In this document: piece by piece, positions 1 through 31,137 of the stretch | Layout of the letters: each line of letters starts with the position of its first letter | Position numbering within the stretch: position 1 is the first letter of the stretch | Virus record (IMG/VR): IMGVR_UViG_3300049222_000239 | Coordinates: 1 to 31,137 of that record | Length of the DNA: 31,137 bases | Origin: a virus | Reading direction: 5' to 3' (one strand) | Position numbers and translations under genes: made by a program | Notes under the pieces: generated by a model | The model's input: only the letters and a program-made list of their open reading frames with translations | What the model was told of the DNA's origin: nothing | The model's database searches: none

Positions 1-10
1 TAGGTTTTTT

Positions 11-796
11 TTACCAGTAACCAGAGAAGTTAGAACTCCCCCCTAATGACTTCCAATATCTACCGATATTGCAAGACCAGTAACCGGCTTTGGTTTTATC
101 TTTTTTCTGTGCACATTTATGTCTAGCGGCAAATGATGCTCTAGCACCTTTCTTTTTAAACTTAACTGAAAGTCCTGTATCACCGAATGATACTTTCTTT
201 ACGTTACCTTTTTTAGATTTTACATAAACGTAGAATTTTTTACTTCCACCTCTTTTAGGTTTGTTAAGTGCAACTTTTTTACCTCTATATTCTGCTTCTG
301 GTATATAATCTACAGAAGCTTTTAACATTTCAAAGCCGTTATAATCGAAAGTTTCGTTTTGTATAGATACTGCTTTTCTAAATTTATCCATATTCATTTG
401 GCCGCCGATAGATTCAACTAGTTCTTTGATCATTTCAAAGTCTATCATTTCTTCTATAGTAGCTGCTTCATCGATAGTGTCTTCATTTTCAATCATCTCA
501 TCGATTAAGTTACCGATTTCAAACATTGGATTATAATTTGGAGATACCATTGGTAAATCTAAAGGTACTCTCATACCATTATAGTCCCCGTACTCCCCGA
601 TATCAGTAGTTTCTAATAATAAAGTATCTTGTTCGTTTAGTTCGATTTTACCGTCTCTCCATGCTTCTCTAGCTTCTTTGAATAATTGTATAAAGGCATT
701 AGAGCTATAACGGTAGACATGCTCGGATAAAGTCAGACCATTATCTAAATGGTATTTTAATGATGGATATCCGATAAGTTCTTTTAGTTGTATCAT
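11..796 (-). CDS. Conserved phage protein with basic Cys-containing C-terminal domain
   Basis: The 261-aa protein starts with SLKYHLDNGLTLSEHVYRYS, then EAREAWRDGKIELNEQDTLL and YGDYNGMRVPLDLPM. This N-terminal module (about 1-90) is one I recall in many marine-phage proteins of unknown role. An acidic middle (about 95-130) follows. The C-terminal ~85 residues are strongly basic: KKFYVYVKSKKGNVKKVSFG, then FAARHKCAQKKDKTKAGYWS and CNIGRYWKSL. The K-FYVYV-x-KKVSFGD-x-SFxARHxC-x-YWSCN pattern is another recurring phage module, seen elsewhere fused to head or structural proteins. Two Cys and a His could bind metal. The stop lies 10 bases from the window edge. Function unknown. Confidence 0.65.
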   Translation of the reverse strand: MIQLKELIGYPSLKYHLDNGLTLSEHVYRYSSNAFIQLFKEAREAWRDGKIELNEQDTLLLETTDIGEYGDYNGMRVPLDLPMVSPNYNPMFEIGNLIDEMIENEDTIDEAATIEEMIDFEMIKELVESIGGQMNMDKFRKAVSIQNETFDYNGFEMLKASVDYIPEAEYRGKKVALNKPKRGGSKKFYVYVKSKKGNVKKVSFGDTGLSVKFKKKGARASFAARHKCAQKKDKTKAGYWSCNIGRYWKSLGGSSNFSGYW

Positions 797-1272
797 TATA
801 TGAAATCTTTTCTATAAAATTTTCCTAGAATATTGTCGTTGATATACTTATCACGGTTCTCTAGTACTTCATTTATAAATAGGTATTTACACTCAAAATA
901 TGTTAATTGCTTCTTATTCTTAACATAGTGTAGAATCTTTCTTTCAAAGTCCATTGGAGAACCTTCTTTGACTAATTTTAGGATATCTTTATGAGAACCG
1001 TAATAATCTTTCCAATCAGATTCTGTTATTACTTTTTGTTTTAAAGGTACTCTTCCTCCTATACCTTTAGCTTTTCTTTCTTCTCTTAAAGCTTCTAAAG
1101 CTCTTTTACCTAGTCTTTTATTTCTTTCAAAAAATAATACTTTCTTTCCTAAGTATTTTTTACCGCTAGGTCTATGAGTAGTCTCATAAATGAATCCATA
1201 CGTACCTTCTGGCATGTCTGATATTTCAGTTACAAGTCTGCTTTTATATGTCCATCCTGGTACTGTTACCAT
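796..1272 (-). CDS. GIY-YIG endonuclease (Seg-like, free-standing)
   Basis: This 158-aa protein fits the small GIY-YIG nucleases common in T4-like marine phages. YGFIYETTHRPSGKKYLGKK (residues 25-44) is the GIY...YIG motif in a variant form (GFIY and KYLG). SDWKDYYGSHKDI (85-97) and FERKILHYVK (109-118) follow, and the likely catalytic Glu127 lies in TYFECKYLF. No recognisable DNA-binding tail such as NUMOD repeats is seen. It lies 37 bp downstream of the Hint gene and its stop shares one base with the next start. It may be a homing nuclease that marks mobility of this segment, or a resident phage nuclease. Motif match good; role unknown. Confidence 0.78.
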   Translation of the reverse strand: MVTVPGWTYKSRLVTEISDMPEGTYGFIYETTHRPSGKKYLGKKVLFFERNKRLGKRALEALREERKAKGIGGRVPLKQKVITESDWKDYYGSHKDILKLVKEGSPMDFERKILHYVKNKKQLTYFECKYLFINEVLENRDKYINDNILGKFYRKDFI

Positions 1273-1309
1273 AATCTTTAAATATAAGAAATTAAATTAA
1301 GAAATACAA

Positions 1310-2056
1310 CTACTGAATATTGTCTGTGCCGCCGTAGTCTTTATCATCAGGTTCTTTAAGGGCCATATTGTTATGAACTAAAATTCCTCCTGCAAAATAA
1401 TTATCGACTTGTTCAACATCTAAATCTCCTGTTTGGAATTCTACTACAACACGTTCAATACTTGTAACTTCAACCCACTCTAAATCAGAATTAAAAATAG
1501 AATGCCCTACTCTTAAATGCTTCATAGATTCCCAGGTAATAGTATCACCTTTTTTCATTAACATTGGATGCTCGTTAGTAATTTTTAAATTATTATTGAT
1601 CAAATAATAAGCACCATTTCTACCTAAAGTATTTGTAACAACAGTTGAAACAGTTTTTTCTCCAAAAACTCTATACCTAGCATACCAATCAATCCATGCT
1701 TCTTCTTCTAAACTTAGACCTTCAATATTATAAGAAACTACTTCATCTCCTGCTATAACGTCTTCTATAGGTTTAAATGTATTATCAGCCATTTCTATTA
1801 ATGTACCGTATGCTAAACAGTTACTGCCCCCGCCATTGTTACCACCACTACTACTCGTTGGGCTTGTAGTAGTATCAGATCCTCCATAAAAATCATCGAA
1901 GGATATTTCCCCGCTTGTCGGTATTGAGCTATTAGTTGAAGTACTTGGGACATTAGTACCTCCTTTATAATATTCATTTATAGCAATAGGGTTTGATCCT
2001 CCAAATTCATCTTGGATATCATCTAAACTCATTGTACCGGATGTTTGTAATGCCAT
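1310..2056 (-). CDS. Small tail-anchor protein carrying a Hint autoprocessing domain
   Basis: The 248-aa protein has three parts. Residues 1-60 hold two copies of a phage structural motif (SGTMSLDDIQDEFGGSNPIA with EYYKGG, then PTSGEISFDDFYGG). I recall this motif from N-termini or repeats of tail-fibre and virion proteins. Residues 61-79 are a Ser/Thr/Gly/Asn linker. Residues 80-229 are a Hint domain, followed by a 19-residue acidic tail (NMALKEPDDKDYGGTDNIQ). It starts five bases after the giant fibre stop. It may be a separately made adaptor whose Hint frees or activates the N-terminal module. Alternatively it could be a decayed fibre fragment that kept only anchor and Hint, but the intact signature residues argue against decay. 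Confidence 0.8.
   Translation of the reverse strand: MALQTSGTMSLDDIQDEFGGSNPIAINEYYKGGTNVPSTSTNSSIPTSGEISFDDFYGGSDTTTSPTSSSGGNNGGGSNCLAYGTLIEMADNTFKPIEDVIAGDEVVSYNIEGLSLEEEAWIDWYARYRVFGEKTVSTVVTNTLGRNGAYYLINNNLKITNEHPMLMKKGDTITWESMKHLRVGHSIFNSDLEWVEVTSIERVVVEFQTGDLDVEQVDNYFAGGILVHNNMALKEPDDKDYGGTDNIQ
1370..1819 (-). other. Hint autoprocessing domain of the 248-aa protein
   Basis: This covers residues 80-229 (150 aa). Cys80 starts block A (CLAYGTLIEMADNT, then VIAGDEVVSYN); block B is LKITNEHPMLM with the TxxH histidine; the end is FAGGILVHN with His228-Asn229. The next residue is Asn, not Cys, Ser or Thr. The insert between blocks A and B is slightly longer than in the other two domains but far too short for an endonuclease. 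Confidence 0.9.
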
Positions 2057-2061
2057 GGTAG

Positions 2062-2364
2062 TTAGTTTTTAGATTCTAACTTTTTCTCTAAATCGGCAAC
2101 TTTAGCAGATAATTCTTTTATAGCTTCTACAAGTATAGGGGTAAGTTTTTCGTATTTAACTCCGTAATACCCTCCTTTCATTTCTCCAACTACTTCTGGG
2201 AATACTTCTTTGATTTCTTGTGCTATAAACCCTATATCATTTCCTTCGAAAGGATGTACTACGTCATTTCCTTCCTTCCAATCAAATCGAGTACCTCTAA
2301 GCTTTAAAACTTTAGATAAAGAACCGTCTAAGTTTATGATATTTTCTTTTAACCTTTCATCTGA
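2062..2364 (-). other. Peptidase S74 intramolecular chaperone domain
   Basis: Residues 3072-3171 match the S74/ICA domain that trimerises and folds phage fibres and then cuts itself off. SSDERLKENIINLDGSLSKV starts with the catalytic Ser3072-Asp3073 context and Lys3077. RGTRFDWKEG, DIGFIAQEIKEVFPEVV and GVKYEKLTPILVEAIKELSA follow, ending in a coiled coil. Cleavage is expected before or at the SD-ER site, releasing about 100 residues. Confidence 0.92.
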
Positions 2365-5300
2365 AGAAACAAATGCTGTAATGTTAGCTGATGACTCGAT
2401 GGCATCTGCTTTTAGTTTTCCTCCTTTTACTTCAAAAATCGTTTCAGTCCCACTTAAGGTACCGGTTAATCTTGGAGCTCTTACAAATTTATCAGAATCA
2501 GAAACAATCTGCAAACCACCAGCTTTTAATTCTACGAAGTTACTTGGAACTGCTACTGATATCTCTGTATCGTATCCTCCACTGGACGTGGAAAAAGAAC
2601 TAAATGTATTAGATTGACTTGATCCAATAGAGTGTTGTTTATATTGGTAGGTTACAGTACCGTTTGCACTAGTGGTTTGACCTCTACCGGATGAGGCGTT
2701 TAGTATCCATTTATATCTAAAGTGTATAGCACCAGATTCACTTATAAGAAGGTTAACAGTTTTAGTGGTCTGTTGCGCTTGGGGAGTTAAGGCAGCAGAT
2801 TGTGAAGATCTTGTTGCATTACCCCATGTTAAACCATAAGTCGGGTTATGGTTAATTATGTTATTAGCTATATAGTTAACTTTTTCAGGTACTTTATAAG
2901 AACAAACTTGTAAAGGTTCTCTTATTAATTCTCTTTTAGTTACAGTAACAAGTTCAATACCTTCTCCTGTGTCAACATAAATTTTAGTTTCGTCGGGATT
3001 GATAGACTCTACTTTTACTACACCTCCGCCATCTGTCCAGAAATTGTGTTCGGTAGAAACTTTTAATGTATTTCCTCCTGCTTCTACCTCCCAATATTCT
3101 TGTACTTCTCTAGTACCTATTCTAGTAGGTTTAATTCCTACGAATAGAGAATTATCTTCGTCCCATACTTTTAAAGTATCTTCTTCAGTTATATCTTTAG
3201 CTAGCTTTGTAGTACCGTCTACTAAAGAAACTGCTGAGTTTCCATCTACAGAAAATCCAATTGGTGCGAATTTGAAGTATAAATCATCGTTGTCACTTGA
3301 ACCACCAACAGTACCTGATGCTATTTTATAGGTATATGCACTTGTTGCGCCGTATGCGGTAGATGTACCTAATTCTACAGAACCTACTTCTTGATTACTA
3401 CTATTGAAAGCACATAAATAAAGTGTTGCTCTAGAAAATGCTCTATGCAGTGCAAAATTTCCGTGTGTTTGTCCTGTACTAGAAGGAGTATAGTTAGGTG
3501 TTGTCACATCACCTGTCGGTGTTGTATGACTCCCTACTTTAACTTGGAATCCTGGGACAGAGGATAAGGTTATTTCATATGCACCAGCGGAAGGAGCAGT
3601 AAATGTATCACCATCTTTAGGTCCTAACACAGATCCTACTGTTGAAAAAGTATTTGATAAAAGACCAGTAAGGTACCTATTATAATGACTTTGTCTAGAA
3701 CCTGTTGATGTTATAGATGACCAACCTGAAAATCCTGAGTTGCTACTTGGAATTGAATCTATACTCGCAGATACAGGAGCTCCTTCTGTTGATGTTAATT
3801 CACCTAAAGGAGAAATAATTACTTTCTTTTCTCCATTATCAAACATCTGAATTTCTGGTATGTTAGGTTCAAATACTATTGTACTACCGCTATCTCTTAG
3901 TACATTACTTTCTGCGTCAATTATCCAATCCCCAATTTGACCAGAAGTTGCTTGAATATTACCTTCCATATAAGCATCAGATGCTGACATAATACCTTCT
4001 GCGTCTACTGAGAATAATGCATTGTCTTCATCTGGTATACTTAACGCTCCACCTACTAATGTACCACCGGTTATAGTACCGCCTTCCATATTTGTACCAC
4101 GAATTAATGAACCCGTAATACCTGCTGCTTGAACAATACCTTGGAATGATGCTGAACCTGCAGAGTTGATAAAGAATTCTTTAGAGTGTATACTACCGGT
4201 TGCAGCTAATGTTATACCTGTAGATGAGTTATAATTTCCAGAAGTATTTTTAGTCCCTGAATATATAGCATCTGATTCTATCTCCCATCCTCCTATAAAT
4301 CCATCGTCTATAGTAGAACCGTTTGATACACCTGCTGCTTTGAAATCAAACCAAGTAATTATTGGATTATCTGTTACATCATAGAACGATGAATCCATAA
4401 AGAAAGTTCGATTGTTGGTAGTTAATGCAGAGTGTTTCAGTACGCCATTGTGGTACCACTTAACCGCAGTACCGTCATATACTATATTAAATATATCTCC
4501 ATTAGATATACTAAAGTCGTTGATATTTGTAGTTGTACCATTAGTTCTAACGTCAGCAACAGTACCGTCGATGTAGAATAGGTAATCAATATTGTTATAG
4601 GTAACAGTTTGAGATGGGTTTGAATCTATACCAATCATTAGACGTCTACCGGAAGCTATATTACCTACTTTAAATACTAACTCACATCCATTTGTATAAG
4701 AAATACCAGTTCGTACTTCTTCGGTCCATAGATTATCAACTCCACCTTTCTTCCTTAAAGATCTTCCTACTATTTCAATATTAGTAGAACTTTTCTGCAA
4801 ATCTAAAAGAGAGGTTGCAAGATCTGATATTTCTGTCTGTGCGGTAGTTAAAGCAGTATTAGCTTGTGTTGTGGCAAAACTTTCAGCATTAGATTGAGCA
4901 TTACTAGCTAATGTAGTAGCTTCACTGTCAGTTGCATATCCTACAATACTAATACTACCTGATATAGTTAGTGTAGAGCCGTTCCATGATAATGCTTTAC
5001 CTAAAGAAAACTTACCTGTATTATCTACATAAAATTTAGTATTGTTATTATTATGAGTACCCGTACCGATGAAAAGTTTAGTACTACCTAGGTTAATTCC
5101 TCCTACAGTACCTGATTGGGCTGTTAAAACTCCTGCTGGAGTTACTCTAAATGGTGCAGATGCAAAAGTGGCATTACCTAATTGTATCCCTGATGCTCCT
5201 GCAACAAATATATTAGTACCGCTACCAACAGTCATTGTACCTTTGAAGGTACCGCCTGCTGCTGATAGATCACCTCCAAATACTGCGTCACCGTAAGAAG

Positions 5301-8300
5301 ATATTCTAAACTCTTTAGCTGATATAGCATTACCGTCTAAATCGATTGCCATACCTGCAGAAGAGAATGCTGACCCATCTGAGGTTCCAGAATGATTATT
5401 TGATAATATTTTACCTGTTGAGATTATATTACCTGATATTTTTGTAGTATTTCCTAGCTGTGCTCCAGCTGCCATTGCTGCTATAAGAACGTTGGTGTTT
5501 GAACTAGACATGTAAATAGCTACACCAGGTCGTACAAATCGATCAGTTATTCCGTTATCCACAGAATCATAGACAAAAAGTGGGTTACTATAATCTCCGT
5601 CTTTATAAACAGTATACCTTGCTCCTGTAGCTAATAATCTAATTCTTATTCTAAATTGCTGATTTTCTGAGAAGTCAGAATCGCCTTGCCATTGAGCAGA
5701 AGAGGTACCCATTAAATAGTATTGATCTGCTACTTGAACTCCGTTTTCATATACTCTAAAAGTACCAGTATGATGCATGTAAATGCTATGACGCATCTCA
5801 CTTCTATTAAAGCTGTTTGGGGCTTCTTTATATACCCCAAAAGAAGTTGCAGGATTTTGGTGGCCTGCTACTACGTCCCATTCAAATATAGGTCCGTCTA
5901 ATCTATCAAACTTAGCTAAGGTATGAAAACCTTCATCGTGACTATTATTGTTGTTGTTAAATGTATTACCAACTATTGGTGAAGTTCTAGTATTTGTAGT
6001 AGTAATAGATGAATCAAATACGTTACTATCTAAAGAACCAGAAAACAAATAGGTTACAGTAGGACCAACTCCTTTATTTCCTATAGTTAAAGTCCCGTTC
6101 GTACCATTCCATTGAAGCCCTTCATCTCCACTGCCTGTTAAATAGAAGTTACCTGAACTATCCATATAAGTCATCCAAGCTCCGCCGTTTATGACTCCGT
6201 TGCTGCCGGTAGTGGCTCTATAATACCCTAAGTTATTACTTCCTAAATACAAACCTGATTGTTGTGGAGTAACTGCATCAACAGCAAAACGTGCTGCTAA
6301 ATTAGCAATAGGTCCGAAAGAGTATACTGTTGGGTTAGCTAATGAAGATGTTTTTGCTACTACTCCATCTAATTCACCTTGTACATTATCTAACTCTGCT
6401 TGAGAAGCAAAATCATTTGCATTTGTAACTGTAATATCTCCTTCTATGGTCAAGCTTGAACCATCCCATACTAACTTATCTCCAAGAGAGAATTTACCAC
6501 TTGAACTTACAAAAAAGTTAGTATTAGCGTTACTGTAATCTCCGTCACCAATGTATAATTTTTCTGCTTCTAAATCTATGCCTCCAATAGATCCAGTTCT
6601 AGCTATTACACCTCCGTCTATACTTAAGTCTGAGCCATCCCAGGATAGTCCGCTATTACCGTCACCTGAGAGATAGAAGTCCCCGGAAGAAGACATATAA
6701 GTTTTCCATGTTCCGCTGTCGTAGAAACCAAAGCGATCTGATGTTTGATATAACCCTTGACCATTATTAGCAGGAGTAGGTTGAAAACTAATTTTTCCAT
6801 CCGCATCTACTGATCTTGTGATTGCTGTATCGGCATCTTGTTGTGCTTGTGCTGCTACAATTGATGCAGTATTTGCTGTGTTTAGTGCTTCGTCTGATGA
6901 AGCTGATAAAGATTCTGATGCTTCTGTTAAATCTGCTGAAGCTGAATCGTATGCACCAGTTGCAGCTGTGTTAGCAAAATCTTGTGTTGCAGCATTTCCT
7001 GTATTACCTACAATATTTATTGCCCCGGCTATAGTTAAAACACCACCATCCCATTTTAGGTAATTGGTTTCACTACCAGTAAGGAAGAAGTTACCGCCGT
7101 CGGCCATAAATGTTTTCCATTCCCCATCTTTATAAAAACCTATATTACTACTTCCTAAATGTAAACCTGATCCTTGCGGGCTAGGAGTTCTAACAATTTT
7201 ACCGTCAGCATTTGTAAATGTATCTAAAGATAAAGAATGTGAAGTATCGTTGATGAGACTTTCTTGATCAAAAGTAGTATCGGATGCAGTAACAAACTCA
7301 CCTTCATAACTATTAGCTTCGGAGAGCTCCCATATGTAAACTTTGTTACCGTTATCTGTTTCTATCCACATATCTCCTGCTATCCTACCTATATCACTAG
7401 GCTCAGTAGCTTGACGGAATACAGAATTCTTACCGTCTAATACTCCTTGGAAAGCTGCGTCGGATTGAGATATAGAACGGGATAGGGCAGCAGAAGCTGA
7501 ATCTGAAGCTGAGATAGAGGCTGAGATAGAGCCTGATGCATTATCTGTATATTCTGTAGATGCTGTATAAGCGGCATTAGAAGCACTTTCTGCGGCACGC
7601 ACACCTGTTTGTTCGGCATTAGATGCTGAAATACTTGCAGTGGCAACTGCTGCTGCTCTAGCTGTTTCTACGTTATCGACTGTAGCTGCATTACCGGCTT
7701 TAATATTTATTGTACCGGTTATTTCTAAACTACTTCCATTCCATACTAATGAATTATCCCCACTACCGGTTAAGTAGAAATTACCGTTATCAGACATATA
7801 AGTCTTCCATTCTCCGTCGCTATAAAATCCTAAGTTGCTTGAACCTAGAAATAACCCAGCTGCGTCGTTTGAGGAAGTATCTGGGGGTCTTACAATTTTA
7901 CCGGAACTATCTGTAAATGTATCTAGTGAAATCGAATGTGAAGTATTAGACACTAAATCAGTATATGCATCTTCTTGATCGTAAGTAGCATCAGAAGATG
8001 TTGCAAAGCCTGTATCTCCTCCAATCCAAATATAAACTCTATTTTGATTGCCAGTATTAATCCACATATCACCGATTACCCTACCGGTTGATGTTGGTTC
8101 AGTAGCTTGACGGAAGATAGTGGTTTTACCTGCTGCTAAACTATTTACAGCATCTACACTATCTTGGAGTGTAGCGGTAGAGCCGCTTAGTGCTAGTGCT
8201 CCACTTGCTGAATTCTCTGTTATAGTATCGTTAAGTTCATTTGATGCTGTTGCAACACTATCGGAAACATTTTGAGTAGTTGCTGCATTTCCGCCTGTAA

Positions 8301-11300
8301 TGGTTATCGAACCTTTAATGATTAACTGTCCGTTTGCTGCATCCCAGGCAAGTTTATTATCATTAGAACCAGTTAAGAAGAAATTACCTGAGTTATCCAT
8401 GTAGGTCTTCCAAGCTCCATCATCGTAATAACCTAAATTAGTAGAAGCTAAATATAATCCTGAAGCAGATGCTGTTGGTGGCCTAACTGCTTGACCTGAA
8501 GCGTTAGTAAATATTCTACTGTCTATTTCGTCTGTAGTTTCTGTTACATCGCTTAAAAGTGCTGCATTTGATGCTGAAGTAAATGCTTCGGAAGCGGATA
8601 CTGTTGATGCTGTTGCTTCATTTAGTTCTGTTGTATTAACTCCGGAACCGCCTGTGATATCTATTGCACCTTTAATATTTAAGTTTTCACCATCCCAGTA
8701 GATGTAGTTGTTACCAGATGTTGCAGTACCTACTCTAAACTTACCTGTACCGTCCATATAGATGCCATCTCCTGATGCGCTGGTAATACTGCTTGCATTA
8801 GTTCCTGCAGTTAAAGTACCACTGTTAAGTGAACTAGAAATCATAAACGTAGGAGTATCTAACGTAAACGTTTCTGTTCTAATAACTAAGTTTCCGTCTG
8901 TAAAATTATCTAGAGATATAAAGTTATCTGATCCTCCTACTTTCCAAGCACCGTCTGTATACCAGTAGTTATTATTATTTACAAATATACCGTCGTTGAA
9001 AGCTCCTGTTGTGCCTGATACTTTTCTACCTATAGATATTTTTTGACCTGTTTCTAATCCTCCTGCTGTAGTTGCTACATGAAGTATACCTGCAATAGAA
9101 CCTGTATCGGCAGTAATAGCCCCTTTAAAAAATCCATTTTCAGTATATAAACCAAATCCTGGTTCATTATTTCCGTACAAATATCCTGATGATAATCCTG
9201 ATAAATCTCCTAATCTAGATCTTAACTGTAAGTCGTAAACTCCTGATCCGGTTCTTTCTACTATGTCCATATAAGGGGTAGAAACGTCTCTAGGATTAGC
9301 ATTCATCAATATATATCCTGAGGATATATCTTTATCAGGATCAAAAACTCCTGTTGATAATACTACCTGTCCTTCATTATATGGTTTAGCAGTTGATACT
9401 AACCCTGATAAAAATTCTAAATCAGTATCTATAAGGTATACATCATCTCCTACAGTATGTGAGTTAGGTGCAGTATCGTGATAACCTCTTATAACGGTCA
9501 GTACATTACTATTAATTGCAGTGATTTTTAACCTCTCATCATCAATTTTGATAATATCTTGAACAGTAAATCCATTTGCACTTGTTACGTGTATTGTTGT
9601 TGATGTTACTGTTGATATAGCTTGGGATAAAGTAGAAATAGAAGAAGAAACTGCTGGTGTTCCTCCAAATCCTCTTTCTACATATATTTCACCTGCTAGT
9701 CCATCTGGGTCAATTGAACCGGTATTGTATGATAGATTTTCATCTTCTGAGTATCTTTTAGTTCCGGAAACATACATATACTCAACACTAAACCCAGCAT
9801 CATCTACTGATTTGACTTTTAGTATTTCTCCTTCTTTAAATCCTGATACGTTTGCTAACGATAGAGTAACAGCGTTTGCTGCATAAGAAGATGAACCAGC
9901 GATAATATTTCCATTAGCGTCTCTTAATGCTTCTATAGTTGAAGCGTTAGTAACCATCAATTGACCACCAACTACGTTTACTGTTTCTTTTTCAAATACA
10001 GTGGTCTTTAAAGTACCACGTATTCTCATATTTTCAAATTCAGCTGATCCGTTTCCTAAGGTGTCAATTCTCCAACCTTTAAGATTGGTAGCGAAGTTAG
10101 AAGTTTGTAATCTCCCTGATGAATGTATTATTAAACCTACTTCATCTTCTCCGTATTGTTCTCCGAAACCTGCAGAAGGTATCGATCTTATTTGAGAATT
10201 TGTTATTTCCCATCCTCCAACTTTATTACCCTGTTGGCCAAACATTGCAATAGTGTTACTATTACCTGTTCCTGAACCGTCAAATATCTTTAAACCAAAT
10301 AAATCAGAAGCATCATCAGATATTTCTCCTAATCTGATTATTTCTGCTGAAGCAGTATCAAATATATTAAGTCTTTGAGTTGATGTATCGATATCGAAAT
10401 AAGTCGTGTCTAACTTAAAAGTATCTGTCTTAATATCAACACCACTGGTTGTATCGAACCTAACGTAGTTATTAGCATCCTTAGTTAGATCTAGTGTTGG
10501 AACGGTAGCATCCATCCCAAGAATAATACCAGCATCGTTAGTTGCAAATCCTGTTTTTGCTCCTGCAATTATCATTGCATCTGTTGCACTTCCTGATATT
10601 TTAATCTTATTAGCTGTTCCTACTTCTATAGCAGAAGAAGCGCCTAGTAGTTTTATACTACCTCCGCCAAGTGACATAGAAGCCTCCGTTGAAGATATTT
10701 CTATATTAGAAGCAGATATTTCTAAAAGTTTGGTAGCAACCGATACATCACTACCGTCAAATTCTACAAAGCTACTATCTCCATCACCTACATAAAATCT
10801 CGGAGTACCTTCGTTATATTCTAACTGTATTCCTTGATTACCAAATGTAGAACTGTTAATAGATATACTTTCGTTGGCAGCATCTAATATTATATTATCT
10901 CCTTTTTGTAATTTAGTACTACTAATAGTCCAACCAGCAATACTACCCCCAGTAAATCTTACTGCTGAACCTGTAATGTCACCACTTCCTTTTAAACTAA
11001 AGTTAGAAGCTGAAATAAAGTGATCGTCTAGTTCTGCTGCGCCTGAGATATAAAATGTAGGAGTACCTAAAAAGGTAGGGCCGTGAATAGAATGTGGAGT
11101 AATACTGAAACCACCAATAAGTCCGGATGATGCAGTTATATCCCCTTCTATTCTTGCACCTGAGGCATGTAATAACCCACTTGATGATATGGCAAAGTTA
11201 GAACCAAAGTGTACATAATAAGGTGCAGTTACACTAGGATCGAAATCGATATACCATTCATCAGAAGAAAGCCCGCCTCCATCTGAGTTCATGGCTTTAG

Positions 11301-11577
11301 TCTTGTCGTAGAATTGACCATTAAATAGGTCGATAATCATTCTACTACCGGTAATTTGGCTATCTGCTATAAAAACGTCTCCAATAGATCCACCATTTGC
11401 TTGAAAATCGGCAAATGCTTGTCCACCTACAGGTACATTAATACTAGTACCGTCTTTTCTTTGTAGTGTTAAATTATTATCACTAAACGAAGCTGTAAAG
11501 AAAAACGACCTAAAATTAGCATCTAATTCCTCGTGAGTTAGAGGAGCACCTTTCTCGTCTCTAAAAGTTAAACCCAT
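2062..11577 (-). CDS. Giant multi-domain tail fibre with internal Hint domain and C-terminal S74 chaperone
   Basis: The 3171-aa protein takes up nearly a third of the window. Order of parts: N-terminal anchor (GAPLTHEELDANFRSFFFTA, residues about 10-29); a long beta-rich shaft with recurring I-G-G-W-x-I units (e.g. SIAGWTISSTKL, VGGWEITNSQI); five or more W-K-T-Y-M repeats at about 1045-1800, separated by Ala-rich helices; two FRQATEP...GDMWI modules (about 1156 and 1390); two lectin-like beta-sandwiches (about 1837-2033 and 2266-2414); a short beta-helix-like stretch (GTNMEGGTITGG, about 2495); a Hint domain (2776-2911); a beta domain; and an S74 chaperone (3072-3171). It is probably the long receptor-recognition fibre. 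Two self-processing domains in one chain are unusual. The start follows a promoter-like gap. Confidence 0.85.
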   Translation of the reverse strand: MGLTFRDEKGAPLTHEELDANFRSFFFTASFSDNNLTLQRKDGTSINVPVGGQAFADFQANGGSIGDVFIADSQITGSRMIIDLFNGQFYDKTKAMNSDGGGLSSDEWYIDFDPSVTAPYYVHFGSNFAISSSGLLHASGARIEGDITASSGLIGGFSITPHSIHGPTFLGTPTFYISGAAELDDHFISASNFSLKGSGDITGSAVRFTGGSIAGWTISSTKLQKGDNIILDAANESISINSSTFGNQGIQLEYNEGTPRFYVGDGDSSFVEFDGSDVSVATKLLEISASNIEISSTEASMSLGGGSIKLLGASSAIEVGTANKIKISGSATDAMIIAGAKTGFATNDAGIILGMDATVPTLDLTKDANNYVRFDTTSGVDIKTDTFKLDTTYFDIDTSTQRLNIFDTASAEIIRLGEISDDASDLFGLKIFDGSGTGNSNTIAMFGQQGNKVGGWEITNSQIRSIPSAGFGEQYGEDEVGLIIHSSGRLQTSNFATNLKGWRIDTLGNGSAEFENMRIRGTLKTTVFEKETVNVVGGQLMVTNASTIEALRDANGNIIAGSSSYAANAVTLSLANVSGFKEGEILKVKSVDDAGFSVEYMYVSGTKRYSEDENLSYNTGSIDPDGLAGEIYVERGFGGTPAVSSSISTLSQAISTVTSTTIHVTSANGFTVQDIIKIDDERLKITAINSNVLTVIRGYHDTAPNSHTVGDDVYLIDTDLEFLSGLVSTAKPYNEGQVVLSTGVFDPDKDISSGYILMNANPRDVSTPYMDIVERTGSGVYDLQLRSRLGDLSGLSSGYLYGNNEPGFGLYTENGFFKGAITADTGSIAGILHVATTAGGLETGQKISIGRKVSGTTGAFNDGIFVNNNNYWYTDGAWKVGGSDNFISLDNFTDGNLVIRTETFTLDTPTFMISSSLNSGTLTAGTNASSITSASGDGIYMDGTGKFRVGTATSGNNYIYWDGENLNIKGAIDITGGSGVNTTELNEATASTVSASEAFTSASNAALLSDVTETTDEIDSRIFTNASGQAVRPPTASASGLYLASTNLGYYDDGAWKTYMDNSGNFFLTGSNDNKLAWDAANGQLIIKGSITITGGNAATTQNVSDSVATASNELNDTITENSASGALALSGSTATLQDSVDAVNSLAAGKTTIFRQATEPTSTGRVIGDMWINTGNQNRVYIWIGGDTGFATSSDATYDQEDAYTDLVSNTSHSISLDTFTDSSGKIVRPPDTSSNDAAGLFLGSSNLGFYSDGEWKTYMSDNGNFYLTGSGDNSLVWNGSSLEITGTINIKAGNAATVDNVETARAAAVATASISASNAEQTGVRAAESASNAAYTASTEYTDNASGSISASISASDSASAALSRSISQSDAAFQGVLDGKNSVFRQATEPSDIGRIAGDMWIETDNGNKVYIWELSEANSYEGEFVTASDTTFDQESLINDTSHSLSLDTFTNADGKIVRTPSPQGSGLHLGSSNIGFYKDGEWKTFMADGGNFFLTGSETNYLKWDGGVLTIAGAINIVGNTGNAATQDFANTAATGAYDSASADLTEASESLSASSDEALNTANTASIVAAQAQQDADTAITRSVDADGKISFQPTPANNGQGLYQTSDRFGFYDSGTWKTYMSSSGDFYLSGDGNSGLSWDGSDLSIDGGVIARTGSIGGIDLEAEKLYIGDGDYSNANTNFFVSSSGKFSLGDKLVWDGSSLTIEGDITVTNANDFASQAELDNVQGELDGVVAKTSSLANPTVYSFGPIANLAARFAVDAVTPQQSGLYLGSNNLGYYRATTGSNGVINGGAWMTYMDSSGNFYLTGSGDEGLQWNGTNGTLTIGNKGVGPTVTYLFSGSLDSNVFDSSITTTNTRTSPIVGNTFNNNNNSHDEGFHTLAKFDRLDGPIFEWDVVAGHQNPATSFGVYKEAPNSFNRSEMRHSIYMHHTGTFRVYENGVQVADQYYLMGTSSAQWQGDSDFSENQQFRIRIRLLATGARYTVYKDGDYSNPLFVYDSVDNGITDRFVRPGVAIYMSSSNTNVLIAAMAAGAQLGNTTKISGNIISTGKILSNNHSGTSDGSAFSSAGMAIDLDGNAISAKEFRISSYGDAVFGGDLSAAGGTFKGTMTVGSGTNIFVAGASGIQLGNATFASAPFRVTPAGVLTAQSGTVGGINLGSTKLFIGTGTHNNNNTKFYVDNTGKFSLGKALSWNGSTLTISGSISIVGYATDSEATTLASNAQSNAESFATTQANTALTTAQTEISDLATSLLDLQKSSTNIEIVGRSLRKKGGVDNLWTEEVRTGISYTNGCELVFKVGNIASGRRLMIGIDSNPSQTVTYNNIDYLFYIDGTVADVRTNGTTTNINDFSISNGDIFNIVYDGTAVKWYHNGVLKHSALTTNNRTFFMDSSFYDVTDNPIITWFDFKAAGVSNGSTIDDGFIGGWEIESDAIYSGTKNTSGNYNSSTGITLAATGSIHSKEFFINSAGSASFQGIVQAAGITGSLIRGTNMEGGTITGGTLVGGALSIPDEDNALFSVDAEGIMSASDAYMEGNIQATSGQIGDWIIDAESNVLRDSGSTIVFEPNIPEIQMFDNGEKKVIISPLGELTSTEGAPVSASIDSIPSSNSGFSGWSSITSTGSRQSHYNRYLTGLLSNTFSTVGSVLGPKDGDTFTAPSAGAYEITLSSVPGFQVKVGSHTTPTGDVTTPNYTPSSTGQTHGNFALHRAFSRATLYLCAFNSSNQEVGSVELGTSTAYGATSAYTYKIASGTVGGSSDNDDLYFKFAPIGFSVDGNSAVSLVDGTTKLAKDITEEDTLKVWDEDNSLFVGIKPTRIGTREVQEYWEVEAGGNTLKVSTEHNFWTDGGGVVKVESINPDETKIYVDTGEGIELVTVTKRELIREPLQVCSYKVPEKVNYIANNIINHNPTYGLTWGNATRSSQSAALTPQAQQTTKTVNLLISESGAIHFRYKWILNASSGRGQTTSANGTVTYQYKQHSIGSSQSNTFSSFSTSSGGYDTEISVAVPSNFVELKAGGLQIVSDSDKFVRAPRLTGTLSGTETIFEVKGGKLKADAIESSANITAFVSSDERLKENIINLDGSLSKVLKLRGTRFDWKEGNDVVHPFEGNDIGFIAQEIKEVFPEVVGEMKGGYYGVKYEKLTPILVEAIKELSAKVADLEKKLESKN
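2845..3252 (-). other. Hint autoprocessing domain, internal in giant fibre (Ser-1 type)
   Basis: This covers residues 2776-2911 (136 aa). Aligned by the D-G-T motif to the C-terminal Hint of the 1568-aa protein, position 1 is Ser2776 (SVDGNSAVSLVDGTTKLAKD). Block B is LKVSTEHNFWT with the TxxH histidine. The end is NNIINHN with His2910-Asn2911. No endonuclease is inserted. The next residue is Pro, which would hinder ordinary splicing and C-terminal chemistry. The domain lies between two beta-rich fibre segments (DDLYFKFAPIGF before, PTYGLTWGNATRSSQ after). The Ser-1 assignment is inferred from alignment by eye. Confidence 0.75.
4330..4800 (-). other. Lectin/SPRY-like beta-sandwich insert 2 in giant fibre
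   Basis: Residues about 2266-2414 contain NGCELVFKVGNIASGRRLMI, then IDYLFYIDGTVADVRTNGTT and NIVYDGTAVKWYHNGVLKHS. The G-D-x-F-x-I-x-Y-D-G-x-x-V-K-W-Y-x-N-G pattern is typical of SPRY- and concanavalin-like domains. It is a plausible ligand-binding module; the ligand is unknown. Confidence 0.55.
5460..6069 (-). other. Lectin-like beta-sandwich insert 1 in giant fibre
   Basis: Residues about 1837-2033 interrupt the repeat pattern with a non-repetitive beta-rich domain. It contains GFHTLAKFDRLDGPIFEWDV, SIYMHHTGTFRVYENGVQVA and IRIRLLATGARYTVYKDGDY. The G-x-F-R-V-Y-E-N-G and Y-T-V-Y-K-D-G-D patterns look like concanavalin-type sandwich strands. Carbohydrate binding is an inference. Confidence 0.5.
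6150..8470 (-). repeat. W-K-T-Y-M fibre repeats alternating with Ala-rich helices
   Basis: Within the giant fibre at least five units share the plan L-G-[SF]Y-x-G-x-W-[KM]-T-[YF]-M, then G-[ND]F[YF]L[TS]G, x-L-x-W-[DN]G, and I-x-G-x-I. Examples are NLGYYDDGAWKTYMDNSGNF, NLGFYSDGEWKTYMSDNGNF, NIGFYKDGEWKTFMADGGNF and RFGFYDSGTWKTYMSSSGDF. The fifth has an insert before GAWMTYMDSSGNFYL. Three shorter relatives keep only GKF[SR][LV]G...W[DN]G. Between units lie Ala/Ser-rich helical segments (SASSDEALNTANTASIVAAQ). Spacing is irregular at roughly 410-690 bp, so these are old protein repeats, not recent tandem DNA copies. Confidence 0.8.
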
Positions 11578-11593
11578 TCTATCTGTCCTTTAT

Positions 11594-11601
11594 TATAAAT
11601 A
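11594..11601 (-). promoter_or_regulatory. Candidate late-promoter element TATTTATA with AAAGGA leader
   Basis: In the 40-bp gap before the giant fibre gene the coding strand reads GTATTTATAATAAAGGAC, with the octamer ending 16 bases before the ATG. AAAGGA, 8 bases from the ATG, is one of the few Shine-Dalgarno-like sites in the window. It may help drive the largest gene separately from the upstream operon. Confidence 0.4.
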
Positions 11602-11617
11602 CGCTCCAATTCGCTTA

Positions 11618-13267
11618 TTAGCCCGTATACATAATATAAGCTAGAGCAAAATATGGTGGTAAGTGGTTATTACTGGTAATGCTGTGGTTGTGAGATGCAT
11701 TGGATGTTGTATTTGCATTAGTTGTACCGTTTCTCCAGTATACCCAATCATTATCTCCATCACTATCGCCACTACCTTTATATTTGGTAGAAACATAATC
11801 AGCCCCACCTATTGTTCCTCCTGCTCCTTGACCTGGGTTATTATATTCTATATAGTAAGAATCTTTATAAGTATGTTGGTGAGCTGGGATTTGGTTAGTA
11901 GATAATGATGTATTACCGGTAGAACTACCATGATTATGATTTACATCGCCACCTGTCTGATTAAAGGTAGAAGAACCTTCCACACTAGACTTAGCAATAC
12001 CGCTTAAGTCTGAGTGAGCACCGACTATAAATTTATTTCTTAAATCTGGTGTGCCGTTTTCACCGTCACATAGTTCCCAACCTGATGGGATATTTGCTAT
12101 AGTGCCTGACCACATAATAATACCTCCTGTGGGTATTGGTGCTGCATTAACTTGTTTTGTTATATTACCGTTTGTTTCTCTAACTAAGAAGTTATAGTTA
12201 CTAGAGGACGCTGCATCTGCAACAGAACCCATTGTAACTGTACCTGAAAGAGTTGATGCGCCGGTAACATTTAGGGTAGCGTTAGTAGTTATTGATCCTG
12301 TTACAACTGTGTTTCCTGCAATGTTTAATCCTCCTGATCCAGATATAGAACCAACTACACCTAATGTGTACCCAGTTGCTGGTTCAGATGTACCTAATCC
12401 TACTCGTCCGTCTGCTCTAAAACTCGCTACTAACTTATTATGAGTAGGTTCCTGACTTGATGTTGGAGGCCCAGATATAACAGAAAAAGCCTCTTTACCT
12501 GTAGATGATTGTATTCCTACAACTACATGTCCTGTTTGAGGACCTTCTACTATAACTCCTCTTTCATTACCGTCTAATAAATCATTAGAGCCGGCTGAAT
12601 TATGGATTCTGCTATTACCTGAGTCCCATGTAAAGAGTTTTGATCTATATAAATCTTCGTGAGTTTTACCAAATATTACGCTACCGCTAATTACAAAATC
12701 TCCTAAAGCTGCGTTAGACCCTTTATGTGTTACAGTACCATCTCCTTTTAATCTAATAACTTCATCTCCATTATTAGTTTCAAAAATGATATCTGCGTTA
12801 TCGTCTGCGAAAGAATTTCTTATAGTAAGATCTTTTGTTGTTCCTCCCATTGAAAAAGAAGAGGAAACTGCACCACTAGCTAAGTGAAAACTTGTATCTT
12901 TAACAACTAATCTCCCACCTTCTACTCTAAGCTTATCTCCTGATTCTGCTGTTGTTGCTCCAATAACTAAAGCATCTACTCCTGTTGAATTATCGTAGTG
13001 AACTTCACCTGCTCCACCGAAAGTAGTGTTACCTGATTTAAATTGTAATTCACCTATATTACCGGCTACTTGAGGATCAGAACCGGTGTAGGGATTCAAA
13101 GGAATGTTTACTGCACTAGCAGCTTGTAAATTACTTCCAGTAAAATGTAAGCTCAATTGAGTTAAATCGGAAGAAATAGAAGCTGAGTAGAAGAAACTAT
13201 GAAAGTTAAGATCCAGTTCTTCGTAAGTTAAAGCAGCGTTCTTATTTGCTCTTAATGTTATTGCCAT
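11618..13267 (-). CDS. 12: Short tail fibre, gp12-like, with tail-collar domain
   Basis: This 549-aa protein begins with an anchor (NKNAALTYEELDLNFHSFF) shared with the giant fibre next door. The middle (about 60-375) has repeats typical of fibre shafts (LTIRNSFADDNADIIFETNN; VGLGTSEPATGYTLGVVGSI; TGASTLSGTVTMGS). Residues about 379-549 match the phage tail-collar/gp12 receptor-binding domain: GGIIMWSGTIANIPSGWELC, then DGENGTPDLRNKFIVGA and the terminus LPPYFALAYIMYTG. Three HxH motifs (H444/H446, H463/H465, H526/H528) correspond to the metal-binding histidines of T4 gp12. The trimer would bind the host envelope irreversibly after baseplate triggering. Confidence 0.85.
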   Translation of the reverse strand: MAITLRANKNAALTYEELDLNFHSFFYSASISSDLTQLSLHFTGSNLQAASAVNIPLNPYTGSDPQVAGNIGELQFKSGNTTFGGAGEVHYDNSTGVDALVIGATTAESGDKLRVEGGRLVVKDTSFHLASGAVSSSFSMGGTTKDLTIRNSFADDNADIIFETNNGDEVIRLKGDGTVTHKGSNAALGDFVISGSVIFGKTHEDLYRSKLFTWDSGNSRIHNSAGSNDLLDGNERGVIVEGPQTGHVVVGIQSSTGKEAFSVISGPPTSSQEPTHNKLVASFRADGRVGLGTSEPATGYTLGVVGSISGSGGLNIAGNTVVTGSITTNATLNVTGASTLSGTVTMGSVADAASSSNYNFLVRETNGNITKQVNAAPIPTGGIIMWSGTIANIPSGWELCDGENGTPDLRNKFIVGAHSDLSGIAKSSVEGSSTFNQTGGDVNHNHGSSTGNTSLSTNQIPAHQHTYKDSYYIEYNNPGQGAGGTIGGADYVSTKYKGSGDSDGDNDWVYWRNGTTNANTTSNASHNHSITSNNHLPPYFALAYIMYTG

Positions 13268-13269
13268 GG

Positions 13270-14316
13270 TTAAATATCTAGTTTTACGACTACTGTTGTT
13301 TCATTATTGTCTGAGATAGGAGTAGGTTGTGCCATTTTACCAACTGCTACTAACTCATTTGCATCATTATATAATCCCACTGTTGTAAAATAAGGATTGA
13401 AATAACTTCCGGTTATATTATCTGCTACAGATCCGCTTTTATCAGATAAGGCAGATGGATTTAGAGAGAAATTAAATTCATTTTCCTTTATAGGGCAATG
13501 GTAATTATATGTATAAATAGGTTGAGATGACTGCCAAGTTAAACTACCAGAAAAATAGTTTGCAAAGTATGCTCCTACTACTGGGTTAGATATTACGATT
13601 AAACCGTGTGAATATATTATGTTACCTACGATTCTTTGAGGTTGTGATGCAGAAAGAATTAAGTTCCCGTTTTTATCGTCTATTAAAGTAGTCTTATAAT
13701 CATCAAATCCTGGAATTACAAACTCTTCTTCAGTTTCATTGATATACGTTTCTTCATCTTCTACATATTCATCATCTTGTAGTTCTTCAGCGCCTCCATA
13801 CAGTGTATCTATTTCTTCTGCAAAACTTTCTGATACGTATTCATCTGTTGGGTTACCTGAGTCAAACATATAGTTTGAGGATGAAACTGATGCTGGTGGT
13901 GCTAAACTAACACTACCGGGTTTTATATACGCTCCAAAGAGGTTCTGTGGTATAGATATTACTGTAAAAGAATCTTGTGCTCTCCGTTGGTTTGCTGTGT
14001 ATGAACTTTGTATGTAGTTGTCGTAGGCAGAACCTGACATTTCATTAGAGCTGGTAGTAGGCATACCTGAATCGTTATACCCTGCATAATATAAATGGTG
14101 GATGCTATTATAAACTAATCTTGTGTAGTGTTCGTAGTCTGTGCCTCCGAGTCTTTTATCCCCCTCAGAAGCTAACCATTCTCCAGAACCTGAAATTCCA
14201 ACGTAAGTTTCTACTCCGTATTCATCATGTTGACTCCCACTTATAGAAAAAGTCTTATGAGCTACATACGATGTTAAGTATGAATCTTCTTTTTTTAGTT
14301 TTTTGTAAGCAGCCAT
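13270..14316 (-). CDS. Structural protein, paralogue 2 of a tandem pair
   Basis: The 348-aa protein shares its C-terminal domain (NPYFTTVGLYNDANELVAVG, then VVVKLDI) with the 337-aa protein encoded just upstream. It also has a matching central segment that includes GLIVISNPVVGAYFANYFSG. The N-terminal region is distinct (YKKLKKEDSYLTSYVAHKTF, then VETYVGISGSGEWLASEGDK). An acidic loop (EELQDDEYVEDEETYINETE, about 175-195) lies between the two halves. The pair looks like duplication followed by divergence of the N-terminal interaction surface. It is followed two bases later by the gp12-like fibre, so it may dock fibres to the baseplate (inference). Confidence 0.65.
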   Translation of the reverse strand: MAAYKKLKKEDSYLTSYVAHKTFSISGSQHDEYGVETYVGISGSGEWLASEGDKRLGGTDYEHYTRLVYNSIHHLYYAGYNDSGMPTTSSNEMSGSAYDNYIQSSYTANQRRAQDSFTVISIPQNLFGAYIKPGSVSLAPPASVSSSNYMFDSGNPTDEYVSESFAEEIDTLYGGAEELQDDEYVEDEETYINETEEEFVIPGFDDYKTTLIDDKNGNLILSASQPQRIVGNIIYSHGLIVISNPVVGAYFANYFSGSLTWQSSQPIYTYNYHCPIKENEFNFSLNPSALSDKSGSVADNITGSYFNPYFTTVGLYNDANELVAVGKMAQPTPISDNNETTVVVKLDI

Positions 14317-14319
14317 TCA

Positions 14320-15333
14320 TTAATAATCAAGTTTGATTCTTATTAGTGCTTCCTTAGTAAAATCTTTTAATAGTGGTTTAGATAATTTTGCTACCCCTAA
14401 TAAGTCGTTACTGTCATTATATAGCCCAACAGAAGTAATATAAGCCTGTGGATTATTAACCATTGAATTATGTCTTAATTCTCCTGAACCTGTTATGTTG
14501 GAAGGGTTGTTAGAGTAATTAAACTCTCCGTTTCTTACCCTTACAAACACATAATTTGAAGATATAGTTTCTTCAGAGTTAAGTTTAAATGAATTTCCTG
14601 TATCTATAGCTTCGTATAAAACTCCATTATTTTCTCCATTTCCAGCAGTTGAAGAAGTTGAAAAGTTTAAGTTAGGTAGGTGGTTGTCTAATGCTTGACC
14701 ATTTAAAAGTATTAAACCTACATCTGGTAAAAACTTTCCAAAAGAAGCGATATAACTACCAGCACTGGAGAATCCTGTACCACTATCAAAAGCAACTCCA
14801 TTTGATCCAGTTATAATTTCATATACTCTACCTGCATCGGTATAGGTAACTGTCGAAGTTTGACCGCTGTTGTCGGTTAAAGCTAGTGCAGTAGATCCGT
14901 CATTTAATACTAAGTTAAAAGTACCTGGTAATAATTTTTCTTTATATCTTGCTCTATCAATCGAAATTGCATAAAATCCCTTTGTTGAAGGAACTCCTCC
15001 AAATAAGAAATCTGAATCTTCATCTCCTAATACCAGTGATCTGTACTGGCCGTATATTGTAGAGGTTGGAGATTTCCCTGCAACGTTAGCGTTATAAGGA
15101 GATGACCCTACTCCGGCAGCGTTGGCGTATGCAATTGAAAATTGAACTGATGCGTTCGATTCATCAGAACCTGTTTGATATATGTTTAAATAATAGTCTC
15201 CACTACTTGCAGCTTCTTGTGTTGAAGAAGTTTCGAAAGTAGTTAATTCATAAGTGTCTGTTGACCATACGGTAGATGATATGGAATCTGCACTTACTAT
15301 TACGTCTTCGTTGTCGAATTGTTTAAATGACAT
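14320..15333 (-). CDS. Structural protein, paralogue 1 of a tandem pair
   Basis: This 337-aa protein is beta-rich. Its C-terminal ~75 residues (EFNYSNNPSNITGSGELRHN, then YITSVGLYNDSNDLLGVAKL and KPLLKDFTKEALIRIKLDY) match the C-terminus of the next gene product (FNFSLNPSALS, TTVGLYNDANELVAVGKM, TVVVKLDI). Such modules are common in marine-phage virion proteins just upstream of fibre genes. The N-terminal half contains SFKQFDNEDVIVSADSISS and RSLVLGDEDSDFLFGG. Two copies suggest a hetero-oligomeric ring or two attachment sites. Three bases separate the two genes. Function unknown. Confidence 0.65.
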   Translation of the reverse strand: MSFKQFDNEDVIVSADSISSTVWSTDTYELTTFETSSTQEAASSGDYYLNIYQTGSDESNASVQFSIAYANAAGVGSSPYNANVAGKSPTSTIYGQYRSLVLGDEDSDFLFGGVPSTKGFYAISIDRARYKEKLLPGTFNLVLNDGSTALALTDNSGQTSTVTYTDAGRVYEIITGSNGVAFDSGTGFSSAGSYIASFGKFLPDVGLILLNGQALDNHLPNLNFSTSSTAGNGENNGVLYEAIDTGNSFKLNSEETISSNYVFVRVRNGEFNYSNNPSNITGSGELRHNSMVNNPQAYITSVGLYNDSNDLLGVAKLSKPLLKDFTKEALIRIKLDY

Positions 15334-15339
15334 ATCTTA

Positions 15340-15999
15340 TTAGTTTGTTTTAGTTACTGTTATAGGAATTGTAATTCTAGCTCCACTATCTCTACCAATA
15401 ATAGTGACTGTACTGGTTAAAACGCTACTAGAGGCTCCATATAATGTATTAATTGTTGTTCCTGTTAGGTTGATAGAAGTACCAATTACAGTCTTAGAAA
15501 CGTTTGTACCTAAAGAGGTAGTTTCATTTAGCCTTTCAGCATCGGCAGTATTAATACCTACACCTGTAAAGTTAGAAAGAAGTCTTACGTCTGCAATAGT
15601 TACTGTGTATCCGCTTGATTCAAATGCTTGAGATGTTCCTAAAAAGTTTAATGTTTGAGGAGTAATAGTTAAAGAAGCGCCTTGCTTTAAAGTTATTGAT
15701 GCATACCCTGCTTCTATAATAGGTAGTTTTGCAGTACCTCTAGGAAGTGTTGCTAATTTATATTTCATTACTTGAGTTTCATCTGGAAATGCTTCTAGTA
15801 ATGGCATGTTTTCGATTGCTTCTCCATAGTATGCAGAACCGGATGGGTGTGATGTATTATACAGAGTATAATCGATCTCGTCATCGGCTAAAGCAAACTG
15901 AGTGATTCGGAAAGAGCCATCTCCTCTAGCTAATAGCTCTCTACCTTTTTTGGTTAAGATTGCGTCGACTGTTACGACTGAGTTATTTAAGTATCCCAT
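15340..15999 (-). CDS. Conserved phage structural protein (tail/baseplate), unknown function
   Basis: This 219-aa protein starts with LNNSVVTVDAILTKKGRELL, then ARGDGSFRITQFALADDEID and HPSGSAYYGEAIENMPLLEA. This conserved N-terminal module (about residues 5-75) is one I recall in many marine myovirus contigs next to fibre genes. The C-terminal half is a Thr/Ser-rich beta domain (TVTIADVRLLSNF; TVTIIGRDSGARITIPITVT) that looks like an Ig-type fold. No enzymatic motif is visible. Position between structural genes and the very strong conservation of the N-terminal module suggest a virion component, perhaps an adaptor between baseplate and fibres. Confidence 0.7.
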   Translation of the reverse strand: MGYLNNSVVTVDAILTKKGRELLARGDGSFRITQFALADDEIDYTLYNTSHPSGSAYYGEAIENMPLLEAFPDETQVMKYKLATLPRGTAKLPIIEAGYASITLKQGASLTITPQTLNFLGTSQAFESSGYTVTIADVRLLSNFTGVGINTADAERLNETTSLGTNVSKTVIGTSINLTGTTINTLYGASSSVLTSTVTIIGRDSGARITIPITVTKTN

Positions 16000-16022
16000 T
16001 TTTCTAACTTTGTTTTATATTA

Positions 16023-16030
16023 TATAAATA
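16023..16030 (-). promoter_or_regulatory. Candidate late-promoter element TATTTATA
   Basis: In the 55-bp gap before the 219-aa gene, the longest gap in the window, the coding strand reads ATATTTATATAATATAAAAC, with the octamer ending 23 bases before the ATG. The gap is almost entirely A/T and shows no stem-loop I would call a terminator. Same element as in three other gaps. Confidence 0.4.
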
Positions 16031-16054
16031 TATTGTTTTAGACTTTTATTATAA

Positions 16055-17818
16055 TTATACATTGCAGGTGAGCGTGGAAATTACAAATCCTTTATCATCT
16101 GTGGTTATTACTGTTCTATTTTCCTTTACCCATAGCAGTTTATCATTAACAGATATAGTTCTACTTTTATCAAATTTAAATAACCTAGTTCCGTTAAACC
16201 GTGCTACAATAGTTCCTTCCGCAAATGAGGCTTGTGGTGTAGTACCTAATGCTCCTCTAGATACTTGGAGCTCTTTAGAGCTTAACTGAAATAAATTAGA
16301 TATTGAATTAATGGTAGGAAGTATAGCTGTGATTTGTACTGTTTCTGTATTACTCCCGCTACTAAGTGTAATTAGCTCTCCTACTTGAAGAGTATTCAAA
16401 ATATCAGGAAGACCTCTAACTATAAAAGAAGTATCTGTAGTTGAGGTGATAACATTTTGACCTGAACCTATCGAAGTTGTCATTGTTGAAGCGCCCGTAA
16501 TAGTCCCTACTGAGGTACTTTTTAATACGGGTAAATCACCAGATCCAACAAATAAGTATTTTTCTAATTCACCACGTTCTGCTAATGATTGAGAACATAT
16601 AAAATCAGTATTTTCATCTTTCCTATACTCTTTTGCATCGAATGTTGTTGCACTAATAGCAGGATCTATACCTCCGTAGTCTGCAGATGTTGTTTTTGTT
16701 CCATTATATCTAGAGTTTATTAACCCTGTATCAGAGTAGTTTGAATCCTGCACTGGGGCAGGTAGAGCATATGGTATTTGATCTGTGAAGTATTGAGTAA
16801 CTCTTAAAAAATCAACACTGCTGTTAGTATCACTAGATAGAAAAGGTCTTATGTTTATAGTTCTTTTAGGAACTGTTGAGTTAAAACCGGTAATAACTGT
16901 TTCTTGCTTTACTCTTACAAAAATTTCTCCACTATTAAAACTACCAGAAGCTATATACTCTGTAAAGGGTGTATATTCGTAGTTTAATTCTCCAGCATCA
17001 AATACCTGTCTTGCAATAACTTGAGTAGTTCGATGTCCGTTTGCATTAGTAAAATTCTCGTTATCATCTACTTGTATTTTTAAAGTGGATTCTGCTTGTA
17101 GATTATATAGAACATTTGTTATAGTGGTATTATCTTTTGTTAATTGAACGTCCAATAAAGATACTTGTGGAAACGATAATGCTTCTTCTAGGTCTGGTTC
17201 TAAAACTCTTAGGTACAAATCTCTGTTATTTATAAAAGACTCTACAGAAGACGTTAATGCTCCTTTAGTGTTTTGAGTAGTAGTGTTGTAATCACTTTCT
17301 TGAACAAAAGGTATTAGGTTACCATCTATATCTTCATAATTCATACTAAATATCATCTCTCCAAAACCAGCTATAGCATTAAAATTTTTCGGTTTTACAT
17401 TTCCACCAGTTCTATCTACATCAAACCTTATGTTACTTGTTTTGGATAATTCAGCATTCGATATTAAAGCGTTATAATTATTATAGAAAAATGTTTCTGT
17501 TAGGTAAGGAGTAAGAGCTACATTAGCATTTAAACTTCCTGATATAGTGTTTACTACTTTATCTTGAACGTCTATAAAAAAGTAACCGCTTTTTTCGTTA
17601 ATAGAAATAGCGTCTAAAGCAACTGCGCCGCCGGAACCTGTTAGAGGAATATTTATAGTTTGAAGTTCATTAAGAGACAAAGCAATATCGTCTCCATTTT
17701 CATCTTTGTTAGATACTGTTAGAGCTTTAATATAATCTTGTCCATTTATAGTTTTGTATAAAACTCTAATAGATCCGCTATCTGGACTTATATTTGCAAA
17801 TACTCCTTGACTTGGCAT
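16055..17818 (-). CDS. Beta-rich tail/baseplate structural protein, unknown family
   Basis: The 587-aa protein is Thr/Ser/Asn-rich and beta-rich throughout, with no membrane segment or catalytic motif. Recognisable stretches are VFANISPDSGSIRVLYKTIN at the N-terminus and LPDILNTLQVGELITLSSGS. Near the C-terminus SSKELQVSRGALGTTPQASF is followed by LWVKENRTVITTDDKGFVIS. The last segment (about 480-560) resembles the 'level-of-detail' loops found in phage fibre shafts. It has its own candidate promoter gap and precedes the conserved 219-aa structural protein. It could be a wedge periphery or fibre-network protein (gp8-gp10 equivalents), but nothing in the sequence settles this. Confidence 0.6.
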   Translation of the reverse strand: MPSQGVFANISPDSGSIRVLYKTINGQDYIKALTVSNKDENGDDIALSLNELQTINIPLTGSGGAVALDAISINEKSGYFFIDVQDKVVNTISGSLNANVALTPYLTETFFYNNYNALISNAELSKTSNIRFDVDRTGGNVKPKNFNAIAGFGEMIFSMNYEDIDGNLIPFVQESDYNTTTQNTKGALTSSVESFINNRDLYLRVLEPDLEEALSFPQVSLLDVQLTKDNTTITNVLYNLQAESTLKIQVDDNENFTNANGHRTTQVIARQVFDAGELNYEYTPFTEYIASGSFNSGEIFVRVKQETVITGFNSTVPKRTINIRPFLSSDTNSSVDFLRVTQYFTDQIPYALPAPVQDSNYSDTGLINSRYNGTKTTSADYGGIDPAISATTFDAKEYRKDENTDFICSQSLAERGELEKYLFVGSGDLPVLKSTSVGTITGASTMTTSIGSGQNVITSTTDTSFIVRGLPDILNTLQVGELITLSSGSNTETVQITAILPTINSISNLFQLSSKELQVSRGALGTTPQASFAEGTIVARFNGTRLFKFDKSRTISVNDKLLWVKENRTVITTDDKGFVISTLTCNV

Positions 17819-17831
17819 AATTCTATTTTAT

Positions 17832-17839
17832 TATAAATA
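17832..17839 (-). promoter_or_regulatory. Candidate late-promoter element TATTTATA
   Basis: In the 36-bp gap before the 587-aa gene the coding strand reads GTATTTATAATAAAATAG, with the octamer ending 13 bases before the ATG. The sequence is nearly identical to the one before the giant fibre gene (GTATTTATAATAAAGGAC). It could combine a promoter with an A-rich ribosome-binding leader. Assignment is by recurrence only. Confidence 0.4.
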
Positions 17840-17854
17840 CTTTCACTTTAATTA

Positions 17855-20800
17855 TTATTGAAAAGCGTCTGTAATTTCAGTTCTTGACTTAGCATTGTGA
17901 GATAAAATTCCGTTAGAAATATATGTACTAGCTTTTTCAACTGAGATTTGAATAACTTCACCTGCTTCGTATTCTTCAAACTTTTTAAACTCTAATTTAG
18001 ATAGTTTGTTTCCTTGCTTTAATTCATCCGCATCTACATAGTCGTTAACATCGTCTACATAAAATCTATGTTTAGGGGAAACTACAATTTCTTTATCCCC
18101 AACATAAACCTTGATTCTATCACTTAAGAACCACTTTACTTCTTTAACTAAAGCATTAACAACCTCTAAGGTTTTTTCATCTCTAGTTTGTACTTCATCT
18201 CCTACTTTTATCTCAGATGCTTTTTTCTCAGTTCCGTCACCCATACGGATGTTAACGTCAGGGGCAACACATCCACCGGTACCTCCTGATGAGGTTGTTC
18301 CTGACTGTGCTACTGTTAACTGTCTTAAAATAGTTCCGTTTCCTATACTCGTTCCTGTCCTTAAGGTGAGTGTTGTATATCTAGTTGAACTACTACTATT
18401 ATAGCTAAAATAGACACTTGTACTACCTAAACCTGTACCGGTACGAGTTGTAGTTGATACTGAGCTCCATGATTGGTTTTCAGTTAAATTCCAAGATAGG
18501 GTTGATGGTGTAGCAGTGATTGTATACGATTTAGTTTGGCTACTCCTACTAACAGAAGATGCTCCAAAAATGTATCCAACTTGAACGTTCATTACTATAG
18601 TATCAGTTAAATTTGAAGTACTTGAATTACCAGCTTCATCTTGAAATGATACAGTAGCAGTTATAGTACCATTTGGAAGTGAGTGAACATAGCTACTAAC
18701 TATATAATCTATATTTGGTGAATAAGAAACCGTATTATTGTATGCAGTTGAAAGTGTATAGTTCGTCCCGCCGCCACTAGAGGATAGAGTTAGATATGCT
18801 GTCCCTTTTTCATTATTAGGTATGTTTGCTACACGTATATAGAAGTTAGCTGTATTAGTGGTTGTAGCTTCTATAGAGTAGTTTGCACTATTATAAAACT
18901 TTACACTATCTGCAGATGGAACTGTGGTATCTTTTAAACTTGCGGTTAATCCAGCTGAGGGATGAGATGGTGCACTTGCGTATGCTCCTTGGTTACCACT
19001 AGGGTCTACTAATCTAACATCTAAAAGTACGTCTACTCCGTCTCCTAGTCCTGATGTGTTTAACGTAGCGGATTGAGTTGCTGCATTAGTTATGGTACCG
19101 GTTGCTGTTACTATAGTACCTGGTGTTGATGCTAACGAAGCTGATGCTTCATATGTAGAGTTTAATTCGCCGTTATATATTTGAAAAGGTACTGTTGCTT
19201 TATTAGCGGCATTGATAGTATCCGTCATCCATGTTGCTGTGTAGCCTGTAGGTGGTGTTGAATCAAATTGAGAACAATTTTCTACCTGTAATACCTTACC
19301 TATGTCGGCACCTGAACCTCCTGTTCCTCCAAGAAGTATAGAGTAGCCGTTATCTGTTTTAAACCATTTATCCGCAGAGCTAATATTGAAAGTAGTATTA
19401 CCGCTAATATCTAAAAATACAAAATCACCAACTGTCAAAGGGTAAGTTCCTGTGCCACTGTGGTAGTAGGTATTTCTACTGTTATTTGTAGCACATGAAG
19501 CTGTAGCATCGTTATTTGGTGTAGGGTCAAGTTGAAAAGAAGTGTATGTTACGTTACTACTCTCTTCTAACGGCACTATATCAAAATTAAGAGCTGGGAC
19601 ATTAACTTGTTTAAATGAGTTTAATTTATTTAATTCTCCATCTGTTACTTCTATTTCTGAACCGCCTAATTCTCCGTTAATCTTTGGAGAATCGTCATCT
19701 ACCCATTTTACTACTGATCCGGTTAAAGTTCTTATATCTTCTTTGTAAAGAGTAGACTTTATTCCAGGTACTATTTTATCTAGAGGTTTAGTATAGTTGG
19801 TAAAGCGACTTAAATCGTCTGTATCAGCTGATAAGGTAAATCCTGCTATTATCACATCTGTAGCTAATGGTGTAAAGGAAGATGAAATACTACCTAAATT
19901 ATCTCTAGCTACCCAGCTATTTTGTCCATGTGGACTATAGTCTATAGGTACTAAATGAGGGTGAGCAAAATTTAAATTGTCTGAGCCGCCTTGTCCGTCG
20001 TTAAAGCTAAATCTATCCGCAACTGATTCAGAAGTAAACATTATATAGAAATCCATATCAGTACTTACATTTCCTTCGTATGGCGTATAAACTGTTCTAT
20101 AGTAGTCAGGGAATGTATATAAAGTACCGTCTGGGTGGTAGAACTTAGTACCATGTACTACTATCTCACCCGGGTTGGCAGCTGTAGGGTTTGAAAAATC
20201 AGGTTTAAATTGAAAATCACTTACTCCTCCTAATGATTGAGGCCAAGGGTGTTCTAGGTCCTTTTCAAATTTTACTAGAGGTTTAGCTGTTTGATAAGCT
20301 CCTCCTGCAGATCCTGTTATAAAAGCAGTATCTATTTCTGCTTCAAATTCAGGACGTGTACCTGACATTTTAGGAGTTTTAGCTTTTGATCTATCTAACA
20401 AATGAGGTTTGATAATTATACCTGTATCTAGTGTTGCTTTTGCAGGTACAAAATCTTTTATCATTTTAAATACTACATTATCGTAAAACTTTAATAAACG
20501 TACAAAATCGTTAAGCTCAAAGCGATTAAGTCCTTGTAGTATAGTGTTAGCTCTTTTATCTAAGTCTTTATAAGCTGGTTGATATGCTTGTCTAGGGTCA
20601 CCTATATAATCATCAACGGAAAAATCAGAAGGTACTTGCGATAATATATATTCATTTATACTATCAGCGGGTGAAAAACCTACTTCTAACCTATGAATAT
20701 CTCTTGTGATTTCGTTTTCTTCTTTTTGTATAGATTTATCTTTTGTTAATACCTTTCCTACTGAACCGCTTGCTCTAGTTTCATATTTTACCTTATTCTC

Positions 20801-22561
20801 AGAAGAAGTATTAGGTTTATCAAACCCGAAGAACTTAGAAGACTCTAAACTATCACCTCCGTATTGTTTAATCTTAAGGAAGTCTGAGGGTATACCAAAA
20901 CAGTTTATTAATGCTCTTAAACCTCTTTCAGTTCCTTTACTTTTTAGTAGGAAAGGAAGGTTATGATATATCCTCTTATAAACTTCCCCTTCATAATCTT
21001 GTCTAGATATAGGTTGAGAATCTGAAGGAATATTAGGTACTTTTAAAAAAGTGTTAATCCTTTCTTCACTACTACCGCTATCGTATGTGTCTGCTATAAG
21101 ATACTTAAATAGATCATTAGAACCTTCTACTGAGTTATATAATTTTGTGCCAAAACTTTTTAATGTATCTCTAACTAAATCTTTCGATATACCTGTATCT
21201 AGTCTGTTGTCAGCATCGTACTTATCTGTGATAGCTTTTGTATAAATCCAAAGGTTGTCAAAATGTTGTCCAATCATACTTACAAAAAGTAAGGCAGGAT
21301 TATTCTTAGTATCTTCTGATATATAAGAAGGTAGTGTGTTTGTTAATACTCCGTAATTAGAGGTATCGTAGTTAGAGGCACTAGTTAATTGATTGTTATA
21401 CCAGTTTATAGCTTCTGATGAGGTTGTGTGTAGATTAGTATGTGGTTTAGCTGTTGTAGATTTCGGCCATGTATAGGAACCACTTTCATAATATAGATGC
21501 TTTTCGTAATGGTCAAAGTTATCTAGGATCCCTTTTATTAACGTATCATACCTATCTCTACTTGATAGTGCTTGGGTATCTGTAGCATTATCGATAGCTA
21601 GTTTACTACCTTCGTAAGATTGAAGGAGTTGAAGTTTATATCTAAAGTTCCTTAATCTTTCACTAGCAGAAGAGAAGTTTATAAAGTTTGTATATTCTGA
21701 GTAATCTATGTTTATATTAACGCTTTTTTCACTCAGGTAAGAAAATATCTCTCTATTAGAATTAAGGGTAGAGTAACTAAATAATTCATCGTAATTAAAG
21801 TACTCTGTTGGTGTAGCTCCATTAGAATCTAATTCAATATTAAAATTAGCACCTTTTAGGGTAGGAAAAACCTCAGGATCTTCTTCTACTTCTACCTGAA
21901 TCTCTACAACACAGGAATCACTTACTTTCTCTACTAATTGAGCTCCTTGTTTATTATTGAACTTTTTAGGGAGAGGTTCGTATAGTTTTAAAGCTACAGT
22001 GTACTTATCATCTAGCTCATATACGTCTATATTAGTTACAATAAATAAATCATTGTCTCCTAAATTTAACCAAAATTCTTCAAAATAATTAGATGAATTA
22101 AATTGCTCTTTTAGTTTTTCTGTAAAATTTATTAATCTGTTTGCATCAAGATCTTCAGTGTAAAGTAACACTTCAGTACGGTCTTGTGATATGCTGTTAA
22201 TAAAAAATTCCTGTTTTCCACTTCCTATTGAATATAAATCATTTAAGAAATGGAATACAATTTTATGATCGACACCTGTAAAGCCGTTTTCTGCGGAAAT
22301 CTCTTCAGGCTGTAAATTTAAATTAGTAATATTCCCTTCACTATCTGTTCCAACATCTGTAGATATATTGTAGTCGTAAACTGAGAATATCTTTTCGTTG
22401 GTTAGAGAATAAAAGTGAGTCTCGATATAATTAAGATCTGGGTTGTAGTTCTTATTAATTTGATAACTGTCAATAAGATTAACATCCGACGACGCATAGG
22501 TTTCGTTTTCGGGTATAGAATTATATTCTCTATCTAGTAATGTATATTTTACTCTAGCCAT
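17855..22561 (-). CDS. Large baseplate/tail protein with Ig-like, BACON-like and C-terminal Hint domains
   Basis: This 1568-aa protein sits downstream of the wedge genes, where T4 has the 1032-aa gp7. The first ~1000 residues are a unique structural region containing LLKSKGTERGLRALINCFGI (about 536-555), a motif I recall in tail proteins of Bacteroidota prophages and marine phages. A short domain with paired Cys (SCATNNSRNTYYHSG to QVENCSQF) follows at about 1010-1095. Two Ig-like repeats are at about 1103-1213 and 1214-1325, a BACON-like domain at about 1330-1421, a Gly/Ser linker, and a Hint domain at 1431-1556 with a 12-residue tail. The N-terminal part is probably the conserved baseplate body and the C-terminal third an exposed, exchangeable adhesion and processing arm. 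The start has an A-rich leader (GATTAAAAAATG). A gp7-equivalent role is inferred from position only. Confidence 0.75.
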   Translation of the reverse strand: MARVKYTLLDREYNSIPENETYASSDVNLIDSYQINKNYNPDLNYIETHFYSLTNEKIFSVYDYNISTDVGTDSEGNITNLNLQPEEISAENGFTGVDHKIVFHFLNDLYSIGSGKQEFFINSISQDRTEVLLYTEDLDANRLINFTEKLKEQFNSSNYFEEFWLNLGDNDLFIVTNIDVYELDDKYTVALKLYEPLPKKFNNKQGAQLVEKVSDSCVVEIQVEVEEDPEVFPTLKGANFNIELDSNGATPTEYFNYDELFSYSTLNSNREIFSYLSEKSVNINIDYSEYTNFINFSSASERLRNFRYKLQLLQSYEGSKLAIDNATDTQALSSRDRYDTLIKGILDNFDHYEKHLYYESGSYTWPKSTTAKPHTNLHTTSSEAINWYNNQLTSASNYDTSNYGVLTNTLPSYISEDTKNNPALLFVSMIGQHFDNLWIYTKAITDKYDADNRLDTGISKDLVRDTLKSFGTKLYNSVEGSNDLFKYLIADTYDSGSSEERINTFLKVPNIPSDSQPISRQDYEGEVYKRIYHNLPFLLKSKGTERGLRALINCFGIPSDFLKIKQYGGDSLESSKFFGFDKPNTSSENKVKYETRASGSVGKVLTKDKSIQKEENEITRDIHRLEVGFSPADSINEYILSQVPSDFSVDDYIGDPRQAYQPAYKDLDKRANTILQGLNRFELNDFVRLLKFYDNVVFKMIKDFVPAKATLDTGIIIKPHLLDRSKAKTPKMSGTRPEFEAEIDTAFITGSAGGAYQTAKPLVKFEKDLEHPWPQSLGGVSDFQFKPDFSNPTAANPGEIVVHGTKFYHPDGTLYTFPDYYRTVYTPYEGNVSTDMDFYIMFTSESVADRFSFNDGQGGSDNLNFAHPHLVPIDYSPHGQNSWVARDNLGSISSSFTPLATDVIIAGFTLSADTDDLSRFTNYTKPLDKIVPGIKSTLYKEDIRTLTGSVVKWVDDDSPKINGELGGSEIEVTDGELNKLNSFKQVNVPALNFDIVPLEESSNVTYTSFQLDPTPNNDATASCATNNSRNTYYHSGTGTYPLTVGDFVFLDISGNTTFNISSADKWFKTDNGYSILLGGTGGSGADIGKVLQVENCSQFDSTPPTGYTATWMTDTINAANKATVPFQIYNGELNSTYEASASLASTPGTIVTATGTITNAATQSATLNTSGLGDGVDVLLDVRLVDPSGNQGAYASAPSHPSAGLTASLKDTTVPSADSVKFYNSANYSIEATTTNTANFYIRVANIPNNEKGTAYLTLSSSGGGTNYTLSTAYNNTVSYSPNIDYIVSSYVHSLPNGTITATVSFQDEAGNSSTSNLTDTIVMNVQVGYIFGASSVSRSSQTKSYTITATPSTLSWNLTENQSWSSVSTTTRTGTGLGSTSVYFSYNSSSSTRYTTLTLRTGTSIGNGTILRQLTVAQSGTTSSGGTGGCVAPDVNIRMGDGTEKKASEIKVGDEVQTRDEKTLEVVNALVKEVKWFLSDRIKVYVGDKEIVVSPKHRFYVDDVNDYVDADELKQGNKLSKLEFKKFEEYEAGEVIQISVEKASTYISNGILSHNAKSRTEITDAFQ
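17894..18271 (-). other. Hint autoprocessing domain, C-terminal in 1568-aa protein
   Basis: This covers residues 1431-1556 (126 aa). Cys1431 starts block A (CVAPDVNIRMGDGT, then IKVGDEVQTRD); block B is VVSPKHRFYV with the SxxH histidine; the end is NGILSHN with His1555-Asn1556. No endonuclease is inserted. The residue after Asn is Ala, not Cys, Ser or Thr, so standard splicing is unlikely. N-terminal Cys cleavage, C-terminal Asn cyclisation, or both remain possible. Only 12 residues follow (AKSRTEITDAFQ), so C-cleavage would release a short tail peptide. Confidence 0.88.
18299..18574 (-). other. BACON-like domain in the 1568-aa protein
   Basis: Residues about 1330-1421 match the BACON pattern: STLSWNLTENQSWSSVS, then TGTGLGSTSVYFSYNSSSST with RYTTLTLRTG, ending RQLTVAQSGT. 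The W-x(7)-W-SVS start and the terminal V-x-Q-S-G strand are typical. BACON domains are frequent in Bacteroidota proteins and occur in crAss-like phage tail proteins, where binding to glycans or mucin is proposed. A Gly/Ser/Thr linker joins it to the Hint domain. Confidence 0.7.
18587..19255 (-). other. Two Ig-like repeats in the 1568-aa protein
   Basis: Residues about 1103-1325 hold two consecutive Ig-like domains. The first has PPTGYTATWMTDTINAANKA, ATGTITNAATQSATLNTSGL and VDPSGNQG; the second has FQDEAGNSSTS near its end. The PTGY-INAAN-TGTIT-SGLGDG-V-LD-SGN pattern resembles Ig-like repeats I know from flavobacterial secreted and surface proteins, a hint at the host. Boundaries are approximate. 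Confidence 0.65.
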
Positions 22562-22564
22562 TTT

Positions 22565-23617
22565 TTAATCTATAAAAGTATAACCAAGTTCATCTTCTCT
22601 ATCTTTATCCTTATAAGTGATGATTCTTGTTCTTACATTATTTTTAAAATTAGATATTTTTTCAAATGCTAATTTCATTTCTTGTGCTTTATACCCTGCT
22701 TGTTTTAATTCGTCTACCAAGTAATCTAAAGTCATATCTCCTGCTTGATTTTTAGAATTAGGTATAAAGTAAGTAAAGTCTCTAGGTTGACGAAATCTAA
22801 AACCTCTTCTTCTTCTGTTTGAGTAGTATTCTCTAGCTTCTGCGGTTTCTTCATCTGTGAATAACCACCAGAATCTTCCAGCATCAGATTGACGGAACCA
22901 AGAGTGATTACCGTACCCTCTGTAGTTTCTATTTCTACCTCTTCTACGGTCTATCTGTCGGTAATAGTTACTAGGTTTTTCTAAGAATCTCTTAGCCCAT
23001 GAAAGATTACTCCTAGTTTTATTTCTCATTAAATCAACTATTTCATTAGCTCCTTGCTCAAATGCTGCTCCAGAAGTTACAGCGGCTTGAGCTGCTTGTT
23101 GTTGTGCTGCTTTTTTAGCTTCTTCTGCTGCTTTGGCAGAAGCTTTGGCAGCTTCTTCTGTTGCTTTATTTGCTATAGTATTAGCTTGTTCTAAAGTAGC
23201 TATAGTGGCGTTAGCGGTTTCTAATTGAGTTTTTAAGAGTTGCATTTGTTCTGCTGATGCGAAGTCTAATTCTCCGCCGCCTGCTAGTTGAGTTTCTAAT
23301 TCTAGTATACGTCTGTTATTCTCTAACAGTTGATTTCTCAAAGAAGCTACTTCATCTAACAAAGGTTGTATGCTTTCTAATTGAGTATCAATTTGGTATA
23401 ACTCACTACTTCTTTCAACAAGGTACTGATGTGAGTTATCTTCTCCTTCTATGGGAATTAGTGCGTAAAGTTTATCGTATAATCTAAAAAGCTCTTCGAC
23501 AGTATCGGGGTCAACAATAGGTTCAAGTTCTTTGAAAAACTTAAACTTATTATCTATGACTCCCTTATAACCTCTTCGGTCAAATACAGTCTTTTTTATT
23601 TCTACTTTTTTAGCCAT
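22565..23617 (-). CDS. Coiled-coil and Arg/aromatic-rich structural protein
   Basis: The protein has 350 aa in three parts. Residues 1-60 are a basic-then-acidic head. Residues about 65-180 are a long heptad-like coiled coil ending in an Ala/Lys/Glu/Gln helix (ATEEAAKASAKAAEEAKKAA). Residues about 200-350 are rich in Arg, Tyr, Trp and Asn (YRQIDRRRGRNRNYRGYGNH; REYYSNRRRRGFRFRQPRDF). The coiled coil suggests an oligomeric rod; the Arg/aromatic patch could bind nucleic acid, other baseplate proteins or membrane. I do not recognise the family. Being inside the wedge cluster suggests a baseplate component. The next gene starts four bases after its stop. Confidence 0.6.
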   Translation of the reverse strand: MAKKVEIKKTVFDRRGYKGVIDNKFKFFKELEPIVDPDTVEELFRLYDKLYALIPIEGEDNSHQYLVERSSELYQIDTQLESIQPLLDEVASLRNQLLENNRRILELETQLAGGGELDFASAEQMQLLKTQLETANATIATLEQANTIANKATEEAAKASAKAAEEAKKAAQQQAAQAAVTSGAAFEQGANEIVDLMRNKTRSNLSWAKRFLEKPSNYYRQIDRRRGRNRNYRGYGNHSWFRQSDAGRFWWLFTDEETAEAREYYSNRRRRGFRFRQPRDFTYFIPNSKNQAGDMTLDYLVDELKQAGYKAQEMKLAFEKISNFKNNVRTRIITYKDKDREDELGYTFID

Positions 23618-24722
23618 TACGTACTACTTTGAATACTTCGTTAGAATCAATAACTAATGTTGATCCATCTACCTCAGTTTTTACTAAAATTCTATAATAT
23701 CTTTCTGGTTGTAAGCCATCCATAAACATGTCAAAATACATACTAGTATTATCGTGAGCTATATATGTTCCTGCACTAAAGTCAATATACATCTCTTCTG
23801 TGTTTTCATCTTTTAATCCCCAATATGAACCAGTAGGGAGTACATAATTACTTAAGTAAGCAGAGGAAGTTGTAAAGGTTCTTGTGGGGTATTTAGGTCT
23901 ACAATGTAATCTAAATCTTTGTTTATCTCCTGTAAAATTGTAATTATTAGCGGTGCTATATTCTCCTTTATTATTTCTTACCGATAATATAAATTCAGAA
24001 TCTGTTATTTCTGGTAGACTTCCTGTGTATGTAGGGGAAGCAGTTGTTCTAATTTCTAAATGTGGAGGATATATAGTATTAGTGTCACTACTAAAGTATT
24101 TAAGTCTTATAGAAGAAGAAGCATTGAATTCATACTGGTCTTCTAGTTTCAAAATAAATCCGTTATTTCCGTAAACATCATTAGTATAATCGGTATTAAA
24201 AAATTCAGTACATACTATATCTAAATCTAAGTCTGAAGCCTGGTTAAAGCTTTGAGATACAGAAGCTGTATACCAGGTACCGCCTCCTTTAATTTCGTCT
24301 TCATAAGATGCTGTGACTCCTGTTGCAAAGCTAGAAGTAACCCATTGAGTGGTTGAACCAGCTTTAGTGTATTGCCAACTGCACCCAGAAGTATTATTAG
24401 GGGTATCTCCAAATTTACCTGTTCCTGGGTCCCATGATTGAGATAGAGGGTGCATAAAGATTTTAAATGAATGAGGAAGTTCATTAGCATACGCTAAACC
24501 TGCTTTTAAATTTACCGTTCTAGCATCAGCAGATACTGATAGAGCGTTAAAAGCTGCTTCAACTTCAGTTTTATCAAATTTTATAAGAGAACGTAAAGTT
24601 TCCCCGCCGTCGCCTTTTTTGTACCCTCCAACTTCCAACATTTCATCTTTACCGTGATTAGCTAAAGGTTTTTCTGTTGAGAGAAAAGTATCTTCTATCG
24701 GAAATATTTTTATTACTGGCAT
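23610..24722 (-). CDS. Structural protein with N-terminal CBM/DNRLRE-like beta-sandwich
   Basis: The first ~50 residues of this 370-aa protein (IKIFPIEDTFLSTEKPLANH, then LEVGGYKKGD and LRSLIKFD) resemble the DNRLRE/CBM96-type beta-sandwich: D-T-F-L, N-x-G, L-x-V-G, R-S-L-x-K-F-D. The rest is beta-rich with many aromatic residues (SQSWDPGTGKFGDTPNNTSG; GGGTWYTASVSQSF) and a C-terminal domain ending FKVVRNG. There are no signal peptide or membrane segments. It sits between the gp6-like wedge gene and the coiled-coil protein, in the place where T4 has its gp7-gp10 wedge and fibre-attachment genes. A peripheral baseplate role is therefore plausible, perhaps binding surface glycans. Its stop overlaps the next gene's start by eight bases. 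Confidence 0.6.
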   Translation of the reverse strand: MPVIKIFPIEDTFLSTEKPLANHGKDEMLEVGGYKKGDGGETLRSLIKFDKTEVEAAFNALSVSADARTVNLKAGLAYANELPHSFKIFMHPLSQSWDPGTGKFGDTPNNTSGCSWQYTKAGSTTQWVTSSFATGVTASYEDEIKGGGTWYTASVSQSFNQASDLDLDIVCTEFFNTDYTNDVYGNNGFILKLEDQYEFNASSSIRLKYFSSDTNTIYPPHLEIRTTASPTYTGSLPEITDSEFILSVRNNKGEYSTANNYNFTGDKQRFRLHCRPKYPTRTFTTSSAYLSNYVLPTGSYWGLKDENTEEMYIDFSAGTYIAHDNTSMYFDMFMDGLQPERYYRILVKTEVDGSTLVIDSNEVFKVVRNG

Positions 24723-24723
24723 A

Positions 24724-26526
24724 TTATAATGTTGTTACTCTCCCTTTTATATCGTTATTAGGGTATTTTATTTCAAATATCATTGGATCTAAAGAAGGAT
24801 ATACTATATTACTTTTGGTTGCTCCTTCAATATCGTAATCAAAAGTACTATAATTACCTCCTACTTTACTTTCTATTCTAATATCCTGTACTGTTTGAAC
24901 TCCTTTTACCCTATCTAATAAGGTATAGATTGTAGAAAGATTAATAGGTTGATTAATAGCCCATCTGTCTATATTAAAATGTTCTTTTAATGCTTCTGTG
25001 CATTTAAGTATAACTTCTCTTGAATTATAATTAGGTAGAGCTACTATCTCAAACTTAACTCCAATATTAATAACAAAAGCATCTTTTATTGTACAGCCAT
25101 CTGTTAAAGATTTAAACTGTCCTATATACTTTTTTAAGTTATTTTTCAATTGTGCTTTAGCTTGAACTAATTTCTTATTATTGTCATATGCTAAAACATA
25201 TAAACAAACTCCTAAAGGGTTATAAACGTTAGTATCACTAGAAGGTATATCTGCATCTGTAGTTACAAATGCTTTAGCTATAGAACCTAAGGTTGTAGGA
25301 AGAGTCATAGCTCTAAAAGCATAATCCTGTTTTGTTACTATTCTTCCCTGTTCGTTAAAAGATCTTAGAGAGTTCTGTCTTATTTCTTCAACAGTATCTC
25401 CATCTTTACCTCCTACTGCTGGTTCAGGGTTGTTAAAACTTAACGTGTTTAAGTACGTAGTATCTGTAGCAGATGTAATTATAGATTGTTGCCCTACTAG
25501 TGTATTAGAACCAATGTTAGACTCTATGCCACCACCTCTTAAGTACCTTACAGTCAGTGTTGTATTAGATGGTGAATTACCATATGCTGAGCTAAATAAA
25601 AAGTTAGAGGGATCGTATGCATAATCTGTTCTTCTTACTCCTTGATTAGTTCCTGAACCTGCATTAGTTGGATTAGGTAGGAATGTATCATCGTTTGATG
25701 TTGACATCCCAGAGCCGAATTGTATTTGTAGTTGACCATTAGAGTTAAACCTAGTAACAAACCTATTAGCTGTTTTAGTAGCGGTTAGTAGGTATGGCAC
25801 TTCGTTTGCATTATCACCGGTATTTAGAGCTTCTGTAAATACAGTGTCTTGACCTAAAAACGGTACCTCTGTCCATGTATTTCCGTCGCTATCGGTTATA
25901 TCTAAAACTCCTATGATTTGACTATCGTCTATTGCTAAAGTTAAAAATTTAGAAGCATTACCTACAGTGAAGTTTTCAGATACTATCTCTCCTGATTGTG
26001 CTACTGTGTTTTTTGTTAATTCGTACTCTGTTGGGTTACCGTTAGAATCAACACTATAAATTACAGTTTCGGTAGGGTCATAAGAACTAGAAAATGCAAA
26101 ATCAATTCTTTCCTGTATGATAAATTTTTGTGTTCCTGCTGATAGTGTTCCGTTTTCGTTTATTACTATTGCTTGATCAAAATCAGGTAAGTAATTAGAC
26201 CCTGATGCAGCTACTCTCTGTTTAATCTCTACATTAACGGTAGATGCTGTGGTGAGTTTTGGTTTATACCCCATCATGTAGGCCATAGCGTATAAATTAC
26301 CTGGATCTTGGGCGTACTGTAAAAATGTTTCTTGTAGTTGACTATCTTGGTAGAATGAAAGCATATCTCCAACATATGCAGACATTTCAATAAACATCAT
26401 ACCTGGAGAGGTAGGGGAAAAGTCATTATATGAATCAGGAAAATAATTCTTAGCTAACTCTATCAACTGCCCTCTAAGGTTAGAGAAGTTTTTATCTGTG
26501 TATTGTATATTAATATCTTGAGCCAT
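24724..26526 (-). CDS. 6: Baseplate wedge subunit, gp6-like (gpJ family)
   Basis: This 600-aa protein matches the gp6/gpJ wedge family. The N-terminal signature PTSPGMMFIEMSAYVGDMLS (about residues 38-57), followed by FYQDSQLQETFLQ and AMAYMMGYKP, is diagnostic. It continues with the central module NSLRSFNEQGRIVTKQDYAF at about 385-405. The C-terminal part has the repeated alpha/beta domains of this family (VFVINIGVKFEIVALPNYNS-like and IYTLLDRVKGVQTVQDIRI). T4 gp6 is 660 aa. Together with gp25 it would form the ring of wedges around the hub. The start overlaps the gp25 stop by one base. Confidence 0.88.
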   Translation of the reverse strand: MAQDINIQYTDKNFSNLRGQLIELAKNYFPDSYNDFSPTSPGMMFIEMSAYVGDMLSFYQDSQLQETFLQYAQDPGNLYAMAYMMGYKPKLTTASTVNVEIKQRVAASGSNYLPDFDQAIVINENGTLSAGTQKFIIQERIDFAFSSSYDPTETVIYSVDSNGNPTEYELTKNTVAQSGEIVSENFTVGNASKFLTLAIDDSQIIGVLDITDSDGNTWTEVPFLGQDTVFTEALNTGDNANEVPYLLTATKTANRFVTRFNSNGQLQIQFGSGMSTSNDDTFLPNPTNAGSGTNQGVRRTDYAYDPSNFLFSSAYGNSPSNTTLTVRYLRGGGIESNIGSNTLVGQQSIITSATDTTYLNTLSFNNPEPAVGGKDGDTVEEIRQNSLRSFNEQGRIVTKQDYAFRAMTLPTTLGSIAKAFVTTDADIPSSDTNVYNPLGVCLYVLAYDNNKKLVQAKAQLKNNLKKYIGQFKSLTDGCTIKDAFVINIGVKFEIVALPNYNSREVILKCTEALKEHFNIDRWAINQPINLSTIYTLLDRVKGVQTVQDIRIESKVGGNYSTFDYDIEGATKSNIVYPSLDPMIFEIKYPNNDIKGRVTTL

Positions 26527-26936
26527 TATTGTTCAAAATTTATTGTTATCTCATCTTCAACTTGAGTATCAACTATTCTAAAATTTAGAGTAAAGCTAAT
26601 TAAGTTTGAATCAGGTTTTCCTATTAGATTTAAATTTAATATTTCTAAATTAGGAAAATAAGTTTGTAAAGCGTCTCTTACTAGAAATTCTAAATCAGTT
26701 AAATTTTCTCGATTTATATTTTGAAAGAGCAAATTTCGGATACCAGAACCAAAACCAGGGTTATGGAATCTCTCGCCTTTACCTGTCAAGATATAGTTTA
26801 TTAAATTAGATTTAATAGCTTCTTTAGTTTCGTACGTAGAATTAAATACAGCCTTACCTGAAAAAGGTATAGCTACGCCTACAGCCTTTCTAGGTTGTAA
26901 ATCTAATGGATTTATTTTCTTCGCTTCGAATGCCAT
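26526..26936 (-). CDS. 25: Baseplate wedge protein, gp25-like
   Basis: The 136-aa protein matches the GPW/gp25 family, the wedge component that templates sheath polymerisation. Visible hallmarks are VGVAIPFSGKAVFNSTYETK near the N-terminus, then AIKSNLINYILTGKGERFHN and PGFGSGIRNLLFQ (residues about 39-75), and NLTDLEFLVRDALQTYFPNL. The protein ends in two beta strands (LISFTLNFRIVD; DEITINFEQ). Length equals the family norm (T4 gp25 is 132 aa). It sits immediately before the gp6-like gene with a one-base overlap, as in other contractile tails where gp25 and gp6 form the wedge core. Confidence 0.9.
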   Translation of the reverse strand: MAFEAKKINPLDLQPRKAVGVAIPFSGKAVFNSTYETKEAIKSNLINYILTGKGERFHNPGFGSGIRNLLFQNINRENLTDLEFLVRDALQTYFPNLEILNLNLIGKPDSNLISFTLNFRIVDTQVEDEITINFEQ

Positions 26937-26937
26937 A

Positions 26938-27375
26938 TTATACTATACCTGCTCTTTGTTTATCTTTTTCATTAGAGGCTTTAAATACTTGCCCTGCTTT
27001 TTTAACAAAGTCTAACTGGGATATATCCATTCCTGGTTGAGTGTTGCTCATTCCCATTTGACTTGCCATACTAGTAGCCATATTTGGCATACCTTGTACC
27101 ATATCTGATGTCCCGTTAAAGACTGTTTTAAAGTCTTCGTTAGTCATACCATCAGCAGTTTGTTTTAACATCTCGTTTATACTTTTATTCCCAGCCACTG
27201 GGTTGGTAGGAGATGGTGTTGGTACTGTGCTATTTACCTGTTTATGTTCAGCTACTTTTTGAACAGTTGGTGTACTAGCATTTTTTACTGCTTCGTTAAG
27301 GATGTCCTGTAACTCTTCCTTAACAGCAGATCTAACCTCTTCGCGTATAATTTTACGTAATTGATTTAGTTTCAT
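26938..27375 (-). CDS. Small helical phage protein, unknown function
   Basis: This 145-aa protein begins with an amphipathic charged helix (MKLNQLRKIIREEVRSAVKE), a start shared by many small marine-phage structural proteins. A low-complexity Thr/Pro/Asn linker follows at about residues 50-65. The C-terminal half is rich in Met and Gln (MVQGMPNMATSMASQMGMSN) and ends basic. There is no membrane segment or catalytic motif. It lies directly before the gp25-like gene with a one-base gap, so it is probably a minor baseplate or assembly factor, but that is context only. Confidence 0.55.
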   Translation of the reverse strand: MKLNQLRKIIREEVRSAVKEELQDILNEAVKNASTPTVQKVAEHKQVNSTVPTPSPTNPVAGNKSINEMLKQTADGMTNEDFKTVFNGTSDMVQGMPNMATSMASQMGMSNTQPGMDISQLDFVKKAGQVFKASNEKDKQRAGIV

Positions 27376-27378
27376 ATT

Positions 27379-27386
27379 AATAAATA
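27379..27386 (-). promoter_or_regulatory. Candidate late-promoter element (variant TATTTATT)
   Basis: In the 17-bp gap before the 145-aa gene, the coding strand reads CTATTTATTAATATG, ending in the start codon. It matches seven of the eight bases of the TATTTATA element seen in other gaps. It lies very close to the ATG, so a transcript from here would need to start almost at the codon. This is weaker than the other sites. Confidence 0.2.
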
Positions 27387-27392
27387 GTTAAG

Positions 27393-28226
27393 TTATGGAA
27401 GTTGATTGTTAATTCTAAATTTTATTTCGTCTATCAACACTCTTGTTGATGAACTAAATGAAGAAGGTCCTCTCATTACTACAACTCCTCTATCATTTTC
27501 TACTTGAGCGAACCTCTTTTTTGCAAATCCAGGAGAGTTTTTATCTTCTTGGATTGTTATTGCGTAATCTTTATAAAAATATTTACCTTTTCCATCTGTA
27601 TTACCTGAGCCTAAGCCAGAATTAGATGGTAAGTTTTCTATAGCTGCTAGTACCTCTGCTTTTTGATTATCCGGGAGTGCTTCTACACACTCAAATAATT
27701 TTAAGTCAATACTTTGTAGCTTTTCTTTCACCGGTGTTAGTCCTTCTATACTTATAGAAGTAAGAGATCTAATGGCTTGTACGTCGTCCATTAAGAGTTC
27801 AACTATTTTACACGCTATGTTAAGTAATTGAGCAAATCTGTTTTGAGCCCCAACAGTAATAGAGAAAATTATACCACCTATATCTGAGGGTCCTCCAGTA
27901 GGTGGAGGTCCTATAGTAGTTGGCATAGGTATCTGTTCTAGTATAAGCACTGTAGCTTTTGCTGCTTGTATGGGAGGCTCTAAAACATCGGCGAATTTAT
28001 TAACCGGTTCAATTTTCTTTTCCAACCCGTTTATCATATTAAGTAAGTTGTCTCTAATAGCAAGTAGTTTTTTTAATTCCTCTACCGGTGGGCACTGTTG
28101 CCCCATTATCTGTTCGATAATCTTATTCACTTCTTCATAAACTTTAGCTATAATATAAGCTTCTAGTCTTGCAAGATATTTCGCTACAAAGAGCGCTAGA
28201 TTAGATGGAGGTATAGTACACGGCAT
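27393..28226 (-). CDS. Conserved baseplate-region protein, unknown function
   Basis: The 277-aa protein has a helical N-terminal half with hydrophobic stretches (LALFVAKYLARLEAYIIAKV; PPVEELKKLLAIRDNLLNMI) and a Pro/Gly-rich linker at about residues 103-118. More helices follow, then a compact beta-rich C-terminal domain with YFYKDYAITIQEDKNSPGFA, RGVVVMRGPSSFSSSTRVLI and IDEIKFRINNQLP. That C-terminal module is one I recall in many marine myovirus contigs next to the spike gene, without a known function. Being directly downstream of the gp5-like spike (one-base overlap) suggests a hub or spike-associated role. It is too short and not repetitive enough for a tape-measure protein. Confidence 0.6.
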   Translation of the reverse strand: MPCTIPPSNLALFVAKYLARLEAYIIAKVYEEVNKIIEQIMGQQCPPVEELKKLLAIRDNLLNMINGLEKKIEPVNKFADVLEPPIQAAKATVLILEQIPMPTTIGPPPTGGPSDIGGIIFSITVGAQNRFAQLLNIACKIVELLMDDVQAIRSLTSISIEGLTPVKEKLQSIDLKLFECVEALPDNQKAEVLAAIENLPSNSGLGSGNTDGKGKYFYKDYAITIQEDKNSPGFAKKRFAQVENDRGVVVMRGPSSFSSSTRVLIDEIKFRINNQLP

Positions 28227-29407
28227 TATTCAATAAATAATTTTTTGGATTTTAAATTACTACCTCCTTTTGGATTAAGCTGTCTTTTTAACTGTTTGAG
28301 AATAATTTTTGCGGAATTACCTTTTAAGTTTAAGGTAGGAATAGCACTATGTCCAGTAACTTTTGCTGCTGCCATTGCATTTGCCATAGATATAAGCTGA
28401 TCCAGCACATCTTGCATAAATGCTTCCATTCTATGTCCTAATACTGCAGGTTGTTTATTAGCACCGCTATTTGTTCTTGCTCTTACCCCTAAGTATATTT
28501 TATCAGCATCTATACACATATAGTCTTTTCCATCTATATTTACTGTGTTTGAGTTTAGTCCTATAGATTTTGGACTAGATAATAGGATGTCACTTTCTTT
28601 AGAGTTTAAAATTAACCTATTACTATTAAATAAAAGCTGTGCTCCTTGATATGACTCAGGAGTATCTGGTTTATCGTCATAAGAATCTCTTTTATCATTA
28701 GATAAAGTAAGAGGTATAGAATGATCTGATGTCAGGTATATAGAAGTACTATCTTCGTTAATATCTTCAACTATATGCTCAAATCCATTTTCTGTTTCTT
28801 TTTGACCATTTCTTAATATGATTAAAGGTTTATTTTTATTACTCTCTTCTATAAAAGGGGATTTATCTGATAGACCTCCTGTAAACCTGATTGAATGTCC
28901 TAGTCTTCCTTCTAGTATCATATCTCCAGGAAAAGGTTGAAGAGGTGCTATTTTATCGTCTATATCTATTCCGTCACCTATGTTTACATCACTGCTTGTC
29001 CAAGATTTAGCTGGGATAGCGTTATGATGAGGATGGTTCCAAATAGAATAAGGGGTAGTGTAGTAGACTCTACTTGCAGAAGAACCTTCGTCAACAGAAG
29101 GATCAGGTCCTTTTGTTAAAAATACTATTTCATTTTTTAAAGGTAATAGTTTAGAGTGGTGGTTAATAGGGAAGGCTTGGCCTGTGTATTCTACATCCCC
29201 GTCTTCTGATGGATCACTTCCTTCTTCACTTATAAGTCTGTAAAGTATCATTCCAACAGCAGATGTGCCATCGTATTCTTTATACTTAGGGTGAGAATCG
29301 TCCAATATAATATCTATAACCCTAGCAGGACCTAAAGAGTCTCTATTAGTTTTACTATTACTTCCTTTTGGAGTAACACCACCAGTTCTAAAATTAAAAT
29401 TACCCAT
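28226..29407 (-). CDS. 5: Baseplate central spike / hub protein, gp5-like without lysozyme
   Basis: This 393-aa protein looks like the trimeric puncturing spike at the tail tip. Residues about 28-120 form an OB-fold-like N-terminal region (ARVIDIILDDSHPKY, then AFPINHHSKLLPLKNEIVF). GDMILEGRLGHSIRFTGG follows at about 160-178. At about 255-305 is a run of short alternating strands (LLFNSNRLILNSKESDILLS, then NTVNIDGKDYMCIDADKIYL) typical of gp5/VgrG/gpV beta-prism spikes. A short helical C-terminus with a basic tail ends the protein. No lysozyme domain is visible between the OB region and the spike, unlike T4 gp5. Position upstream of gp25- and gp6-like genes fits T4 baseplate synteny. Both ends overlap their neighbours by one base. 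Confidence 0.75.
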   Translation of the reverse strand: MGNFNFRTGGVTPKGSNSKTNRDSLGPARVIDIILDDSHPKYKEYDGTSAVGMILYRLISEEGSDPSEDGDVEYTGQAFPINHHSKLLPLKNEIVFLTKGPDPSVDEGSSASRVYYTTPYSIWNHPHHNAIPAKSWTSSDVNIGDGIDIDDKIAPLQPFPGDMILEGRLGHSIRFTGGLSDKSPFIEESNKNKPLIILRNGQKETENGFEHIVEDINEDSTSIYLTSDHSIPLTLSNDKRDSYDDKPDTPESYQGAQLLFNSNRLILNSKESDILLSSPKSIGLNSNTVNIDGKDYMCIDADKIYLGVRARTNSGANKQPAVLGHRMEAFMQDVLDQLISMANAMAAAKVTGHSAIPTLNLKGNSAKIILKQLKRQLNPKGGSNLKSKKLFIE

Positions 29408-29772
29408 TACTCTTCGTCACTTTCTTCTGATACGTTTTTAATGTCTTCTTGTATCTCTTCTGATTCTTCTAAAAGACCTTGTAGAGATTCAAAATCGAAC
29501 ATTTCTCCATCACCACCTTTAGCTGTTATAGCTTCTAACCTCTGTATTACGGTAGCTAGTTTAATTAAATGTTCATCATTCTTCACTCCTATCTCCATAT
29601 ACTCTTTAATCATAGGAACTATCAAAGTAGCATCTCCTATGTTTTCTATAAGAGGTTTTAATTCTCCTATTAGAGCTTTCACCTGAGATTTAGTCTCTTT
29701 AGAATTATCATAGATTTCACCAAAAAGGTCAGATAGCGATTTACCTTTAAATATCTCTTTACTACTGTCCAT
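29407..29772 (-). CDS. Acidic conserved phage protein, unknown function
   Basis: This 121-aa protein is predicted mostly helical. An N-terminal half (SLSDLFGEIYDNSKETKSQV) is followed by a hydrophobic helix (DATLIVPMIKEYMEIG) and a very acidic C-terminus dominated by Glu, Ser and Asp. There is no membrane segment or catalytic motif. It lies between the late sigma gene and the gp5-like spike gene and its stop overlaps the spike start by one base, which points to a role in assembly or to co-expression with the baseplate. I recognise the general type from marine T4-like phages but know no function. The start is supported by a 26-bp upstream gap and an A-rich leader (TAAAAGACTTATT). Confidence 0.65.
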   Translation of the reverse strand: MDSSKEIFKGKSLSDLFGEIYDNSKETKSQVKALIGELKPLIENIGDATLIVPMIKEYMEIGVKNDEHLIKLATVIQRLEAITAKGGDGEMFDFESLQGLLEESEEIQEDIKNVSEESDEE

Positions 29773-29787
29773 AATAAGTCTTTTACA

Positions 29788-29795
29788 TATAAATA
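29788..29795 (-). promoter_or_regulatory. Candidate late-promoter element TATTTATA
   Basis: In the 26-bp gap before the 121-aa gene, the coding strand reads CTATTTATATGTAAAAGAC, 15 bases before the ATG. The octamer TATTTATA recurs in three other gaps. It is the reverse complement of the T4 late octamer TATAAATA, so the assignment as a promoter is an inference from recurrence and position only. Confidence 0.35.
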
Positions 29796-29798
29796 GAT

Positions 29799-30503
29799 TT
29801 AAACTAACTTTGTTTTAATTAGTCCAACATTATTATACTTTTCGAACAGTTCGTAGTATTTAATTTTTAATTTATTTACTACTTTAGTTAAATGAGGGGT
29901 TTCACAATCTGTCATCTCTCTGATGTAGATATAAAGTGCTTTCTTTTTAAATATATCTAAATCCTGTCTGGTTCTAAATATAGTAAGTATGGCATCTGCT
30001 ATCTTTCTTTCTGATTCTTTAGGGAATATCTCCTCTAACACCATATAAGTTTCAGTAACATATATGTCTAAAAATGCTCCTAATGTAATTGCGTCTTCTT
30101 CGTTAGGAATGGGGGAAGGATTATAACCTTCTTGCATTTCATCAAAAGTACCTATCTTTTTAAGGTTCTTATAGTTCTTATTATTATAGTTGATTAACCA
30201 CCTTTTTACTATAGTTCCGAAATATGAATAAGCTTTTGCGCCGTTAGTTGGATCAAACTTCATAATCTTCTCCTCTAACAACATTGAAACTATCTCATGT
30301 TTTAAGTCTTCAATTTTATCTACATCTGTGTAGTAAAACTTAAAAGTATGTATAATGTTCTCTGCTAACTTATAAAACGGGTAATAGATGTGTTCTGTAA
30401 AGATACTGTTTCGGTAGTCACCGTCAGTGGATTCGTTATATTTAACTATATACTCTTCTGTTTCTTTTGTAAAGTAATTAGCTTTGCTCTTCTTTCTTGC
30501 CAT
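29799..30503 (-). CDS. 55: Late-transcription RNA polymerase sigma factor (T4 gp55-like)
   Basis: The 234-aa protein resembles the divergent T4-type late sigma factors, which direct host RNA polymerase to short -10-like late promoters. The segment at about residues 65-115 carries EDLKHEIVSMLLEEKIMKFD, then NGAKAYSYFGTIVKRWLINY and NNKNYKNLKK. This is the sigma region 2-like core seen in marine gp55 homologues (acidic helix, FDP-NGAKAYSYFG, basic NY-N-KN-YK). No region 4 is evident, as expected for gp55. T4 gp55 is 185 aa; this one is longer at both ends. The start lies inside the 3' end of the upstream membrane-protein gene. Its product would be the natural reader of the TATTTATA elements found in several gaps of this block (inference). 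Confidence 0.8.
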   Translation of the reverse strand: MARKKSKANYFTKETEEYIVKYNESTDGDYRNSIFTEHIYYPFYKLAENIIHTFKFYYTDVDKIEDLKHEIVSMLLEEKIMKFDPTNGAKAYSYFGTIVKRWLINYNNKNYKNLKKIGTFDEMQEGYNPSPIPNEEDAITLGAFLDIYVTETYMVLEEIFPKESERKIADAILTIFRTRQDLDIFKKKALYIYIREMTDCETPHLTKVVNKLKIKYYELFEKYNNVGLIKTKLV

Positions 30504-30798
30504 AATTCTCGGGGAGCATATATCGGTCTAGCTCTTTTTGTACTAGTTTCATTTGTTCAAAAAAATAACCGACCTCATCATCCGATTGAAAGACCCCTCT
30601 TTCGTCAAGTTTACTAAGGTGCTTTTTAGAATCTCCTATTAAATTAGAGATATTTTGAAGATACTGTGTTTGATTTATAGTAACATCTTCGTAGTTCTCT
30701 ACTTTTAACAGTAGGTTTCTTATAATATAAGATAAAATAAATATAATTCCAACTAATATTCCGGAAATTATGTAAAATAGTGTAGGATTTATGTCCAT
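30478..30798 (-). CDS. Small single-pass membrane protein, unknown function
   Basis: This 106-aa protein has one clear hydrophobic helix at about residues 7-30 (LFYIISGILVGIIFILSYII). A charged, probably helical segment follows (about 32-95), ending in a Lys/Glu-rich tail. The short polar N-terminus before the helix resembles a signal anchor, with the rest probably in the cytoplasm. There is no cleavage site or lipobox. The start overlaps the preceding stop by one base. The end overlaps the sigma-factor start by 26 bases in a different frame, so the two are likely co-translated. It does not look like a holin, which usually has two or more helices, but that cannot be excluded. No family recognised. 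Confidence 0.7.
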   Translation of the reverse strand: MDINPTLFYIISGILVGIIFILSYIIRNLLLKVENYEDVTINQTQYLQNISNLIGDSKKHLSKLDERGVFQSDDEVGYFFEQMKLVQKELDRYMLPENYGKKEEQS

Positions 30799-31137
30799 TA
30801 TAGGTTTTTTAACATGTTAGTAAGGCCTTTTGAGGAATTTACCCGCTTGCCTGTGGAAGAATTTGTCTTTTTTATGTTTGGAGTAGAGGTTCCGCCGTTT
30901 TTCTTCCAAATATCGTACTCTACCTTGGATGCTAAGAAGTCTGCAGTGTGTAGTACTGATATTATAGCTGTTTTCTGTCTAGAAGACTCTACATTACTGA
31001 AAAAGTATGCTTCATTAGCTTTATCGAACACACCATCATGACATCTGATAGCTAAAAATTCTTTTTGATCTACTTTTATACCAAACTTCTGTAAAATATA
31101 TAAAGATCTGTCTGGGATGAGCATAAAGTCTAGGTCT
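30798..31137 (-). CDS. HD-domain phosphohydrolase, C-terminal part (runs off window)
   Basis: The open frame continues past the window edge: the codons before the first Met (31124) read Asp-Leu-Asp-Phe with no stop. This is therefore the C-terminal portion of a longer protein and the Met is probably internal. The visible part contains IPDRSLYILQKFGI, FLAIRCHDGVFD and SVLHTADFLASKVEYDIW. That combination matches the C-terminal half of an HD-superfamily hydrolase I recall as common in marine myoviruses. The metal-binding HD pair itself would lie beyond the window. The last 35 residues are Ser/Thr/Lys-rich and look disordered. Its stop overlaps the next start by one base, suggesting translational coupling. 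Family recognition is from memory of motif patterns; the substrate is unknown. Confidence 0.6.
   Translation of the reverse strand, partial: DLDFMLIPDRSLYILQKFGIKVDQKEFLAIRCHDGVFDKANEAYFFSNVESSRQKTAIISVLHTADFLASKVEYDIWKKNGGTSTPNIKKTNSSTGKRVNSSKGLTNMLKNL

Follow-up and report, generated by a model that had tools for sequence, protein, structure and literature searches.

Background

Hint chemistry is familiar from inteins, Hedgehog proteins, BILs and the ubiquitin-like genes of ciliates, and a histidine in block B activates the amino-terminal bond. This histidine is the most conserved of intein residues; two inteins that lack it are known, one of them a pseudogene (PMC4031507). Type A BILs form a thioester at the N-terminal end and cyclise an asparagine at the C-terminal end, which leads mostly to cleavage and in some cases to joining by attack of an amine (PMC4031507; PMC7664689). 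For BIL2 of the Tetrahymena BUBL1 locus, formation of an isopeptide bond with a lysine has been published (PMC8616854). The phage Hints described in the literature searched are inteins of replication, packaging or metabolic genes, and searches of the open-licence literature found none that treats Hints as components of phage tails. A second system of relevance is the adhesin gp38 of phage S16, one copy of which docks on the threefold tip of gp37 via three helices with aromatic apices (PMC6851490).

The window analysed here is the whole of a 31-kb virus record (IMGVR_UViG_3300049222_000239, 31,137 nucleotides) that carries a myovirus baseplate and tail module; its source is a marine phage, probably of Bacteroidota. 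Judged by the gp6-like baseplate protein, the closest cultured relative is Flavobacterium phage immuto (54.5% identity). The gene order of immuto is similar to that of the window, but immuto has no counterpart gene between the fibre gene and the SegE-like gene, and no Hint was present among those of its tail proteins that were tested.

The gene and its neighbours

A sequence-only reading had proposed, next to the giant fibre gene, a stand-alone protein made of an anchor, a linker, a Hint and a tail. The open reading frame is real. It fills the interval given in Table 1 exactly, on the minus strand, the plus strand at 1310-2056 having stops throughout, and it begins 5 nt past the stop codon of the fibre gene, so the placement right after the fibre also holds. 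The composition of docking module, linker, complete Hint and acidic tail is confirmed, and Cys80 and the His-Asn pair are the same residues that had been singled out. The tail (residues 230-248, NMALKEPDDKDYGGTDNIQ) has 19 residues with a net charge of -3, lysines among them. With matches in Pfam, PHROG and PDB folds and a nine-member family under selection, the gene and its family stand far beyond chance.

Table 1. Features of the 248-aa gene and of related or adjoining genes in the window
Feature	Position	Strand	Evidence
Whole gene, 248 aa + stop (1310-1312)	1310..2056	-	ORF, syntenic homologues
N-module, residues 1-62, motif copies MSLDDI/IAINEY/ISFDDF	1871..2056	-	Relatives, post-fibre position, repeats
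Ser/Thr/Gly/Asn linker, residues 63-79	1820..1870	-	Sequence; disordered in models
Hint, Cys80 to Asn229	1370..1819	-	Profiles, fold models
Cys80, predicted nucleophile for the N-terminal bond	1817..1819	-	Invariant, nine homologues
Block B, Thr160-Asn-Glu-His163	1568..1579	-	Homologue alignment
His228-Asn229, predicted Asn cyclisation site; +1 = Asn230	1370..1375	-	Invariant, nine homologues
19-aa acidic tail at the C-terminus (Lys234, Lys239)	1313..1369	-	Sequence; fast-evolving
Giant fibre, 3171 aa, directly upstream; likely docking partner	2062..11577	-	
C-terminal S74 chaperone domain of the fibre	2188..2364	-	Pfam PF13884, E 3e-15
Second Hint (fibre-internal), Ser2776-Asn2911, +1 Pro	2845..3252	-	Kept in relatives
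Third Hint, C-terminal end of a 1568-aa tail protein, Cys1431...His-Asn	17894-18271	-	
SegE-like GIY-YIG protein, downstream	796-1272	-	PF19835, E 4e-26

The Hint domain

The Pfam Intein_splicing profile matches the Hint with E 3e-8, its 33.9 bits falling slightly short of the curated cut-off (35.8); PT-HINT and Vint score more weakly. There is also a match to PHROG 38766, a virion structural protein (E 1e-12). AlphaFold models of the Hint have a pLDDT near 90 with an alignment of nine sequences and above 90 with 47. Residues 80 and 229 of the model align to the first and the last residue of the splicing domain of the Mtu RecA intein. The Hint is complete, as had been supposed. The top Foldseek match is BIL2 of the BUBL1 locus (E 2e-9), which also leads in VIA-align (Z 19.7; 135 residues at rmsd 1.5). 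DnaB inteins and the Clostridium thermocellum BIL (Z 17.6) come next, and Hedgehog (1at0) has Z 17.3. Since Z differences of less than 1 count as ties in this ranking, BIL2 alone stands out, and only slightly.

To what class does the domain belong? Every sequence-level defining feature of A-type BILs that was tested is present in the family: a Hint fold, Cys or Ser at position 1, a terminal His-Asn, no C, S or T at +1 (Ser in one homologue, L256) and occurrence in variable proteins. On these grounds it is filed as an A-type-BIL-like Hint with predicted autocleavage. It fits the A-type BILs and not the inteins because a nucleophile at +1 is missing. An ordinary class 1 intein is ruled out, as +1 is Asn, only 19 residues follow and there is no interrupted host protein.

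With the C. thermocellum A-type BIL (PDB 2lwy) the Hint shares, besides the fold, Cys1, the block-B Thr and His, the terminal His-Asn, the lack of C, S or T at +1 and the location in a variable protein. It differs in belonging to a phage protein of virion type, in the fibre-docking module, in the short acidic tail and in having Gln in block B of some homologues. BUBL1 BIL2 (PDB 6y75, 6tmm) has in common with it a small N-terminal domain that is, or here would be, passed on, and a lysine nearby. However, identity is only 24%, the present protein is from a phage and not a eukaryote, and its flanks are not ubiquitin-like; the N-module flank gave no ubiquitin-like match. The Hedgehog Hog domain is similar in fold, in Cys1, in its position as last domain and in that the N-terminal part could be transferred, but it has a sterol-recognition region and lacks a terminal His-Asn. 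The sequence-only reading had likened the protein to Hedgehog. Membership of that class is ruled out, as the 19 acidic residues after the Hint leave no room for a sterol-recognition region and the terminal His-Asn is present.

A probable docking module at the amino terminus

The first 60 residues, earlier taken for a virion anchor, do look like a docking module, and the same module fronts other proteins encoded after fibre genes. In many viral contigs it heads, at 40-77% identity, Gly-rich proteins (Gly_rich_2, PF21722) as well as proteins of other folds, the cargo often being Gly-rich and adhesin-like. Of 29 loci examined, near copies among them, about 21 have directly upstream a gene for a fibre with an S74-type coiled-coil end or an end near the S74 cleavage site (ITAYGS and the like). 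Fibres without an S74 chaperone (L011, L015, L341, L358, L359 and L362) stop near the S74 cut point, at ITAYGS or similar, and an N-module gene comes immediately after each.

The module contains one motif three times (ISLxDI, ISLSEY, ISFDDF); the motif, which was defined after the alignment had been viewed, gives 62 matches in 26 sequences versus 1.6 in shuffled ones. Its copies lie at or beside three short predicted helices in the model from 47 sequences, which is of moderate confidence and has short helices only; in the model from nine sequences the module has no resolved structure. Matches of the N-module in Vibrio phages sit in a poorly annotated stretch.

As with S16 gp38, the gene stands straight after a distal fibre gene, which is also the case for the N-module relatives; the three motifs and three short predicted helices of the N-terminal part may correspond to the helices of gp38. 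The Gly-rich receptor-binding part of gp38-type adhesins, found in other N-module proteins (PF21722), is absent here and replaced by the Hint, and a sequence search of the N-module against solved gp38 gave no match. Because of the post-fibre position, the threefold motif and the S16 precedent, the N-module is read as a docking module like the attachment domain of gp38, and a threefold motif is what would be expected of a seat on a trimeric tip. It is thus from gene order and motif that we infer docking on the fibre.

One further protein (L334:2983-4929) combines N-module, Gly-rich region and Hint, and possibly links adhesin-type and Hint-type cargo. It ends in VSA, the only short tail without a lysine.

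A family between the fibre and SegE-like genes

An alignment of five Hints was too divergent for a search of viral contigs. Two other routes succeeded: DNA patterns built on the C-terminal motif, and the SegE-like neighbour used as bait, which brought in 80 loci. In eight other distinct virus contigs, a gene for a similarly built protein (231-248 aa) lies between the genes for a giant fibre and a SegE-like protein (L229, on the same contig as L148, and L232, L241, L242, L245, L253, L256 and L262). Remaining relatives have different cargo in this slot, or an empty slot.

Cys1, His-Asn and the block-B Thr are invariant in all nine sequences, so the predicted catalytic residues on which the sequence-only reading depended are conserved. 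At +1 the window protein has Asn, seven homologues have P, I, V, V, A, V and A, and L256 has Ser. The Hint is under purifying selection, with dN/dS of 0.10-0.33 across the family, whereas values for the C-terminal tail are mostly near or above 1. N-module subtype, linker, tail and the presence of the gene itself all vary among relatives. Conservation of linker and tail had been another point of interest: their character is kept, their sequence is not. Two N-module subtypes are paired with similar Hints (L253 versus L256), which indicates that the parts of the protein are shuffled. In one homologue (L229:4206-4949) the tail has a run of ten Asp.

The block-B His is His in five of the nine members and Gln in four, L241 and L242 among the latter, and the Gln branch has dN/dS of 0.10-0.30. 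As this His is so rarely absent from inteins, the Gln branch is a real caution; judging by sequence, the N-side step in these members may be slow, lost or carried out otherwise.

The SegE-like gene, labelled NAD synthetase in many phage records, keeps its place among relatives while the gene upstream of it varies. It may help in the exchange of cargo.

Hints in other tail proteins

The two other Hints of the window are also in tail proteins. That of the giant fibre interrupts a C-terminal beta-domain; it is kept in many relatives, where position 1 is always Ser and +1 is P, T or A. Fibres of four loci (L226, L231, L240 and L261) have no internal Hint. A Hint-bearing fibre is present in 8/8 distinct loci with the 248-aa-type gene and in 7/11 loci without it (one-sided Fisher P 0.085); a trans reaction between the 248-aa protein and the Hint of the fibre is not claimed. 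In the 1568-aa protein only AKSRTEITDAFQ follows the His-Asn before the stop. The Hint at the end of a homologue of this protein (L146) is of the other type; Hints are thus swapped between tail proteins. With the Hint of the 1568-aa protein as query no relative was recovered from viral contigs, and tblastn with these two Hints gave no match in cultured phages.

How widespread are such domains? A C-terminal-motif pattern that is neutral at +1 found 120 Hints in viral contigs. C, S or T occupies +1 in 107 of them; most of the other 13, which lack such a residue there, are in tail-like proteins and have a Gly-rich stretch ahead of Cys1. The set was enlarged by further pattern scans and by cultured phages. 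All 92 alignable Hints without a +1 nucleophile start with Cys (86%) or Ser (14%); their block B always contains T or S, and 95% have the His. Since the search pattern itself demanded His-Asn, that pair does not count as evidence. A quick tree, whose deep forks are weak, places phage-tail Hints and phage inteins, some exceptions aside, on opposite sides of a branch with SH-aLRT 95. In it the Hint of the 248-aa protein shares a group (96) with Hints from Alexandra-like phages, NCTB and others, and that of the 1568-aa protein joins the fibre Hints (97).

The tail proteins of NCTB and of the Alexandra-like Erwinia and Dickeya phages resemble the 248-aa protein in linker, in Cys1-Hint-His-Asn and in a tail of 7-12 residues at the C-terminal end. 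They differ in having collagen-like or other N-terminal parts and no N-module, and are annotated only as intein domain, tail or hypothetical. The uniqueness implied by the sequence-only reading is therefore lost, since the same build terminates many phage tail proteins.

Several variants occur. Tandem Hints, the second beginning a few residues from the His-Asn of the first, are found in L135, L185 and L384, and proteins in L182 and L222 end with Hint, His-Asn and just one Lys; no tail could be shorter. A Hint-like protein of 153 aa in phage NCTB (L020:2744-3205) stands alone, with hardly any residues ahead of the Hint, and its gene overlaps the end of that for another Hint-ended tail protein.

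No description of a fibre-tip docking module joined to a Hint, or of the wider group of phage-tail Hints, was found in the open literature searched.

What might the protein do?

We lean towards self-processing of a fibre-tip protein by A-type BIL chemistry, the adhesin part having been replaced by the Hint. The N-module (residues 1-62) would dock at the tip of the trimeric fibre from the neighbouring upstream gene, in a protein that fills the gene slot held by Gly-rich, gp38-like adhesins in other phages. Cys80 would attack the Asn79-Cys80 bond to give a thioester, and cyclisation of Asn229 would free the tail. Three products would result, namely N-module plus linker (about 79 aa), the released Hint and a short peptide of acidic character; alternatively the N-module would be passed to an amine. 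By analogy with type A BILs, cleavage is likely and transfer to an amine plausible; ordinary splicing is not favoured, as there is no nucleophile at +1. Docking at the tip, catalysis and its timing are what we infer here, and any acceptor of the module is speculative. Against self-processing, the 79 residues left after loss of the Hint have no obvious job beyond docking, and the Gln in 4/9 members and the Ser at +1 in L256 would also fit it poorly.

Could the Hint be an acyl-transferase instead? It would hold the docking module as a thioester and hand it to the amine of a lysine in its own tail, in a fibre chain or on the host surface, forming an isopeptide without ATP, much as BUBL1 BIL2 does with ubiquitin-like domains. 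We consider this unlikely as the main role, although two observations point to it. One is that the top fold match makes such a lysine bond (PMC8616854); common fold is, however, no proof of common chemistry. The other is an excess of lysine after His-Asn. In clusters that were not selected for K, 23/27 have a Lys within 10 residues (P 5e-5 against the 12.8 that C-termini would give; internal stretches would give 9.6), and +1 is K in 22/22 clusters found only by a pattern that allows K, N, D or E. The comparable figures are 0/5 for fibre Hints and 4/11 for inteins, and Arg is not enriched. Yet the pattern was first seen in part of the same data and is in this sense post hoc, the part fetched after the prediction was written gives 8/10 (P 0.06), the position of the lysine ranges from +1 to +10, and C-termini are generally Lys-rich. 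The lysine pattern would suit an amine acceptor; with a variable position and a post hoc discovery it is a lead. That phage tails carry a group of self-driven Hint ligases, with the docking module here welded through a Lys isopeptide, we regard as doubtful.

The Hint could also be inert, a stable beta-fold that stands in for an adhesin at the fibre tip, either to bind or to cap the structure. It does occupy the place of the adhesin domain in N-module proteins, and one branch has lost the block-B His and is still under selection. Stability alone, however, poorly explains Cys or Ser at position 1 in 92/92 Hints together with T or S in block B of all, over wide divergence, and an inert role seems quite improbable. 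An intein that has decayed or is drifting, or else a selfish element beside a homing-type endonuclease gene, as the Hint fold and the GIY-YIG-type SegE-like neighbour might suggest, is very improbable given the lack of a +1 nucleophile and of an interrupted host protein, the low dN/dS, the separation from phage inteins in the quick tree (SH-aLRT 95) and the persistence of the SegE-like gene when the cargo changes.

Significance

Of the earlier interpretation, the likely virion anchor, the complete Hint and the conserved, predicted catalytic residues stand, while Hedgehog membership and uniqueness do not. Here the Hint is a conserved component both of tail fibres and of a probable fibre-tip protein; its active site is intact, and it has no splicing nucleophile. 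As a compact module, it could serve as a tool for joining proteins without a C, S or T scar. If it does act as a ligase, the fibre tip would be covalently locked, or attached to the host, without ATP or other enzymes. More generally, if the Hint acts, phages would mature or weld their organ of host recognition by autocatalytic cleavage or amide ligation. The findings suggest that intein chemistry serves phages in trimming parts of their tails, or perhaps in welding them chemically.
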